From Mycobacterium barrassiae (GTDB lineage: Bacteria > Actinomycetota > Actinomycetes > Mycobacteriales > Mycobacteriaceae): DNA of 64,000 nt. The notes below the pieces were generated by a model. That model had not been told where the DNA came from. It searched no databases and saw only the letters and a list, made by a program, of their open reading frames with translations. Numbering within the stretch: position 1 is the first letter of the stretch; every line of letters begins with the position of its first letter. Where the stretch lies: positions 187,626 through 251,625 of the forward strand of contig NZ_JACKUK010000027.1 in NCBI RefSeq assembly GCF_025822765.1, read 5' to 3'. Below are positions 1-64,000 of this stretch, one piece after another. A program made the position numbers and the translations under genes.

Positions 1-94
1 GCAGTAAGGATGCGCGTCGTCGCCGCGCCGAACCGATGGCTGATCGCACAAAGCAGATGCGGTCTTATAGTTGGATCGGACAAAGGAGCGCGTG

Positions 95-1681
95 ATGACG
101 ACACCATCCTCCGGCCTCGGGCTCGGCCAGCTGCTGCTGGCGCTCGACCGCACGATGGTGACGCTCGTCGAAGCGCCACGTGGCCTCGATATGGCGGTCG
201 GCTCGGTCGCACTCGTCGATGCCGATGACGTCCGCCTCGGACTGGCGGTGGGCCCGGGTTCGGCGGACCTCTTCTTCCTGCTCGGTGTCGCCGACGCCGA
301 AGCTGTGCGTTGGCTCGAGCGGCAGTTCGCCGGGTCGGGACGCGTGCCTGCGGCCATCTTCGTCAAGGAGCCCAGTGAGGCCGCGGTGGCTCGGGCCGTC
401 GCTCTCGGCACCGCGGTGGTGGCCGTCGACCCCCGGGCGCGTTGGGAGTCGCTGTACCGACTCGTCAACCACGCCTTCGAGCACCACGGCGACCGGGGCG
501 ACCCGCACCGCGACACGGGCACCGACCTGTTCGGGCTCGCCCAGTCGATCGCCGACCGCACCCGCGGGATGGTCAGCATCGAGGACGAGCAGTCACACGT
601 ACTGGCGTACTCGGCGTCCAACGATGAGGCGGACGAACTGCGCCGGTTGACGATCCTGGGGCGGGCCGGCCCGCCCGAGCATCTGGAGTGGATCGGCCAG
701 TGGGGCATCTTCGACGCGCTGCGGGCGAGTGGCGACGTCGTCCGCGTGGCCGAGCGCCCCGAACTGGGACTGCGTCCACGACTGGCTGTCGGCATCCACC
801 TGCCGAGCACCGATGCGCGTCGTGCACCGGCATTCGCGGGCACGATCTGGCTGCAGCAGGGCTCCGCGCCGCTGGCCGACGACACCGAGGAGATCCTGCG
901 CGGTGGGGCGGTGTTGGCGGCGCGGATCATGGCGCGCCTCGCATCGACCCCGTCGACCCACGCGATGCAGGTGACCGAACTGCTCGGGCTCGCGGGCGAC
1001 GACGTCGACACCGCGGCGATCGCGCGCGACCTGGGTATCACCGCCGACGGCCGGGCCGCGCTCGTCGGATTCCAGGGTTCTCCGCCGCCACCTTCCGGCG
1101 TCATCGCGTTGAGCGCCAGCGCATTTCGCGCCGACGCCCAGGCGGTGTCGGTCGGTGAGCGCGTCTATGTCCTGCTGCCCAAGGTCGGCGCGCCGTCGTC
1201 GGTGATGTCGTGGGCGCGCGGAGTCGTCGCTGCGATGCAGCGCGAACTCGGGCTGGCCCTACGTGCTGTCGTCGCAGCCCCGCTGGCCGGCCTGACGGGC
1301 GCCGCAGCGGCGCGCGTCGAGGTGGACAGGGTCTTCGACAGCGCCGACCGCCATCCGGGGGCGATCGGACAGATCACTTCGCTGGACGAGGCGCACACCA
1401 CCGTCCTGCTGGACGAGATCGTCTCGCAGGTGGCGAGCCGGCCCAGCCTGGTGGATCCGCGGGTGCGGCATCTACGCGAGGAGGAGCCGGTCCTGGCCGA
1501 GACACTGCGGGCGTATCTGGACGGCTTCGGCGATGTGGCGGCCGTCGCGAAGCAGTTGCACGTGCACCCGAACACTGTGCGCTACCGGGTGCGGCGCATC
1601 GAGAAGCTGCTGGCCACCTCGCTGGATGACCCCGACGTGCGACTGTTGCTCGCGCTGGGACTGCGCGCCACCGAACCGTAG
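95..1681 (+). CDS. PucR-family transcriptional regulator
   Basis: Predicted cytoplasmic regulator of 528 residues. The C-terminal ~60 residues carry the PucR-type helix-turn-helix: a leucine-rich helix with LAETLRAYLD, then VAAVAKQLHVHPNTVRYRVR and a final helix ending LLLALGLRA. The long N-terminal part is the ligand-sensing/GGDEF-like region usual for this family. I chose ATG 95 because AAAGGAG lies at 82-88, six bases before it; an in-frame GTG at 92 and TTG at 71 are possible. PucR proteins usually respond to a catabolic substrate. The next gene downstream, 73 bases away on the same strand, encodes a carotenoid oxygenase, which could be a target, but that is inference. Confidence 0.85.
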   Translation: MTTPSSGLGLGQLLLALDRTMVTLVEAPRGLDMAVGSVALVDADDVRLGLAVGPGSADLFFLLGVADAEAVRWLERQFAGSGRVPAAIFVKEPSEAAVARAVALGTAVVAVDPRARWESLYRLVNHAFEHHGDRGDPHRDTGTDLFGLAQSIADRTRGMVSIEDEQSHVLAYSASNDEADELRRLTILGRAGPPEHLEWIGQWGIFDALRASGDVVRVAERPELGLRPRLAVGIHLPSTDARRAPAFAGTIWLQQGSAPLADDTEEILRGGAVLAARIMARLASTPSTHAMQVTELLGLAGDDVDTAAIARDLGITADGRAALVGFQGSPPPPSGVIALSASAFRADAQAVSVGERVYVLLPKVGAPSSVMSWARGVVAAMQRELGLALRAVVAAPLAGLTGAAAARVEVDRVFDSADRHPGAIGQITSLDEAHTTVLLDEIVSQVASRPSLVDPRVRHLREEEPVLAETLRAYLDGFGDVAAVAKQLHVHPNTVRYRVRRIEKLLATSLDDPDVRLLLALGLRATEP

Positions 1682-1753
1682 CCGCAGGCCGAGTGTCAAC
1701 CGTTCGATGGACACCGAAGTTCATCCGTCAAGCCGTCGCGCGCCGCCCGCCCC

Positions 1754-3250
1754 ATGGCGCACGATTGGCACATGACCACTGCAGCCCCCATCCGCGAGAC
1801 GGAAAATCCGTATCTGAACGGCAACTTCGCTCCTGTGCGCGAGGAGATCACGGCCACCGATCTCGAAGTCACCGGCTCCATTCCCGAATACCTCGACGGG
1901 CGCTACCTGCGGAACGGCCCGAACCCGATCGGCGACCCCGACCCCGCCCGCTACCACTGGTTCCTCGGCGCCGGGATGGCACACGGGCTGCGGCTGCGCG
2001 ACGGCAAGGCGCACTGGTACCGCAACCGGTGGGTGCGCTCGGCGGACGTCGCACGCAAGCTGGGTGAGACCTGGCACGGCGGGCCGACAGACGGCGGCTT
2101 CGACTTCGCGTCCAACACCAACATCATCGAGCAGGGCGGCAGGACGCTGGCCATCGTCGAGGGCGGCGCGCGACCGTACGAGTTGACCGACGAACTGGAA
2201 ACCGTTGGGCCGTCCGACTTCTGCGGGACGCTGTTCGGCGGTTACACCGCCCACCCCAAGCGGGATCCGGCAACCGGTGAACTGCACGCGGTCTCGTACA
2301 ACCCCATGCGCGGAAACATCGTGCAGTACACGGTGATGGGAGTCGACGGAAAAATCCGGCACACGGTCGACATCCGACTGAAGGCACAGACGATGATGCA
2401 CGACTTCTCGCTCACCGAGAAGTACGTCGTGCTCTACGACCTTCCGGTGGCGCTGGACTTCGGCATGAACATCCACAGCAGGCCGGCCAAGACCGTCGCG
2501 ACGCTGTTGACAAGGTTCGCCGAACGCCATGCCGCACCCGACTTCTTCCTGCGCGCTGCGATGCGTGGGTCGGCTCGCGGCGGGTCAGGGCCGTCGGGGA
2601 TGCCGTACCGCTGGGCCCCGGAACGCCAGGCCCGTGTCGGCCTGCTGCCACGTGAGGGCACTGCCGCCGATATCAGATGGTTCGAGGTGAACCCCTGCTA
2701 CGTGTTCCATCCGCTCAACGCCTACGACGAGGGCGATCAGGTGGTACTGGACGTCGTCCGGCACGCATCGGTGTTCGCCTCCGGCCACGCTCTTGTGCCC
2801 GAGAACCCCACGCTGGACCGCTGGACCGTCAACCTCACCACGGGCAAGGTCACCGAGGAGCGCCTCGACGACAAGGGCCAGGAATTTCCCCGCGTCGACG
2901 AGCGACTGGTCAGCCGCAAACACCGCTACGGCTATGCCGTCGGCGTTGCGGGCGACGGGCCGGGAGTCTCGGACCCCGATGCGATCCTCAAGCACGATCT
3001 CGTCACGCGTCGCACCGAAGCCCACCGCTTCGGCGCAGGCCGCGAACCCGGCGAGTTCGTGTTCGTCCCGTCCAGCGCCGACGCCGCCGAGGACGACGGC
3101 GTGGTCATGGGCTTCGTCTACGACAAATCCACCGACCGCAGCGACCTGGTGCTGCTCGACGGGCAGACCATGGAAACCGTGGCGACCGTGCACCTTCCGG
3201 TGCGGGTACCGCACGGCTTCCACGGCAACTGGGCTCCGACGGCGGGCTAG
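1754..3250 (+). CDS. Carotenoid oxygenase (RPE65/CCD family)
   Basis: Non-heme Fe(II) dioxygenase that should cleave a double bond of a carotenoid, apocarotenoid or stilbene-like substrate. The 498-residue length fits bacterial members. Four histidines sit in the family positions for iron ligation: His167 (TAHPKRD), His216 (MMHDFSLTEKY), His319 (YVFHPLNAYDEGD) and His490 (HGFHGNW near the C-terminus). The N-terminal YLRNGPNP signature is present at residues 51-58. The start may be ATG 1754 or ATG 1772. Mycobacteria carry several paralogues, so the substrate cannot be told from sequence. It lies 10 bases upstream of the histidine kinase gene, so the three genes may be cotranscribed. Confidence 0.92.
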   Translation: MAHDWHMTTAAPIRETENPYLNGNFAPVREEITATDLEVTGSIPEYLDGRYLRNGPNPIGDPDPARYHWFLGAGMAHGLRLRDGKAHWYRNRWVRSADVARKLGETWHGGPTDGGFDFASNTNIIEQGGRTLAIVEGGARPYELTDELETVGPSDFCGTLFGGYTAHPKRDPATGELHAVSYNPMRGNIVQYTVMGVDGKIRHTVDIRLKAQTMMHDFSLTEKYVVLYDLPVALDFGMNIHSRPAKTVATLLTRFAERHAAPDFFLRAAMRGSARGGSGPSGMPYRWAPERQARVGLLPREGTAADIRWFEVNPCYVFHPLNAYDEGDQVVLDVVRHASVFASGHALVPENPTLDRWTVNLTTGKVTEERLDDKGQEFPRVDERLVSRKHRYGYAVGVAGDGPGVSDPDAILKHDLVTRRTEAHRFGAGREPGEFVFVPSSADAAEDDGVVMGFVYDKSTDRSDLVLLDGQTMETVATVHLPVRVPHGFHGNWAPTAG

Positions 3251-3260
3251 TATTCGCCGG

Positions 3261-4442
3261 ATGAGCCACGACGTGCCCGAAGGCTGGCCACGCGGGGGCG
3301 AGTGGAATTGGCTCTGGGAGGCCTACGTCGTCGGTCTCGCGATCGCGGCCATCGTCGCCGTGGTTCTGCTGGACCATCGCTTTCCGGGCAATGTCATCGG
3401 CGCCGCGGTCGCGCTGTCGGCGATGGCGGCGGTGGTACTGGCCTTCGGTCGCCGCGTGACCAGATTTCCCGAACGCGACTGGCGCACAGTCGCGTTCGTC
3501 GGCGCGGTGATCGGTATGTGGATCCTGGCGATGGTGGCGTCACCCGTTTCGGTGGCGGCCGTACCCGCGATCTATCCGATCGTGTTCTCCACGCTGCCGC
3601 TGGGCCCCGCGTTAATCGTGACGACGATCGTCAACATCGTCCCGTTGGCAATGTTGTTGCTGAGCAACGGCATCCGGTCACCGAATCTGTCGATGGCGAT
3701 TGCGGTCACCCTCATCGCCCTCGTCGCCGCGCCGGTGCTCGGCACCGTCATCATCACGTCGCTGCGACAACGTCGTCAGCTGGCCGCACTGGTCGCCGAA
3801 CTGGCGGCCACCCGCGCAGAGAGCGCCCGGCTGTCCCGGGAGGCGGGCACGGCCGCCGAACGGGAACGACTGGCACGCGAAATCCACGACACCCTCGCGC
3901 AGGGGTTCACCAGCATCGTCATGCTGGCCCAGGCGGTCGAACCCGAGTTGGACACCGACACCGCGGCGGCCAGGCGGCACGTCGAGTTGATCGGTGCCAC
4001 CGCGCGGGAGAACCTCGCCGAGGCGCGGGCGATGGTGGCCGAACTGACTCCGAGCTCGCTCGAAGAGCCGCTGCCCGCCGCGATACAGCGGCAGTGCGAT
4101 CGGCTCGCGGCCGAGACGGATACTCGCGTGACGGTGCGTATCGCCAGCGACCTGCCCGCCCAGAGCATGGCGTCCGATGTGGTGCTGCTGCGCGCCGCCC
4201 AGGAAGCCTTCGCGAACATCCGCAAGCACGCGCACGCCACGGCGGTGACGGTCGAGTTGTCACCGTCGGGTTCGAGAACCCGGCTTGTGGTGACGGACAA
4301 CGGCATTGGCCTTGGCGACGGGCAAGGCGAGGGATTCGGGCTGCGGGGTATGCGCGCCCGGGTGGCGCAGGTCGGCGGCGAGGTCACCATCGCGCCGGCG
4401 GTAGGCGGCGGCACCACGTTGACGGTCGAGGTGCCGGCATGA
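3261..4442 (+). CDS. Sensor histidine kinase, NarL/DesK-type (HisKA_3)
   Basis: Membrane sensor kinase of 393 residues. The first ~165 residues hold five or six hydrophobic segments with little extracytoplasmic sequence, so it probably senses a membrane or small-molecule signal. A short coiled stretch leads into the HisKA_3 dimerisation helix with the phospho-acceptor His209 in ERERLAREIHDTLAQG. The C-terminal HATPase domain shows the N box (AAQEAFANIRKHAHA), DNGIG and GFGLRGMRARV. It overlaps the following response regulator by four bases (ATGA), typical of translational coupling between cognate partners. The signal and regulon are not evident. Confidence 0.93.
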   Translation: MSHDVPEGWPRGGEWNWLWEAYVVGLAIAAIVAVVLLDHRFPGNVIGAAVALSAMAAVVLAFGRRVTRFPERDWRTVAFVGAVIGMWILAMVASPVSVAAVPAIYPIVFSTLPLGPALIVTTIVNIVPLAMLLLSNGIRSPNLSMAIAVTLIALVAAPVLGTVIITSLRQRRQLAALVAELAATRAESARLSREAGTAAERERLAREIHDTLAQGFTSIVMLAQAVEPELDTDTAAARRHVELIGATARENLAEARAMVAELTPSSLEEPLPAAIQRQCDRLAAETDTRVTVRIASDLPAQSMASDVVLLRAAQEAFANIRKHAHATAVTVELSPSGSRTRLVVTDNGIGLGDGQGEGFGLRGMRARVAQVGGEVTIAPAVGGGTTLTVEVPA

Positions 4443-5080
4443 CGGCGCCCACGACGAAAGTGCTGCTGGTCGACGACCACCCGGTGGTCCGCGAAGGCCT
4501 GCGCGGCATGATCGACGCCGAGACAGACCTCACCGTCGTCGGCGAGGCGGGATCAGGCGCAGAAGCGATCGTCATGGCCGAATCCCTTCGGCCCGATGTC
4601 ATTCTCATGGACCTGCGGATGCCGGACGTGGACGGCGTGACGGCGACCGAGCGCATCCTCGCCCTGCTCCCCGGGACACGCATCATCGTCGTCACGACCT
4701 ACGAGTCCGACTCCGACATTCTCCGTGCCGTCGAGGCGGGCGCGGCGGGATATCTGCTCAAGGACGCCTCGCGTGCGCAACTGGCCGACGCCGTCCGCGA
4801 TGCCTCACGCGGCAAGACGGTGTTGGCGCCCACGGTGGCCGATCGGCTGATTCACTTTGTCCGCCAACCTGTTTCAGCGGCGCTGTCGACGCGGGAAGTC
4901 GAGGTGCTCGGCCTGGTGGCCGTCGGCAAGACCAACGCCGAGATCGGACACGAACTGCACATCAGCGAGGCGACCGTGAAGACCCATCTGCTGCGGACGT
5001 TCAACAAGCTGGGCGTGTCCGACCGCACGGCGGCCGTGACGACCGCGATGTCGCTCGGCCTTCTCCGCGAGCAGACGTAA
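4439..5080 (+). CDS. LuxR/NarL-family response regulator
   Basis: Response regulator of 213 residues and partner of the kinase it overlaps by four bases. The receiver domain (about 1-120) has the acidic pair Asp12/Asp13, the phospho-acceptor Asp58 in ILMDLRMPDVDG, a conserved Thr in VVTTYESD and Lys in YLLKDASR. The C-terminal LuxR helix-turn-helix (about 148-210) starts LSTREVEVLGLVAVGKTNAEI and includes EATVKTHL. This layout indicates phosphorylation-dependent DNA binding. It is followed after 47 bases by the convergent dapC gene. Confidence 0.95.
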   Translation: MTAPTTKVLLVDDHPVVREGLRGMIDAETDLTVVGEAGSGAEAIVMAESLRPDVILMDLRMPDVDGVTATERILALLPGTRIIVVTTYESDSDILRAVEAGAAGYLLKDASRAQLADAVRDASRGKTVLAPTVADRLIHFVRQPVSAALSTREVEVLGLVAVGKTNAEIGHELHISEATVKTHLLRTFNKLGVSDRTAAVTTAMSLGLLREQT

Positions 5081-5127
5081 ACGCACCGAATTCGTCGGCG
5101 TGTCGCGAACTTTTGCGTCTTCTCGCG

Positions 5128-6225
5128 CTAGGCGGTGAGTCGCTGCGCGGCGGCGGCGATCCGCTCGTCGGTCGCGGTCAACGCGACTCGAACGTGCTGC
5201 ACCCCGCGCGGGCCGTAGAACTCGCCGGGCGCCACGAGGATTCCCCGTTGTGCGAACCAGGCGACCGTGTCGCGGCAGGACTCACCGCGTGTGGCCCAGA
5301 GGTAAAGTCCCGCTTCCGAATCGTCGACGGTCAATCCGGACGCCTGCAGGGCGGGCAGAAGTACGGCCCTGCGCCGCTCGTAACGCTCGCGCTGCTGACG
5401 TTCGTGTTCGTCGTCGTCGAGCGCGGCGACCATCGCAGCCTGCACGGGCGTCGGCACCATCATGCCCGCGTGCCTGCGCACCGCCAGCAGCTCGGCCACC
5501 ACCGCCTGATCGCCGGCGACGAAGCCGGCGCGGTAGCCGGCCAGTGACGACGTCTTCGACAGCGAATGGATGGCCAACAGCCCGGTGTGGTCGCCGTCGC
5601 AGACCGAAGGATGCAGCAGCGACACCGGCTCAGCGTCCCAACCCAGCCCCAGATAGCACTCATCGGAGGCGACGAGTACACCGCGCTCGCGCGCCCAGCC
5701 GACCACCTTGCGCAGATGATCGACACCCAAGACCTTGCCGGCCGGATTACTCGGCGAGTTCAAGAACACCAACGCGGGCGACTGCGGGCCCAGCTGCGTC
5801 AGCGAATCCGCACGCACAAACGGCACCTTCGCCAACCGTGCACCGACTTCGTATGTCGGATAGGCCAATTCAGGCACCACGACCACGTCATCGGGGCCGA
5901 GCCCGAGCAGCGTCGGAAGCCAGGCGATCAGCTCCTTGGTCCCGATCACCGGCAGCACCGCACCCTCAGCCAGATTGGTGACGCCGTAACGACGCTCCAG
6001 CGCCGCCACCGCGGAAGCCCGCAACGAGGGAGTGCCCGCGGTCGCCGGGTAGCCCGGCGCGGAACCGGCCGCGGCCAGCGCCTCTCTGATGACAGGAGCT
6101 ACATCGTCGACAGGTGTGCCGACCGACAGGTCGACGATGCCGTCGGGATGCGACATGGCCAGCGCGGTGGCGTCGGCCAGGGTGTCCCACGGGAACACCG
6201 GTAGCGACGCCGAGACGCGCGGCAA
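5128..6225 (-). CDS. dapC: N-succinyldiaminopimelate aminotransferase DapC
   Basis: Fold-type I PLP aminotransferase of 365 residues, closely resembling remembered M. tuberculosis Rv1178. It acts in the succinylase branch of lysine/meso-diaminopimelate synthesis, making L,L-N-succinyl-DAP from its keto precursor with glutamate as donor, and so feeds peptidoglycan. Visible features are the PLP-contacting SDECYLGLGWD (Asp188), the Schiff-base Lys224 in HSLSKTSSLAGYRAGF, and a substrate-carboxylate Arg near the C-terminus (QHVRVALT). The likely start is TTG 6225, since translation from there gives the conserved PRVSASLPVFPWDTL N-terminus. It lies 11 bases after fdxC in the same direction, as in M. 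tuberculosis, so the two form an operon. Confidence 0.95.
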   Translation of the reverse strand: MPRVSASLPVFPWDTLADATALAMSHPDGIVDLSVGTPVDDVAPVIREALAAAGSAPGYPATAGTPSLRASAVAALERRYGVTNLAEGAVLPVIGTKELIAWLPTLLGLGPDDVVVVPELAYPTYEVGARLAKVPFVRADSLTQLGPQSPALVFLNSPSNPAGKVLGVDHLRKVVGWARERGVLVASDECYLGLGWDAEPVSLLHPSVCDGDHTGLLAIHSLSKTSSLAGYRAGFVAGDQAVVAELLAVRRHAGMMVPTPVQAAMVAALDDDEHERQQRERYERRRAVLLPALQASGLTVDDSEAGLYLWATRGESCRDTVAWFAQRGILVAPGEFYGPRGVQHVRVALTATDERIAAAAQRLTA

Positions 6226-6236
6226 GCGAGCCGTTA

Positions 6237-6560
6237 TCAGTCCTCGCCCTGCGGAGGCAGATCCTTGACCGCCTGCGGATCGTTGTCGGTCTGGCCGACC
6301 TTCGACGCACCGCCGGGAGAACCGAGCTCAGCGAAGAAGTCGGCGTTGATCTGCGTGTAGCTGGACCACTGGTCCGGCACATCGTCCTCGTAGTAGATGG
6401 CCTCGACCGGACACACGGGTTCGCACGCACCGCAGTCCACACACTCATCGGGGTGGATGTAGAGCATGCGGGCGCCCTCATAGATGCAGTCGACTGGGCA
6501 TTCCTCGATACACGCCTTGTCTTTGATGTCGACACAGGGTTCGGCAATGACATACGTCAC
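6237..6560 (-). CDS. fdxC: Seven-iron ferredoxin FdxC
   Basis: Small electron carrier of 107 residues, the same length as M. tuberculosis Rv1177. Eight cysteines lie at 9, 17, 21, 25, 40, 43, 46 and 50. Their spacing fits one [3Fe-4S] and one [4Fe-4S] cluster as in other mycobacterial 7Fe ferredoxins, with the CVDCGACEPVCP core for the second cluster. GTG 6560 is chosen because it gives the conserved MTYVIAEPCVDIKDKACIEE N-terminus and has GAGGAG upstream. Likely partners are cytochromes P450 or other redox enzymes; the P450 at 21543-22832 is a candidate only by co-occurrence in the window. Confidence 0.96.
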   Translation of the reverse strand: MTYVIAEPCVDIKDKACIEECPVDCIYEGARMLYIHPDECVDCGACEPVCPVEAIYYEDDVPDQWSSYTQINADFFAELGSPGGASKVGQTDNDPQAVKDLPPQGED

Positions 6561-6961
6561 GGGTTGCTCCTCGATCTCCTGTCCAAGTGGGCTGTGGGTC
6601 GTTCTGGGGTCAAGGCCCCGAGAGTTCCAGCAAGTATGCGCAGTCGATACCTGCAAGGTCGGCTCAGTGTGCCCTAACTTCACGCGCCGCCCGGTACGGG
6701 TGGCGCGTGGTTACTGATACTAGACGTCGCAGATACAGCTAGACCAGTCGCCATACCCATCGTATGAGGCGTGCTGTTCAAGTGCTCAGCACGGGGCCCG
6801 GTGCGCGCCCTCCTGATTCGGGCGAAACGCCCACGAACGTCGGCACTTTGCGGACGCTCACCGACCGCCGGGCAGCCCATCAAGGTTTCTCCAAGTACTG
6901 CCACCCACTCTTTCCGCCGACGACCACCACCGCCCCTGTCGGCTCAACGAAAGACCAGCAC
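6561..6961. other. Intergenic region between divergent fdxC and LmeA-like gene
   Basis: These 401 bases hold no convincing gene. The reading frame of the rightward gene stays open upstream to about 6764, but residues encoded there are unlike a domain and lack a ribosome-binding site, so I treat it as leader. The region must contain the leftward fdxC-dapC promoter and the rightward promoter of the DUF2993 gene. I saw no strong palindrome, terminator or RNA structure. Confidence 0.5.
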
Positions 6962-7915
6962 ATGACCTATCCGACGTACGCAAGAAGCACCCTCACCCCC
7001 ACGACCCCCGTGAGTTTCCACTCCGCACCCACCCAGGGTTGGCCGATCCCGGCCGCGCCTGCGTTTCAGCCGCCAGTCCCCCCGCCGGCGCAGCCACCGG
7101 TCAAGCGCAAGCGCTTTCGCGGCCCCATCGCGTTCGTCCTGATCCTCGTGATCGTTCTCGCCGTTGCGGCCGCGGGGCTGCTCGCCACCGAGCTCTACGC
7201 GCGCACCGTCGCCGTCGGCAAGGTGAAATCGGCTGCTGCATGCTTCATCGAGGGTTCCGAGAGTGCGGTGGACGTGACGTTCGAGACGTCGCCGCCGGTG
7301 CTCATGCAGTACATCAACGACAAGTACACCGGGTTCACGATCACCACCAACGGCTCCGACATTCGCGGCGTCGACGGGATCACGGCGGACATCGCCGTCG
7401 ACGACCTCGACCTGAACGGTGACGCGACCAAGCGGGGCACCATCGGCGCGATCGACGCGACCATCGCCTGGACCAACGAGGGGCTGCGGGAATCTGCCAA
7501 CACCGCACTCAAGGAGGCCATCGACGAATACCTCGCGGACAGCTTCCTGAGCTTCCTCTCCGACTGGATCTCGACGGACGAGGTCGTGACGAGTGTGACG
7601 ACCGATCCGTCGACCGGAATCGTCACGTTGAACGGGATGTTCGACAGCAGCATCGCCATCAAGCCGGTCACGACCGACGGCGGCATCCGTATGGTGATCC
7701 AGCCCGACAGCTTCTGGCTCGGCGGAAACCTGGATCTGCCTCAGGACGATCTGCAGGAGAAGCTCGACGAGATGACCGGCGAGCTGACCGACAACAAGTA
7801 CGGCCTCGGCGTCGATTCGCTCGACGTCACGGACAGCGGCGTGGTCGCGAAGCTCTCGGCCACCAATGTCGAGATCCCGGCCAGCGACGGCACGAGCAGC
7901 TGCCTCGACATCTGA
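6962..7915 (+). CDS. LmeA-like phospholipid-binding protein (DUF2993)
   Basis: Membrane-anchored exported protein of 317 residues. Residues 1-50 are a Pro/Ala/Thr-rich cytoplasmic tail ending in KRKRFRG, followed by one transmembrane helix (about 55-77) and a DUF2993 domain in the periplasm. Proteins of this family, such as mycobacterial LmeA, bind phospholipids and affect mannan elongation of lipomannan. That suits a region rich in PIM/LAM genes (lpqW, pimE), but the role here is inferred. The start at ATG 6962 gives the usual short tail before the helix. A strong hairpin follows at 7928-7968. Confidence 0.8.
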   Translation: MTYPTYARSTLTPTTPVSFHSAPTQGWPIPAAPAFQPPVPPPAQPPVKRKRFRGPIAFVLILVIVLAVAAAGLLATELYARTVAVGKVKSAAACFIEGSESAVDVTFETSPPVLMQYINDKYTGFTITTNGSDIRGVDGITADIAVDDLDLNGDATKRGTIGAIDATIAWTNEGLRESANTALKEAIDEYLADSFLSFLSDWISTDEVVTSVTTDPSTGIVTLNGMFDSSIAIKPVTTDGGIRMVIQPDSFWLGGNLDLPQDDLQEKLDEMTGELTDNKYGLGVDSLDVTDSGVVAKLSATNVEIPASDGTSSCLDI

Positions 7916-7927
7916 GCGCCAACGCAT

Positions 7928-7968
7928 CTGGCGCGTCTGCAGGATCAATCAGCCTGCAGACGCGCCAG
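7928..7968. terminator. Perfect 16-bp hairpin between convergent genes
   Basis: Left arm 7928-7943 and right arm 7953-7968 are exact reverse complements (16 bp, first bases CTGGCGCG) with a 9-nt loop. It sits in the 61-bp gap between the 3' ends of the DUF2993 gene and the YceI gene and should serve both strands. There is no real T-tract, as is common for mycobacterial terminators. Confidence 0.8.
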
Positions 7969-7976
7969 TTTGGGCG

Positions 7977-8525
7977 TCAGGCCTGCTTGAGCGCCTCGAT
8001 CTCCAGCGTGATCTTGACCTTGTCGCCGACGACGGTGCCACCGGTCTCCAGCGGCATGTCGATGTCGATCCCGAAGTCCTTGCGGTTCAACACGACCGAC
8101 GCTTCGAAGCCCGCGACCTCGCCGTGTCCCATTCCGGGGTTGACACCGTTGAACTCGAGCTCGAGGGTGACCGGCTTGGTGACGCCCTTGAGGGTGAAGT
8201 CGCCGTCAACGAGGTACGAATCGCCTTGCGGCCGGACGCCGGTCGACACGAAGGTGGCGGTCGGATACTGCTCGGCGTCGAAGAAATCCGCGGACCGGAC
8301 ATGAGCGTCGCGCTGTTCGTTGCGGGTGTTGATCGAGTCGACGGCGATTTCGGCCGTCACCGACGGGGTGCCGTCCTCGGCGACGACGATCGCACCGCTG
8401 AACGTGTCGAAGGTGCCCCGAACCTTGCTCACCATCAGGTGACGTACGGAGAAGCTGATGGTCGAGTGCACGGGGTCGATGGCCCAGGTGCCAGTGCTCA
8501 GGTCGGTGGCTACAGCGGCGGTCAT
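7977..8525 (-). CDS. YceI family protein
   Basis: Lipocalin-like isoprenoid-binding family protein of 182 residues. It begins MTAAVATDLSTGTWAIDPVHST and contains the family hallmarks HSTISFSVRHLMVSKVRGTF and a FTLKGVTKPVTLELEF strand near residue 120. No signal peptide is seen, so it may be cytoplasmic, unlike E. coli YceI. ATG 8525 is supported by GAGGAGACT directly upstream, with longer in-frame extension lacking a site. It appears monocistronic. YceI proteins are linked to acid, osmotic or oxidative stress, but the ligand in mycobacteria is unknown. Confidence 0.9.
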   Translation of the reverse strand: MTAAVATDLSTGTWAIDPVHSTISFSVRHLMVSKVRGTFDTFSGAIVVAEDGTPSVTAEIAVDSINTRNEQRDAHVRSADFFDAEQYPTATFVSTGVRPQGDSYLVDGDFTLKGVTKPVTLELEFNGVNPGMGHGEVAGFEASVVLNRKDFGIDIDMPLETGGTVVGDKVKITLEIEALKQA

Positions 8526-8707
8526 ATGAGTCTCCTCGAGATTGGGTGCCGGCCAGCCCGGCGCCTTCACCCGCAACAACCGGACTACAGTCCGTTTCTA
8601 TTCCCCGGCCGTGCACAAGCACCCGCGGCACGCGCCCACCGTGCGCTCAGCGCGAAGATTCGGCCCGCTTTTCGCCGCAGACGCACACTCGACGGGAGGT
8701 AGCCGAG

Positions 8708-9169
8708 TCAGCCCCTGCCACCCCAGACGGCCTGCGCACCCGCGTCACCGATCCGAACCACCGTGACGATCGACGACACCCCTACGACCAGGGTGACGAC
8801 GGCGAGCAGGGCCGCCGCGGCCTTATGTGGTTTGTCCGACCGACTCTCTGCCCAGTGCAGCGCCACCAGCGCCACCGCGACAATCAGCATCGCGACCGAG
8901 AAGTAGATCATCCACTCGCCGCGGTCGACGTGCTCCTGCAGGATCGGACGAGGCGGGCCGCCTTGCGCCAATAGCCACTCACCCGCCGACGTGGTCAACG
9001 GAGTGAGCACCGTCGTCATCACCGCGAATGCCAGCACCAGCCACACCAGCCGGCGACGGGCCGCGGGCCAGAACGCACACAGGATCTCGAGCAGCGCGGT
9101 CAAAGGCGCGAGCACCACCATGCCGTGGACCAACAGGGCATGCGCGGGGATTCCGGAGATGGTGTCCAT
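8708..9169 (-). CDS. DUF2231-like four-helix membrane protein
   Basis: Small integral membrane protein of 153 residues with four predicted helices. The N-terminal ISGIPAHALLVHGMVVLAPL matches the PAHPLLVHxxVVLxPL pattern of DUF2231, whose histidines may bind heme or metal. I prefer ATG 9169 (GGAG five bases upstream) over TTG 9202, because the family begins close to this motif. The function is unknown. The 182 bases between it and the YceI gene show nothing notable. Confidence 0.75.
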   Translation of the reverse strand: MDTISGIPAHALLVHGMVVLAPLTALLEILCAFWPAARRRLVWLVLAFAVMTTVLTPLTTSAGEWLLAQGGPPRPILQEHVDRGEWMIYFSVAMLIVAVALVALHWAESRSDKPHKAAAALLAVVTLVVGVSSIVTVVRIGDAGAQAVWGGRG

Positions 9170-9286
9170 GGCGCTCCAGGGTCTCGACGACAGCGCTACC
9201 AACGTATACGGATCGAAACCGTCAGTATCGAGTTTCCGTAAAGCCAGACACAGCAGCGTGTTTCAGCACCCTGCTATTAGGTAAGG

Positions 9287-11923
9287 CTAGGCAGCCAACG
9301 GCGCGTAGGTCGTGGACCGCTGCCGTGCCGGGCGGCCGATGCCCTCGGCGATCGCCGCGAGTTCTTCGACACTCTTGGCCGAACCGAACTCCGAACCCGC
9401 CATCCGCGAGATGGTCTCCTCCATCAACGTCCCGCCAAGATCGTTGGCGCCACCGTTGAGCATCACCTGCGTGCGCTCGACACCGAGCTTGACCCAGCTG
9501 GTCTGGATGTTGTCGATCCTGCCGTGCAGCATGATCCGCGCCAGCGCGTGCACCGCACGGTTGTCGCGGTGTGTCGGGCCAGGCCGCGCCCCACCCGCCA
9601 GGTACAGCGGCGAACTCTGATGTACGAACGGCAACGGCACGAACTCGGTGAAACCTCCGGTACGGTCCTGGATTTCACGCAACACGTTGAGATGCCCGAC
9701 CCAGTGCCGCGGGGTGTCGACGTGGCCGTACATCATCGTCGAACTCGACCGCAGGCCGACCTCATGGGCGGTGGTGACGACCTCGATCCACATCGATGTC
9801 GGCAGCTTGCCCTTGGTCAGCACCCAGCGGACCTCGTCATCGAGGATCTCGGCGGCCGTGCCGGGGATGGTGTCCAGACCCGCCTCCCTCAACGACGTCA
9901 GCCACTCGCGGATCGAAAGTCCGCTCTTGGTAACGCCGTTGGCGATCTCCATCGGCGAGAAGGCGTGCACGTGCATCGACGGCACCCGTTTCTTGACCGC
10001 CCGCACCAGATCCGCGTAGCCGGTCACCGGTAGCTCCGGGTCGATCCCGCCCTGCATGCATACCTCGGTGGCGCCGGCGACATGCGCCTCCCACGCCCGG
10101 TCGGCGACCTCGTCGACCGACAGCGAGTAGGCGTCCGCGTCACCCTTGCGCTGCGCGAACGCGCAGAACCGGCACCCGGTGTAGCAGATGTTGGTGAAGT
10201 TGATGTTGCGGTTGACGACGAACGTGACATCGTCGCCCACCACATCGCGGCGCAGCGAATCTGCCAGCGCGGCAACGGCATCCAACGCCGGGCCGTCGGC
10301 CGTCGCCAGCGCCAGATATTCGTCGTCGGACAGGCCCGCCGGATCGCGCTCGGCCGCGCGCAACGCGGCGAGCACGTCGGTGTCGATGCGTTCGGGTGCC
10401 TGGGCGGCAAGCTCGTGCACCTTCTCGCGTATCGACTCCCAGTCGCCGAACGCGCTTCCCAGATCGCTGCGGGTCTCGGTGAGCCGACCCGATTCGTCGA
10501 TCGCCGAGTGAAGGTCGGTCCGGCCCAAGGACTCCCACGCCTCGTCGGGTTCCTGCCAGGGCCGTCCGACGGGGTTGACGTCGAGCGCCAGACCGGTCTC
10601 GGGGTCGGCCAGCGCATCGACGTGCCCACGCAGCCGCGGGTCGATCCACGCCGCCCCGGCCTGCACGTACTGCGGCTGTGCGGTCAGCCGCTGCACCAGG
10701 TCGTAGCCTGCCTCGGCCGTCACCTCAGCCAGTTCGTCGAGTGCGGGCCAGGGCCGTTCCGGGTTGACGTGATCCGGGGTCAGCGGCGACACCCCGCCCC
10801 AGTCGTCGACACCCGCGCCGATCAGCGCCAGGCACTCTTCCCGCGACACCAGATTCGGCGGCGCCTGGATGCGCACCTTGGGTCCCATCACCAGGCGGGT
10901 GACCGCCACCGTCGCCACGAAATCGTCGAAGCCCGCGTCCGGCGTCGACGCCATCGCGGTGTGGTCCTTGGCCCGGAAGTTCTGCACGATCACTTCCTGG
11001 ACGTGTCCGAACTCCTTGTGCGAGCGCCGGATCGCATGGATGGTGTCGGCGCGCTCGGCCAGCGTCTCCCCGATACCGACCAGCAGTCCCGTGGTGAACG
11101 GAATCGAAAGACGGCCCGCATCGGCCAGTGTGCGCAGCCGGACGGCCGGATCCTTGTCCGGGCTGCCGTAGTGGGCCAGACCCTTGGTCTCGAACAGCCG
11201 CCGCGACGTGGTCTCCAGCATCATGCCCATCGACGGCGCCACCGGCTTGAGGCGGGAGAGCTCCGACCAGCTCATCACGCCGGGGTTCAGATGCGGCAGC
11301 AGCCCGGTCTCCTCCAGCACCCGGATCGCCATCGCCCGCACGTAATCCAGCGTCGAGTCATAGCCGCGCTCGTCGAGCCACTGCTCGGCCTCGTCCCACC
11401 TCGCCTCGGGCCGGTCGCCGAGCGTGAACAATGCTTCCTTGCAACCCAATTCGGCGCCACGACGGGCCACATCCAGGATCTCGTCGGGCTCCATGTACAT
11501 GCCGGCGCCCTGCGCGCGGAGCTTGCCGGGCACGGTAACGAACGTGCAGTAGTGGCAGGTGTCGCGGCACAGGTGAGTGACCGGGATGAACACCTTGCGT
11601 GAATAGCTCACCGGTAGTCGCCCGGTGGGTCCGCGCCGGCCGGCCGCCTCCAGGCCCGCATCGCGAACCCTGGCCGCACTGGCACACAGGTCCGCCAGCG
11701 CGTCGCCGCGGGCGGTCAACGCAATCGCGGCTTCCTCGACGTTGAGTGCGACGCCGTCACGTGCTCGTCGCAGCACGCGCCGCAGACTCGCAGGGGTGGG
11801 CGCGCTCGATTTCGGGGGGACCACCGGGTTGGGCAGATCAGCGCCGCGCTGGGGGTTCAGAGCCACTCCCGTGTAACCCCGCGATCGTTGAAGATCATCC
11901 GCACGTCTCACATTCTGAAACAT
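9287..11923 (-). CDS. fbiC: FO synthase FbiC (CofG-CofH fusion)
   Basis: Bifunctional radical-SAM enzyme of about 878 residues. It makes FO, the deazaflavin chromophore of coenzyme F420, from 5-amino-6-ribitylaminouracil and tyrosine. Both halves carry their CxxxCxxC cluster motif: Cys119/123/126 (CRDTCHYC) in the N-terminal CofG-like half and Cys580/584/587 (CYTGCRFC) in the C-terminal CofH-like half. It is collinear with M. tuberculosis Rv1173. The N-terminus is uncertain: ATG 11923 is taken, but conservation only becomes clear from about residue 33 and a GTG near residue 20 is possible. F420 made here could serve the Rv1155-like protein at 37.5 kb. Confidence 0.95.
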
Positions 11924-12081
11924 CGGCGCCTGACATATCGGTCACAGTAGCCCGCGCGTCGGCGGCGGCGGTGGGCTGCCATCGGGTATGCCCGGGTCAG
12001 CAAAACTCATGTCGGCGTTTTCTCGTGCGTCAGCAAACTTCGGCGTACGTTACGTGGTGTCGGGGTTCTGAAGAGGATGTC

Positions 12082-13278
12082 ATGAAACGTTTTGCACGCT
12101 CGGCAGTCGTGACCGCGGTGACCATGCTGACAGTGACCTCGACTGCGCTCTACCCGATTCGACCTGCTCCGGCGCCCTCGCCGGAACCAACTGTCCGGCT
12201 GGCAAGGGCCTTCCAGCCCACGCTGCCGACGCCGCCACCGCCCGGCGGGAACGTCGGCGAGAACTCGGCGCAATTGCTGATCGCGCCGCCGTCCCCCACG
12301 GCGTATCTCACGGCGACAGACCTGCCCGGTCTGCTGGTCCAGTGGATCGAACGGATCATCATTCCACCGAGCGCCAGCGCGCCGTTCCCGTCACCGACGT
12401 TCGAACGGACCGTCGTCGGCAACTCGATCGACAGCGTGGTCAAGAACGTCTACAACGCCGTCGAGCCGTGGGTGGAGTGGGGATTCGACGTCGCCGCATA
12501 CGCAGTCGGCTGGATTCCCTACGTCGGGTGGCTCGCGCCCCAGATCGAGATCTTCTACAACTTCGGCGAGCGCATCGTGCGGAGCATCACGTTCAACATC
12601 GCCGACTGGCTGGGCGGCAACATCAGCTTCTGGGACGGGTTGGTCAACGTCGTCGTCGACACCATCAACTCGTTCATCTTCCTGGCGAACGACCAGTTGG
12701 CGTTCTGGCTGCCACCGTTGCCACCCATTCCGCCTATCGGCCCGTTCGCGGCAGAAGCGCCGGAAGCCGGGCTGATGAGGATGTCGTCGTTCGACGAGTC
12801 CACCCCGCCGACCGACCCCGGCGCCAAGCAGGGCGAACTCCTGGACCAAGACCCGGGCGAAGCGCTCAATCCCGGGCAGGGCGCCGGTGGAGAACAGCTG
12901 CCTGGCGAACTCGCAGGCGAAGGCTCTGGCGAACTCATCGAAGGTGATGGCGAGCAGATCGAGGAAGCGGTCGACTCCGAGGAGACCGATCCCGACCTGA
13001 GGATCGACGGCACGGACCCCGACACCACCGACAAGCTGACGACGACCGATTCGTCCGGAACGGTGCAGGCGCAGGGTGAGATCCGGTCATCCGCGGTCGC
13101 CACCCCGGGCATCACGTCGTCCCAGACCCAGGACACGAATTCGTCGCCCGGCGCCGTGTTGGACGAGGAACCGACCGACCCGACACCGGCACCCTCACCG
13201 CAGGAACCGTCGACAAGCGACGACGGGGCACAGCACGCAACCGATGACGCCAACGGGACAACCGCCAACGCCGAGTGA
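12082..13278 (+). CDS. Exported mycobacterial protein with acidic, low-complexity C-terminus
   Basis: Protein of 398 residues. Residues 1-35 look like a signal sequence (KRFAR, then a hydrophobic stretch) followed by a Pro-rich linker. Residues about 70-215 form a Trp/aromatic-rich domain with PGLLVQWIERIIIPP, VGWIPYVGWLAPQIEIFYNF and FWLPPLPPIPPIGPF. I believe this module recurs in mycobacterial PE/PPE-like exported proteins, but I cannot name it. The remaining ~180 residues are acidic, Gly/Asp/Thr-rich and probably disordered. ATG 12082 has AGAGG six bases upstream. In M. tuberculosis the PE gene Rv1172c occupies this place beside fbiC. The function is unknown. Confidence 0.7.
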   Translation: MKRFARSAVVTAVTMLTVTSTALYPIRPAPAPSPEPTVRLARAFQPTLPTPPPPGGNVGENSAQLLIAPPSPTAYLTATDLPGLLVQWIERIIIPPSASAPFPSPTFERTVVGNSIDSVVKNVYNAVEPWVEWGFDVAAYAVGWIPYVGWLAPQIEIFYNFGERIVRSITFNIADWLGGNISFWDGLVNVVVDTINSFIFLANDQLAFWLPPLPPIPPIGPFAAEAPEAGLMRMSSFDESTPPTDPGAKQGELLDQDPGEALNPGQGAGGEQLPGELAGEGSGELIEGDGEQIEEAVDSEETDPDLRIDGTDPDTTDKLTTTDSSGTVQAQGEIRSSAVATPGITSSQTQDTNSSPGAVLDEEPTDPTPAPSPQEPSTSDDGAQHATDDANGTTANAE

Positions 13279-13281
13279 CGG

Positions 13282-13710
13282 TCAGGCGTTCACATGACGC
13301 CGCAACACGGCGACCGGGGGCAGGGTGCCGAGCACGAGCAGCAGAAGGACCCCGTACGCCAGCACTCCGGAGCCACCGAACACGATGTCGTCGCCCGGCC
13401 CGCCGAGCGTCAGCCCCGCCACGGTCAGCAGCCAGGTCCACAGCGGTAGCGCCGCCACCCGCGGCGATGAGGTCCAATGCAGAGCGGCCCACACCAGCGC
13501 GGCATTCACCAGTCCAGCGATTAGTGCACTGACCGGAAACGGCCACGTCCCGATTCGAATCGGAAGAAAGAACGACGCCAAAATGGCGCAGAGGACGCCT
13601 TCGATGGCGAGCAGCGTGAGAACGAGGACGCGCCGATAGTCGACGCTGGTTGCTTGCGAACTCAGGTCGGAATGCTGTCGACCAGGGCGGTGATGGAACC
13701 GAGGACCCAC
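13282..13710 (-). CDS. Rv1171-like small membrane protein
   Basis: Integral membrane protein of up to 142 residues with four hydrophobic segments (for example VLTLLAIEGVLCAILASFF and LPLWTWLLTVAGLTLGG). By position next to mshB it corresponds to M. tuberculosis Rv1171, a conserved hypothetical. GTG 13710 is the only standard start that includes the whole first helix. It lies inside the small upstream ORF, giving a 49-base out-of-frame overlap; a non-standard start nearer SVDYRRVLVL cannot be excluded. Its 3' end is four bases from that of the convergent exported-protein gene. The function is unknown. Confidence 0.7.
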   Translation of the reverse strand: MGPRFHHRPGRQHSDLSSQATSVDYRRVLVLTLLAIEGVLCAILASFFLPIRIGTWPFPVSALIAGLVNAALVWAALHWTSSPRVAALPLWTWLLTVAGLTLGGPGDDIVFGGSGVLAYGVLLLLVLGTLPPVAVLRRHVNA

Positions 13711-13769
13711 TGGAAGTTGTCCAATCGGTCCTGCCAGTGCTGCAGGTTGGGATCCAGATCCTGGTCCAT
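13662..13769 (-). CDS. Small ORF of 35 residues in the mshB operon
   Basis: ATG 13769 opens a 35-residue frame starting MDQDLDPNLQHWQDRLD and ending LVDSIPT, then TGA. A strong ribosome-binding site (AAGGGA, about six bases upstream) precedes it. It is too short for most gene callers. The peptide is acidic and amphipathic, with Trp/Phe on one side and no signal or membrane helix. It sits between mshB and the Rv1171-like gene in the same direction and overlaps the latter by 49 bases. It could be a real micro-protein, a leader that couples translation of the membrane protein, or both. I do not recognise a family. Confidence 0.6.
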   Translation of the reverse strand: MDQDLDPNLQHWQDRLDNFQWVLGSITALVDSIPT

Positions 13770-13824
13770 TGCCGTCCCTTCCACGCGCTGCGGGTCTGTC
13801 GGGCAGCTTACCCCGTGGCGACCC

Positions 13825-14700
13825 CTAATTGAGGTTCAGGCCGGACAGCAGGTCGGTTTCCCATCCGCGGTGGTCGCGCGGGCCGGCCGTGCCCGACACC
13901 AGGATGTAGTGCTCGATCGCGGCGACCGGCAGCGCGATGTTGTTCGACAGTGCCAACGAACGACCGTCGGGCGCGACGGTGACCTGGGTGGCGTGCGCCC
14001 GCAGCGCCGCCAGCTTGGCCGGCAGCCGGTCGGGGACGTCGATCACGGCATCGATTGCCTCGTCGGGATGGACGAACGGCACGTCGTCGATGGACACCCG
14101 CGTCCACTCCTGCGGCACGTCGCCGAGGTCGTCCAGCCCGGCGGCGAGCGCGGACTTCGACAGCACTGTCCAGTAGACCTTCGGCACGGTCCACGGCTCG
14201 CCGGGATACTCGTCACCCGCCGACGCCGCGACGGCCGCCATCGTCACCTCGTGGGTGTGAATGTGGTCGGGATGCCCGTAGCCGCCCGCAGGGTCATAGG
14301 TGACGACGACGTGCGGCCGCAGCTCGCGGATGATCGCGACGAGGGCACCGACAGATTCGGCGGGGTCGGCGTCGATGAACCGCTGATGGTGCCGCGGCGG
14401 CGTGCCTGCCATTCCCGAGTCGCGCCAGCGTCCGGCGCCGCCCAGAAAGGTCGGCTCGTCGACGCCCAGCGCGCGCAACGCCGCGGTGAGCTCGCCGATG
14501 CGGTAGCCGCCGAGTTGGTCGGCGACGTCGACGGCCAGGTGCGCCCACCGGTTGCCGATCACCTCACCCTCTTCGCCCAGCGTGCATGTGACCACACGGA
14601 CCCGCGCACCCTGAGCGGCGTAGTGCGCGATCGTCGCGCCCGTCGTCAGGGTCTCGTCGTCGGGATGCGCGTGCACGAACAGCATCCGAGGACTTTCCAT
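13825..14700 (-). CDS. mshB: GlcNAc-Ins deacetylase MshB (mycothiol synthesis)
   Basis: Zinc deacetylase of 291 residues that removes the acetyl group from 1-D-myo-inosityl-2-acetamido-2-deoxy-glucopyranoside, the second enzymatic stage of mycothiol biosynthesis. The LmbE/PIG-L motif HAHPDDE at residues 10-16 supplies Zn ligands His12 and Asp15, and [12 protein letters not shown] supplies His146. Asp14 is the likely general base. It is slightly shorter than M. tuberculosis Rv1170 (303) but otherwise collinear. It is divergent from the CLC gene with 40 bases between them, so both promoters lie in or upstream of that gap. Confidence 0.96.
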
Positions 14701-14740
14701 TGCCCCAGCTTGCCCGATGGCCGGCAGCTAGATTCACCTG

Positions 14741-15976
14741 GTGTCGCGCCGCACACTCGAATTCTCCTGCGCGATCGTCATCGTGGGCCTGCTCGCCGGA
14801 GTGGCGGGTGCGGCCACCACGTTGCTGCTGCACGCCATCGAACACCTGACGTACCACTACAGTTTCGGCACGCTGCTCTCCGGCGTCGGCGGCAGCAGTC
14901 CGGTGCGGCGGGCGTTGGGGCCGATGATCGGCGGTGCGCTCGCCGGCTTCGGGTGGTGGATGTTACGGCGCCGGACGGCCGTTCCGAAGCTGGCGGAGAC
15001 GATCTCGGCGCATCGGCCGATTCCGCGACTGCCGCTGTCGATCGACGCGGGCCTTCAGGTGCTCCTTGTCGGCTCTGGCGCGTCGCTGGGACGCGAAGGG
15101 GCGCCGCGCCAACTCGCCGCTGCGCTGGGCGATTTCGGGACCACGCGGCTGGCGCTGACGGCGCGCGACCGTGAGATTCTGCTCGCCTGCGCGGCCGGCG
15201 CGGGCCTGGGAGCGGTCTACAGCGTGCCGCTGGGCGGGGCGCTGTTCGCCGCGCGGATTCTGCTCGGCACCTGGCACCCGCGAGCGGTCGGCACGGCGTT
15301 GATCACGTCGAGCCTCGCCGTCGCGGTCGCTGCCCCCGTCACTCATCTCGAGCACCCACTGGCGTGGCCGGACGCGCAGACGTCGTATCTGTTCACATTC
15401 TTGGCGCTGGCCATCGCACCTCTGGCCGCCGCTATCGGCCTGGCGTTCAACAGGGTGATGGCGGCCGCCGGCCCGAAGGTGCAGTACCGCTCGTGGATGC
15501 TGATTCCCGCGATCGCGGCGGCCGGCCTGCTGACCGGTGTCTGCTCGATCTGGTACCCGGAACTGCCGGGCAACGGGCGCAGCATTCTGACCGTGGCCGT
15601 GAACAGCGATATGACGCTCGGCGCCGCCTGCGTGATCCTGCTGTTGAAACCACTACTGACAGCGGTGTTTCTGCGGTCGGGCGCCGTCGGCGGCCTGCTC
15701 ACCCCGGCCCTGGCTACCGGCGCAGCCGCTGGATCTGTTGTCGCACTTGCTCTCAACGAACTGGCCGGCACACATATCCACGTGTCGGCGCTGGCGCTGA
15801 CGTGTGCCGCCGGGGTGCTGGCCATCACGCAGCGGTCACCGTCGTTCGCCGCCCTGTTCGTCTGGGAACTGGCGCACCCGCCGCTGTGGCTGCTGCTCGT
15901 ATTCGCGGTCGGCGCGTTCGCCGCACACGCGCTGCGCGTTTTGCGTGAACGCCGCCAACCCGCCGACGTCAGATAG
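14741..15976 (+). CDS. CLC-family chloride channel/transporter
   Basis: Polytopic membrane protein of 411 residues with the CLC fold. The external gating glutamate is present in LGREGAP (compare GREGP). The E. coli segment carrying the internal proton glutamate (LFIIEEM) aligns with LFAARIL here, so that glutamate is missing. The selectivity loop reads RTAVPKL rather than GSGIPE. It therefore may not be a standard 2Cl-/H+ antiporter. GTG 14741 gives a short N-terminus before the first helix. It converges with lpqW 12 bases downstream. In M. tuberculosis a PE/PPE cluster occupies this interval between mshB and lpqW. Confidence 0.88.
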   Translation: MSRRTLEFSCAIVIVGLLAGVAGAATTLLLHAIEHLTYHYSFGTLLSGVGGSSPVRRALGPMIGGALAGFGWWMLRRRTAVPKLAETISAHRPIPRLPLSIDAGLQVLLVGSGASLGREGAPRQLAAALGDFGTTRLALTARDREILLACAAGAGLGAVYSVPLGGALFAARILLGTWHPRAVGTALITSSLAVAVAAPVTHLEHPLAWPDAQTSYLFTFLALAIAPLAAAIGLAFNRVMAAAGPKVQYRSWMLIPAIAAAGLLTGVCSIWYPELPGNGRSILTVAVNSDMTLGAACVILLLKPLLTAVFLRSGAVGGLLTPALATGAAAGSVVALALNELAGTHIHVSALALTCAAGVLAITQRSPSFAALFVWELAHPPLWLLLVFAVGAFAAHALRVLRERRQPADVR

Positions 15977-15988
15977 CGGATTACGCTG

Positions 15989-17890
15989 TCACGGACGGGT
16001 TTTCACCCAGGTGCCGGCATCCCCGACGATTCCGACCGGCACGGCCCCGGACAGCTTGACGTTCTGCACGCTCGGGCCCGCCGCGACGATCGTGGTGTCC
16101 TGCAGGATCGGCAACACTGTCGAGAGATTCCACAGCCGTGGTTCGACGGCGGTGATCACCTTGTCGATGGGCTCGCTGCCATCGAGCGCCGCATCGATCT
16201 TCGGCTGAATGCTGCGATCGCAGATGCCGGTGATATTGCTTGGCGCCTGGACCAATTCGCCGGTTTCGGGCGCGGGGGCCGCCGGGGTCGCCGACGTGGT
16301 TGTGGTGGCGGTCGCGGTCGGGCTCGTCGTCGCAGACGTCGTTGCCGTGGTGGTTGTCGGCGGAATCGTCTCCGAAGTTTCCGAGGCTGAAGTCTGCGGC
16401 GTCGCCGTTCCGGGCTCGGCCGTCGCCACTGCCGTAGCCTCCAGCGCCCGGCAGCCGTAGCGGGATGCCAGCGCGGTCGCCAGGTCGCCCCCGGCCTGAC
16501 GCCAGCCGACCACGGCGTCGACGCGGTTGTTCGTCAACGCCTCGCCGTACAGGGTCACCGGATCGAGCGCCGACACCGACGCATCGATGCCCACGTTTCG
16601 TAATTGGTCGGCGGCCGTGTTGGCGACCGCGACCGATGTCGGGTCGTTGGCGGCGACGCCGAGCACCAGCGACAGCGGTACCCCGTCCTTCATGATGCGG
16701 CCGCGGCCATTGTCCGGGGCGGGCGCGCCTGGGGTCGGCGGTGGCGACGTCTCCACCTCGTAGCCGGCGTCGATGAGCAGCTCGAGCGCGGCGTCCCGCG
16801 AGATCGCAGGCGGCGCGGTCGGCACATAGCCCGGATCCGAGGGCGATCGGACCTGCGCCTGCGCCAACGTCACCGTGTTGTCGTCACCCGCACCCACCGC
16901 GGCCAGCAGATCGACGTCGAGCAGTCCGAAAATCGCTTTGCGCACTTGGGAATCCGCGAGGGACGGCTGCTGAGCGCGTAGCGATATCTGCATGACGCGC
17001 GGTGTGACGATCCGCGCCGTCCGCACGTCGGGGATCGCCGACAGCTGCGCGAACGTGGCCGCGCCACCGTGCACCTGGGCCACCTGGGTGTCGCCGTTGC
17101 GGATCGAGTCGGCCAGCGCCGCCGCGTCGCCGCCGCGGCGCAACAGGATCAGGTCGGGTTTGGCCGGCGCGCTCCAGAACCGGTCGTTGCGGGCCAGCAG
17201 GATCTCGTCGCGCTGGGGGTCGATGTTCTCGACGCGGAACTGGCCGCCAGTGACCGGCAGGGTGCGCGCCAGTCCCGCGGCGAAACCGCCGGGGATGTCC
17301 TTGACGATGTGGGCCGGCAGGATGTTGTTGAACAACTCACGCCACGCCGGGTAGGGCTGCGAGAAGGTCACCACCGCGGTCTTGCCGCCCTCCACCGACT
17401 GGACGCCGGTGATGAGGTCGTACCCCGCCGGATCGACCACGCCGGGCTGGCTGACCATCTGCTGCCACAGATACCAGTAGTCGTCGGCGCCGATCGGGGC
17501 GTTGTCCGTCCACGACGCCTCGGGCCGGATCTTGTAGGTGACGGTGAACGGGTCCTGACTGGTCACCTCGGCGGACTCCAGCAGCGTGGTGTCGAGCTCC
17601 CACCGCGATCCGGTTGGCGTGTTCGGGTCGGGCACCGGCCGGAAGGAGCTGGGCAACACCAGCGAACTGATCGCGGCGTTGACGGGCGATTGGTCGGCCA
17701 GCAGGTGCGGGTTGAAGCCGGGGCCGATCCAGTCGATCGCCATGATGATCTGCGTCGCCTTGGGCGGCGGGGGTGCCGTCGTCTCCGCGGTATCGGTGCT
17801 CTGGGGCGCCGGAGGCGGGCTCACAGTGCACCCCGATACCAGCGTCACCAGCGCGGATAGCGCGGCGATGACGTGTACTGGCCTCGGCAC
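15989..17890 (-). CDS. lpqW: Lipoprotein LpqW
   Basis: Predicted lipoprotein of 633 residues, close to M. tuberculosis Rv1166. It begins with a signal sequence and lipobox LVSG-Cys21 followed by TVSPPPAPQ. It resembles peptide-binding proteins of ABC transporters (SBP_bac_5), but LpqW controls flow of early PIM intermediates to lipomannan/lipoarabinomannan rather than importing peptides. In M. smegmatis its loss is suppressed by pimE mutation, and pimE lies 7 kb away here. A Thr/Ala/Pro-rich low-complexity insert near residues 540-575 varies between species. GTG 17890 is used because it gives a standard signal peptide. It follows typA by 64 bases, probably in one transcript. Confidence 0.94.
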
Positions 17891-17954
17891 GGTGTTCAGG
17901 GTATCGGCAGCACCTGAGCCGCTCTGGGTAACCGGCGCCGCCGCCCTGAGGGCC

Positions 17955-19850
17955 TCAGCTGCTATCGCGGGCCTTGGCGCGGGCCTTCGAACGCGCGCGC
18001 AGCGTGGCGCTGAGTTCGACCTTGCGGACCCGCACCACTTCCGGGGTGACCTCGACGCACTCGTCGGCGGCACAGAATTCCATGGCCTGTTCGAGGTCAA
18101 GGGTGAGCGGCCGGGCGAGCGTCTCGATGACGTCGGCGGTCGAGCTGCGCATGTTCGTCAGCTTCTTCTCGCGCGTGACGTTGATGTCGAGATCCTCCGC
18201 GCGCGGGTTGATGCCGACCACATGCCCTTCGTAGGTCTCGTCGCCGGGCTCGACGAAGAACTGCCCGCGATCGGCGAGCTGGATCAACGCGAACGGCGTG
18301 ATCGTGCCCGAACGGTCCGACACCAGCGAGCCGGTGTGCCGCGCGCGGATCTCCCCCGCCCACGGGCGGTAGCCGTCGAACACGGCGTTTGCGATACCGG
18401 TGCCGCGGGTCAGGGTCAGGAAATCCGTGCGGAAGCCGATCAGACCGCGGCTCGGCACGATGAAGTCCATCCGGACCCAGCCCGCCGCGTGGTTGGTCAT
18501 CTCCTCCATGCGGCCCTTGCGGCCGGCCATCAGCTGGGTGATCGCGCCGACGAACTCGTCGGGGCAGTCGATGGTCATCGCCTCGAACGGCTCGTGCAGC
18601 TTTCCGTCGATGGTCCGTGTCACGACCTGCGGTTTGCCGACCGTCAGCTCGAAACCTTCACGGCGCATCTGCTCGACGAGCACGGCCAGCGCCAGCTCAC
18701 CGCGGCCCTGAACCTCCCACGCGTCCGGGCGGCCGATGTCCACCACGCGGATGGAGACGTTGCCGACCAGTTCCTGGTCCAGCCGGTTGCGCACCATGCG
18801 GGCCGTCAGTTTGTGCCCGGACACCTTGCCCGCCAGCGGTGAGGTGTTGGTGCCGACGGTCACCGAGATGGCGGGCTCGTCGACGGTGATGCGCGGCAGC
18901 GCGTGGGCGTGTTCGGTGTCGGCGAGCGTGTCGCCGATCATGATCTCGGGCAGGCCGGCGACGGCGACGATGTCACCGGCGATCGCCTCGTCGGTCGGGG
19001 TGCGGTCGACGCCCTCGGTGACCAGCAATTCGGTGATCTTGGCGTTGGTGACGACGGGAACGCCGTCGACCTCACGCATCCACGCCACCTGCTGGCCCTT
19101 GCGCAACCGGCCGTTGTAGATGCGGATCAGGGCCAGCCGGCCCAGGAACGCGGAGGCGTCGAGGTTGGTCACCAAGGCCTGCAGCGGGGCCTCGGGATCG
19201 CCCTGGGGCGGCGGGATGTGTTCGAGAAGCACGTCGAAGAGCGGGTCGAGGTTCTCGCCTTCGGGGTTCTCACCGTTCGCGGGGTCGACGGTGCTGGCGA
19301 TACCGGCACGACCGGAGGCGTACAGCGTCGGCAGTCCGAGCGCCTCCTCGGCGGCCTTCTGCGCCTCCTCGTCCAGGTCGGAAGCCACATCGAGCAACAG
19401 GTCATGGCTGTCGGAGACGACCTCAGCGATACGCGCGTCGGGCCGGTCGGTCTTGTTGACCACCAGGATCACCGGCAGATGCGCGGCCAGCGCCTTGCGC
19501 AGCACGAAGCGGGTCTGGGGCAGCGGCCCCTCGGAGGCGTCAACCAGCAGCAGCACGCCGTCGACCATGGACAGGCCGCGTTCGACCTCACCGCCGAAGT
19601 CGGCGTGGCCGGGGGTGTCGATGACGTTGATGACCGTGACGCTGCCGTCCGGGTGCCTGCGGTGCACGGCGGTGTTCTTGGCGAGGATCGTGATGCCCTT
19701 CTCACGTTCGAGGTCGCCGGAGTCCATCAATCGCTCGATGGCATCATCACCGCGGTGACTAAGGGCACCGGACTGCCGCAGCATCGCATCGACCAGGGTG
19801 GTCTTCCCATGATCGACGTGCGCCACAATGGCGACATTCCGAAAATCCAC
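17955..19850 (-). CDS. typA: Translational GTPase TypA/BipA
   Basis: Ribosome-associated GTPase of 631 residues. The G domain shows G1 [12 protein letters not shown] (residues 10-21), the switch region [13 protein letters not shown]3 [15 protein letters not shown] and G4 NKTD. Domains resembling EF-G II, III and V follow, and the C-terminus is Arg/Lys-rich, consistent with rRNA contact. It assists ribosome assembly and growth under cold or other stress. It is collinear with M. tuberculosis Rv1165 and reads into lpqW. It is divergent from a 55-residue Cys-rich ORF 56 bases away. Confidence 0.97.
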
Positions 19851-19906
19851 GCTGGTAAGTGTCGCAGTGAGGGTGCTCGATCGCGAAAACGAGAGATTCA
19901 GGTCAC

Positions 19907-20074
19907 GTGAAGGCGAGCAAGCTGCTCGACATCAAACCGAAGAAGAAGTGCTGTCGCAGTAAGCCCCGGTGCAAGAGGTGTCCGCTGGTGTTGCACAAGG
20001 TGCACAAGGCCGAACTGATGGGCATCCGGGGCAAGGAACTCGAGAAGATCTACAAGCGCGCCCGCAAACGCTGA
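19907..20074 (+). CDS. 55-residue basic Cys-cluster protein
   Basis: GTG 19907 opens a 55-residue frame beginning MKASKLLDIKPKKKCCRSK. It has four cysteines at 15, 16, 22 and 25 in a CC-x5-C-x2-C arrangement, followed by PLVLHKVHKAE and a very basic tail ending YKRARKR. The spacing suits a small zinc knuckle or an iron-sulfur site, and the charge suggests RNA or ribosome binding. Codon use is normal for the genome. It is divergent from typA with 56 bases between starts. I think homologues are conserved in actinobacteria, but I cannot name a family. Confidence 0.72.
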   Translation: MKASKLLDIKPKKKCCRSKPRCKRCPLVLHKVHKAELMGIRGKELEKIYKRARKR

Positions 20075-20166
20075 TCCGGCGTTCCAACCCGGCCTCAACA
20101 CCCCGGTTCAGGCGTACCGTTGAACTATCCGTCAGGTGTGCTCGGTTTCGGTTGGAGGTACCGGAT

Positions 20167-20433
20167 ATGACGGTCTATCAGGTTCTCACCATCGCGGTGA
20201 TCATGGTGATCGCGTCGGCTGCGACGCTGGCGATCTACCTCGGGCTGCTCAATTGGATCGGCAGGTTCTACGTGGTGCACTGCTCGGCCTGCCATCACCT
20301 CACCGCGTCGACGGCCAACCAACCGCAGGCGTCCTGCCCGCACTGCCGTCATCCATTGCTGACGCACCCGCTGTACGCCGCCACTCACCCGAAGGCGCGG
20401 GTCCGGGTGGTCAGCGACTCGCTGCGGTACTGA
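20167..20433 (+). CDS. Membrane-anchored zinc-ribbon-like protein
   Basis: Protein of 88 residues. Residues 5-30 form one transmembrane helix (VLTIAVIMVIASAATLAIYLG). After it come two CxxC knuckles, HCSAC at about 39-43 and SCPHC at about 56-60, flanked by histidines, consistent with a zinc ribbon. ATG 20167 has GGAGG eight bases upstream. The last 49 bases overlap the 3' end of the convergent AraC-type gene in another frame, so the two coding regions share DNA. The function is unknown. Confidence 0.72.
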   Translation: MTVYQVLTIAVIMVIASAATLAIYLGLLNWIGRFYVVHCSACHHLTASTANQPQASCPHCRHPLLTHPLYAATHPKARVRVVSDSLRY

Positions 20434-21428
20434 GCGCTCGACCGGAAATCACTGGCCGGTTTACCCGTCCAGCGCCGGAACGCGTGTGAGAACGCGGTGG
20501 CGTCGCCGTAGCCGAGGCGGCGAGCCACCTCATTGACCGAAAGCCCCACGACACTGAGCAATTCGACGGCCAGCGTGTGCGAGACGTCGTTGCGCAACTC
20601 CCGATATGACGTGTGTTCGTGATTGAGCTGACGGCGCAGCGTGCGGGTGCTCATGTGCAGTTCGGCGGCGAGTTCCTCGACGCTGGGCATCGCTTCGGGG
20701 CTCTGCGCGAAGCGGGACCGGACCGTGGCCGACAGAGTGGGCGCGGAGTCGCGGGTGTGCACCAAACGCTCGCATTCGCGTGCGCAGGCGGCGCGGGTGA
20801 CGGGGTCGGCGGTGGGCAGCTGTGGCTTCAGCGCCTCGGACGGGATGCGGATACGGTATTGCGCCGCACCGGTTTCCAAGGTGAACGGATGCAGTGCTTC
20901 CCGCAGTCGCATGCCCCGTTCTGCGTCGAACGGGACGTCCACCGACAGCGGCCCGGCCGCGAGTCCCGACATTCGCAGCAGCAGCGGCAGCGCCGAAAGG
21001 TCGCGTGCCGCATAGTATTCGCGAACATCGACCGGCAGGTGTTCGTAGCGGAGCACGACGGTCGCGACGTCCCCCTCCGCCACCGGCTGGGGATTGAACA
21101 CCGTCGGCGACAGCGTGGCGTAGGCCAGTGCGACGGTCAGGGCCTCCCCTGCGTCGGCGCTCGACAGCAACGCGTAACCCCAGATGCCGAGGTCGCCGAC
21201 GGTGAACTTCGACCCGACACTGATTCCCGCGGTCACCGGGTCGCCGAGCTCGCGGACCAGATTGGCGGTGATGACGAACTCATCGTCCTGCTCGATGCGG
21301 TGACCTGCGGCAACCACCCCGGTCTCGGTCCAGCGGGTACCGGCCAGCAGCCGTTCGCACGGCACACCGGCGTCGCGGGCCAGCGCGAACGCGTAGCGAA
21401 TGCCAGCCGGACTCTTGGTCGCCACCAT
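20385..21428 (-). CDS. AraC-family transcriptional regulator (OruR/ArgR-like)
   Basis: Regulator of about 347 residues. The N-terminal ~210 residues are the arabinose-binding-like domain of AraC regulators (IRYAFALARDAGVPCERLL onward). The C-terminal HTH_18 has two helix-turn-helix units: SVEELAAELHMSTRTLRRQL and VNEVARRLGYGDATAFSHAF. ATG 21428 gives the family-like N-terminus; GTG 21446 with GGAG upstream and TTG 21461 are alternatives. It is divergent from the P450 gene, and the shared upstream region holds an ATGTCGC/GCGACAT inverted repeat (21506-21532), so control of that P450 is likely. Confidence 0.88.
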   Translation of the reverse strand: MVATKSPAGIRYAFALARDAGVPCERLLAGTRWTETGVVAAGHRIEQDDEFVITANLVRELGDPVTAGISVGSKFTVGDLGIWGYALLSSADAGEALTVALAYATLSPTVFNPQPVAEGDVATVVLRYEHLPVDVREYYAARDLSALPLLLRMSGLAAGPLSVDVPFDAERGMRLREALHPFTLETGAAQYRIRIPSEALKPQLPTADPVTRAACARECERLVHTRDSAPTLSATVRSRFAQSPEAMPSVEELAAELHMSTRTLRRQLNHEHTSYRELRNDVSHTLAVELLSVVGLSVNEVARRLGYGDATAFSHAFRRWTGKPASDFRSSAQYRSESLTTRTRAFG

Positions 21429-21505
21429 CGCCTGCGATCGTGGCACGCGCGGCCGCTCCAACCAGGTGATTGGCCGAATCGATCATCTGAATGGCCGCCG
21501 CGATC

Positions 21506-21532
21506 ATGTCGCTTGGGGGTACGCGGCGACAT
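21506..21532. promoter_or_regulatory. Possible operator between AraC regulator and P450
   Basis: Seven-base arms ATGTCGC (21506-21512) and GCGACAT (21526-21532) form an inverted repeat with a 13-nt spacer, 11 bases before the P450 start and about 80 bases from the regulator start. The position fits a regulatory site, but arms of this length can arise by chance in such DNA. Confidence 0.3.
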
Positions 21533-21542
21533 CCTTGTCGAT

Positions 21543-22832
21543 ATGCGAACCAGCACGCTGCCGGTGGTTACGTCGGCGGTGCGTGACGTCGGCCTGATGG
21601 TCGGACAGGGCGCGATCCGCGATCTGCGGCGCGCCAGGGTCGGTTCGGCTGCGCCAAGCGTGCCGAGAACCTCTTACGACCCGACGACACCCGAGACGAT
21701 CAGGAATCCGTTTCCCGAGTTGGCGCGTCTGCGTGAGCATCCCGTCCACGTCAACGAGCGGCTCAACGTCTGGATGATGGCCCGCCACGAAGATGTCACC
21801 GCGGCGGCGCGGGCACACGATGTGCTGTCATCCAGTTCGGGGATTCTGCTGCGGTCGACGGTGCTTCCGAGCGTCGTCACCACCGACGACCCCGATCACG
21901 CCCGGTTGCGCCGGTTGGCGGCGCCGTACTTCACGCCGTCGGCAATGCGCAGGCTGGAGGCATCGTTGGCGCAGTTCGTCGACCCGGCCGTCGATGCGCT
22001 GGCCAGCGGTGAGGTCGTCGACATGGTGCCCGCGCTGACGGTGCCACTGCCCGTCTCGGCGATCGCGCTGTTGCTCGGCATCGACCGCTCCCGCTGGCGT
22101 GATTTCCGGGTGTGGTCCAACGGTGTCACGGCGCTATTCGGCGCGCGCTCACTCGGCGGCGTCACGCTGACGATCGGCCAAGCGTTGCCGGGCATGCTGT
22201 CGCTGCGCCGCCTGATCGTCGACGAACTTCACAGGCGCAACACCGAGGACTTCGATGACGTGCTCGGTGGCATCAGCAAGGCGCTGGCCGCAGGCGAGAT
22301 GACTCCCTTCGAGGCGGTTACCGCCGCGCTGCTGATCCTGGTCGCCGGCAACGAGACGACCACCAACCTGCTCGGCATCCTGCTGATCAAGTTGGCCACC
22401 GACCCGGATCTGTACGCGCGACTGCGGGATAACCGCGACCTGATTCCGGCTGCTGTCGAGGAAGCGCTGCGCTGGGGTTCACCGGTGCAGTGGGTGACGC
22501 GCACGACGCTGGCGCCGTATCGGGTCGGCGACGCCGTGATTCCCGAGCGCTCGCGGGTGGTCCTGTTCTATGCGGGCGCCAACCGCGATCCGCGCCGCTT
22601 CGACGATCCCGATCGTTTCGACTTCGAACGAAAACCCGTCGGCCACACCGGGTTCGGCCACGGCGCGCACTTCTGCCTTGGTGCGCACCTGGCCCGGCTC
22701 GAGGTGACCGTCGCGCTCAACGGGTTGTTCGACCGCATCGCGGGCCTGGAACTCGCCGGGCCGGTGATCTGGACGACGACCCCGTCCCTGTCCGGGCCGA
22801 CGTCGCTGCCGGTGCGCGCCTGTCAGGGGTAG
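21543..22832 (+). CDS. Cytochrome P450
   Basis: Soluble bacterial P450 of 429 residues. The heme-ligand loop is GFGHGAHFCLGAHLAR with Cys378. The I-helix oxygen-activation motif is AGNETT (268-273), with Asn-Glu where many P450s have acidic-Thr, and the K-helix ExxR is Glu307-Arg310. A meander HTGF and PxRFxxPDRF-like segment (RRFDDPDRFDF) precede the heme loop. It needs an external ferredoxin/reductase; fdxC in this window is a possible partner. The divergent AraC-type regulator probably controls it. The substrate is unknown. The last 10 bases overlap the convergent membrane-protein gene. Confidence 0.94.
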   Translation: MRTSTLPVVTSAVRDVGLMVGQGAIRDLRRARVGSAAPSVPRTSYDPTTPETIRNPFPELARLREHPVHVNERLNVWMMARHEDVTAAARAHDVLSSSSGILLRSTVLPSVVTTDDPDHARLRRLAAPYFTPSAMRRLEASLAQFVDPAVDALASGEVVDMVPALTVPLPVSAIALLLGIDRSRWRDFRVWSNGVTALFGARSLGGVTLTIGQALPGMLSLRRLIVDELHRRNTEDFDDVLGGISKALAAGEMTPFEAVTAALLILVAGNETTTNLLGILLIKLATDPDLYARLRDNRDLIPAAVEEALRWGSPVQWVTRTTLAPYRVGDAVIPERSRVVLFYAGANRDPRRFDDPDRFDFERKPVGHTGFGHGAHFCLGAHLARLEVTVALNGLFDRIAGLELAGPVIWTTTPSLSGPTSLPVRACQG

Positions 22833-23902
22833 GACAGCAACAGCATGATGCGGCCATCGGGCGGCGGGTCCGGGAAGTCGCGTTCGTCGAAGCCGTAGTA
22901 CTCCTGTTGGTCCTCGGTGATGTGGTCGATCACCTTGCCCTGCGTCTTGATCTCGCCGTTCTTGACGTCCTCCATGACGCCTTTGAAGTCGGGCACCGAC
23001 AACGATTCGGCAAGCAGCAATGCCTCACCCCCGGCGGGCAATTCGATGAGCACCCCCGCGCCGGAGTAGTTGTTGCCGCCGCGGCCGGTCCCCCGTGGCG
23101 CCCAATAGACAGGGTCCGAATCGATGATGCCTTCGACGCGGCGGTACTCGCCGGCATGGTCGGTGTCATCGTCGACCGTGACGACGGGCAGAGCGGCGAT
23201 CTTGCGGTCCTCCTGCCAGAACATGATGGCGAGGGGAATGCAGACGATCGCGTACATCATGACCATCAGCATCAGCACGGGCTTCCACGCGATTTCCCAA
23301 CCCAACCGCCGCTGCGACATGCCCATGGCCTCGGCCTGGTTGTCGACTTGGCTTCGGCCGATTCGGAAGACATACCACGCCAATAGGCGCGCCAGCGCCA
23401 TCAGCGCGAGAATGATGAGCCCGACGACACCGGCCAACCGCCAATAGAAGGTGTTGTCGCCGTGGTTGATCGTCATCAGCACCATGGTGGCCGGAATCGG
23501 TGCGGTGATGAGCAGTAGAAGTGCGTATGACGGATGGCTCGTCAGGTAGTCGTAGCTTGTCGTCCAGGCCCGGTTGCCGGCCATCACGGTGTAGTCGCCG
23601 ACATGCGCCTTGACCATCGGCGTCCAGGTCCCGCGCACCACGCGAGGCCGGATCAGGCTGCGGAAGAAGAAGAATCCGGCGATCAGCGAAACCACGAGTG
23701 CGCCCCAGAACACGCCGGGCACCGAGCCACCGGTTCCGGGCACGCCGAACGCTCCTCGAATGTCGACGAGCTTGGCGATGAAGAACATCAACGGCACGGC
23801 GAAGAAGAACTCGATCAGCCAGATCTGAATGAGTTGCGGGATCCGCGATCCGATCCGATCGAAGGCCAGCACCCCCCGCCAGACGAACCGCAGCACGCGC
23901 AT
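22823..23902 (-). CDS. Membrane protein of unknown function
   Basis: Protein of about 359 residues with five or six membrane segments. Two are near the N-terminus (IQIWLIEFFFAVPLMFFIA and VFWGALVVSLIAGFFFF), two in the middle (YALLLLITAPIPATMVLM, AGVVGLIILALMALARLL), and one at VLMLMVMMYAIVCIPLAIMF. A soluble C-terminal domain of ~140 residues follows. No family motif is recognised. ATG 23902 is chosen; TTG 23914 is also possible and neither has a strong ribosome-binding site. Its 3' end overlaps the P450 gene by 10 bases. In this interval M. tuberculosis has narGHJI. Confidence 0.75.
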   Translation of the reverse strand: MRVLRFVWRGVLAFDRIGSRIPQLIQIWLIEFFFAVPLMFFIAKLVDIRGAFGVPGTGGSVPGVFWGALVVSLIAGFFFFRSLIRPRVVRGTWTPMVKAHVGDYTVMAGNRAWTTSYDYLTSHPSYALLLLITAPIPATMVLMTINHGDNTFYWRLAGVVGLIILALMALARLLAWYVFRIGRSQVDNQAEAMGMSQRRLGWEIAWKPVLMLMVMMYAIVCIPLAIMFWQEDRKIAALPVVTVDDDTDHAGEYRRVEGIIDSDPVYWAPRGTGRGGNNYSGAGVLIELPAGGEALLLAESLSVPDFKGVMEDVKNGEIKTQGKVIDHITEDQQEYYGFDERDFPDPPPDGRIMLLLSYP

Positions 23903-23956
23903 GGACCGGAACAATAGTGTGAGCTGGCCGGATTGGCGCCGAGTTGAGCCGACGCG

Positions 23957-24346
23957 CTAGACCGTGAGGGCCTCTCGGAGCTCGACGAGCCACGTGCGGT
24001 CGGCGGGAACCCAATCGAGGCCGTCGAGTTCGTCGACGGTGATCCAGCGCAGCGCGCGGTGATCGTTCGGATGGAGTACGCCGCCGGTCTGGGTGACCCG
24101 ATAGGCGCGCAGCGCGGTGGTGGGGTTGAGCGCGACGTCGACGCCGATGCGCGCACCGACGGTCACGTCGACGCCGAGTTCCTCCTTGAGTTCACGGGCC
24201 AGCGCGGACTCGTCGGTTTCGCCGGCCGCCACCTTGCCTCCCGGGAGTTCCCACAGTCCGGCGAGTGCGGGCGGCCTTGCACGCTGCGCGACCAGCAGCG
24301 CGTTGTCCGCGATCAGGGCACCCGCGACCACGATCTGACTTGGCAT
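23957..24346 (-). CDS. mutT2: NUDIX hydrolase MutT2
   Basis: NUDIX pyrophosphatase of 129 residues that sanitises oxidised or modified nucleotides (8-oxo-dGTP, 5-methyl-CTP in the M. tuberculosis homologue Rv1160). The full Nudix box is present at about residues 36-58: [22 protein letters not shown], with the metal-binding REx2EE core. The segment [21 protein letters not shown] matches the family N-terminus. ATG 24346 is chosen; GTG 24349 directly precedes it. It is divergent from the pterin dehydratase gene by 27 bases. Confidence 0.93.
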
Positions 24347-24373
24347 CACCGGCGACGGTATACCGTCGAAAGC

Positions 24374-24655
24374 ATGGCTGTGTTAACGGACGAACAAGTA
24401 GACGCCGCACTGCCCGACCTCGACGGATGGGAGCGCGCCGATGGGACGCTCCGCCGATCGATCAAATTCGGATCCTTTCTCGACGGTATCGACGCGGTGC
24501 GGCGCGTCGCCGAGAAGGCCGAGGAGAAGGACCACCATCCGGACATCGACATCCGTTGGCGGACAGTGACTTTCGCATTGGTGACGCACTCCGAGGGTGG
24601 CATCACCGACAAGGACGTCGAGATGGCGAAAGAGATCAACGCGATCGTCGGGTAG
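24374..24655 (+). CDS. Pterin-4a-carbinolamine dehydratase
   Basis: Protein of 93 residues of the PCD/DCoH family, which dehydrates 4a-hydroxytetrahydrobiopterin. The catalytic signature is complete: [22 protein letters not shown] then [11 protein letters not shown], with the paired histidines and Asp. It corresponds by position and size to M. tuberculosis Rv1159A. Its 3' end overlaps the pimE 3' end by 20 bases on the opposite strand. Mycobacteria lack an obvious phenylalanine hydroxylase, so the physiological substrate may be another pterin such as one linked to molybdopterin. Confidence 0.93.
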
Positions 24656-25862
24656 CCGCGATCCACGCCAGCGTCGCCAGCGTCGCGACGATGTAGATCA
24701 ACCCGGCCCAGGCCAGATACCACGGCCGGGGCATCACCCAGATCGTCGGCTGCGCGAAGCTGAGCAGCCACGGCACGCCGATGAGGGTCAGCGCCAGCCA
24801 CCCCCAGCCCAGGATGCGCGCGCCGAGCCGCTCTCGTAGCGGTCCGTGCAATAGCCAGATCATCAGCGGGATCAGCCACACCCAGTGGTGCGTCCACGAG
24901 ATCGGCGAGAGCAGCAGGCCGAACAACTGCACGACGACGATGGCGCCCAGCCGATCCGACGCGCCGCCGATCGCCCGCCACGCCAGCACCGCCAGCACCG
25001 CCGTCACCGCGATACCGGCCAGCACCAGCGGCCCGTAGCCGGCGTCGTACCCGAGGATCCGCGTGATGCCACCGCGCCAGGACTGGTTGAACGACGTGCC
25101 GACGGGCCCGACCCGCGAGGCGTCGCCAAGTAATTCGGTGAAGTAGTAACGGGTTTCGTTGCCGATGATCAGCCATGAGACGCCCACCGTGCCGAAGAAC
25201 ACGACCGCCGAGAATGCGACGGCGGCCCACCGTCGCGCCCCGACGAAGTACAGTCCCGACGCTGCCGGGGTCAGCTTCACGCCGGCGGCGAGCCCGACGA
25301 GTAACCCTGACACCCACCATCGGGTGCTGTACACCGCGTAGAGCACCGCGAGCACCAACAGCACGTTGATCTGCCCGTAGTCGAAGGTGCTGCGCAGGGG
25401 TTCGATCCAGATGCCGACGGCCGTCCACAGCATCGCGGTCCGACGATCTCCGGCCCCCAGCAGGCGCTGGCTCATCCGCACCACTCCGTACAGCGCCGCG
25501 ATGATGCCGAGCTGCCATAGGAACGCAACGAGCCCGAACGGCAACAGGTGCAGCGGGTAGAACACGATCGCCGCGAACGGCGGATACGTGAACGGCAGCG
25601 GGAAGTCCGGCGTCTGGTCGGCGTAGACGTAGTCGTAGAGCGAACCCGGATCGTCGAGCATGCCGGCCCCGCCCACATACACGTGCAGATCGACGAAGTT
25701 GGCCCCGTTGGGCACCAAATACGTCCACGCCAGTCGCGCGAGGACGCTGATCACCAACAGGAGCGGCGCGGCGGCGGCCAGGCGGGAGGACGCTCGCGCA
25801 GCGTTCGGAGTGGTGGTCGACGTGTTTATCCATACGACTCTATCGACCCGGTCACCGTTCAC
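24636..25862 (-). CDS. pimE: Mannosyltransferase PimE (GT87, GT-C fold)
   Basis: Polytopic membrane enzyme of 408 residues with about ten helices. It transfers mannose from polyprenyl-phosphomannose in alpha-1,2 linkage to AcPIM4, giving AcPIM5 on the way to AcPIM6 at the outer face of the inner membrane. Counting from GTG 25862 puts an Asp at 58 in [11 protein letters not shown], the place of the catalytic Asp in GT-C enzymes and the number reported for M. smegmatis PimE. Motifs PFTYPPF and FDYGQINVL are typical of GT87. It is collinear with M. tuberculosis Rv1159. The start is inferred, since no ATG is available in frame. Confidence 0.92.
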
Positions 25863-25898
25863 AGTCGCATCCGTAACGGTTGCATAAACGCCACACGT

Positions 25899-25921
25899 GT
25901 CACTTGAGTAACACCAGTAAC
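25899..25921 (+). promoter_or_regulatory. Three direct GT[A/C]AC repeats, MtrA-box-like
   Basis: GTCAC (25899-25903), GTAAC (25908-25912) and GTAAC (25917-25921) recur with an exact 9-bp period, and another GTAAC lies at 25873-25877. Tandem GTAAC/GTCAC boxes with this kind of spacing resemble sites bound by the actinobacterial response regulator MtrA, which controls cell-wall and secreted proteins. The site is 50 bases upstream of the first Ala/Pro-rich exported-protein gene. Confidence 0.5.
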
Positions 25922-25970
25922 TCCGTAGCTTCGGGCGAAGGCGTGCCGACCAAACCTGAATGGGAGAACC

Positions 25971-26516
25971 ATGCATAGCACCGGAAAACTGTTCGCGACC
26001 ACGATGATTGCCGCTGCGGGGGCCGTGACGGCCGCGGTTGCGCTGAGCGGCACCGCCGCCGCCCAGCCTGCGGCACCTGCCCCGACCCCCGGCGTGCCGG
26101 GACTTCCGTTCATCCAGCAGCTGGCTTCCAATCCGGCGGCGGCGACGCAGCTCATGCAGGGCGTCACCTCCCTGCTGACCACCGCGGCCTCGCCGACGGC
26201 AGCGACACCTGCGACACCTCCGCCGGCCGCGACCGCGTCGGTCACCCTGCCGCAACCTCCTGCCGCGCTGCCCGGCGCCCCCTCGGTCGTCAGCACCCCG
26301 ACGGCTCCGGCGACCGGCCCGGCCAACATCCTGCCGCAGGTGGCGGCGATCCCGACCAGCCTCGCCTCGCTGATGCCCGCCGGGACGCCGTTGGCCGGCC
26401 TGCTGCCCGCGGCGACCAACGCAGCCGCACCGGCCGCGGCCGCCGTACCGGCCGTCGCTCCTGCGGCCGCTGCTCCCGCGGCACCGCTGATCCCGGCGCT
26501 GTCGGCACTGCCCTGA
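25971..26516 (+). CDS. Ala/Pro-rich exported protein, Rv1158c-like
   Basis: Protein of 181 residues. A signal peptide is clear at the N-terminus ([19 protein letters not shown], with cleavage expected after TAAAQ/PA near residue 30). The rest is Ala/Pro/Thr-rich with few charged residues and one better-ordered stretch, [20 protein letters not shown], that is echoed in the next gene. It corresponds by position and composition to M. tuberculosis Rv1158c. GGGAG precedes ATG 25971. It is probably cotranscribed with the following gene 54 bases downstream. The function is unknown; exported Ala/Pro proteins are often cell-wall associated. Confidence 0.82.
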
Positions 26517-26570
26517 CGGTAGCGGCGACATCGACCGAGAAGACCACTACAACCACTCTTTGGGGGAGTC

Positions 26571-27596
26571 ATGTCAACCAGGACGATGTTCGCCACTGCT
26601 GCCATTGCGATCGGCACATCGGTCACGCTGCTGTTCGGCGGCGTGACCGGTGTGGCCAACGCAGAACCCGCAGCACCGCCTGCGCCACCGCTGCCGATCG
26701 ACGGGCTGATGGCCCCGGGCCTGCCTGCGGTACAGAGTCTGGGGCCTGTCATCCAGCAGGCCGCAGCTGATCCGACCAACGCCGCATCCACACTGATGGC
26801 CGCGGCGGCGGTGTTCGCGGGAGATGCCGCGGCTCCGCCCGCGTCCCGGAATGTCGCGACTGCCGTCAACCAGTTCGTCGCGCACACTCCGGCGCCAGGC
26901 GCGGTGCCCGGTACCGAGGCGCACCTGCCCGCGGGCATCAACCCCGCGCACGTCGTCGGACCCGCGCCTGAGGAGGCGCCCGCACCCGAAGCGCCGGCAC
27001 CCGAGGCGGCGGCCCTGGCCGCCCCTGCTCCGGAGGCTCCTGCTCCTGCGCCCGCACCGGAGGTCGCAGTGCCGGTGCCCGCACCCGCGCCTGAGGCCGC
27101 GGCCCCTGTGCCCGCCCCTGCGCCGGCTCCGGCGGATCCTGCTGCCGCGCCGGCAGCCGCACCCGGCGGTCCCGAATTCGGTCCGGACGCCCCGACGACA
27201 CAGGACTTCCTGTATCCGTCGATCAGCAACGGGTGCCTCAAGGACGGCGGAAACGTGCTCGCCACAGCGATTTCGGTGGCCGGCCCCGCCAAGATTCCGA
27301 CACCGGGCCCCGGCCCGGGCCAGACCGCCTACGTGTTCACCGCGATCGGCACGCCGGGACCTGCCGCCGAGCAGAAGCTGCCGCTGAATGTCACCTGGGT
27401 GAACCTGACGACGGGCAAGTCGGGCAGCGCGACGCTGACGCCGCGCGCCGACATCAACCCGCAGGGGCCGACCACACTGGTGGCGATCGCCGATACCGGC
27501 TCGGGCAGCATCATCTCGACGATCTTCGGTCAGGTCACCACGACCGAGAAGCAGTGTCAGTTCATGCCGACCATCGGCTCGACGGTCGTTCCCTGA
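26571..27596 (+). CDS. Ala/Pro-rich exported protein, Rv1157c-like
   Basis: Protein of 341 residues. It has a signal peptide with the junction ANAEPAAPPA near residue 28, a helical segment (about 45-85) similar to the preceding gene product, then ~85 residues of Ala/Pro/Glu low complexity (repeated PAPEAPAPE units). From about 195 there is a compact C-terminal domain with two cysteines (SNGCLKDGG and EKQCQF) that could form a disulfide. GGGGGAG precedes ATG 26571. It corresponds to M. tuberculosis Rv1157c. The unit ends in the hairpin at 27607-27654. The function is unknown. Confidence 0.83.
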   Translation: MSTRTMFATAAIAIGTSVTLLFGGVTGVANAEPAAPPAPPLPIDGLMAPGLPAVQSLGPVIQQAAADPTNAASTLMAAAAVFAGDAAAPPASRNVATAVNQFVAHTPAPGAVPGTEAHLPAGINPAHVVGPAPEEAPAPEAPAPEAAALAAPAPEAPAPAPAPEVAVPVPAPAPEAAAPVPAPAPAPADPAAAPAAAPGGPEFGPDAPTTQDFLYPSISNGCLKDGGNVLATAISVAGPAKIPTPGPGPGQTAYVFTAIGTPGPAAEQKLPLNVTWVNLTTGKSGSATLTPRADINPQGPTTLVAIADTGSGSIISTIFGQVTTTEKQCQFMPTIGSTVVP

Positions 27597-27606
27597 CGCA
27601 TAGAGC

Positions 27607-27654
27607 GCACGGTTGTTGACACCTCTACTCGAGGTTTGTGTTCAACAACCGTGC
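27607..27654. terminator. 13-bp hairpin with nested inner hairpin
   Basis: Arms 27607-27619 and 27642-27654 are exact reverse complements (GCACGGTTGTTGA). The 22-nt loop itself contains ACCTC (27621-27625) paired with GAGGT (27631-27635). It lies between the convergent Rv1157c-like and DUF1059 genes and should act on both strands. Confidence 0.75.
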
Positions 27655-27667
27655 GGTCGGCGTCTGG

Positions 27668-27814
27668 TCAGTAGGCCATAAAGAGGATTGCGTCCCGGTC
27701 GTAATCGCGGCCGGGGTGCACCTCCGACAGGTGAGCCTGGGCCTTCTCCACGAGATCGTCCTCGTTCTCACCGGTGATCGCCTCGCCACAGGGGCAATTC
27801 AGGTGTGTCTTCAT
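27668..27814 (-). CDS. DUF1059 small protein
   Basis: Protein of 48 residues that starts MKTHLNCPCGEAITGENEDD and ends HPGRDYDRDAILFMAY. This matches the pattern of small actinobacterial DUF1059 proteins: a CPCG metal-binding-like knuckle, an acidic helix (DLVEKAQAHLSEVHP) and an ILFMAY tail. CPCG with the two histidines could bind zinc. It is divergent from the nitroreductase gene with 33 bases between starts and ends beside the 27607-27654 hairpin. The function is unknown. Confidence 0.85.
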   Translation of the reverse strand: MKTHLNCPCGEAITGENEDDLVEKAQAHLSEVHPGRDYDRDAILFMAY

Positions 27815-27847
27815 GTCTCAAGCTTCCCACAGCCGATGATGTGAGGC

Positions 27848-28510
27848 ATGGAGCTTTATGACGTCATGCGCACCACGGGTGCTGTCCGCCGATTCACCGA
27901 CGACCCACTGCCCGACGACGTGCTCGAACGCATCCTCGACAACGCGCGGTTCGCACCGACCGGCGGCAATCGCCAGGGCACCCACGTGATCGTGATTCGC
28001 GACGACAACACCCGTAGGGCTCTGGCCGACCTCAGCGTGACGGGTGCGCGTCGCTATACGGCGCAAGTCAAGAACGGCGAGTACCCGTGGAACCCGACGA
28101 AGCCGATGAAGGTGACGCCGGAGGAAGTCGCCGCCACCGAGGCGGGCCCCTACCTACCATTCATGTACTGCGGCGCCGTGCTGGTGATCTGCGTGGACCT
28201 CAACGTGTGCGCCGCATTCGACCAGAACCTCGACCGCATCGGACTGATCGCGGGCGCGTCGGTGTATCCGTTCGTGTGGAACATCCTGCTGGCCGCGCGC
28301 AACGAAGGGCTCGGCGGCGTGCTGGCGACGGTCACCGTGGCCGAGGAACCGCGCGTCAAGGAGCTGCTCGACATTCCCGAGGACTATGCGATCGCGGCGT
28401 TGCTGCCGATCGGCAAGCCGGTGAAGCAGGTCCGCAAGCTGACTCGTAAGCCGGTCTCCGAGATCGCCACCCGCGAGCGATTCGATGGTGAGCCGTTCAC
28501 GGTGGGGTGA
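27848..28510 (+). CDS. Nitroreductase family protein
   Basis: FMN-dependent oxidoreductase of 220 residues. The N-terminal MRTTGAVRRFTDDPLPDDVL and NARFAPTGGNRQ match the FMN-phosphate and flavin-binding segments of the nitroreductase fold. GLIAGASVYPFVWNILLAARNEGLGGVLAT is the conserved helix and Gly-rich segment. Substrates of such enzymes include nitroaromatics, quinones and flavins; the physiological one is unknown. It appears monocistronic; the recombinase-like gene begins 107 bases downstream. Confidence 0.9.
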   Translation: MELYDVMRTTGAVRRFTDDPLPDDVLERILDNARFAPTGGNRQGTHVIVIRDDNTRRALADLSVTGARRYTAQVKNGEYPWNPTKPMKVTPEEVAATEAGPYLPFMYCGAVLVICVDLNVCAAFDQNLDRIGLIAGASVYPFVWNILLAARNEGLGGVLATVTVAEEPRVKELLDIPEDYAIAALLPIGKPVKQVRKLTRKPVSEIATRERFDGEPFTVG

Positions 28511-28617
28511 TGCGGTTTCGGCCGGTAGGTCGACGTTCGGTAACAGATCGGCAGTTAGCGAGACTCGATGGCGTCGTAACTCTTCCCCATTCACGGCAGC
28601 CGTGGGACCTTGAACTC

Positions 28618-29004
28618 ATGACCTGCACGCTGGGTTATGCCACCGCTAGTTCTGTCGAGCAGAATCTCGATGATCAGCTGGCGGCGCTCAGCGCTGAGGG
28701 CGTCGACCCTCGGCGCGTGTTCACCGACAGGTTGTCCGAATCCGCCGACCGGGCGCGCGCCGGTCTGCACGCGATGCTGAGTTACGCGCGATCAGGCGAC
28801 ACGGTCATCGTCGTCGCACTCGACCGTCTCGGCCGCTCGACCACCGAGGTGACCCGCACCATCGCCGACCTCACCGATCGCGGATTACGGCTGCGGGCGC
28901 TGCGCGAGGGGTTGGACACCGGAACGTCGACGGGGCATGTCGTCGCGAGCGTTCTGCGCAGCCTGGCTCAACTCGACCTGCAGCACTACCACGACTCGCG
29001 CTAA
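28618..29004 (+). CDS. Minimal serine-recombinase (resolvase) domain protein
   Basis: Protein of 128 residues with only the N-terminal catalytic domain of resolvases/invertases. The N-terminus LGYATASSVEQNLDDQLAAL matches GYARVSTDDQNL, retaining a Ser at the nucleophile position (about residue 11) but with Thr in place of the usual Arg. The second catalytic pair is present as Arg70/Arg73 in VALDRLGRSTTE. The DNA-binding C-terminal HTH is absent: the protein stops right after the long helix (SVLRSLAQLDLQHYHDSR). It could be a remnant, or a domesticated protein. No transposon ends are seen around it. A large inverted repeat follows. Confidence 0.78.
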   Translation: MTCTLGYATASSVEQNLDDQLAALSAEGVDPRRVFTDRLSESADRARAGLHAMLSYARSGDTVIVVALDRLGRSTTEVTRTIADLTDRGLRLRALREGLDTGTSTGHVVASVLRSLAQLDLQHYHDSR

Positions 29005-29015
29005 CCCCACCCCGC

Positions 29016-29112
29016 CGAGACTGTCCCCAGCTTCGCGGGGGCCCCACACAGATCGCAGTTCTCCGTACTTTCGCGATCTCCCTGGGCCCCCGCGAAGCTG
29101 GGGACAGTCTCG
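29016..29112. repeat. Perfect 29-bp inverted repeat between convergent genes
   Basis: Arms 29016-29044 and 29084-29112 are exact reverse complements over 29 bases (outermost CGAGACTGTCCCC). Inside the 39-nt loop, AGATCGC (29049-29055) can pair with GCGATCT (29073-29079), giving a nested stem. It fills the gap between the recombinase-like gene and the HhH-GPD gene. A bidirectional terminator is the simplest role, but the arms are much longer than needed. Confidence 0.85.
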
Positions 29113-29123
29113 TGAACCGCGCG

Positions 29124-29702
29124 CTAGGCCTTGGCGGCCTTAGCCGCCGCTTTGGCCTGCTTCTTGTAGTTGCGCACCTTCTCGAGCGAGCCGGGATCGA
29201 CCACGTCGGCCACCGACAGGTACGACCCCGCCTTGCCGTAATCGCCCGCCGCCTTGCGCCACCCCGTCGGTGTCACGCCGTACTGTTTGCCCAGCAGCGC
29301 GAGGAAGATCTTCGCCTTCTGCTCGCCGAACCCGGGCAGCGCCTTGATGCGACGCAACACCTCGGCGCCATCCGGATCGCCTGCGGTCCACAGCCCCGCC
29401 GTCTGCCCGTCGTACTGATCGACGATCAGCTGCGCGATGGCCTGGATCTTCTTGGCCATCGATCCCGGAAAGCGATGGATCGCAGGTGTTTTCGAACACA
29501 GCGCGGCAAACTCGTCAGGGTCGTACTCGGCGATCTCACGGACGTCGAAGCCGCCCATCCGGTCGGCAATCTTCTTCGGCCCCGCGAAGGCATGCTCCAT
29601 CGGATACTGCTGGTCCAAAGTCATGCCGACCAGCAGCGCGAACGGATTGGCCTCGAGCAGTGCATCAGCCGCGGGATCTTGAACTAGCTGCAGTTTCGCC
29701 AC
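29124..29702 (-). CDS. HhH-GPD superfamily base-excision-like protein (Rv1156-like)
   Basis: Protein of 192 residues resembling M. tuberculosis Rv1156. The N-terminal NPFALLVGMTLDQQYPMEHAF matches the start of HhH-GPD glycosylase domains. A helix-hairpin-helix is visible at IKALPGFGEQKAKIFLALLG (about 127-146). The usual catalytic Lys/Asp and the Fe-S cysteines of EndoIII are not evident, so activity is uncertain. The C-terminus is Ala/Lys-rich. It is divergent from the LytS-type kinase with 64 bases between starts. Confidence 0.88.
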   Translation of the reverse strand: MAKLQLVQDPAADALLEANPFALLVGMTLDQQYPMEHAFAGPKKIADRMGGFDVREIAEYDPDEFAALCSKTPAIHRFPGSMAKKIQAIAQLIVDQYDGQTAGLWTAGDPDGAEVLRRIKALPGFGEQKAKIFLALLGKQYGVTPTGWRKAAGDYGKAGSYLSVADVVDPGSLEKVRNYKKQAKAAAKAAKA

Positions 29703-29729
29703 GTGGCCAGTTTAAGGTGGCGACAGCGC

Positions 29730-29746
29730 CACGGGCGTCGCCCGTG
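29730..29746. promoter_or_regulatory. Palindrome between HhH-GPD and LytS genes
   Basis: CACGGGC-GTC-GCCCGTG is a perfect 7-bp inverted repeat with a 3-nt spacer, centred in the 64-bp gap between the two divergent starts. It could be an operator, perhaps for the downstream LytR regulator, or an RNA hairpin in the leader of either gene. Confidence 0.35.
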
Positions 29747-29766
29747 CGACCACCTGGTGAGGTGAG

Positions 29767-30978
29767 ATGTCCGGCGAGCTCGCGATCGTACTGGCGATCC
29801 TGGTTCTGGCCGCCGTCGCGGCCGCGGTCATCACCGTGCGCACGCGCCGCGTCGTGGCCACTCCCACCGAGCGCGGCGTGCATGCCGCGCTGTACACCGC
29901 CTCGCTGGCCGCTCGCGCACTGCGCCAGGGCCTGGACACCGACTCCGCAGGCACCGCAGTCCCCTTCCTGCGCGGGTTGACCGGCACCGAGGGCGTGGCG
30001 GTCTTCGACGTCGACGGTCGCCTGCTCGCATCGGATCCACCCGAGGAGCCGCTGTGGACCTCGGCCGTGCTCGACGCCTGCGAGCGCGCCGCGGGCGAGT
30101 CGATTTCCGGAGGACGACGGGTCCTCACCCACGCGGGGACTTCAACCGTCCTGGCACAACCGCTGCTCGCCGAGGGCGGCGACGCACTGGGCGTGCTCGT
30201 CGTGGTGACCACCCGCTCCCCCGCGCCTGGCCTGCTCGGCGCTGTCGGCGAGGTGGCTCGCTACGCAGCCAGCCAGATCGAGCTGGCGGAGCTCGACGCG
30301 TCGCGCGCCCGCCTCGACCGCGCCGAGGTGCTGGCGTTGCGCGCCCAGATCAGCCCGCACTTCATCTACAACGCGCTCAACACAATTGCGTCGTTCGTGC
30401 GTACCGACCCGGACCGCGCGCGCGAGCTCATCCTCGAATTCGCAGACTTCACCCGCTACTCGTTCCGCGCGGCCGGGCAGTACACGACACTCGCCGAGGA
30501 ACTGCGCAACATCGATCGGTATCTCACGCTCGAACGTGCGCGCTTCGGTGAGGCCCTCAAGGTCAAGCTTCAGGTCGCGCCGGAGGTGCTCAACGTCGTC
30601 GTACCGTTCCTCGCCCTGCAGCCGTTGGTCGAGAACGCGGTGCGGCACGGATTCGCCGGGCAGGGCGGCGGCGAGATCGAGATCATCGCCCGCGACGAGG
30701 GTTCGGACTGCGTCATCACCGTCGAGGACAACGGCGTCGGCATGGACCCCGACACGTTGCGCGCCGGACCCGGCGACGCCCTCGCCGACGACAAGAAGGA
30801 CTCCGCGCACGTCGGGCTGACCAATGTCGACCATCGGCTGCGCGCGGCGTTCGGCAACGATTACGGTCTGGTGGTCGAAACGGCAATCGGCGCAGGCACC
30901 AAGGTCGTGATGCGGGTACCCAAGTTCCGCTCGGGCGTGCGGGCCGGCGGAGGAGCATTCGGGTTGGACGCGCCATGA
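29767..30978 (+). CDS. LytS/YpdA-type sensor histidine kinase
   Basis: Kinase of 403 residues. One transmembrane helix (about 6-25) is followed by a GAF-like sensor region (about 60-170), then the His_kinase domain with phospho-acceptor His198 in LRAQISPHFIYNALNTIAS and a HATPase domain (PLVENAVRHGFAG, DNGVGMD, VGLTNVDHRLRAAFG). Kinases of this class sense extracellular carboxylates such as pyruvate in other bacteria. It overlaps the LytTR regulator by four bases (ATGA). The downstream genes encode ActP-like symporters, which points to a carboxylate-uptake system. Confidence 0.93.
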   Translation: MSGELAIVLAILVLAAVAAAVITVRTRRVVATPTERGVHAALYTASLAARALRQGLDTDSAGTAVPFLRGLTGTEGVAVFDVDGRLLASDPPEEPLWTSAVLDACERAAGESISGGRRVLTHAGTSTVLAQPLLAEGGDALGVLVVVTTRSPAPGLLGAVGEVARYAASQIELAELDASRARLDRAEVLALRAQISPHFIYNALNTIASFVRTDPDRARELILEFADFTRYSFRAAGQYTTLAEELRNIDRYLTLERARFGEALKVKLQVAPEVLNVVVPFLALQPLVENAVRHGFAGQGGGEIEIIARDEGSDCVITVEDNGVGMDPDTLRAGPGDALADDKKDSAHVGLTNVDHRLRAAFGNDYGLVVETAIGAGTKVVMRVPKFRSGVRAGGGAFGLDAP

Positions 30979-31736
30979 CCAGGGCCTTGACGGTGCTCGC
31001 AGTTGACGACGAGGCGCCCGCGCTCGACGAGCTGGCCTACCTCCTCGAGAAGCATGCCGACATCGGAAAGGTGCTGCGCGCCGGTGATGCCACCTCTGCG
31101 CTGCGCGAACTCAACCAACGGCCCATCGACGCGATCTTTCTCGACATCAACATGCCCGGACTGTCCGGCATCGAACTCGCCGGTGTGCTCGCCAACTTCT
31201 CGCACCGGCCCGCCATCGTGTTCGTGACGGCGCACGACGACAAGGCCGTCGCCGCGTTCGACGTCGGCGCGCTGGACTACCTACTCAAGCCGATCCGGCA
31301 GGACCGCCTGGACGAGGCGATACGGCGGGTGATGACCAGAACGGCCACCGAACCCGAGAGACCTGACGACGATGTGATCCCCGCCGAGCTCGGCGGCGTC
31401 ACGCACCTGGTGCCGCGGGACACCATCGGCTGGGTGGAAGCCGAGGGCGACTACGCCCGGCTGCACTCAGCATCTGGGTCGCACCTGGTGCGTATCCCGC
31501 TGAGCACTCTCGAAAGCCGTTGGCGGGACAAAGGCTTCCAACGTGTACACCGTTCCTACCTGGTGGCGCTGCGCATGGTCACGGGGCTGCGGACCAACGC
31601 GGGCGGGGTGCTGGTGCGCCTGCGCGCCAACGGCGCCTCCCCCGCGGTTGAACTTCCGGTGAGCCGACGCCAGGTGCGTGAACTGCGTGACCGCGTGGTG
31701 CGCGACCCGATGCGGAACCTGAAACCCGATGACTAG
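30975..31736 (+). CDS. LytTR-family response regulator
   Basis: Response regulator of 253 residues and cognate of the kinase it overlaps. The receiver domain has Asp11/Asp12, phospho-acceptor Asp57 (IFLDINMPGLSG), FVTAHDDKAV and Lys in DYLLKPI. The C-terminal LytTR DNA-binding domain (about 140-240) includes IGWVEAEGDYARLHS, FQRVHRSYLVAL and LPVSRRQVRELR. LytTR proteins bind direct repeats upstream of transport genes. It overlaps the next small membrane-protein gene by eight bases, so the whole unit is likely one transcript. Confidence 0.95.
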   Translation: MTRALTVLAVDDEAPALDELAYLLEKHADIGKVLRAGDATSALRELNQRPIDAIFLDINMPGLSGIELAGVLANFSHRPAIVFVTAHDDKAVAAFDVGALDYLLKPIRQDRLDEAIRRVMTRTATEPERPDDDVIPAELGGVTHLVPRDTIGWVEAEGDYARLHSASGSHLVRIPLSTLESRWRDKGFQRVHRSYLVALRMVTGLRTNAGGVLVRLRANGASPAVELPVSRRQVRELRDRVVRDPMRNLKPDD

Positions 31737-32103
31737 CAACGAGAAACCCCAACGCGAACGGGTTGTGCTGGCCCACCGGCGCGGGGCCCGCATGGTGCGC
31801 ACACGCGTCGAGGTTCAGGAACAGACCCTGGTCGGCGATGCGCTGGTGCGCGGCCTGGTGCGCGCCCAGCTGGGCCTGGCGCTGCGACTCGCCGCGGTGG
31901 TGGTGTGTGCCGTCGTCGCGATTCCGTTGCTCAACACGGCATTTCCGGATCTGGCCGCCATCACCGTCATCGGTATCCGGCTCAACTGGCTCGTGCTCGC
32001 TGTGCTGGTCTACCCGTTCTTCTACGGGGTGGGACGGCTCTATGTGCGGTTGGCCGAGCAGGCGGAGCGCGACTTCGTCGGCGTCGTCGACAGCGAACCA
32101 TGA
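31729..32103 (+). CDS. Small membrane protein preceding first symporter
   Basis: Protein of 124 residues with a basic N-terminal ~45 residues and two membrane helices (LGLALRLAAVVVCAVVAIPLL and LNWLVLAVLVYPFFYGVGRLYVRLAEQ). It holds the same position before a symporter as the DUF485 protein at 33990 does before the second one, so it is probably an analogue or diverged relative of DUF485/MctB-type accessory subunits. It overlaps the regulator by eight bases and the symporter by four. Confidence 0.75.
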   Translation: MTSNEKPQRERVVLAHRRGARMVRTRVEVQEQTLVGDALVRGLVRAQLGLALRLAAVVVCAVVAIPLLNTAFPDLAAITVIGIRLNWLVLAVLVYPFFYGVGRLYVRLAEQAERDFVGVVDSEP

Positions 32104-33839
32104 CCGGCTCACCACTGACGGCTGCGGCGCTGCTCGTCGCGGTGATCGCCACCGTCTCGATCGGCGTGTACGGAGTTCGGTTCTCCCGCACCACGTCCGA
32201 CTTCCTCGTCGCATCCCGCACCGTGGGACCGCAGTGGAACGCCGCGGCGATCTCGGGTGAATACCTGTCGGCCGCATCGTTCCTCGGCGTCGCCGGACTG
32301 ATCGCCAAGTACGGCGCCGACGCGCTGTGGTACCCGGTCGGCTTCACGGCGGGCTATCTCGGACTGCTGTTGTTCGTCGCCGCACCGCTGCGCCGTTCGG
32401 GCGCCTACACGGTGCCGGATTTCGCCGAGTTCCGACTCCGGTCGGCGCGGCTGCGCAAGGTAACCATGCTCGTCGTCGTGGTGGTGTGCGTCTACTATCT
32501 GGTGCCGCAATACCAGGGGGCCGGCCTGGCGCTGAAAGCCCTTCTGGGCCTACCGGTTTGGGTGGGGCCGCTGGTGGTCGGCACCATCGTCATCTCGAAC
32601 GTGGTCGCAGGCGGCATGCGATCGATCACGTTCGTCCAGGCGTTCCAGTACTGGTTGAAACTGACCGCGATAGCGATACCCGCGCTGGCGCTGCTCGCCC
32701 TGTTCGTCACCGATCGCGGCGACCTCGGCGGTCCACTTCCTCCGACGGTCACCCAGGACACGACCGTCGCAATCGAGACCGATGTGGTGGTGCGGGTCGC
32801 CGAGCCCGCCGGTATCATGGTGACCGGCATGCTCGACGGTATACCTGTTGACGCCCAACCGATTCCGACACCGGGCGACCACACCCTCGACGCGGGCACC
32901 ACGCTGACTCTCTCGGCGGGTGCGGCGACACCGGTCGTGGCCGGCACCCCCAGCAGCGGGGCCGACTGGATCGCGTCCGGCGGCGGTCTCGGCGGTGGCC
33001 ATCCGCTCTACCAGGTGCTGTCGATCATCGTCGCAACGTTCCTGGGCACCATGGGCTTACCGCATGTGCTGGTCCGCTTCTACACCAACCCCGACGGCCG
33101 CGCGGCCCGACGTACCGCGCTTGCGGTCATCGCGCTGTTGTCGCTGTTCTATCTGTTTCCAACCCTGCTCGGGGTGTTCTCGCGGCTCTACGTGCCGCGG
33201 GTGCTGATCACCGGCAACGCCGATGCCGCGGTCCTTCTCGCGCCGTCCAGTGCGATCGGCGGAGCCGCCGGTCAACTGCTCGCCGCGCTCGTCGCCGCCG
33301 GGGCCATCGCAGCGTTCCTGTCGACGTCGTCCGGGCTGTTGGTCAGTATCGCGGGCGCCCTGGCCACCGACGTGCTGCGCGGGCGGGTCCGCGACTTTCG
33401 GGTTGCTGCGGTGGTGGGCGGGCTCATCCCGATCCCGCTGTCGCTCGCCACCACAGGAGGTTTGGAACTGTCGCGCAGTGTGGGACTGGCCTTCGCCGTC
33501 GCCGCGTCCACGCTGTGCCCCCTGCTGGTGCTCGGCATCTGGTGGCGTGGCCTGACGGCGTGGGGCGCTGCGTGCGGGCTGGTGGTCGGAGGCATGCTGT
33601 CGGGCACCGCGGTGACGGTGGCGGTGGCAGGCGGGATCGACGACGACGTCCTCGGTGGCTGGCCCGCAGTGATGATCGGCTACCCCGCCGCGGTCACCGT
33701 GCCGCTGGCGTTCGCGACGATGATCCTGGTCAGTCGGCTCACCCGCGCCTCAGCGCCCGCAGACGTCGCGCGGATCTTCGCCCGTATGCACGTGCCGGAA
33801 CGGCTCGGCATGGGCGTCGAACGCGTGCCAAGAGGCTGA
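32100..33839 (+). CDS. Sodium:solute symporter, ActP-like (first copy)
   Basis: SSS-family transporter of 579 residues with about 13 helices. Motifs shared with cation/acetate symporters are FLVASRTVGPQWNAAAISGEYLSAASFLG (about 36-64), VVAGGMRSITFVQAFQYWLK, and TMGLPHVLVRFYTNPDGRAAR. AFLSTSSGLLVSIAG gives the Ser/Thr pair of the sodium site. A hydrophilic segment of about 95 residues (about 205-300), rich in Thr/Val/Pro/Gly, is inserted between helices and should lie outside; the second copy has a shorter, different one. It is translationally coupled to the upstream small protein. The substrate is inferred to be a monocarboxylate. Confidence 0.9.
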   Translation: MTGSPLTAAALLVAVIATVSIGVYGVRFSRTTSDFLVASRTVGPQWNAAAISGEYLSAASFLGVAGLIAKYGADALWYPVGFTAGYLGLLLFVAAPLRRSGAYTVPDFAEFRLRSARLRKVTMLVVVVVCVYYLVPQYQGAGLALKALLGLPVWVGPLVVGTIVISNVVAGGMRSITFVQAFQYWLKLTAIAIPALALLALFVTDRGDLGGPLPPTVTQDTTVAIETDVVVRVAEPAGIMVTGMLDGIPVDAQPIPTPGDHTLDAGTTLTLSAGAATPVVAGTPSSGADWIASGGGLGGGHPLYQVLSIIVATFLGTMGLPHVLVRFYTNPDGRAARRTALAVIALLSLFYLFPTLLGVFSRLYVPRVLITGNADAAVLLAPSSAIGGAAGQLLAALVAAGAIAAFLSTSSGLLVSIAGALATDVLRGRVRDFRVAAVVGGLIPIPLSLATTGGLELSRSVGLAFAVAASTLCPLLVLGIWWRGLTAWGAACGLVVGGMLSGTAVTVAVAGGIDDDVLGGWPAVMIGYPAAVTVPLAFATMILVSRLTRASAPADVARIFARMHVPERLGMGVERVPRG

Positions 33840-33923
33840 CCGCGCCACCGTTCGTCGTCGCCGATCGACCGCTCACCGCACCACCTGCGGGTTTCACCGT
33901 GTGAGCGCCGCCAGCTCTGGGTA

Positions 33924-33939
33924 TGTGACCTGCATCTCA
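33924..33939 (+). promoter_or_regulatory. CRP/GlxR-like half-palindrome
   Basis: TGTGA (33924-33928), six bases, then TCTCA (33935-33939) fits the CRP/GlxR consensus TGTGA-N6-TCACA with one mismatch. It lies 51 bases before the DUF485-ActP pair in the 150-bp gap after the first symporter. A cAMP-dependent regulator controlling acetate-type uptake would make sense, but the assignment rests on pattern only. Confidence 0.35.
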
Positions 33940-33989
33940 TCTAGTTTCTGCAGTTGAGCCGGTTCACATTCGACGTTCAGGAGCACACG

Positions 33990-34325
33990 ATGCCGACCAC
34001 CGAAACCGCCATCAGCGGTGAGGAGTACCTGGCCGTGCAGGCCAGTCCCGAATTCCAAGAATTGCGAAGCAGATTGCGTCGCTTCGTGTTCCCAATGAGT
34101 GCGCTGTTCCTGCTCTGGTACACCGTCTACGTTCTGCTCGGAGCGTTCGCCCACGACTTCATGGCCACCAAGGTCTGGGGCAATGTCAACGTCGGCATCG
34201 TCATCGGCCTCGGCCAGTTCGTGTCGACGTTCCTCATCACCGCGCTGTACGTCCGGTTCGCCAACCGTGAACTCGACCCGCGTGCGGCGGCGATCCGCAA
34301 CGAGCTCGAAGGCGGTGCGGCATGA
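33990..34325 (+). CDS. DUF485 membrane protein (MctB-like)
   Basis: Protein of 111 residues with two transmembrane helices. It contains the DUF485 pattern: SPEFQELRSRLRRFVFPMSALFLLWYTVYVLLGAFAHDFM, a second helix VNVGIVIGLGQFVSTFLITALYV, then the basic/acidic ending ANRELDPRAAAIR. Such proteins precede ActP/MctC symporters in many bacteria and are presumed accessory subunits. CAGGAG lies seven bases before ATG 33990. It overlaps the symporter gene by four bases (ATGA). Confidence 0.93.
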   Translation: MPTTETAISGEEYLAVQASPEFQELRSRLRRFVFPMSALFLLWYTVYVLLGAFAHDFMATKVWGNVNVGIVIGLGQFVSTFLITALYVRFANRELDPRAAAIRNELEGGAA

Positions 34326-35971
34326 CCGACAGGTTCAATACGGTGACCGTCCTCGCCGCCGACACCACCGTCGGCAACCCGGTCGCCAACATCGGCATCT
34401 TCGCGCTCTTCGTCGCCGTCACGCTGTTCATCGTGATCCGCGCCAGCAAGAAGAACGCGACCGCCGCTGAGTTCTTCACCGCGGGAAGGTCTTTCACCGG
34501 TCCGCAAAACGGTATCGCCATCTCCGGCGACTACTTGTCCGCGGCCAGCTTCCTCGGAATCGCCGGCGCCATCGCGGTTTACGGCTATGACGGGTTCCTG
34601 TATTCCATCGGCTTCCTGGTGGCCTGGCTCGTCGCCCTGCTGTTGGTCGCCGAGTTGCTGCGCAACGCAGGCAAATTCACGATGGCCGACGTGCTGAGCT
34701 TCCGGCTCAAGCAACGCCCGGTGCGGCTGGCGGCCGCCACCACCACCCTCGCCGTGTGCCTGTTCTACCTGCTGGCGCAGATGGCGGGCGCAGGTGGCCT
34801 CGTCGCGCTGCTGCTGAACGTCACGAGTGATATCGGTCAGGCGCTGGTCATTGCCGTCGTCGGCGTGCTGATGATCGTCTACGTGCTGATCGGTGGCATG
34901 AAGGGAACGACCTGGGTGCAGATCATCAAGGCGGTGCTGCTGATCGGTGGCGCGGCGATGATGACGGTCTGGGTGCTCACCAAGTTCGGGTTGAACTTCT
35001 CCGAGATCCTCGGTGCGGCGCAGTCTGCGGTCTCGCAGTCGACGAACGAAGCCGTCGCCAGCCGCGACGTGCTGGCACCGGGTGCGCAGTACGGTGCGTC
35101 GCTGACTTCGCAGATCAACTTCATCTCGCTGGCGCTGGCGCTGGTGCTCGGCACGGCGGGCCTGCCGCACGTGTTGATGCGGTTCTACACGGTGCCGACC
35201 GCCAAGGAGGCACGTCGATCGGTGGTCTGGGCGATCGTGCTGATCGGCGCGTTCTACCTGTTCACCCTCGCGCTCGGCTACGGCGCCGCGGCGCTGGTCG
35301 GACCCGATGCGATCCTCGCCGCGCCCGGCGGGCAGAACGCCGCAGCCCCGCTGCTGGCATTCCAACTCGGTGGCGTGGTCCTGCTCGGCATCATCTCGGC
35401 GGTCGCGTTCGCGACGATCCTGGCGGTGGTCGCAGGCCTAACCATCACGGCCGCAACGTCATTCGCGCACGACATCTACGCGAGTGTGATGAAGAGCCAC
35501 CAGGTCAGCGAGAGCGAGCAGGTTCGGGTTTCGCGCATCACCGTGGTGGTGCTCGGCATCCTCGCCATCGGCCTGGGCATCCTCGCCGCGGAGCAGAACA
35601 TCGCGTTCCTGGTCGCCCTGGCGTTCGCGGTGGCCGCCGCGGCGAACCTGCCGACGATCATCTACTCGCTGTACTGGCCCCGGTTCAACACCCGCGGTGC
35701 GCTGTGGAGCATGTACGGCGGTCTCATCTCGACGATCGTCCTGATCATCTTCTCGCCCGCGGTGTCCGGCGCGAAGACCGCGATGTTGCCGAACGTCGAC
35801 TTCGCCTGGTTCCCGCTCGCCAACCCCGGAATCGTGTCGATCCCGCTGGCGTTCATCCTGGGCATCGTCGGCACGCTGAGTTCGCCCGATCGCGGCGATC
35901 CGGCGATCGCGGCCGAATTCGAGGTGCGCTGCCTGACCGGCGTCGGCGCCGAGAAAGCCGTCAGCCACTGA
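34322..35971 (+). CDS. Cation/monocarboxylate symporter, ActP/MctC-like (second copy)
   Basis: SSS-family transporter of 549 residues. It keeps the ActP core closely: FFTAGRSFTGPQNGIAISGDYLSAASFLGIAG, IGGMKGTTWVQIIKAVLL, GTAGLPHVLMRFYTVPTAKEARRSV, and ATILAVVAGLTITAATSFAHDIYA carrying the sodium-site Ser/Thr. It should import acetate, propionate or pyruvate with a cation. Together with the DUF485 protein it matches the mctBC arrangement of Corynebacterium. The unit ends in the hairpin at 35984-36038. Confidence 0.94.
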   Translation: MTDRFNTVTVLAADTTVGNPVANIGIFALFVAVTLFIVIRASKKNATAAEFFTAGRSFTGPQNGIAISGDYLSAASFLGIAGAIAVYGYDGFLYSIGFLVAWLVALLLVAELLRNAGKFTMADVLSFRLKQRPVRLAAATTTLAVCLFYLLAQMAGAGGLVALLLNVTSDIGQALVIAVVGVLMIVYVLIGGMKGTTWVQIIKAVLLIGGAAMMTVWVLTKFGLNFSEILGAAQSAVSQSTNEAVASRDVLAPGAQYGASLTSQINFISLALALVLGTAGLPHVLMRFYTVPTAKEARRSVVWAIVLIGAFYLFTLALGYGAAALVGPDAILAAPGGQNAAAPLLAFQLGGVVLLGIISAVAFATILAVVAGLTITAATSFAHDIYASVMKSHQVSESEQVRVSRITVVVLGILAIGLGILAAEQNIAFLVALAFAVAAAANLPTIIYSLYWPRFNTRGALWSMYGGLISTIVLIIFSPAVSGAKTAMLPNVDFAWFPLANPGIVSIPLAFILGIVGTLSSPDRGDPAIAAEFEVRCLTGVGAEKAVSH

Positions 35972-35983
35972 CGCTTCCCCACC

Positions 35984-36038
35984 GAAGCTGGATTCCAGCA
36001 GGGAACAGCCTTACAGCTCCCTGCTGGAATCCAGCTTC
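35984..36038. terminator. Perfect 21-bp hairpin after the symporter operon
   Basis: Arms 35984-36004 and 36018-36038 are exact reverse complements (outer bases GAAGCTGGATTCC) with a 13-nt loop. It starts 13 bases after the symporter stop codon and 40 bases before the next gene on the same strand. There is no T-tract. It should end the LytSR-symporter unit. Confidence 0.78.
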
Positions 36039-36077
36039 TCGGAATAACGAGGTGGGCCCCGACCGCTACTGTCTAGC

Positions 36078-37286
36078 GTGACCTCGCAACGCCTGGCCTT
36101 CCCGCTGCTGGCCTACGCCTTCGCCGCGATCATGGTCGGTACCACGTTGCCGACGCCGATGTATGCGCTCTACGGCGACAACCTGCAGTTCGCGGTGCTG
36201 ACCACGACCGTTATTTACGCGGCGTACGCGGGCGGGGTGCTCTTCGCGCTCCTCGTGTTCGGCCGCTGGTCCGACGCCATCGGCAGGCGACCCATGCTCC
36301 TGGCGGGCGTCGCCGCAGCACTGGCGTCGGCCGCGGTCTTCCTGGTCGCGGATTCGGTAGGTGCGCTCCTGGTGGGCCGCGTCCTGTCCGGGCTGTCCGC
36401 GGGGATCTTCACGGGGACGGCCACCGCGGCGGTGATCGAGGCGGCACCGCCCAGTTGGCGCAGCAAGGCCGCCGCGGTCGCCACCGTTGCGAACATCGGC
36501 GGGCTGGGCATCGGCCCGCTTCTCGCGGGCGTCCTGGTGCAGTACGCGCCCGCGCCGCTGCACCTGAGCTTCGTCGTGCACATCGCGCTGGCCCTGCTGG
36601 CCGGTCTCGCGGTGCTGATCGTGCCGGAGACCTCACAGCGCACGGGCGGCATCGGCGTCCAGCGACTCTCCGTACCCACCGAGGTGCGTTCGGTGTTTGT
36701 GATCGCCGGCCTCGCGGCATTCGCGGGGTTCGCGGTGACGGGTTTGTTCACTGCCGTCGCGCCGTCGTTCCTGGCCGACGTCGTCGGCATCGACAACAAC
36801 GCGGTCGCCGGGATGATCGCCTGCTCGATCTTCGCCGCATCCGCGGTGGCGCAAGTGGCCGCCCGCGGCATGGCACCGCAGCGCGCGGTGGCGGTCGGTT
36901 GCGCGATCCTCGTCATCGGCATGATCATTTTGGCTGTGGCACTTCACTTCTCGTCATTGGTCGGGCTCATTGCCGCGGCTGTCGTGTCCGGCGTGGGTCA
37001 AGGCATCAGCTTCAGCCGCGGACTGGCCGCAGTCGTCGAACGCACACCCGCGCAGCGCCGCGCCGAGGTGAGCTCCACCTACTTCGTCGTCGCGTACGTG
37101 GCCATCTCTCTGCCCGTCGTCGGGGAGGGTCTGGCCGCCCGCGCATGGGGCCTGCGTACGGCAGGGGTCAGTTTCGCTGTCGCAGTGGCGATCCTCGCCG
37201 GGATCTGCTTGGTGGCGATCCTGGCGCGAGAGGCCCGTGATTCGCGTCGCGTGTCCGCGGAGATGGTGACGACGAAGTCGGGCTAG
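36078..37286 (+). CDS. MFS transporter
   Basis: Twelve-helix major facilitator of 402 residues. The cytoplasmic loop signature between helices 2 and 3 is present as FGRWSDAIGRRPMLLAG, and a second-half VSGVGQGISFSRGLAAV is seen. It is DHA1-like in layout, consistent with drug or metabolite export, but the substrate is unknown. GTG 36078 gives an N-terminus that runs straight into the first helix. Its stop codon overlaps the stop codon of the convergent DUF5302 gene by two bases. Confidence 0.88.
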   Translation: MTSQRLAFPLLAYAFAAIMVGTTLPTPMYALYGDNLQFAVLTTTVIYAAYAGGVLFALLVFGRWSDAIGRRPMLLAGVAAALASAAVFLVADSVGALLVGRVLSGLSAGIFTGTATAAVIEAAPPSWRSKAAAVATVANIGGLGIGPLLAGVLVQYAPAPLHLSFVVHIALALLAGLAVLIVPETSQRTGGIGVQRLSVPTEVRSVFVIAGLAAFAGFAVTGLFTAVAPSFLADVVGIDNNAVAGMIACSIFAASAVAQVAARGMAPQRAVAVGCAILVIGMIILAVALHFSSLVGLIAAAVVSGVGQGISFSRGLAAVVERTPAQRRAEVSSTYFVVAYVAISLPVVGEGLAARAWGLRTAGVSFAVAVAILAGICLVAILAREARDSRRVSAEMVTTKSG

Positions 37287-37450
37287 CCGCTCTTGCGGCG
37301 GAACTCGCGGCGATTCTCGACCGGTCCGTGCGCCCGCGGCTGCTTGGCGCCCTTGTCCTTGTGGTCGGACCCGCCCGCCGACTTGGCCTTTTTCCGCTCC
37401 AGCGCTTCCCGGAACTTGCGTTTGGTGTCGTCTTCCGGTGCATCAGGCAT
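37283..37450 (-). CDS. DUF5302 small basic protein
   Basis: Protein of 55 residues starting MPDAPEDDTKRKFREALERK and ending VENRREFRRKSG. The acidic start, the KRKFREALERKKAK helix, the His/Lys-rich centre and the RRKSG tail are the pattern of actinobacterial DUF5302. It is highly charged with no membrane segment and is probably partly disordered. Its TAG overlaps the TAG of the MFS gene tail to tail. It lies 40 bases downstream of the Rv1155-like gene in the same direction. The function is unknown. Confidence 0.85.
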   Translation of the reverse strand: MPDAPEDDTKRKFREALERKKAKSAGGSDHKDKGAKQPRAHGPVENRREFRRKSG

Positions 37451-37490
37451 AACGGCAGCCTAGCCCGTCGTCACCGGCCCGTCGCCTGCT

Positions 37491-37943
<453 letters not shown>

Positions 37944-37965
37944 CTACGTCTCTACCATCGTGCGA

Positions 37966-38787
37966 ATGACCGCGATTGACGGCAACAGCCTCGACGGCGT
38001 CTCTGCCACCACGCTGTGGACGCTGCACAACCGCGCCAGCGAGGCCATGCGCTCCGACGGGGCGATCCGCGACCCATGGGCCGTCACGCTGTTCGATGCG
38101 ATCTCCTACGACTACCTCAAGTTCGGCAAACCCAACCAGTCGCATGCGCTGCGGGCCGTCGCCTTCGACGCCGCCGCCAGCGCGTACCTGACCGCGCATC
38201 CCCGGGCATCGGTGGTAGCGCTGGCCGAGGGTCTGCAGACCAGTTTCTGGCGGCTGCAACGCGCCGGTGTGGCCGACGAATTGACCTGGTACTCAGTCGA
38301 TCTCCCACCCGTCATGGCGCTGCGCCAGAAACTCCTGCCCGCCGACGACCGGATCGTGCCGTTGGCCCAGTCGGCGCTCGACTTCAGCTGGATGGACCGC
38401 GTCGACGACTCACACGGGGTGTTCATCACCGCCGAAGGGCTGCTGATGTATCTCGAGCCAGAGGACGCGCTGGGCCTGATCCGCGACTGCGCGGCCCGCT
38501 TCCCCGGCGGTCAGATGATGTTCGACTCCATCCCTCACTGGTTCTCCAGGCGCACGCTCAAGGGGATGCAGCTCTCCGACCGCTACATCGCCCCAGCGAT
38601 GCCGTTCGGGCTCACCGCCGACGAGGCCGTCGCCCTGGCCGGCCGCATTCCAGGCGTGCGCGGCGCACGCGACTTCGCCTATCCGCCGGGACGGGGCCTG
38701 TTCAAGCTGGCTGCCAACCCTGCGCTGGACCGCCTCGGCTTCGTGAGGCGGCATCGCCCCAGCATCACGCTGCTGGAGTTCGGATAG
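37966..38787 (+). CDS. SAM-dependent methyltransferase, PPM family (first paralogue)
   Basis: Protein of 273 residues of the leucine-carboxyl-methyltransferase/polyketide-synthesis methyltransferase family, at the position of M. tuberculosis Rv1153c (omt). Recognisable segments are [30 protein letters not shown] (SAM-binding motif I region), WYSVDLPPVMALR, SALDFSWMDRV and [19 protein letters not shown]. The last one is the signature shared with the second paralogue at 39343. ATG 37966 is chosen; GTG 37960 is two codons upstream. The substrate is unknown. It is followed 19 bases later by the DUF1697 gene. Confidence 0.9.
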   Translation: MTAIDGNSLDGVSATTLWTLHNRASEAMRSDGAIRDPWAVTLFDAISYDYLKFGKPNQSHALRAVAFDAAASAYLTAHPRASVVALAEGLQTSFWRLQRAGVADELTWYSVDLPPVMALRQKLLPADDRIVPLAQSALDFSWMDRVDDSHGVFITAEGLLMYLEPEDALGLIRDCAARFPGGQMMFDSIPHWFSRRTLKGMQLSDRYIAPAMPFGLTADEAVALAGRIPGVRGARDFAYPPGRGLFKLAANPALDRLGFVRRHRPSITLLEFG

Positions 38788-38806
38788 ACCGTTCTAGGCT
38801 CGACCT

Positions 38807-39328
38807 GTGACCAGATATGCCGCTTTTCTTCGCGGCGTCAACGTCGGCGGCGTCAACCTGAAGATGGCTGACGTGGCCAAGGCATTCGAAGACGCCGGAT
38901 TCACCAACGTGAAAACGATTTTGGCCAGCGGCAACGTGGTGATGGACAGCCGTTCCGGGGTCGACGCGGTCAGAAAGAAGGCCGAGAAAGCGTTGCGCGA
39001 TGCGTTCGGCTACGACGCGTGGGTGCTGGCATATGACCTGGACACCGTGCGGTCCATCTCCGAGGGGTACCCGTTCGAGCGCGAGGTCGAGGGACGTCAC
39101 TCCTACATCACCTTCGTCACCGACCCCGATGTGCTCGACGAACTTGCGGCGCTCGGCGAAGAGGCGGGGCCCGACGAGAAGATCCAGCGCGGCGAGGGGG
39201 TCCTCTACTGGCAGGTGCCCAACAAAGGCACGCTGGACACCACGATCGGCAAGACGATGGGCAAGAAGCGGTACAAGTCGTCGACGACCACCCGCAACCT
39301 GCGCACAGTCGAGAAGGTGCTGCGGTAG
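38807..39328 (+). CDS. DUF1697 protein
   Basis: Protein of 173 residues. The N-terminus RYAAFLRGVNVGGVNLKMADV and the following TNVKTILASGNVVMDS are the DUF1697 hallmarks. GKTMGKKRYKSSTTTRNLRTVEKVL is its conserved C-terminal end. The family has no known reaction. GTG 38807 directly precedes the conserved TRYAAFLRG start. It lies between two paralogous methyltransferase genes with gaps of 19 and 14 bases, so the three are probably cotranscribed. Confidence 0.92.
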   Translation: MTRYAAFLRGVNVGGVNLKMADVAKAFEDAGFTNVKTILASGNVVMDSRSGVDAVRKKAEKALRDAFGYDAWVLAYDLDTVRSISEGYPFEREVEGRHSYITFVTDPDVLDELAALGEEAGPDEKIQRGEGVLYWQVPNKGTLDTTIGKTMGKKRYKSSTTTRNLRTVEKVLR

Positions 39329-39342
39329 GTACATTCGGCCGT

Positions 39343-40185
39343 GTGACTATCGATTCGACCGCAAAGGTTGACGGCGCGATCTTGACCGGGGTGTCGGAGA
39401 CGGCGCTGATGACGCTGAAGGTGCGCGCCACGGAGGCGAGCCGACCGGATTCGATCATCGACGACCCGATGGCGATCAAGCTCGTCGACGCCATCGATTT
39501 CCCATGGGAGAAGTTCGGCGTGAGCCGGCGTCAGGATATGGCGGTCCGTGCGCGCGCGTTCGACGGCGAGACACGCCGCTACCTCACCGACCATCCGCGG
39601 GCCACCGTGGTGGCGCTGGCCGAGGGTCTGCAGACCAGCTTCTACCGTCTCGACGCTTCGGACGTGGGCTATGAATTCCGTTGGCTCACTGTTGATCTCC
39701 CGCCCATGATCGAGTTGCGGCGCAAGCTTCTGCCGCCGTCGGACCGGATCGAGATGTGCGCACAGTCAGCGCTCGACTTCACGTGGATGGACAGGGTGCC
39801 AACGGACGAAGGGGTGTTCATCACCGCCGAGGGCCTGCTGATGTATCTGCAGCCCGACGAGGCGCTCGGGTTGATCGCCGCCTGCGCCGAACGCTTTCCG
39901 GGTGGTCGCATGATGTTCGACCTCCCGCCGGCCTGGTTCGCCAAGGCGATAACCCGCGGGGTGTTGCGGCCGTCGCTGCGCTATCGGGTGCCTGCGATGC
40001 CGTTCAGCATGACGCCGTCGCAGCTGGCAAATCTCGTCAACGAGGTGCCCGGCATCAGGGCGGTGCACGATTTACCGCTGCCGCCTGGACGCGGCAAAAC
40101 CTTCAACACCATCTCGTGGGCCGTGCAGCGCGTTCCGCTGTTCGATTCGGTGCGCCCGCTGACGACGCTGCTGGAGTTCGGCTAG
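39343..40185 (+). CDS. SAM-dependent methyltransferase, PPM family (second paralogue)
   Basis: Protein of 280 residues, clearly paralogous to the product of 37966-38787. Shared segments include [73 protein letters not shown] and the end TTLLEFG. This indicates a tandem duplication followed by divergence. The methyl acceptor is unknown. Its stop codon overlaps the stop of the convergent GntR gene by four bases (CTAG). Confidence 0.9.
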
Positions 40186-40547
40186 CCGAACGCGGCTTCG
40201 ACGTAGCGCAGCGCTTCCTCTTTGCCGATGCCCAGTGACTTCGCTGCCGACACGTACGTGGCGGCGGCGGTGGCCATGGTCGCATCGGCGGGGTCGACGC
40301 GGGCGACGAATGTGCCGAAGCGGCCGCGGGTTTCGAGTACGCCGGCCGACTCGAGTTCACGGTAGGCACGGGCCACCGTATTGACCGCCAGGCCGAGTTG
40401 GCCGGCGAGTTCGCGGACCGTCGGCAGCCGGGTGCCCGGTGGCAGCCGACCGTCGCGCACGCCGTCGATGATCTGCGTTCTGAGTTGATCGAATAGGGGG
40501 CCAGACGTCCGGTGATCGATATTCACCCAATCCCCCAACTTGGTCAC
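40182..40547 (-). CDS. GntR-family regulator, YtrA-type
   Basis: Short regulator of 121 residues at the position of M. tuberculosis Rv1152. The winged helix-turn-helix covers about residues 12-80: [65 protein letters not shown]. Only ~40 residues follow, too few for a FadR or HutC effector domain, which places it in the YtrA subfamily that often controls transporters or resistance genes. GTG 40547 is used. It is divergent from the sirtuin gene with 35 bases between starts. Confidence 0.93.
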
Positions 40548-40582
40548 GTGCTCAGTATCGCCTAAGCGGCTACTTTGGTCAT

Positions 40583-41296
40583 GTGCAAATAGCGGTCCTC
40601 AGCGGTGCGGGCATCTCGGCGGAGAGCGGTGTCCCGACGTTCCGCGACGCCGAGACCGGCTTGTGGGCCAAGGTGGACCCGTACGAAATATCCAGTTCAG
40701 AGGGCTGGCAGGCGCACCCCGAACGGGTGTGGGCCTGGTATCTGTGGCGCCACTACATGATGGGTTCGGTGGCCCCGAACAACGGCCACCGCGCCGTCGC
40801 CGCCTGGCAGGACTACGCCGACGTGCACGTCGTCACGCAGAACGTGGACAATCTGCATGAGCGGGCCGGCAGCAAGAACGTGTATCACCTGCACGGCAGC
40901 CTGTTCGAATTCCGTTGCGATCGTTGCCAAAACGCCTACACGGGCGAACTGCCCGAGATGACCGAACCGGTCGAGACCGTCGACCCGCCGCGGTGTGTGT
41001 GCGGCGGGATGATCCGGCCCAATGTGGTGTGGTTCGGTGAGGCGTTGCCCGACGAGGCGTGGCAGCGCTCGGTCGAAGCCGTTGCGGGGGCCGACATCGT
41101 GATCGTCGTCGGCACGTCGTCGATCGTCTATCCCGCGGCGGGCCTGGCCGAGATGGCGGTGGCCCGCGGCACCGTCGTCGTCGAGGTGAATCCGGAACCC
41201 ACGCCGCTGTCAGCCACCGCGACGGTGTCGCTGCGGGAGACCGCCGCGGGGGCGCTGCCCGGCCTCCTGCAGCGGTTGCCCGCCCTCCTCGGCTGA
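40583..41296 (+). CDS. cobB: Sirtuin NAD+-dependent protein deacylase CobB
   Basis: Protein of 237 residues, the orthologue of M. tuberculosis Rv1151c by synteny and motifs. It has the NAD-binding GAGIS (9-13), TQNVDNLH (85-92) and catalytic His104 in HLHG. Its zinc site is Cys112/115 and Cys138/140, and [11 protein letters not shown] is present. Tyr53 and Arg56 in WYLWRH give the YxxR pair that marks class III sirtuins able to remove succinyl or malonyl groups. It reverses lysine acylation, for example on acetyl-CoA synthetase. The hairpin repeat at 41300-41360 begins four bases after the stop codon. Confidence 0.95.
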
Positions 41297-41299
41297 AAC

Positions 41300-41360
41300 T
41301 CCGGCGATTTGTGTGCGTTTAGGAGCGCTCACCGCTCCTAGATGCACACAAATCGCCGGA
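41300..41360. repeat. Cruciform repeat, copy 1 (left flank of nuclease gene)
   Basis: Outer arms of 17 bp (41300-41316 and 41344-41360) pair perfectly. Between them an inner stem of 8 bp (41320-41327 with 41333-41340) forms around the loop CTCAC. The core 41304-41357 is repeated at 42260-42313 with one mismatch in 54 bases, in the same orientation. It may end transcription of the sirtuin gene. Confidence 0.9.
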
Positions 41361-41399
41361 AATGGAACCGTTTGAGCGCCTACAGCGTCAACCCCTGGC

Positions 41400-42254
41400 G
41401 TGGTCGCAGATTTTCTACGCCAACACGACGGGGTCATCACGCTCGAGCAAGCACAGCGTGCGGGGTTGAGTAGGCACGCGGTCGATCGGCGCATACGTAC
41501 CGGCCATTGGCGGCGCTGCTACCCGGGCGTGTACTTCGCCGACGACCGCCCCTTCACCGATGCCGCACGGGTGAGAGCCGCGGTCTGGGGCTACGGACTC
41601 CAAGCTGCCGCCAGCGGATTGGCAGCGGCGTGGTGGCAGGGTTTGACGAAGTTCCCGCCCGAAATCGTCGAAGTCACTGTGCCGAAGACAAGCCACCATC
41701 CCCGCCGCGATGGCGTCCGTATGCGCCGCCGCGACTTGGCACCGAGGGACGTCGTCGAGCGAAACGGCTTGCGGGTCACCGAATTGGCCTTGACGGTCGT
41801 CGAAGCCGCCGTACGATTTCGCGGCGGAGCCGCATTGATGGATGCGGCGCTTCAGCGCCATGTCGATCTGCGCGAACTTTGGCGCGCTCACCTACGCAAC
41901 AAGGGGCGGCACGGCTCACCCGCCGCACGGCGGCTGCTAAAAGCAGCCTCGGACGGTGCGCGCTCCGAAGCCGAACGACTGCTCGTGAAACTCCTTCGGC
42001 AAAATCGCATTACGGGCTGGCGTGCCAACCATCCGGTCGGCGGCTTCATCGTTGACGTCGCATTTCCCAAACTCAAGGTGGCCATCGAGGTCGACGGTTT
42101 GGCGTTTCACAGCGACGCCGACGTCTTCGTCGCCGACCGTCAGCGGCAGAACATCATCACGTTGCGAGGGTGGAAAGTACTGCGCTTCACGTGGCTGGAC
42201 CTCACCGAGTACCCCGAGCGCGTCATCGCTGAAATCAACCACGCAATCGGCTAA
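41400..42254 (+). CDS. AbiEi-like N-terminus plus DUF559 nuclease-fold protein
   Basis: Protein of 284 residues. Residues 1-60 (VADFLRQHDGVITLEQAQRAG, then RTGHWRRCYPGVYF) resemble the N-terminal winged helix of AbiEi-family type IV antitoxins. Residues about 188-282 are a DUF559/Vsr-like endonuclease fold: SEAERLLVKLLRQ, FIVDVAFPKLKVAIEVDG, ADRQRQNIITLRGWKVLRFTW. These residues supply the acidic and Gln/Lys positions of a PD-(D/E)XK-type site. No AbiEii-like toxin gene is adjacent. GTG 41400 is used. The gene lies between two near-identical hairpin repeats, suggesting it came in as a unit. Such genes are common in mycobacteria and unexplained. Confidence 0.85.
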   Translation: MVADFLRQHDGVITLEQAQRAGLSRHAVDRRIRTGHWRRCYPGVYFADDRPFTDAARVRAAVWGYGLQAAASGLAAAWWQGLTKFPPEIVEVTVPKTSHHPRRDGVRMRRRDLAPRDVVERNGLRVTELALTVVEAAVRFRGGAALMDAALQRHVDLRELWRAHLRNKGRHGSPAARRLLKAASDGARSEAERLLVKLLRQNRITGWRANHPVGGFIVDVAFPKLKVAIEVDGLAFHSDADVFVADRQRQNIITLRGWKVLRFTWLDLTEYPERVIAEINHAIG

Positions 42255-42259
42255 CCCCA

Positions 42260-42313
42260 GCGATTTGTGTGCGTTTAGGAGCGCTCACCGCTCCTCGATG
42301 CACACAAATCGCC
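42260..42313. repeat. Cruciform repeat, copy 2 (right flank of nuclease gene)
   Basis: This is a 54-base element identical to 41304-41357 except for one A/C change. Outer arms 42260-42272 and 42300-42312 (13 bp) and inner arms 42277-42283 and 42289-42295 (7 bp) pair. It sits in the 60-bp gap between the nuclease gene and the convergent methyltransferase gene, where it can terminate both. Confidence 0.9.
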
Positions 42314-42314
42314 G

Positions 42315-42947
42315 TTATTTGACCGCGCGGCCGATCGCGAACTCCGCCACCGGCAACGGCAGCCACGCGGGCATCGTCCACTCGCGCCGCGCCTGCGACA
42401 CCGCGAACCCGACGCCGATGATGCTCTGCTCGGTGTGACGATGCGTGTGACAGTTTCCCAGCAGCCGCGGCCAGAACGTCCTGTCGGCAAACTTCTGCAC
42501 TTGCGCGCGCCAACCGCTGCTGGCGATGTGCTCCAGATAGCGAAGCTCGCCGCCCGGTTTCAACAGCGAATGCAGCTCCCGCAGAACACGTTCGGGGTCG
42601 TCGACGGAGCACAACACGAGCGAGCACACCACGGCGTCGAACGGCTCACTGCCGGACGCGAGGTACTGCTCCACCGTGTCGCTGCTGACCGTGACGGGCA
42701 CCGGCGCCGCAGCGGCCGCCTGCTGAGCCAGCTCGGCCAGCCGTCGCTCTGGTTCGACAGCAACGACTTCCGTCACCGTTTCGGGGTAGAACTCGAAGTT
42801 CGTTCCCGTCCCCGCACCCACCTCGAGCACGCGACCGGACAGCCCCGCCAAGTTCTGCTGCCGCAGCCGCCGGATGGCCTCGGTCTCGTGTGCGGACATC
42901 ACGGTCCACAACCGGGCGAAGAACGGGTTGTCAACTGTTTCGGACAT
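42315..42947 (-). CDS. Class I SAM-dependent methyltransferase (Rv1147-like)
   Basis: Methyltransferase of 210 residues. Motif I is RVLEVGAGTGTNFEFYP (about 39-55), followed by VVAVEPERRLAELA, FDAVVCSLVLCSVDDPERVL and LLKPGGELRYLEHIAS. This is the Methyltransf_11/UbiE-like pattern used for lipids and small molecules. It is the last gene of the MMPL-TetR-methyltransferase operon and overlaps the TetR gene by 17 bases. M. tuberculosis has Rv1147, a methyltransferase-like protein, beside mmpL13a/b. This suggests it modifies a lipid moved by the MMPL protein, which is inference. Confidence 0.9.
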   Translation of the reverse strand: MSETVDNPFFARLWTVMSAHETEAIRRLRQQNLAGLSGRVLEVGAGTGTNFEFYPETVTEVVAVEPERRLAELAQQAAAAAPVPVTVSSDTVEQYLASGSEPFDAVVCSLVLCSVDDPERVLRELHSLLKPGGELRYLEHIASSGWRAQVQKFADRTFWPRLLGNCHTHRHTEQSIIGVGFAVSQARREWTMPAWLPLPVAEFAIGRAVK

Positions 42948-43608
42948 TCAGGAGTCCCTTCAACTGGGCCACGGCATCTTGCGGGGCGGTCGCGGGACCG
43001 ACCGCGCCCCCCACGATCTCTCCCACGACGACGGCTTTCAGCACACGGTCGGCGAATTCCTCGGTCTCACCCCAGGGCAAGTATGGCCGCGAGATGAACA
43101 TCGCCGCCACCCCGTGCGCGGCCGTCCACAGTTCCAGCGCGATGGTGGTCGAATCGCCCTCCGGCAGGATGCCTTCGGCCATCAAGGTCTCCGCGGTGTT
43201 GCGGATATGAACGAACGCCGACGTGTTCAGCACCATGTCCACATCGGACCCCGGCCGACCCTCCCCCATCGTCGCGATCCGATACAGCTCAGGGGTTTTC
43301 ACCGCGAAGCGGACGTAGGCCAGCCCCTGCGCACGCAGGGCATCGATGGCCGAGGAATGACTGGCGACGGCCGCCTGCATCTCCTCATCGAGCTTCTCGA
43401 AGTACCGTGCACACACCGCGTCCAGCAGGGCGTCCTTGTCGGTGAAATGGAGATAGATCGAGGGTGGGGTCACCCCGACCCGTTGCGCCACCGACCTGAT
43501 CGACACGTCTTTGGCGTGACCGGTTTCCAGCAGGAGATCCGTAGTCGCGTCCAGAATCTCGTCGCGGAGTTGCTCACCTGAGCCGCGCGGCGCACGTCGT
43601 CGCTTCAT
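42931..43608 (-). CDS. TetR-family regulator of the MMPL operon
   Basis: Regulator of 225 residues. The N-terminal helix-turn-helix is clear: RDEILDATTDLLLETGHAKDVSIRSVAQRVGVTPPSIYLHFTDKDALL (about 15-62). The C-terminal ligand domain has WTAAHGVAAMFISRPYLPWG, typical of TetR_C_33-type (WHG) proteins. It overlaps the MMPL gene by four bases and the methyltransferase by 17, so it is cotranscribed. The palindrome at 45918-45940, in front of the MMPL gene, is its likely operator, giving autoregulated repression. Confidence 0.94.
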   Translation of the reverse strand: MKRRRAPRGSGEQLRDEILDATTDLLLETGHAKDVSIRSVAQRVGVTPPSIYLHFTDKDALLDAVCARYFEKLDEEMQAAVASHSSAIDALRAQGLAYVRFAVKTPELYRIATMGEGRPGSDVDMVLNTSAFVHIRNTAETLMAEGILPEGDSTTIALELWTAAHGVAAMFISRPYLPWGETEEFADRVLKAVVVGEIVGGAVGPATAPQDAVAQLKGLLNVRNS

Positions 43609-45884
43609 CGGGAGGTGACGGTTTCCTCGGTCCGCGTTCCCGCGGCCAGCGCGGGATCGTCACCTGATTCGCTGAACCCGATCCGCTCGTGCAGCTTGGC
43701 CAGGGGCTTGGGCGCCCACCAGTTCCACCGCCCGAACATGTGCATGAATGCGGGAACCAACGCCATACGCACCAGTGTGGCATCAGCGATGATGGCCAAT
43801 GTCATACCGACACCCATCATTCTCATGAAGGACACCTGTGCGGCGATCAGCGCGGCGAACGAGATCGACATCAGCAGCGCGGCCGCGGTAACGACGCGTC
43901 CCGTCCTGGCGAGACCCAGCGCCACGCTCTCGTCGTTGTCGGCGCGCGTCCTGCCTGACTTCAACCAGAATTCGCGGATCCGCGACACCAGGAATACTTC
44001 GTAGTCCATCGACAGCCCGAACGCGATGCAGAACAACAGCACCGGCATGTTCGCGACAAGTGTTCCGGTGGGTGTGGTGCCCAGCGCACCCAGATGCCCG
44101 TCCTGGAAGATCCAAACCAGTGCGCCGAACGCAGCAGTCAGCGATAACACGTTGAGCACCAACGCCTTGAGCGGCAGCACCACGCTTCCGGTGAGCAGGA
44201 ACAGCAGCACGAACGTGATGCCCGCGATCACTCCGAGGACCAGGGGCAGTCGCGATGTGACGGCTTCCGAGCTCTCGCGATTGATCTGCGCCACCCCGGT
44301 GACAAGCACCGGCTTTCCGTCGGGTGCGGCAACGGCGTGTATCGCGTCGAGTTGGGCGTTGGACGCGTCGGTGAACAGCTTCGCGGTGCTGCCGATGGTC
44401 AAAAAGGCGCTGCCGTCTTTCATCGCGGTGGCATCGGCGGGCGGGCCGACCAGTCGGCCGTCGACGAACGCACCGCCTGGAGCGGACACCGATGACACGT
44501 CGACGACCTGTGAGAGTGCCGCCGCGTAGCGATCGAGTTCGGCAGGCGTCACTCCCTCGGTCTCGGGCAACACGACGACGACATTGGTCGACGAGTCGAC
44601 GGCGAAGTCGTTGCGCAGATCGTCACCGATCTCGCGCGCCGAGGCGGATTGCGGCAGCACGCGATCGTCCGGGAAGCCCCATTTGATGCCCAGGAACGGG
44701 GCACCGAGAAGCAGAAGGAGGGCGACGATGGCGACGGCAATCGGAATCGACCGGCGCATAACGAATTTCGTGCTGCGGTACCAGAACGTCTGCTCGACCG
44801 GCTTGCGCACCGGTTCGGGCCGGCGGAGCAGACGGCGGAACAACCGTCGGGTGTCCAGCGCGTCCAGTCGATCGCCCAGCAACACGATCGCCGCGGGCGC
44901 CACCACGATTGCGGCGACGGCCGCGAACGTCACGACGGCGATCCCCGCGTAAGCGAACGACTTGAGGAAGTACATCGGGAACAGCACCATCGCCACCATC
45001 GACAACGCGACGGTCAGCGCCGAGAACAGCACCGTCCGCCCCGCGGTCGTCATGGTGCGGATCAGCGCCCGGTCCCGGTCCGCGCCCTCGGCGAGCTCCT
45101 CGCGGTACCTGCTGATGATCAGCAGCGAGTAGTCGATGGCGAGCGCCAAACCCATTGCGATAGTGAGGTTCATCGCGAAGATCGACACATCGGTGACAAA
45201 CGTGACGGCACGCAGCACCGCCATCGATCCGAGGATCGCGAACCCGCCGATAGCAAGCGGCAGTGCCGCGGCCAGCACGCCGCCGAACACCCAGACCAAC
45301 GCGAGGAAGCTCAGCGGGATGGCGATGGCTTCCATCGTCAGCAGGTCTTTCTCGGTCTGCGCGTTGATCTGCACGTAGATCATCGCCTCACCGCCCGCAC
45401 GCACCGTCACGCCGTCGCGGTCGTGGACAAGTCGCGCGGTGAGTTCCTTGGCGTGCTTCTGCGCGCCGGTCTCCCCACCGGTGAGACCGGCGACGATGAG
45501 ACCCGTCTTGCCGTCCTTGCTCACGAGCGCGGGCGCGGCCGACGGCGGCGCGGTCCACGCCGAGGTCACCTGTGCGACGCCCGGCGCTTCCTGCATTTGC
45601 GTGATGATGTCGGTGGCGACGGCGCGGGCGGCGGGACTCTGCGCTCCCGCGGGTGCGTCGGCGTCGGTAACGCTGATGACGAGCTCCATGTCGCCCTGAC
45701 CGAACTTGTCGACCAGCAGCTGTGTCGCCCGCGTCGATTCGGACGTCGGGTCCTGGAAGCCGCCGGCGGACAGGCTCTTGGCGACGGGGATGCCGAAGAT
45801 CCCGCAGGCCACCATCACCAATGCTGCGATGGCCACGATGCGCCTTGGCGCGGCGATCGCCAGCAGTGCGATGCGGTGAAGCAC
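43605..45884 (-). CDS. MMPL/RND-family lipid transporter (mmpL13 position)
   Basis: Transporter of 759 residues with the MMPL layout. There is an N-terminal helix, a periplasmic porter loop (about 40-180), and helices including SFLALVWVFGGVLAAALP and NLTIAMGLALAIDYSLLIISRYREEL (the RND helix 4 Asp-Tyr pair). A second half follows with another loop and CIAFGLSMDYEVFLVSRIREFWLKSGRTRADNDESVALGL. GGAGG lies eight bases before GTG 45884. M. tuberculosis has the split genes mmpL13a/mmpL13b (Rv1145/Rv1146) in this neighbourhood; here the frame is intact. It probably exports a lipid or siderophore-like molecule. Confidence 0.92.
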   Translation of the reverse strand: MLHRIALLAIAAPRRIVAIAALVMVACGIFGIPVAKSLSAGGFQDPTSESTRATQLLVDKFGQGDMELVISVTDADAPAGAQSPAARAVATDIITQMQEAPGVAQVTSAWTAPPSAAPALVSKDGKTGLIVAGLTGGETGAQKHAKELTARLVHDRDGVTVRAGGEAMIYVQINAQTEKDLLTMEAIAIPLSFLALVWVFGGVLAAALPLAIGGFAILGSMAVLRAVTFVTDVSIFAMNLTIAMGLALAIDYSLLIISRYREELAEGADRDRALIRTMTTAGRTVLFSALTVALSMVAMVLFPMYFLKSFAYAGIAVVTFAAVAAIVVAPAAIVLLGDRLDALDTRRLFRRLLRRPEPVRKPVEQTFWYRSTKFVMRRSIPIAVAIVALLLLLGAPFLGIKWGFPDDRVLPQSASAREIGDDLRNDFAVDSSTNVVVVLPETEGVTPAELDRYAAALSQVVDVSSVSAPGGAFVDGRLVGPPADATAMKDGSAFLTIGSTAKLFTDASNAQLDAIHAVAAPDGKPVLVTGVAQINRESSEAVTSRLPLVLGVIAGITFVLLFLLTGSVVLPLKALVLNVLSLTAAFGALVWIFQDGHLGALGTTPTGTLVANMPVLLFCIAFGLSMDYEVFLVSRIREFWLKSGRTRADNDESVALGLARTGRVVTAAALLMSISFAALIAAQVSFMRMMGVGMTLAIIADATLVRMALVPAFMHMFGRWNWWAPKPLAKLHERIGFSESGDDPALAAGTRTEETVTSR

Positions 45885-45917
45885 GTCGCGTCCTCCCCAT
45901 GAGATCAGGCGTTGGAT

Positions 45918-45940
45918 ATCGCAGATAACTTATCAGCGAT
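45918..45940. promoter_or_regulatory. TetR-type operator upstream of the MMPL operon
   Basis: This 23-bp sequence is an almost perfect palindrome. The outer arms are ATCGC (45918-45922) and GCGAT (45936-45940); the inner arms are GATAA (45924-45928) and TTATC (45930-45934) around a central C. Only the centre and one symmetric position do not pair. It lies 33 bases upstream of the MMPL start codon, on the path of that operon's promoter. Confidence 0.8.
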
Positions 45941-46042
45941 AACTTACTGCGGCAAGGTCCTGCCCTTAGCCACGGGACGGACCGCCAAGACGTTCAATCG
46001 CCAGCCCGATGAGATTCGGGGGCGCCGCGGGTCTATTGCTGC

Positions 46043-46582
46043 ATGACTACCTCGCCCGCCGACACGACCACCTCGACCACGCCGCTGACCGACATCGGCC
46101 TCCTGATCCTGCGGATCGGGTTAGGCGCGTCCATGCTGTACGCCGGTCTGCGGAAAGCCTTCGATTTCAGCACCACCACCGGCTTCATGGAGGCAGGCGG
46201 ATGGCAGCCGTCGACGCTTGCCGCACTGATGGTGACGGCCGCCGAGACGCTCGGCGGGGTTGGATTGCTGCTGGGCGTGCTGACGCCGCTGGCGGCGTGC
46301 GCCGTCATCGCGGCGATGGTCGACGCGTGGGCGGTCAACGTCTCGGCCGCGGCTGTCTGGTACGACCTGTTCAACGCACCGTTTCTGATCGCGCTCGGTG
46401 CGACGACGCTACTGTTCACCGGCGCGGGTGCGCTGTCGCTCGACGCGCGCATCTTGGGCCGGACGGTGTGGCCGGCGCGGTTCGCGGTCGGGTTGTTGGT
46501 CATCGCGATCGCCGCAGCGATCCTGACGTGGATACTGCTGAACGGGACGAACCCGATCCACTTCAGCTCGCCGACCAGCTGA
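46043..46582 (+). CDS. DoxX-family membrane protein
   Basis: Membrane protein of 179 residues with four helices. The DoxX pattern is visible: DIGLLILRIGLGASMLYAGLRKAF at the start, then ETLGGVGLLLGVLTPLAACAVIAAMVDAWAVN in the middle. Mycobacterial DoxX proteins act with SodA and SseA in oxidative-stress complexes, but many paralogues exist. It is divergent from the MMPL operon with 158 bases between starts; the TetR-type operator is ~100 bases from its start, so co-control is possible. Confidence 0.88.
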   Translation: MTTSPADTTTSTTPLTDIGLLILRIGLGASMLYAGLRKAFDFSTTTGFMEAGGWQPSTLAALMVTAAETLGGVGLLLGVLTPLAACAVIAAMVDAWAVNVSAAAVWYDLFNAPFLIALGATTLLFTGAGALSLDARILGRTVWPARFAVGLLVIAIAAAILTWILLNGTNPIHFSSPTS

Positions 46583-46668
46583 AACCCAGCGATCTCCCAG
46601 GACACCCGGACCCTACCCGGGAGTAAGAATTGCCACTGTTTTCCGAATCGTGACTCAAAGATTCCTTA

Positions 46669-46824
46669 ATGGCGATGGTTACTGTTCAGTACATGTGGAT
46701 CGACGACACCAGTGCTGATGTCATCAAGGTTGACTTCGAGGCGCTCTACCACGGTGATTTCCTGGTAGAGGGCGACACGTCGGAGCAGCTCGACGACGAG
46801 CACCCACTGCCCACCGCGGTCTGA
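46669..46824 (+). CDS. Small acidic ORF of up to 51 residues
   Basis: ATG 46669 opens a 51-residue frame (ATG 46675 and ATG 46693 are alternative starts, the last giving 43 residues). The sequence includes YMWIDDTSADVIKVDFEALY, then HGDFLVEGDTSEQLDDEHPL, ending PTAV. It is strongly acidic, with no membrane helix or cysteine, and has a folded look (Trp, Tyr, Phe, Leu at regular spacing). The TGA is immediately followed by a strong intrinsic terminator. That argues for a real transcribed unit even though the ribosome-binding site is weak. I do not recognise a family. Confidence 0.62.
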   Translation: MAMVTVQYMWIDDTSADVIKVDFEALYHGDFLVEGDTSEQLDDEHPLPTAV

Positions 46825-46855
46825 AAAAACGCGCGCCCGGCGGGCGCGCGTTTTT
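46825..46855 (+). terminator. Canonical intrinsic terminator
   Basis: A 14-bp perfect stem (46825-46838 with 46842-46855) of GC-rich core CGCGCGCCC flanked by five A/T pairs, with a GGC triloop and a run of five T at 46851-46855. It begins one base after the stop codon of the 51-residue ORF. It is the only hairpin in the window with both a strong stem and a T-tract. The A-run makes it function on the other strand too, for the gene ending at 46918. Confidence 0.93.
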
Positions 46856-46917
46856 CCGTGATGGTTGCCCCGTACCGGGGCCTCTATGCGTTGATTCCTG
46901 TTTTCTGAATTCCCGCT

Positions 46918-48665
<1,748 letters not shown>

Positions 48666-48683
48666 TTGAGGGTGTTCCTTTCT

Positions 48684-49775
48684 CTAGGCCCAGTCTCGTA
48701 AGACGGCTTCGGTGTCCGCTCCGGCTTCGCCGGGTGGTGTGGGCTTCGGCGGCACGCTTCGGGAGAACCGCGGCGCCGGCATCGGCTGCAGGAAGTCACC
48801 GTCGCGATAGAAGGTGTTGCGTTCGGTGACATGCGGTTCGGACTCGACCTCGCTGAACGACAGCACGGGTGTCACGCAGGCGTCGCTCTCGGCGAACACC
48901 TTGGCCCAGTGGTCGCGGTCCTTGCTCGCGATGACCTCGGTGAACTTCGCGCGCAGTTCAGGCCAGCGGCTCGCGTCGTTCTGGTCCGGCAGGTCGGCGT
49001 TCTCGAGACCGAGGCCCTTGAGGAACTCGGCGTAGAACTGCGGCTCGATGCACCCGACGGCGATGTAGCGGCCGTCGGCGCAGGTGTACGTGTCGTAGTA
49101 GGGCGCGCCACCGTCGAGGATGTTGACCCCGCGCTCGTCTTTCCAGAGCCCGTCCTGCAGGAAGCCCCAGATCATCTGCGCCAGCACGCTGGAGCCGTCG
49201 ATCATCGCGGCGTCGACCACCTGACCCTTGCCCGAGGACTGCCGCTCGAACAGCGCCGCCAGGATGCCGACGAGCAGGAACATCGAGCCGCCGCCGAAGT
49301 CACCGGTCAGGTTCAGCGGCGGGACGGGGCGCTCACCCGCCCGCCCGATCGAGTGCAGCACACCGTTGAGCGAGATGTAGTTGATGTCGTGGCCGGCCTG
49401 CAGTCGGCGGGGTCCGGTCTGGCCCCAGCCCGTCATGCGTCCGTAGATCAGCCGTTCGTTGACCTTTGCGCAGTCCTCCGGACCCAGGCCGAGCCGTTCG
49501 GTGACGCCGGGGCGCAGGCCCTCGATCAGCACGTCGGCCTTCGCGACGAGCCGCAGCACGAGTTCGCGCCCCTCGTCGCTCTTGAGGTCGGCTGCCACCG
49601 ACCGGCGGTTTCGCAGCGTGGCCTCACGCTTGCTCAGCGGGATGCCGCCCAGCTTGCCCGGCCGCTCGATGCGCACCACGTCGGCGCCGAGATCGCCAAG
49701 GATCATCGATGCGTGCGGCCCGGGTCCGATGCTCGCGAGTTCGATCACCCGCAACCCATGTAGTGGTCCCGCCAT
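48684..49775 (-). CDS. mcr: Alpha-methylacyl-CoA racemase (family III CoA-transferase fold)
   Basis: Protein of 363 residues collinear with M. tuberculosis Rv1143 (Mcr, 360). It should epimerise the 2-methyl group of branched acyl-CoAs such as those from phytol or cholesterol side chains so beta-oxidation can proceed. Catalytic residues of MCR align: His129/Asp130 in [12 protein letters not shown], Asp159 in LTGDFGGG, and Glu244 in GCIEPQFY. The N-terminal [19 protein letters not shown] is the family start. ATG 49775 is chosen with AAGGG eight bases upstream. It is divergent from the enoyl-CoA hydratase-family gene by 87 bases. Confidence 0.93.
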
Positions 49776-49824
49776 GCTTACCGCCCTTCGTTGGACTAAC
49801 GCTCCCGGATCGCCGACATAGCTT

Positions 49825-49840
49825 ACTTGTATAACCAAGT
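49825..49840. promoter_or_regulatory. Possible operator between mcr and ECH genes
   Basis: ACTTG-TATAAC-CAAGT is an inverted repeat with 5-bp arms in the centre of the 87-bp gap between two divergent acyl-CoA genes. The arrangement resembles TetR-type operators of lipid-catabolism regulators, and the site could control both directions. No regulator gene is adjacent. Confidence 0.45.
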
Positions 49841-49862
49841 GGATCAGTCCTAGGGTGCAGCC

Positions 49863-50681
49863 ATGACAACCGTCGACTCGAGCGGGCAGACGTACACCGG
49901 CATCGACGACCTGCTCGTCGAGCTGAAGGGCGGCGTTCTGCACCTGACCATGAACCGGCCGGACAGCCTCAACTCGCTGACCGCCGCGATGTTCCGGACG
50001 ATCACCTCGACTCTCGAGCAGGCCGGCACCGACCCACGGGTCAAGGTTGTCCGCCTGGGCGGCTCCGGCCGGGGCTTCTCGTCAGGGGCGGGCATCAGCG
50101 ACAAGGACCAGGCGCAGAAATCGGAAGACGGACCCGAATCGGTGCTCAGGGCGGCCAACGACGCCGCGCGAGCGATCGTCAACGTGCCGCAGCCCGTGGT
50201 TGCGGTCGTGCAGGGCCCGTGCGCGGGGGTCGGGGTGTCATTGGCGCTCGCGTCCGACGTCGTCGTCGCGTCGGAGAAGGCGTACTTCATGTTGGCGTTC
50301 ACCAAGATCGGACTGATGCCCGACGGTGGCGCATCGGCGTTGATCGCTGCGGCGGTCGGTCGCATCCGGGCCATGCGGATGGCGTTGATGGCCGAACGCA
50401 TCAGCGCCCACGATGCCTTCGATTGGGGCCTCGTGTCCGCCGTGCATCCGGCCGAGGAACTCGAGGCCGAGGCCGACAAGGTGATCGCCACACTGCTGAA
50501 CGGACCCGCCGTGTCGCTGCGCAAGACCAAGCACGCGATCAACGCCGCAACGCTGACGGAGCTCGAGGCGGCCATCGGCCGCGAGACCGAGGGCCAACTG
50601 GTGCTGCTCGATTCACCCGATTTCCATGAGGGCGCGCGCGCCTTCCAGGAGCGACGGCAGGCGAACTTCACCGACTCCTAG
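49863..50681 (+). CDS. Enoyl-CoA hydratase/isomerase family protein lacking hydratase glutamates
   Basis: Crotonase-fold protein of 272 residues. CoA/oxyanion segments are [12 protein letters not shown] (about 68-79) and [21 protein letters not shown] (about 117-137). At the positions of the two catalytic glutamates of classical hydratases it has Ser126 and Phe146. An Asp is present at 154 in [13 protein letters not shown], the place of the catalytic Asp in PaaG-type isomerases. It is therefore more likely an isomerase or another crotonase activity than a hydratase. By synteny it corresponds to an echA10/echA11-type gene. Confidence 0.9.
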
Positions 50682-50763
50682 CCGCGTAAGCCCGCGAACA
50701 AGAGTGCACTCGGCAATTGAAAATCGGTGGACTCGGGGTCAACCGGTCAGCGACCATCGATAG

Positions 50764-52047
50764 GTGAGTACGCAATTCGAGATCGAACAGCCGGTGCGCG
50801 CCGCCGGCGGTTGGCGCGTACTCGCACCGTTCCAGAGCCGCGATTACCGCCTCCTCATCGCCGCCGTTTCACTGTCGATCTTCGCCGAGGGCATGTGGGC
50901 CGTCGTGATGGCGCTGCAGGTCATCGAGCTCAAGAACGACCCGGCGGCACTTTCGCTTGTCGCGACATGCCTGGGCGTTGGCTTGGTCGCCTTCCTGCTG
51001 GTCGGCGGAATCGCCGCCGATCGCTTCGATCAGCGCGCGATCATCATCGTCGTCGAGGCCGTCAACGTCACCGTCACCTCGGTGGTCGCGGTGCTGGGAC
51101 TGACCGGCGCATTGCAGATCTGGCACATGGCCGTCGCCGCTGCGGCGTTGGGTATCGCAGCGGCGTTCTTCTTCCCGGCCTACAGCGCCATCCTGCCGAG
51201 GATCCTGCCCGCCGAACAACTGTTGGCGGCCAACGGAGTCGAAGGTGTGGTGCGCCCTGTGTTTCAGCGCGCCGTCGGTCCCGCGGTCGCGGGCATGCTT
51301 GTGGGTGCGACGATGCCGGCGCTGGGCTCGGTCGTCGTCGCGGCGTTGTTCGCCGTTGGCCTGGTGCTGCTGATCGCCAACAGACCCGCCAAAACGCCTG
51401 CCCCCGAACCGGTCCAGGAGCGTATGCACCTGGTGCACGATCTGCGCGACGGCTTCGTCTTCATGCTGCGCACGCCGTGGTTGGTGTGGACGTTGCTGTT
51501 CGCGAGCATGTTCGTGCTCGTGGTGCTGGGCCCCATCGAGGTGCTGCTGCCGTTCATCGCCAACGACCGGTTCCACGACGGCGCGAGCGCCTACGGCTTC
51601 ATCCTGGCGTTCTTCGGAATGGGCAGCGCCCTTGGCGCGCTTGGGGTGTCATCGCGCCGGCTGCCACGTCGCTACCTCACGGTGATGATGGCGATGTGGG
51701 GCGTCGGCTCCATCCCGTTGGTGATCGTCGGCTTCACGTCGTCGTTCACATTGATGGCGGTCGCGACGTTCGTCATCGGCGTCACGGACGGGGCGGGCAT
51801 GGTCATCTGGGGCACACTGCTGCAGCGACGGGTCCCGCGGGAGATGCTGGGCCGGGTGTCGAGCCTGGACTTCTTCGTCTCACTGGCCTTCATGCCGGTG
51901 TCGTTCGCGATCGTCGGCCCGCTGTCGAAAGTCGTTTCGATGCAGACGATCTTCCTCGTGGCAGGCCTCGCGCCGGTGGTGCTGGCGGCGGTCGCGATGT
52001 ACGCGGCGAAGATGCGGCGCGACGAGTTGGCGCACCCGCTGCGTTAA
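50764..52047 (+). CDS. MFS transporter, DHA3/Tap-like
   Basis: Protein of 427 residues with about twelve helices. The sequence FQSRDYRLLIAAVSLSIFAEGMWAVVMALQVIEL at the start and LVGGIAADRFDQRAIIIVVEA after helix 2 are typical of MFS_3/DHA3 exporters such as mycobacterial Tap. Such proteins export drugs or small molecules by proton antiport. GTG 50764 is used. Its last four bases overlap the convergent CPBP gene. The 82 bases between the ECH-family gene and this start show nothing distinct. Confidence 0.88.
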   Translation: MSTQFEIEQPVRAAGGWRVLAPFQSRDYRLLIAAVSLSIFAEGMWAVVMALQVIELKNDPAALSLVATCLGVGLVAFLLVGGIAADRFDQRAIIIVVEAVNVTVTSVVAVLGLTGALQIWHMAVAAAALGIAAAFFFPAYSAILPRILPAEQLLAANGVEGVVRPVFQRAVGPAVAGMLVGATMPALGSVVVAALFAVGLVLLIANRPAKTPAPEPVQERMHLVHDLRDGFVFMLRTPWLVWTLLFASMFVLVVLGPIEVLLPFIANDRFHDGASAYGFILAFFGMGSALGALGVSSRRLPRRYLTVMMAMWGVGSIPLVIVGFTSSFTLMAVATFVIGVTDGAGMVIWGTLLQRRVPREMLGRVSSLDFFVSLAFMPVSFAIVGPLSKVVSMQTIFLVAGLAPVVLAAVAMYAAKMRRDELAHPLR

Positions 52048-52766
52048 ACGCCGAACATCGGGGGAAGTGCGAGCACCATGACCAGACCCCAGAAGAAGTG
52101 GGTCAGCATCGGTGCGAGCACTCCCCCGGTCGCTCGGCGCTCGAACGCACACACCGTGCCGAGAATGATCGCCGCCACGCCGAGCATCGGGTTGCCCGTG
52201 GTGACAGCCGTCGCGATGACGTAGAGAACCGTCGACACCAGCACCGGATGGAAGCGTCCCAGCGCGGTGTACAGCGCGCCACGGAAGAACATCTCCTCGG
52301 CCACACCGTTGACGACCGTGATGAACGTGACCAGCAGCAGCGGCCCGTAGTCAGCGAATTCCAGTACGCGGGTGATGTATTCGCGCACACCGGGAATCTC
52401 GCGGGCGATCAAGCCACCGACGATGAATACGGCACCCAGCACCAAGCCGACAGCCGTCCCGGTGAGCCACGGACGCTGGTTGCGTCCACGGAATCGAATA
52501 CAGCCGAGATGCAGCGGGCCCGACGCCAACGCGCCGACCGCCCACACCCCGGCCAACGCCAGCGTGAGCCAGTAGAACGAACTGTCTCCCGGCGGCCGGG
52601 TCAGCGAGTACCCGAGCAGCGCAGCGCCGATCACCAACACGACCGCGACGACGATGCGTCTGCGCCGGATCACCGAGGGTGGCTCGTGATGCGGCACCGG
52701 GCACGCGCCGATGATGTCCTTGGCTTCGGCCAGCCATCGCGGCCGCGTCGTGGCGGGCTGGGTCAC
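52044..52766 (-). CDS. CPBP-family intramembrane metalloprotease-like protein
   Basis: Membrane protein of 240 residues with about seven helices. The family motif EExxxR is seen as VAEEMFFRGALY, with later His residues in RFHPVLVS and LTHFFWGLVMVL completing the putative active site of Abi/CAAX-type proteases. Roles in bacteria include prenyl-protein processing, bacteriocin immunity or regulation. GTG 52766 overlaps the stop of the upstream NAD-binding protein gene by four bases (GTGA), so translation is coupled. The neighbour's function gives no clear hint of a substrate. Confidence 0.88.
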   Translation of the reverse strand: MTQPATTRPRWLAEAKDIIGACPVPHHEPPSVIRRRRIVVAVVLVIGAALLGYSLTRPPGDSSFYWLTLALAGVWAVGALASGPLHLGCIRFRGRNQRPWLTGTAVGLVLGAVFIVGGLIAREIPGVREYITRVLEFADYGPLLLVTFITVVNGVAEEMFFRGALYTALGRFHPVLVSTVLYVIATAVTTGNPMLGVAAIILGTVCAFERRATGGVLAPMLTHFFWGLVMVLALPPMFGV

Positions 52767-53908
52767 GCCGACTTCACCTTCGGGACAAGGCCGATGGCTG
52801 TGTCGAGTCCGGTGCGCACCGCCGCGGCGACCGGGCCCGGCACGGCACCGAGCAGCGCCAGCGCCGGCCGCGCGAACGACGGGGTGATTGAGCTGGCCAA
52901 TTGCCGGATGCGGAAGGTGTCGCCGCCCGCCCATGTCGGGTCGGTGTCAGCCAGGTGGTGCGGATCGGCGAGTGCGTCGACCGGTTGCGGCTTACGGCTC
53001 GACAGCGCCCGCGCGATCGCCTCATCGATCCCGACGAGGCCGCCGGGAGGATCGGGTACCAGATCACGAAGACCGTTGCCGGAGGCCAGCATTGGATGGT
53101 CCAGCGACTCGACGAGATCGGAGGCCAGCCCGCCGGGCACCGGCAGCACCGCCGACGTCACCAACGACACCAGCCCGGTGTCCACGCCGTTGACGGGCAG
53201 TTCGGCGCGCCACTTACCGGCGATCCGCGCGTACGTCCGAAGGAGATCGGCGTACGACGTGGTCTCCGGCCCGCAGATGTCGTACGCGCCGGCGGGCACG
53301 TCGGCCCCGGCAGCGGCGACCAGGTAGTAGACGACGTCGCGAATCGAGATCGGGTCGATCGGATTGACCGACCACCCGGGCATCGGCATCAGCAGGAATC
53401 GGTCGGCGACATAACGCAACATCTCGAACGACGTCGAGCCCGACCCGATGATCATCGCCGCACCCAGCCAGACGACGTCGGGGCCGCCGGCCACGCTGAG
53501 CGACTCGGCGACTTCGGCGCGGCTGCTCAGATGTTCGGAGAGGTTGTCGTCGTCGGGGACGAACCCGCCGAGGTACACGATGCGACGGACGCCGGCCGCC
53601 TTCGCCGCGTTCGCCACAGTGGCCGCCGCTCGGTTGTCCGCTTCGCGAAAGCCGGGCTGCCCTATCCCGTGCACCAGGTAGTAGACGACGTCCACCGGGC
53701 CCGCCGCGTCCAAGGCGTGCCGCACCGATTCGGCGTTGTGCGCGTCCAACGCGACGCCCTTGACGCGGTCGTGCCAGCCGAAGTCGGCCAGTCGGGCAGG
53801 GTTTCGGGTGGCGGCGACGACGTCGTGACCCGCGTCGAGCAGGGCGGTCACGAGCCGCGATCCGACATAGCCGGTCGCGCCGGTCACCAGTATTCGCTCG
53901 TTGCTCAC
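52763..53908 (-). CDS. NAD(P)-binding atypical SDR (NmrA-like) protein
   Basis: Protein of 381 residues. The N-terminal Rossmann motif is RILVTGATGYVGSRLVTALL (5-24), followed by VVAATRNPARLADF, VYYLVHGIG and RIVYLGGFVPD. The last ~150 residues are Pro/Ala-rich with no clear motif, longer than simple NmrA proteins. It resembles mycobacterial membrane-associated NAD(P)H-binding proteins of unknown substrate. It is followed in the same direction and with a four-base overlap by the CPBP gene. Confidence 0.85.
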   Translation of the reverse strand: MSNERILVTGATGYVGSRLVTALLDAGHDVVAATRNPARLADFGWHDRVKGVALDAHNAESVRHALDAAGPVDVVYYLVHGIGQPGFREADNRAAATVANAAKAAGVRRIVYLGGFVPDDDNLSEHLSSRAEVAESLSVAGGPDVVWLGAAMIIGSGSTSFEMLRYVADRFLLMPMPGWSVNPIDPISIRDVVYYLVAAAGADVPAGAYDICGPETTSYADLLRTYARIAGKWRAELPVNGVDTGLVSLVTSAVLPVPGGLASDLVESLDHPMLASGNGLRDLVPDPPGGLVGIDEAIARALSSRKPQPVDALADPHHLADTDPTWAGGDTFRIRQLASSITPSFARPALALLGAVPGPVAAAVRTGLDTAIGLVPKVKSA

Positions 53909-53948
53909 GGTAGGGCTGTACCCCGAGACAACCGAATCACAACCTCGA

Positions 53949-54476
53949 TCAGGAGCTGTCGGCGACGCGGTGCAACTCGACGAGCGCCTGGTACACCTGC
54001 GCGTTGTGCCGATTGTGCGCGACTTCGGCGTCGCTGAGAGTGCGCCGAATCTTGCCGGGCACTCCTGCCACCAGCGATCGCGGCGGTACGACGAAACCCT
54101 GCGGCACCAACGCGCTGGCGGCGATCAGCGATCCTGCGCCGATCTTGGCGCCGTTGAGGATCACCGCGCCCATCCCGATGAGGCAACCGTCCTCGACCTC
54201 GCATCCGTGCAGAACGGCGTTGTGCCCGACGCTGACGTTGGCGCCGATGCGCACCGGAAATCCGGGGTCGACGTGGATGGTGACCCCGTCCTGGATGTTG
54301 GTGCCGGCGTTGATCTCGATGGGTTCGGCCTCCGCGCGCAGGGTGGCGCCGTACCAGACGCTGGCCCTCGCGGCGAGCGACACCTGACCGATCAGGCTCG
54401 CGTTCGGCGCCACCCAACTCTCGGCGTGCAGTGCGGGCGCGCGACCGCGGATGGTCAGGAGCAGCGGCTCAGGCAT
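53949..54476 (-). CDS. Gamma-class carbonic anhydrase-like protein
   Basis: Left-handed beta-helix protein of 175 residues (YrdA/CaiE-like). Hexapeptide repeats are visible throughout, for example IGQVSLAARASVWYGATLRA. Three histidines in the zinc-ligand pattern occur at 68 (TIHVD), 85 and 90 (VGHNAVLHGC). MGAVILNGAKIGAGSLIAAS and VAGVPGKIRRTL complete the family end. It probably hydrates CO2, although many homologues are inactive. ATG 54476 is chosen over an upstream ATG because the family starts here. It is divergent from the SDR gene with 77 bases between starts. Confidence 0.92.
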   Translation of the reverse strand: MPEPLLLTIRGRAPALHAESWVAPNASLIGQVSLAARASVWYGATLRAEAEPIEINAGTNIQDGVTIHVDPGFPVRIGANVSVGHNAVLHGCEVEDGCLIGMGAVILNGAKIGAGSLIAASALVPQGFVVPPRSLVAGVPGKIRRTLSDAEVAHNRHNAQVYQALVELHRVADSS

Positions 54477-54553
54477 GCACGCATCGTATGCAGGCGCCGA
54501 CCCGCGGTCGGACGTCGGTGCGCTTTGATCGCCGATCATGACATCCTGACCCG

Positions 54554-55492
54554 ATGACATCTCCGACAGCACTCGAGGTCGTCGACGGCGTCGACCTCGC
54601 CGGCAAGGTCTGCGTCGTCACCGGGGCGTCGGCAGGACTGGGCCGCGAATCGGCACGGGCACTCGCCAAGACCGGTGCGCACGTCATCCTCGCCGCGCGC
54701 AATCGGCAGGCGCTCGACGACACCGAGGCGTGGATCCGCGCCGAGATCCCGGGCGCGCTGACGTCGACCGTCGAATTGGACCTCACATCGCTGGCGTCGG
54801 TCCGTTCGGCGGCGGAGGCGATAAGCACCGCTGCGCCCGCGATCCACGTGCTGATGAACAACGCAGGAGTGATGTTCACCCCGTTCGGCCGGACGGCCGA
54901 AGGCTTTGAAATGCAGTTCGGCACAAACCATCTCGGACATTTCGAGCTCACCCGGCTGCTGATACCCCAACTCGTTGCCGCAGGCGGCGCGCGGATCGTC
55001 ACGCTGTCGTCGGATGGCCACCGGCTTTCCGACATCGACCTCGATGACCCGAATTGGCAGCGTCGGGAGTACGACAAGTTCGCCGCCTACGGTGCGTCGA
55101 AGACGGCCAACATCCTGCACGTGGTCGAACTGGACCGGCGGCTGCGCGACCAACGTGTCAGGGCCTATGCCGTGCACCCGGGAATTGTGGCGACTTCGCT
55201 CGCGCGCCACATGACCCGCGACGACTTCACCGCGCTTACGCAGTTCGCACCGTCGGATCCCAACCAGGAGAAGGTCGACGTCCGTCGCGATTTCACGGTG
55301 CCCGAGTTCGGCGCGGCCACGCAGGTGTGGGCTGCGGTCAGCGGCGATCTCGCCGACGTCGGCTCGGTGTATCTCGCGGACTGCCGCATACAAGAGGACG
55401 TCGCACGGTACGCGGTGGACGACGCGCGCGCCCGACAGCTGTGGGACGTCTCGGAGAGCCTCTGCGCCGTCGCGGTGCCCGAAGACGCCTAG
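54554..55492 (+). CDS. SDR, retinol-dehydrogenase/WWOX-like
   Basis: Classical SDR of 312 residues. Motifs: TGASAGLGRESARAL (about 23-37), Arg in ILAARNRQ indicating NADP(H), NNAGVMFTPF, TNHLGHFELTRLLI, and the catalytic Ser in RIVTLSSDGHR with Tyr/Lys in AAYGASKTANI. The GHRLSD and VHPGIVATSL segments match retinol-dehydrogenase-like bacterial paralogues, which are numerous in mycobacteria and unassigned. The last four bases overlap the convergent GlxA-type gene. Confidence 0.92.
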   Translation: MTSPTALEVVDGVDLAGKVCVVTGASAGLGRESARALAKTGAHVILAARNRQALDDTEAWIRAEIPGALTSTVELDLTSLASVRSAAEAISTAAPAIHVLMNNAGVMFTPFGRTAEGFEMQFGTNHLGHFELTRLLIPQLVAAGGARIVTLSSDGHRLSDIDLDDPNWQRREYDKFAAYGASKTANILHVVELDRRLRDQRVRAYAVHPGIVATSLARHMTRDDFTALTQFAPSDPNQEKVDVRRDFTVPEFGAATQVWAAVSGDLADVGSVYLADCRIQEDVARYAVDDARARQLWDVSESLCAVAVPEDA

Positions 55493-56445
55493 GCGCCCTG
55501 ATAGACCTTGCGGTAACTCGACGGCGACATCCCGACGCCGCGACGCAGGTGATGGCGAAGGTTTCCGCCAGACCCAAGGCCCGACAGTCTGGCCACCTCG
55601 TCGACCGAATGGTCTTGTGACTCAAGGAGTTCGCGGGCAAGGTCGATGCGGCGGTTGCGGATCCACGTCCCGGGCGCCTGGCCGGTCTCTTCGCGGAAGC
55701 GCCTGTTGAACGTGCGCGCACTCATCTTGGCGTGCCGGGCGAGCCGCTGCACCGTCAGCTCGTCGTCGAGATGCTGGAGTGCCCACTCGCGCGTCGCCGC
55801 GGTCGAGGAGTGATCGGGTGCGGGCATCTGCCGTTCGATGAACTGCGCCTGGCCGCCCTCGCGCCACGGCGGCACGACGCAGTACTTTGCGACCGCATTG
55901 GCCACCTGCGCACCGTGGTCGGATCGAATGATGTGCAGACACAAGTCGATTCCGGCCGCAAGCCCCGCTGAACTGAGGACGTCACCGTCGTCGACGAAGA
56001 GCACGTTCTCGTCGACGCGCACACGCGGGTGCAAGCGGCGGAGGTCGTCGGCGAATCGCCAGTGGGTGGTGGCCGGGCGTCCGTCGAGCAGTCCCGCCGC
56101 CGCGAGCACGAACGCCCCGGTGCAGATCGACACGAGTCGGGTGCCGGGACGGATCAGCGCCAGCGCTGCGGCGACGTCGGGCTCCAGCGTGCCGTCGATC
56201 CGCGCCGGCGGATAGCGGGTGCCCGGGACGACCACGGTGTCGGCGGTCGCCAGGGCCTCCTGGCCGGCCTCGGCTACCACCGCGAAGCCGGTCGTCGCGG
56301 GCACGGGGTCGCGGGACAGTGCGCACGTCACCACGTCGTAGAGCGGCTTGCCATCGGCGTCGTGTGCGTTCGAGAACAGCAGCGGCGCGATGCTGGCATC
56401 GAAACCCACGACGGGCGGCAGGAGCAGGACGGCGATGCGGTGCAC
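55489..56445 (-). CDS. GlxA-type AraC regulator (DJ-1/PfpI domain plus HTH)
   Basis: Regulator of 318 residues. Residues 1-180 form a DJ-1/PfpI-like domain, with VVVPGTRYPPARI and LVSICTGAFVLAAAGLLDGRPATTHW carrying a Cys at the nucleophile elbow. The C-terminal AraC helix-turn-helix pair follows: LTVQRLARHAKMSARTFNRRF and VDEVARLSGLGSGGNLRHHLRRGVGMSPSSYRK. It is divergent from an MFS gene, and the nested palindromes at 56456-56490 lie between them, so it probably controls both its own and the transporter's expression. Confidence 0.92.
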   Translation of the reverse strand: MHRIAVLLLPPVVGFDASIAPLLFSNAHDADGKPLYDVVTCALSRDPVPATTGFAVVAEAGQEALATADTVVVPGTRYPPARIDGTLEPDVAAALALIRPGTRLVSICTGAFVLAAAGLLDGRPATTHWRFADDLRRLHPRVRVDENVLFVDDGDVLSSAGLAAGIDLCLHIIRSDHGAQVANAVAKYCVVPPWREGGQAQFIERQMPAPDHSSTAATREWALQHLDDELTVQRLARHAKMSARTFNRRFREETGQAPGTWIRNRRIDLARELLESQDHSVDEVARLSGLGSGGNLRHHLRRGVGMSPSSYRKVYQGA

Positions 56446-56455
56446 GCACCCAGTT

Positions 56456-56490
56456 TGGCATGTTTTTGACGAATGATGTCATTCATGCCA
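56456..56490. promoter_or_regulatory. Nested palindromes between GlxA-type regulator and MFS gene
   Basis: Outer arms TGGCATG (56456-56462) and CATGCCA (56484-56490) pair over 7 bp. Inside, GAATGA (56471-56476) and TCATTC (56479-56484) pair over 6 bp with a 2-nt spacer. The block lies 11 bases upstream of the regulator start and 36 bases upstream of the preferred MFS start, a good place for an AraC-type operator. Confidence 0.6.
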
Positions 56491-56526
56491 CTAGTCGTGC
56501 CGAAATCGGTACGCGAGGGTGATGCG

Positions 56527-57819
56527 GTGACGTCGACCGCCCCGCAGAAACCCAGCCAGGAGTCCACGCGGAAGCCCCACATCCACTGGGCCTGGGTGGT
56601 CGCGGCCGTCAGCTTCGTCGCGATCCTCGGTGCGGCGGGTTTCCGATCCGTGCCGGGCGTGATGATGAACCCGCTGCATCACGAGTTCGGCTTCTCCCAC
56701 GGCGTGGTCGGACTGGCGATGTCGGTCAACATGACGCTGTTCGGCCTCATGGCACCGTTCGCCGCCGCGCTGATGGACCGCTTCGGTGTGCGCCCGGTGC
56801 TGTCGGGAGCGCTGCTGATGATCGCCGGGGGTTCGGCGCTGTCGGTGACGATGACGACCAGTTGGCAGCTGGTGTTGCTGTGGGGCGTACTCGTCGGCGC
56901 CGGCACAGGCGCGATCTCGATGGGCTTCGTCGCCACGATCGCGACGCGCTGGTTCGAGGCACGGCGCGGCCTCGTGACGGGGGTGTTGACCGCCGCGAGC
57001 GCGACGGGGCAGCTGATCTTCCTGCCGGTCGTCGCCGAGGTCACCACCAGGCACGGGTGGCGCTGGGCCTCGCTGATCGTCGCGGCCGCCGCGTTGTGCG
57101 TCGTCCCGCTGGTGTTGGTGTTCATGCGAAACTATCCGCAGGACAAGGGTTTAACGGCCTACGGTGCGACGACTGCGACCGAACCGGCCGAGGTTCCTGC
57201 GTCCAGCTTTCGCGCCGCGTTCGACGGTCTGCTGATCGGTGCGCGCGTGCCTGCGTTTTGGCTACTGGCCGCCAGCTTCGCCATCTGCGGGATGACGACG
57301 AACGGGTTGATCGGCACGCACTTCATCCCCGCGGCCAACGATCACGGCATGCCCACGACCGTCGCGGCCGGCCTGCTGGCGACCATCGGCATTCTCGACG
57401 TCGCGGGCACGGTGTTCTCCGGATGGCTGACCGACCGCGTCGATCCGCGCCTTCTGCTCGTCGTCTACTACAGCGGGCGCGGGATCTCGCTGCTGGCGTT
57501 GCCGTCGCTGCTCTCGCCGCAGGCTGAACCCAGCACATGGGTGTTCGTCATCTTCTACGGCCTGGACTGGGTGGCCACCGTGCCCCCGACGATCGTGTTG
57601 TGTCGCGACTACTTCGGCAGTCGGTCCCCCGTCGTGTTCGGCTGGGTGTTCGCATCCCACCAACTGGGGGCGGCAGTGGCCGCGGCGGGCGCCGGTTGGC
57701 TGCGTGATGTGGACGGCGGCTATGACGTGGCGTTCTACCTCGCAGGCGGCCTTTGCTTCGCCGCTGCGGCATTCTGTGGCCAGATCCGCAAAGCGCAGGT
57801 CAGAGCGCCTGCCACGTGA
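56527..57819 (+). CDS. MFS transporter, OFA/MCT-like
   Basis: Transporter of about 430 residues with twelve helices. A short polar N-terminus leads to HWAWVVAAVSFVAILGAAGFRSVPGVMM, then LMDRFGVRPVLSGALLM after helix 2 and ATRWFEARRGLVTGVLTAASATGQLIF. The WF-x-RRGL segment is characteristic of monocarboxylate/oxalate-formate (OFA) type MFS proteins. GTG 56527 with GAGGG upstream is preferred; ATG 56473 would place the N-terminus inside the operator-like palindromes. The substrate may be an organic acid. It is probably controlled by the divergent GlxA-type regulator. Confidence 0.88.
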   Translation: MTSTAPQKPSQESTRKPHIHWAWVVAAVSFVAILGAAGFRSVPGVMMNPLHHEFGFSHGVVGLAMSVNMTLFGLMAPFAAALMDRFGVRPVLSGALLMIAGGSALSVTMTTSWQLVLLWGVLVGAGTGAISMGFVATIATRWFEARRGLVTGVLTAASATGQLIFLPVVAEVTTRHGWRWASLIVAAAALCVVPLVLVFMRNYPQDKGLTAYGATTATEPAEVPASSFRAAFDGLLIGARVPAFWLLAASFAICGMTTNGLIGTHFIPAANDHGMPTTVAAGLLATIGILDVAGTVFSGWLTDRVDPRLLLVVYYSGRGISLLALPSLLSPQAEPSTWVFVIFYGLDWVATVPPTIVLCRDYFGSRSPVVFGWVFASHQLGAAVAAAGAGWLRDVDGGYDVAFYLAGGLCFAAAAFCGQIRKAQVRAPAT

Positions 57820-57900
57820 GTTTCGGCTGGTTCGCACTTTGGCGTGGGCCCACTACGGGCTTTAACATGCGTTGCGACTGAAGAGACTCGAGGAGCACAC

Positions 57901-58671
57901 GTGAAGACCCGCACCAGCAAGGCCATCGGAGCCGCCGCCGGAATCGCCGCCATCGCGCTGTCAGTTCCCCTGGCAGTGACCGCCTACGCCGAGCCGACCG
58001 AGGCCCCGACGCTCGAGATCCCCGATCCGCAGGGGCCGGGCTGTGACGAGTTCAAGACCGAGGTGCCCAACTACAAGTCGCTGGCGAACTCGCCGGTGGG
58101 CGCCGCGCTGCAGAGCATCCCCGAGGCAAGCACCTTCTACTCGGCGATCTCGGGCGGCTTCAATCCCGCGGTCAACATCGTGCCGGTCCTGGAGAACGGG
58201 CCGTACGTGGTGTTCGCGCCCACCAATGAGGCGTTCGCGGCGCTGCCGCCCGCACAGCTCGACGCGCTCAAGGCCGATCCGGCCGCGTTGAGCGACCTTG
58301 TCTACTACCACGAGTTCCTCGGCCTGCTCGGCAACGAGGACGTCAAGGGACAGCGGCCGACCCAGCAGGGTGCCGAGATCAACGTCGAGGGCGAGGGCGG
58401 CGACATCACCGTCAACGACGCCAAGCTGGTCTGCGGTGCGATCTTCGCCAAGAATGCGCGGATCTACTTGATCGACACCGTGCTCGATCCGAAGTCGCCG
58501 CCGGAGCCGCTGACGCCGTCGTCGACTTCGACTACGTCGACCACCACGACGACGACCAGCGAGACCACCCCGACCGAGACTCCCGCCGCCGAAGCGCCGG
58601 CCTCGGTGGCCTCGGTGGCGCCGTCGTCGGAGCCCGAGCCGATGCCGGCCGCCGACGCCCCGATCGGCTGA
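57901..58671 (+). CDS. Exported FAS1 (fasciclin) domain protein, MPT70/83-like
   Basis: Secreted protein of 256 residues. The signal peptide (KTRTSKAIGAAAGIAAIALSVPLAVTAYA) is cleaved near residue 30. One FAS1 domain covers about 48-200: TFYSAISGGFNPAVNIVPVL, PYVVFAPTNEAFAALPP, LVYYHEFLGLL, INVEGEGGDITVNDAKLVCG, IYLIDTVLDP. Two cysteines (GPGCDEF, KLVCGAIF) could pair as in MPT70. The tail is a Thr/Ser/Pro/Ala-rich stretch of ~55 residues, not present in MPT70, perhaps a cell-wall spacer or O-mannosylated. GTG 57901 has GAGGAG upstream. It is likely adhesive or surface exposed. Confidence 0.92.
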   Translation: MKTRTSKAIGAAAGIAAIALSVPLAVTAYAEPTEAPTLEIPDPQGPGCDEFKTEVPNYKSLANSPVGAALQSIPEASTFYSAISGGFNPAVNIVPVLENGPYVVFAPTNEAFAALPPAQLDALKADPAALSDLVYYHEFLGLLGNEDVKGQRPTQQGAEINVEGEGGDITVNDAKLVCGAIFAKNARIYLIDTVLDPKSPPEPLTPSSTSTTSTTTTTTSETTPTETPAAEAPASVASVAPSSEPEPMPAADAPIG

Positions 58672-58679
58672 GTTTTCTT

Positions 58680-58732
58680 GCGATTTCGGCGTGTTTAGTC
58701 TCGCTGAGCGGTACCCAGCACGCCGAAATCGC
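58680..58732. repeat. Cruciform repeat, diverged third copy
   Basis: Arms 58680-58693 and 58719-58732 pair perfectly over 14 bp. The element is 53 bases, the same length as the core of the two repeats at 41304 and 42260. It shares their seven-base termini GCGATTT/AAATCGC and GTTTAG at the same internal offset, with about 32 of 53 positions equal. It lies between convergent genes, and the Rieske gene stop codon falls inside it. Confidence 0.75.
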
Positions 58733-59870
58733 GATAAGCCCTGGCGACTCGTGTGACGAACTGGTAGACGCCGTCCTCATCGGGCGCCAGTGGTCCCGGC
58801 CGGGCATGCGGTGACGACAGTCCCCGCTGCACCGACTCGCACGCCGCCCAGTCTTGACGGTTCGTCAGGTCCCAGAAGTCGACCGCATACGACGGGTCGA
58901 AATCAGGCTGGGCCGCAACGTCTTTCGGGAACGCCCAGGCGCACTCGACATGCGTGCGGTCGGCGGCCAGCGGTGTCATCATGTGGGTCATCACGTAGTC
59001 GGGGTGCAGGCTCACGAGCAGGTTCGGATATCCGACGAGATACATCACGCTGCGCAGCTCGCGTTCGGACAGACCGGCGATGGCCACACCGCCACTCTTG
59101 CCCGTCAGCGACATCGTCTCTGCCCCTTCGACGATCGACATCCAGCCGCCCATCCACGAGCCCTTGAGGTCGAGGTTCTCGCCGCTGGTCGGCGGGCTGA
59201 TCCTGGACAGCTCCGGATGGATCGCCGAGCAGTGGTAGCACTCCTGATAGTTCTCGGCGATGACCTTCCAGTTGGTGGCCAGCTCGTAGGAGTGCCGCGC
59301 GACGACGGTCAACTCCTCCGGCCGATACGGGCCGACGATCTCCTCCAGACCCGCGACGTGGTCGGCGAATTCGACGTCCTGGCCACTCGGGTCGACGAAC
59401 AGCCAGCCGTGCCAGTTCACCAGTCGCAACTCGGCAAGCCCGAACTCCTTGGGCTCGAAGCCTTCGACATCACCGAACGACGGGGCGTTCCGCAGTCGGC
59501 CGTCGAGGCGGTAGGACCATGAGTGGTACGGACACACGATGCTGCGACCCTTGGTCACGGTGTTGCACGCCAACAGCTCGTGCCCGCGATGCCTGCACGT
59601 GTTCGCGAACGCGCGAATGACGTCGTTCTCGGCTCGCACCAGAAGCGTCGCATTGGCGCCGGTGCCCACTGCCTTCTGCGCACCGACGCCGACGAGGTCG
59701 GCCGCATGCCCGACGCACGACCATCCCGAGAAGATGTGGTCCTGTTCCCATGCGAACACCGCCGGATCGACATATGCCTCGCGTGGCAGCATCCGCGACT
59801 GACCGAACGGCGCCAGCGCAGCGGCCAGCCCGTCGGCAGGGACAGGAGCCGAACCCTGCTGTTTGAACAT
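58695..59870 (-). CDS. Rieske non-heme iron oxygenase, alpha subunit
   Basis: Ring-hydroxylating/N-demethylating type oxygenase of 391 residues. The Rieske [2Fe-2S] ligands are Cys92 and His94 (NTCRHRGHELL) and Cys113 and His116 (VCPYHSWSY). The mononuclear iron ligands are His213 and His218 in ENYQECYHCSAIHPEL. The NWKVIAENYQECYHC block is typical of the subgroup acting on quaternary amines (glycine betaine, carnitine, stachydrine). No reductase gene lies downstream within the unit. It follows the aldehyde dehydrogenase by 32 bases, in a unit with PotBCD-like transport genes. Confidence 0.9.
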   Translation of the reverse strand: MFKQQGSAPVPADGLAAALAPFGQSRMLPREAYVDPAVFAWEQDHIFSGWSCVGHAADLVGVGAQKAVGTGANATLLVRAENDVIRAFANTCRHRGHELLACNTVTKGRSIVCPYHSWSYRLDGRLRNAPSFGDVEGFEPKEFGLAELRLVNWHGWLFVDPSGQDVEFADHVAGLEEIVGPYRPEELTVVARHSYELATNWKVIAENYQECYHCSAIHPELSRISPPTSGENLDLKGSWMGGWMSIVEGAETMSLTGKSGGVAIAGLSERELRSVMYLVGYPNLLVSLHPDYVMTHMMTPLAADRTHVECAWAFPKDVAAQPDFDPSYAVDFWDLTNRQDWAACESVQRGLSSPHARPGPLAPDEDGVYQFVTRVARAYRDFGVLGTAQRD

Positions 59871-59902
59871 ACAGTCAGCCTACTGCGCTGGGCCGCCCCG
59901 GT

Positions 59903-61288
59903 CTACAGGGCGTGAGCGACATGCTTGACCCGGGTGTAGTCCTCGAGTCCGTAAAGCCCCAGGTCCTTGCCGTAGCCCGATGACCCGAAACCCCCATGCG
60001 GCAGTTCGGAACCCATCGGTGCGTGGGTGTTCACCGAGACCGCACCGAAATCGAGGTCACGAAGGAATCGCATTGCGCGCGAATGGGAACGCGTCCACAC
60101 ACTCGCGGTCAGCCCTTGCTCGACGCCGTTGGCCAATACCAACGCTTCCTCGTCGTCGTGGAACGACTGCACGGTGACAACCGGGCCGAAGATCTCCGAC
60201 TGCACCAGGTCGTCATCCTGGTGTAGGCCGGCAATCACCGTCGGCTCGAGGAAGAACCCGTCGCTGTCGGGTGCCGCGCCACCCGCGACGAGCTTGGCGT
60301 GTGCCGGTGTCGCCGCCAACATCGACTGCACCCGCTGGCGGTGTTCGGCTGAGATCAACGGTCCGATCGTGGTGGTGCGGGCCGCTTCGGCCAACCGCTG
60401 CACAACGTCGTCGTAGACGGATTCGTGTGCGATCACCCGGCTTGCGGCGGTGCAGTCCTGCCCCGCGTTGTAGAACGCGGCGAAGGCGACCTGCTCGACG
60501 GTGGCCTCGAGATCGGCGTCGTCGAAGACCAATACGGGCGCATTGCCGCCGAGTTCGAGATGCACGCGGGCGAACCGGTCCGCGGCGGCATGCGCCACAG
60601 CGCGCCCGGTGCGCGGTGAACCGGTCACCGCCACCATCGCGACATGCGGATGCGCGGCCAGCGCGGCGCCCGCCTCTCCCCCGCCGCACACGACGTTGAA
60701 CACTCCGGCCGGCAGGACATCAGACAACAGCTCGGCCATGCGTGACGTCGAAGATGGTGTCAGCTCAGAGGGTTTCAGCACGACAGTGTTGCCTGCCGCC
60801 ACTGCGGGCGCCCATTTCCACGCCGCCATCATGAACGGGTAGTTCCACGGCGTGATCTGCCCGCAGACGCCGACCGGTTCGCGTCGGATGCCGGAGGTGA
60901 TGCCGTCGATGTATTCGCCGATGCTGCGGCCTTCCGGTGTGCGGCAGGCTCCGGCGTAGTAGCGGACGACGTCGATGCTCGCCGGGATCTCCTCGTCCCG
61001 TGTGACATCGGCCGGTTTTCCGGTGTCGGTCACCTCGAGCTCGGCCAGCTCGTCGGCATGCGCATCGAGGACGTCGGCAGCGGCCAGCAGCATCGCAGAC
61101 CTTGCGGCGGGTGTGGTGCGCCGCCATTCGTCGAACGCCGTGCGCGCGGCGGCGACGGCCAGATCGATGTCGGCGGAGGTGGATTCGGTGGCGAACCCGT
61201 GCACCGCCCCGGATGCCGGATCGATGAGTTCACGGCGGTTGCCTTCGGAGGCAGCGACCGAACGGCCGTCGATCACGTTGAGAATCAC
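59903..61288 (-). CDS. NAD-dependent aldehyde dehydrogenase
   Basis: Protein of 461 residues of the ALDH superfamily. The catalytic Cys279 lies in FYNAGQDCTAASRV and the general base Glu245 in HLELGGNAPVLV. QITPWNYPFMMAAWKWAPAVAAGNTVVLKPSE is the cofactor and Asn transition-state segment. It resembles gamma-aminobutyraldehyde or betaine-aldehyde dehydrogenases (PatD/BetB type), which would oxidise an aldehyde formed from a polyamine or choline. GTG 61288 lies four bases after the permease stop, so it is in the transport operon. Confidence 0.92.
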   Translation of the reverse strand: MILNVIDGRSVAASEGNRRELIDPASGAVHGFATESTSADIDLAVAAARTAFDEWRRTTPAARSAMLLAAADVLDAHADELAELEVTDTGKPADVTRDEEIPASIDVVRYYAGACRTPEGRSIGEYIDGITSGIRREPVGVCGQITPWNYPFMMAAWKWAPAVAAGNTVVLKPSELTPSSTSRMAELLSDVLPAGVFNVVCGGGEAGAALAAHPHVAMVAVTGSPRTGRAVAHAAADRFARVHLELGGNAPVLVFDDADLEATVEQVAFAAFYNAGQDCTAASRVIAHESVYDDVVQRLAEAARTTTIGPLISAEHRQRVQSMLAATPAHAKLVAGGAAPDSDGFFLEPTVIAGLHQDDDLVQSEIFGPVVTVQSFHDDEEALVLANGVEQGLTASVWTRSHSRAMRFLRDLDFGAVSVNTHAPMGSELPHGGFGSSGYGKDLGLYGLEDYTRVKHVAHAL

Positions 61289-61292
61289 GTCG

Positions 61293-62174
61293 TTACGCCT
61301 CTCCCGCGAATGCCCCGATCCCGCGGTCTTTCGTTGTGGTGTCTGATCGGGTCATGTACCGATAGACGATGAATCCAATGGTGACGGCCGCCAGCGCTGC
61401 GAGCAGGAGCAGTGTGGCCAACGCGTTGAGCGCGGGGGTTGGCGCGGCGCGGGCGGTGTTGTAGATCTTCACCGACACCGGTTCGCTAGAGGCTGCGCCG
61501 GACAGATAGCGCACCAACACGAAGTCGTCGATGACGTCGGCGAAGACCAGCACCGTGCTGGCGAAGATCGCGGGCATCAGCATCGGCATGATGATCCGGC
61601 GCAGCGCCCCGAGTGGCGAGGCGCCGAGATCCATTGCAGCCTCTTCGTATTGAGGCCCAATCGTGGCGAGTCGTGCCCGTACGAGCACCGCGGGGTAGGA
61701 CACCTGGAAGGTGACGAGACCGATCACCTGGGCGGTGGTGCCCAGATTGATCGGGACCGCCACCGTGGTGATCACGAACAGCAGCGCGACGGCGAGCAGC
61801 ACCTCCGGCAGCACGAACGAGATCAGCATCAAGAAGTTCGCCCCGTTGGGCAGCCTGCCCCGCCACCGGTCGATGCCGATCGCGAACAACGTCCCCAGCG
61901 GGACGGTGATCAGTGTCGCGATCACGCCCAGCTTCAGAGTCTGTAGCAGTGCGGTGTGCAGTGCGTCGTTGTGCCACACCGAAAGCGTCTCGTCACCCCA
62001 GTACCACCGGGTTGAGAAGCCCTGCCAGGTGGTTCGCGAGCGGCCGGCGTTGAACGAGTAGAGCACCGCGATGACGACCGGCAGCAGCGACCAGACCACG
62101 TAGCCGATGGTGATCGCGATCAGGAATCGTGGTGGCCGCCACGGGTTGTTCCACCACGCGACCGGACCTCTCAT
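61293..62174 (-). CDS. ABC transporter permease, PotC-like
   Basis: Inner-membrane permease of 293 residues with six helices of the spermidine/putrescine (PotC) type. The cytoplasmic EAA loop reads YEEAAMDLGASPLGALRRIIMPML (about 194-218), the contact site for the ATPase. It begins with ATG 62174 overlapping the stop of the PotB-like gene by four bases, the usual order potB-potC. The ATPase gene is not in the window and is expected upstream, beyond the right edge. Confidence 0.93.
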   Translation of the reverse strand: MRGPVAWWNNPWRPPRFLIAITIGYVVWSLLPVVIAVLYSFNAGRSRTTWQGFSTRWYWGDETLSVWHNDALHTALLQTLKLGVIATLITVPLGTLFAIGIDRWRGRLPNGANFLMLISFVLPEVLLAVALLFVITTVAVPINLGTTAQVIGLVTFQVSYPAVLVRARLATIGPQYEEAAMDLGASPLGALRRIIMPMLMPAIFASTVLVFADVIDDFVLVRYLSGAASSEPVSVKIYNTARAAPTPALNALATLLLLAALAAVTIGFIVYRYMTRSDTTTKDRGIGAFAGEA

Positions 62175-63112
62175 GTCGACACCTCGCTGCCCCGTGTCAC
62201 CGAACGCAGGTAGTAGAGCATCGGCAGCAATGCGATGAGGAATACCAGCATGACGAACGCCCCGGCCTGACCGGTTTGGCCGGGGGCCTGTACGCCGTCG
62301 TTGATCAGGTTGCCGACCATGGTCGTTTTCGGCGATGCCGACAACATGTCGTTGGTGAAGTAGTCGCCGAGCATCGGCAGACAGGTCAGCAGCAGCGCCG
62401 CCACGATCGTGGGCCGGCACAACGGCAGTGTTACGCGCCAGAACGACGAGAAGCGGTCGGCGCCAAGGTCACGCGACGCCTCGAGCATCGGCTGCGAAAG
62501 TCGGTCGAGGCCGGCATACAGAGGCAGGATCATGTACGGGACATAGCCGTACACGAGCCCGAGGATCACCACCACGGGTTGACCGGTCAGCCATTTGATG
62601 TCCGGCGTGAAGAGGCCGCCGAAGCTGAGCACCTTGTTCAAGAGCCCGTCGTCCTGCAGCAGGTTCACCCACGCGAACATCCGCATCATGTAGCTGATCC
62701 AGAACGGCGCGATCAACAGCGCGAGCAACAACCCCTTGCGCTTCCCGGCGAGCCGGGCCACGTAGTACGAGACCGGGAAGGCGATGAGTAGGCACAGCGC
62801 ACTGGCCACCAGCACGTAGACGAACGTGCGCATGATCGCCGGGCCGTACACACCGTTCTCGCCGACGATGTGGGTCAGCACATAGGTGAACTGGGTGGGA
62901 TCCCACTCGAGTGGGTTCCACACCGGGATGGGCGTGCGGAACAGCGGATCGATCTGACCGAAGACGATGCACAACACCACATAAAGCGGGAAGAGGAAAA
63001 ACACGCACAGCCAGACGATTCCGGGCGCGGCCAGCACGGCCCACACCCGATTGCCACGCTCCCGGGCCGGTGGAGCCTGCCGCGACGGCGCGGCGACTAC
63101 CGGGACCGCCAC
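62171..63112 (-). CDS. ABC transporter permease, PotB-like
   Basis: Inner-membrane permease of 313 residues with a basic N-terminus and six helices. Its EAA loop is LEASRDLGADRFSSFWRVTLPL, and AFPVSYYVARLAGKRKG and APFWISYMMRMFAWVNLL are characteristic of PotB/PotH proteins. It pairs with the PotC-like permease. GTG 63112 follows the binding-protein stop by six bases. The transported substrate is inferred to be a polyamine or related amine. Confidence 0.93.
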   Translation of the reverse strand: MAVPVVAAPSRQAPPARERGNRVWAVLAAPGIVWLCVFFLFPLYVVLCIVFGQIDPLFRTPIPVWNPLEWDPTQFTYVLTHIVGENGVYGPAIMRTFVYVLVASALCLLIAFPVSYYVARLAGKRKGLLLALLIAPFWISYMMRMFAWVNLLQDDGLLNKVLSFGGLFTPDIKWLTGQPVVVILGLVYGYVPYMILPLYAGLDRLSQPMLEASRDLGADRFSSFWRVTLPLCRPTIVAALLLTCLPMLGDYFTNDMLSASPKTTMVGNLINDGVQAPGQTGQAGAFVMLVFLIALLPMLYYLRSVTRGSEVST

Positions 63113-63118
63113 TGCTTC

Positions 63119-64000
63119 TTACGACCCGCCGCCGGCCTGGAAGGCCTGCCACACGTTGCGCCAGGCGGTCTCGTTGGCGGCATCGAGTTCCAGCAACCGG
63201 TAGCCGTTGTCGAAGTACTCGGGTCGCACGATCGCCGACTGCAGGTGCTCCGGGATGAACTCCTCTTGGACAAGGGAATCCGGGGTTATGCTGTTCTGCG
63301 GTGGCTGGTAACCGATCGCGGTGAAGTTCTCCATCGCCACCTCGGGATCGAGCATGTGATTGATGAAGAGGTGCGCAAGGACCGGATTCTTGCCGCCGCG
63401 CAGCGTCACGAGCATGTCGTTGTCGACGAGTCCCTTGCCGTCCGAGGGGAACCAGTACCGAAGAATCTCCGGGCCGGTGCCTTCGGGCAGGTAGGACTGC
63501 GCGTTGATGATGTCGCCGGACCACATCTGCGCCAGACCCATCTGTCCGGCGGGCAGGTCGTTGTACATCGTGATGGTGACCTTCGGCGAGGTCGCTTTCA
63601 CCAGCTCCTGCAGTTGCTCACCGACCATCTTCAGATCGTCGGCATTCGATGTGTTGACGTCCGTGATGCCGTTCTTCAGCAGCACCATCGCCATCGCGGT
63701 GTGGAAGTCGTCGAGGATCGCCGTCTTGCCCTTGTACTGCGGATCCCACAGCGATGCATACGGATTGGACAACGCGCCGATATCGGCGGGCACCTGGTCG
63801 GTGCGCCAACCGATTCCGGTCGTGTAGATGGTGTACGGCACGCTGTACTGCCAACCCTGGTCGTACCACGGGTTGGTGAAGCTGGGCCACACGTTCTTGA
63901 TGTTGGGAATGTAGGAGTGGTTCAGCGGACGCAGCAGCCCGCCGTTCACCAGGCGGCTGATCTCCGTGTAGTTGGCGTTGTAGATGTCGAAGTCCACACC
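63119..64000 (-). CDS. ABC transporter substrate-binding protein, PotD-like (5' end beyond window)
   Basis: The C-terminal 292 or so residues of a spermidine/putrescine-type periplasmic binding protein are encoded; the start and signal sequence lie past the right edge. Family segments are DIYNANYTEISRLVNGGLLRPLN, NPWYDQGWQYSVPYTIYTTGIGWRTD, DLPAGQMGLAQMWSGDIINA and HLFINHMLDPEVAMENFTAIGYQPPQ. Aromatic and acidic residues in the YTIYTTGIGWRTD and MWSGD parts line the amine-binding cleft in PotD. It is the first gene of the visible unit of binding protein, permeases, aldehyde dehydrogenase and Rieske oxygenase. Confidence 0.93.
   Translation of the reverse strand, partial: GVDFDIYNANYTEISRLVNGGLLRPLNHSYIPNIKNVWPSFTNPWYDQGWQYSVPYTIYTTGIGWRTDQVPADIGALSNPYASLWDPQYKGKTAILDDFHTAMAMVLLKNGITDVNTSNADDLKMVGEQLQELVKATSPKVTITMYNDLPAGQMGLAQMWSGDIINAQSYLPEGTGPEILRYWFPSDGKGLVDNDMLVTLRGGKNPVLAHLFINHMLDPEVAMENFTAIGYQPPQNSITPDSLVQEEFIPEHLQSAIVRPEYFDNGYRLLELDAANETAWRNVWQAFQAGGGS

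Follow-up and report, generated by a model that had tools for sequence, protein, structure and literature searches.

In Mycobacterium, many genes of an AbiEi-DUF559 nuclease subfamily stand between long two-fold palindromes, and dispersed palindromes that share their type with the gene-flanking ones of the same genome lie mostly at gene ends. The gene and its palindromes occupy 11 sites in the genus and are otherwise inherited. Such a palindrome-bracketed nuclease gene with dispersed copies has the look of slowly moving DNA of a kind not recognised until now. We consider it probable that the nuclease gene and its cognate palindromes form a two-part, mobile-DNA-like system that is slowly spreading and whose biochemistry we infer.

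The window, that is, the whole stretch of 64,000 nucleotides that was analysed, contains the following features.

40583..41296, + strand: sir2 gene of the SIR2 family; bounds the insertion site on its upstream side
41304..41356, + strand: left T1 palindrome (53 nt); 7 nt past the sir2 stop and 43 nt ahead of the DUF559 start codon
41364..41389, + strand: promoter-like pair GGAACC ... CGTC with a 17-nt gap after GGAAC; between the left palindrome and the start codon
41400..42254, + strand: AbiEi_4-DUF559/MTES_1575 protein, 284 aa; N-terminal winged-helix domain and C-terminal Vsr-like nuclease domain
42260..42312, + strand: right T1 palindrome (53 nt); 5 nt past the DUF559 stop and 2 nt ahead of the convergent methyltransferase stop
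42315..42947, - strand: methyltransferase gene; downstream boundary of the insertion site, with its stop at 42315
58680..58732, + strand: solo T2 palindrome; between two convergent ORFs and overlapping the 3' end of the minus-strand ORF

A sequence-only reading of this DNA had singled out a near-identical repeat pair, and the pair is real. The T1 repeats at 41304-41357 and 42260-42313 have the same, direct orientation, a spacing of 956 nt and one mismatch (A/C) in 54 nt, and the longest ungapped version of the repeat is 62 nt at 95%. That reading also had the copies exactly enclosing the gene, which is true of their tight fit at the sir2, DUF559 and methyltransferase stops but not of the left copy, which ends 43 nt short of the DUF559 start. 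Each copy folds into one long hairpin (stability z of -11.6 and -8.7 relative to shuffles), and no U-run follows the stems of these two copies. An Rfam scan returned two matches, both far under gathering scores and neither on a palindrome. The general pattern CGATTTSKG-N27..39-CMSAAATCG, which was drawn up after the fact, has three matches in the window versus none in 100 shuffles. The convergent ORFs around the solo T2 copy (58680-58732) are presumably fasciclin-like and Rieske-type.

The 5.9-Mb source genome (G000) holds at least 40 copies of the T1 family (80 matches over both strands; 46 first-look candidates, of which 40 were scored). This number rules out a unique cassette with a unique repeat, and because of it the near-identity of the window's pair is not special; indeed, two further T1 copies of the genome reach 96% over the aligned part. 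The T1 alignment spans 53 columns and is composed of an outer arm, GCGATTTGTGTGC, a variable inner part and a centre near GCG-CTCAC-CGC. Gene context, assigned with a simple codon-score gene caller, places 22 of the 40 copies between convergent genes, 15 beside one 3' end, two inside an ORF and one between two 5' ends. Convergent placement is far more frequent among T1 copies than among other gene junctions in the same loci (22/40 versus 12/99, p 4e-7). By contrast, adjacency to at least one 3' end shows no clear enrichment over control junctions (37/40 versus 78/99, p 0.08), and T1 is thus clearly enriched only at the convergent position. The median distance to a 3' end is 2 nt over 59 distances, a value given without a control set. 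Covariation among the T1 copies of this one genome does not rise above shuffles. When 14 nt on each side were compared in 83 copies of G000 and of G051, a genome about 90% identical to it in nucleotide sequence, with the arms pooled, no flanking position exceeded 0.64 for one base and C/T-richness was seen at -5 to -2 only.

Among 297 genomes of the genus, 17 contain the strict T1 pattern: G000 has 32 copies, G051 has 46 and each of the others has 1-11. Its reversed control gives none among the 297. In a named genome collection, 53 of the 54 stretches with the pattern come from Mycobacterium/Mycolicibacterium, and viral contigs yielded no matches. A single palindrome in Roseovarius albus (L123), which belongs to another phylum, has T1 outer arms but an unlike centre and was set aside as probably a chance resemblance. 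One T1 copy of the source genome (L018:2337-2389) and its G051 counterpart (L227:1972-2022) are located inside an ORF, which we take to be GMC-oxidoreductase-like, and are apparently translated in frame.

Besides the window gene, the source genome contains one close DUF559 paralogue, 67% identical, which likewise stands between two palindromes, these being of a different sequence (T2). The T2 family has at least 40 dispersed copies (81 matches and 69 candidates, of which 40 were scored), and the genome therefore holds two DUF559 paralogues and two palindrome families. Three distant DUF559 paralogues of the same genome (L355-L357) are not clearly bracketed by direct copies, their direct scores being 12, 18 and 9. 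A palindrome pair alone proves nothing, since T2 copies also pair up without a DUF559 gene. Close T2 pairs with no listed DUF559 gene lie at 218294/219274, 324581/324711 and 334783/335133 on contig C25 and at 487163/487829 on contig C23. Among such loci, L204 (994-1055 and 1974-2035; C25) has two T2 copies 980 nt apart that surround non-DUF559 sequence with a putative membrane-protein ORF inside.

The association with DUF559 genes is, however, recurrent across the genus. The AbiEi-DUF559 subfamily is present in 48 of 118 sampled Mycobacterium genomes at E <=1e-30, with 61-93% identity to the window protein, and our gene set comprises 65 members, 63 from the 118-genome sample (two of them broken or cut) and two others. 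A palindrome with a score of at least 10 lies upstream of 60 of the 65 genes, downstream of 42 and on both sides of 40, whereas among 650 windows drawn at random from these loci 20 reach that score; the link between repeats and DUF559 genes that the sequence-only reading had proposed to look for is therefore found. One of the 42 downstream palindromes (L194) is an unrelated AT-rich palindrome. The 40 two-sided genes are found at eight of the 11 sites known in the genus, and in 33 of them the upstream and downstream copies have a local-alignment likeness of 0.5 or more. The downstream palindrome starts before the stop codon ends in 35 of the 42 cases, so that its left arm doubles as the end of the ORF, often reading ...A-I-S-A or similar. 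The window gene is unlike those 35, as its stop sits 5 nt ahead of the right palindrome.

Sixty upstream palindromes have 15 or more paired positions, and in 42 of these 60 the palindrome stops 42 or 43 nt short of the start codon. Among 49 homologues whose spacer between palindrome and start measures 41-44 nt, 45 contain GGAAC there, and CGTC follows it after 17-18 nt in 34 of these 45, a pair that resembles ECF-sigma promoters. The earlier term "gene-plus-terminator cassette" is apt insofar as gene and repeats form a unit, but the terminator label is too narrow because the likely promoter comes after the left copy and solo copies are in the majority. The order search added five genes of the genus that are outside the 65 (L294-L298), including four with an upstream palindrome; the fifth, the broken L296, has none. 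Broken DUF559 copies were seen at L202 (G106) and L296 (G133), one split in two pieces and one with an internal stop. At locus B (L197, L194 and L196), another palindrome, with the core AGTAATCAATCAAATGATTGATTACT or near to it, lies 38-58 nt after the DUF559 stop in three species.

Across the order, homologues at E <=1e-25 were found in 40 of 200 genomes, representing 13 of 60 genera with Mycobacterium included. Outside the genus, 57 genes were found, 54 fetched and 53 analysable. Upstream and downstream sequences match directly at 20 or more of 36 positions in 32 of these 53 genes and in none of the 53 in the mismatched-pair control (best of up to six pairings each), and a palindrome (score at least 10) is present on both sides of 33. 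Judged by eye, the palindromes outside the genus are unlike T1 and mostly unlike each other. In G465, from another genus, the flanking palindrome has two further copies in the genome, while 14 other genomes gave none, with 40 scored out of 66 candidates. The protein family gave no match in phages and one on plasmids, in Tsukamurella.

Between species the arms of the palindromes change while their pairing is kept. Over 60 upstream palindromes, 249 cells had both sides changed, compared to 86+-7 in shuffles, a signal that is favoured by the windows having been picked for pairing. Dispersed palindromes also track the gene. The general pattern occurs in 45 of 118 genomes, 36 of the 48 with the DUF559 subfamily versus nine of the 70 without it (Fisher p 5e-12, which overstates the significance, the species being non-independent), and it has 296 matches in the former genomes versus 31 in the latter, an association that is favoured by the pattern having been built from DUF559-flanking palindromes, which it also counts. 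The reversed-pattern control has no match in any of the 118 genomes. The pattern misses other arm sequences, and 12 of the 48 genomes with the gene have no match. Of the nine subfamily-free genomes with matches, four (G052, G054, G055 and G066) have 5-7, which may reflect a lost gene, a more distant gene, another kind of palindrome or counter-evidence. A second dispersed kind, 57 nt long (CGATTTCTG...CAGAAATCG; for example G080:C1:420820-420876 and G013:C13:117477-117533), was also observed. It accounts for at least three of 13 general-pattern matches in G080 and two of 22 in G013, and with one false match in G002 it renders the general-pattern counts impure.

A tendency towards a cognate relation between gene and palindrome is seen when each dispersed palindrome is compared with the DUF559-flanking palindromes of 49 genomes. 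In a hand-cleaned set from which DUF559-flanking copies, the 57-nt kind, G002 and G109 were excluded, 35 of 60 dispersed palindromes (12 genomes) match those of their own genome best or tied, where chance gives 1.2; without G000 the figure is 23 of 43. Against this relation, none of three dispersed palindromes in G046 and none of six in G047 match their own DUF559 genes best.

The sir2/methyltransferase site of the window was surveyed in the 30 best sir2 matches, a sir2 match being present in 113 of 118 genomes. Three of the 30 loci contain the cassette, which is also found at this site in G243 and G149, two contain a solo palindrome (L282 and L287) and one contains what was read as a half palindrome (L271). 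In 16 there are just 2-32 nt from the sir2 stop to the methyltransferase match and no palindrome; of the remainder, four have a longer insert lacking the gene and four have no methyltransferase match. The solos L282 and L287 best match the DUF559 palindrome of their own genome, where the gene is located elsewhere, although L287 does so by one position only. For the half palindrome L271, better matches are found in other genomes than in the one it comes from. The sequence-only reading had suggested that gene and repeats are a unit at a variable spot and that relatives might show an empty site with a single repeat copy. Empty, solo and cassette states are all present among these loci, 16 of the 30 being without a palindrome and two with a single copy. 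Thus, rather than repeats at random gene ends and a gene present in all relatives, the outcome which that reading had named as contrary to its proposal, we find both a link to the gene and variation in the state of the site.

The 65 genes sit in 11 upstream contexts. In the gene tree the locus-A genes form one clade (99/98, with the bootstrap not settled), and the 12 labels (11 sites and the outgroup) need 12 changes, the minimum being 11. With so few label changes, the unit appears to change site rarely and then to be inherited. Spread is likewise slow on the G000/G051 scale. Flanking sequence pairs 32 of the 39 fetched G000 loci with element loci of G051, four more are shared at the predicted place and three are unassigned, with about 40 of the at least 46 G051 copies fetched. 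Eight G051 loci have no direct G000 match. Two of them (L233 and L251) proved to be shared; at L213 and L235 the element is absent in G000, but the differences exceed a clean insertion; at L247 the aligned place in G000 has no T1 match; and L232, L244 and L248 were placed neither as shared nor as absent. No clean recent empty site was found between G000 and G051, and no target-site duplication at the two differing sites, L213 and L235, neither of which is a clean empty site. Mobility within this pair was consequently rejected, as sites are mostly shared and none is cleanly empty. Some palindrome sites are occupied in far species too and many are not. Because some are common to distant species, the pattern could in part be due to inheritance together with homogenisation in place, and on the G000/G051 data homogenisation in place and fresh insertion cannot be told apart.

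Within the protein family, an AbiEi_4 winged helix is present in 59 of 60 members, with AbiEi models spanning residues 8-201, and DUF559 and MTES_1575 are matched by all 60; Y1_Tnp is not among the five families found. The Y1 transposase PF01797 was not found in the source genome, while the control search found it in five of 14 named genomes. Residues E230, D232, H237, D246 and R247 are invariant in the 60 aligned members. A family profile search identified 3hrl (E 5.5e-9) and 3r3p, "Mobile intron protein" (E 6e-4), both in the C-terminal part, the latter over profile positions 191-263. We take 3r3p to be the catalytic domain of I-Bth0305I, a homing endonuclease of the EDxHD family. I-Bth0305I reportedly forms a dimer on a target of nearly 60 bp (PMC3943268). 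Such a mode of binding would fit a two-fold palindrome of 53 bp. A DUF559 gene was earlier placed in the EDxHD family, in the context of inteins (PMC9403480).

A mechanism can be proposed on these grounds. The winged helix, possibly with the protein as a dimer, would bind the palindrome, and the Vsr-like/EDxHD-type domain would nick or cut the palindrome or its hairpin in single-stranded DNA. Repair or strand transfer would then copy palindromes to new sites, and the whole palindrome-gene-palindrome unit would be copied rarely. Copies would persist chiefly at 3' gene ends, where they would do least harm and might be useful as terminators. A terminator role at gene ends is compatible with the nuclease-palindrome system and may aid retention. 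The wider claim, that this is a new class of bacterial mobile element, strikes us as evenly balanced. In such a class AbiEi-DUF559 would be the transposition or homing enzyme of long two-fold palindromes, without HUH, DDE or recombinase chemistry; the solos would be non-autonomous; lineage-specific palindromes would evolve with the nuclease across the order; and part of DUF559 would acquire a function. In the literature searched, mainly papers open to all readers and very few preprints, no description of DUF559-associated palindromes was found, and within the same scope neither the mycobacterial palindrome and terminator literature nor that on actinobacterial palindromes contained anything fitting.

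Several other explanations merit consideration. The sequence-only reading had offered as its plainer alternative that the gene duplicated its neighbour's terminator. The window alone would permit one such event by chance, but two-sided palindromes in 40 of 65 genes at eight of 11 sites, and direct copies around 32 of 53 genes in other genera, leave it with hardly any probability. Host terminators as a general class, bidirectional between convergent genes, homogenised per genome and used by DUF559 genes as by others, are a more serious proposal, which we nonetheless regard as unlikely. The convergent placement of T1 (22/40 versus 12/99 junctions, p 4e-7), the median of 2 nt to a 3' end (which has no control), the very stable hairpins and the large stability of sites between G000 and G051 would all be expected of terminators. 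A terminator, however, has no need of a partner gene or of a set sequence of 53 nt, and these palindromes are absent from most species, the strict T1 pattern occurring in 17 of 297 genomes and the general pattern in 45 of 118. Moreover, the left copy precedes the promoter-like motif of DUF559 genes by a nearly constant distance, and other genera show the same arrangement with sequences that are unrelated. In the window, neither of the two copies has a U-run after its stem, although mycobacterial terminators may do without one.

The protein itself suggests two further readings. It could be a sequence-specific regulator or nucleoid-type DNA binder, with the flanking palindromes as autoregulatory operators, the dispersed ones as binding sites and the nuclease domain secondary. 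The winged helix (59 of 60 members, with AbiEi models on residues 8-201) and the upstream palindrome at a nearly fixed distance ahead of the promoter-like pair agree with this. Yet most T1 copies are poorly placed for promoter control, since one of 40 lies between two 5' ends and 22 between two 3' ends, the residues of the nuclease domain are invariant, and the downstream copy merged with the ORF end in 35 genes is left unexplained; we judge a purely regulatory role to be distinctly improbable. The relation of the nuclease domain to that of EDxHD-type homing endonucleases instead raises the possibility of a homing-type element, in which the nuclease would cut solo palindromes and the gene would be copied in by homologous repair via the flanking palindromes. 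Resident-type solo palindromes do occur at the same site where other genomes have the cassette, and direct copies flank the cassette. In its classic form, though, homing destroys the target, and it is made less likely here by the apparently complete palindrome that persists on each side of the gene; a rare gene among many solos is, in addition, the reverse of efficient homing. We therefore see homing as a doubtful account.

The preferred reading, a nuclease gene with cognate, slowly spreading palindromes, would have several consequences. If true, it provides a testable role for DUF559 in a family present in 13 of 60 sampled genera of the order, and explains one class of dispersed repeats in mycobacterial genomes. 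The many independent enzyme-target pairs would be material for working out the recognition of a roughly 50-bp palindrome by a compact nuclease, and would constitute a natural record of protein-DNA co-evolution. If right, it would also mean two or more origins of REP-like populations, each with an enzyme unrelated to the other, and would point to a general logic of few nuclease genes and many short gene-end palindromes.

Parts of this system recall elements that are already known. With AbiE toxin-antitoxin systems it shares the AbiEi-type N-terminal domain, but here that domain is fused to a nuclease, and the immediate neighbours are sir2 and a methyltransferase, with no AbiEii toxin gene. Rickettsia palindromic elements resemble the T1 copy at L018/L227 that lies within an ORF with seemingly in-frame readthrough, whereas in-ORF T1 copies are exceptional (2/40), the rest of the system lying outside genes and being linked to a nuclease gene. 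IS200/IS605 elements have short non-autonomous palindromic relatives. Palindromic ends, described for IS200/IS605 (PMC8266576), are a further shared trait. Their Y1 transposase TnpA (PF01797), by contrast, was not found in the source genome. EDxHD homing endonucleases such as I-Bth0305I possess a related nuclease domain (3r3p, E 6e-4, taken to be that of I-Bth0305I). The dimer described on a nearly 60-bp target (PMC3943268) may be compared with the 53-bp palindrome. They differ in that no intron or intein is seen here and the apparent target remains on either side of the gene as well as in dozens of dispersed copies.

The closest parallels are to REP/RAYT "REPtrons". According to two reports, these also consist of a low-copy, mostly vertically inherited nuclease gene beside a palindrome that is dispersed, mostly between genes, in the same genome, and there too palindromes change with the enzyme and gene presence tracks copy number (PMC8266576, PMC8049555). 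The REP/RAYT enzyme, however, is a Y1 HUH transposase, as opposed to a DUF559/MTES_1575 Vsr-like nuclease with an AbiEi winged helix, and REP palindromes are preceded by a conserved tetranucleotide, mostly GTAG, which has no equivalent beside the T1 copies of G000 and G051. The palindromes described here are also unlike REPs in being two-fold and about 53 nt long in Mycobacterium, the right one often holding the gene's stop codon. No mobility is reported for tnpAREP (PMC8266576), whereas the DUF559 gene is found at 11 sites. A low-copy gene adjoining a genome-dispersed palindrome, as in REPtrons, is present here. The DUF559 system, with no HUH enzyme and no T1 tetranucleotide, is thus not a REPtron by membership, but its anatomy resembles one.
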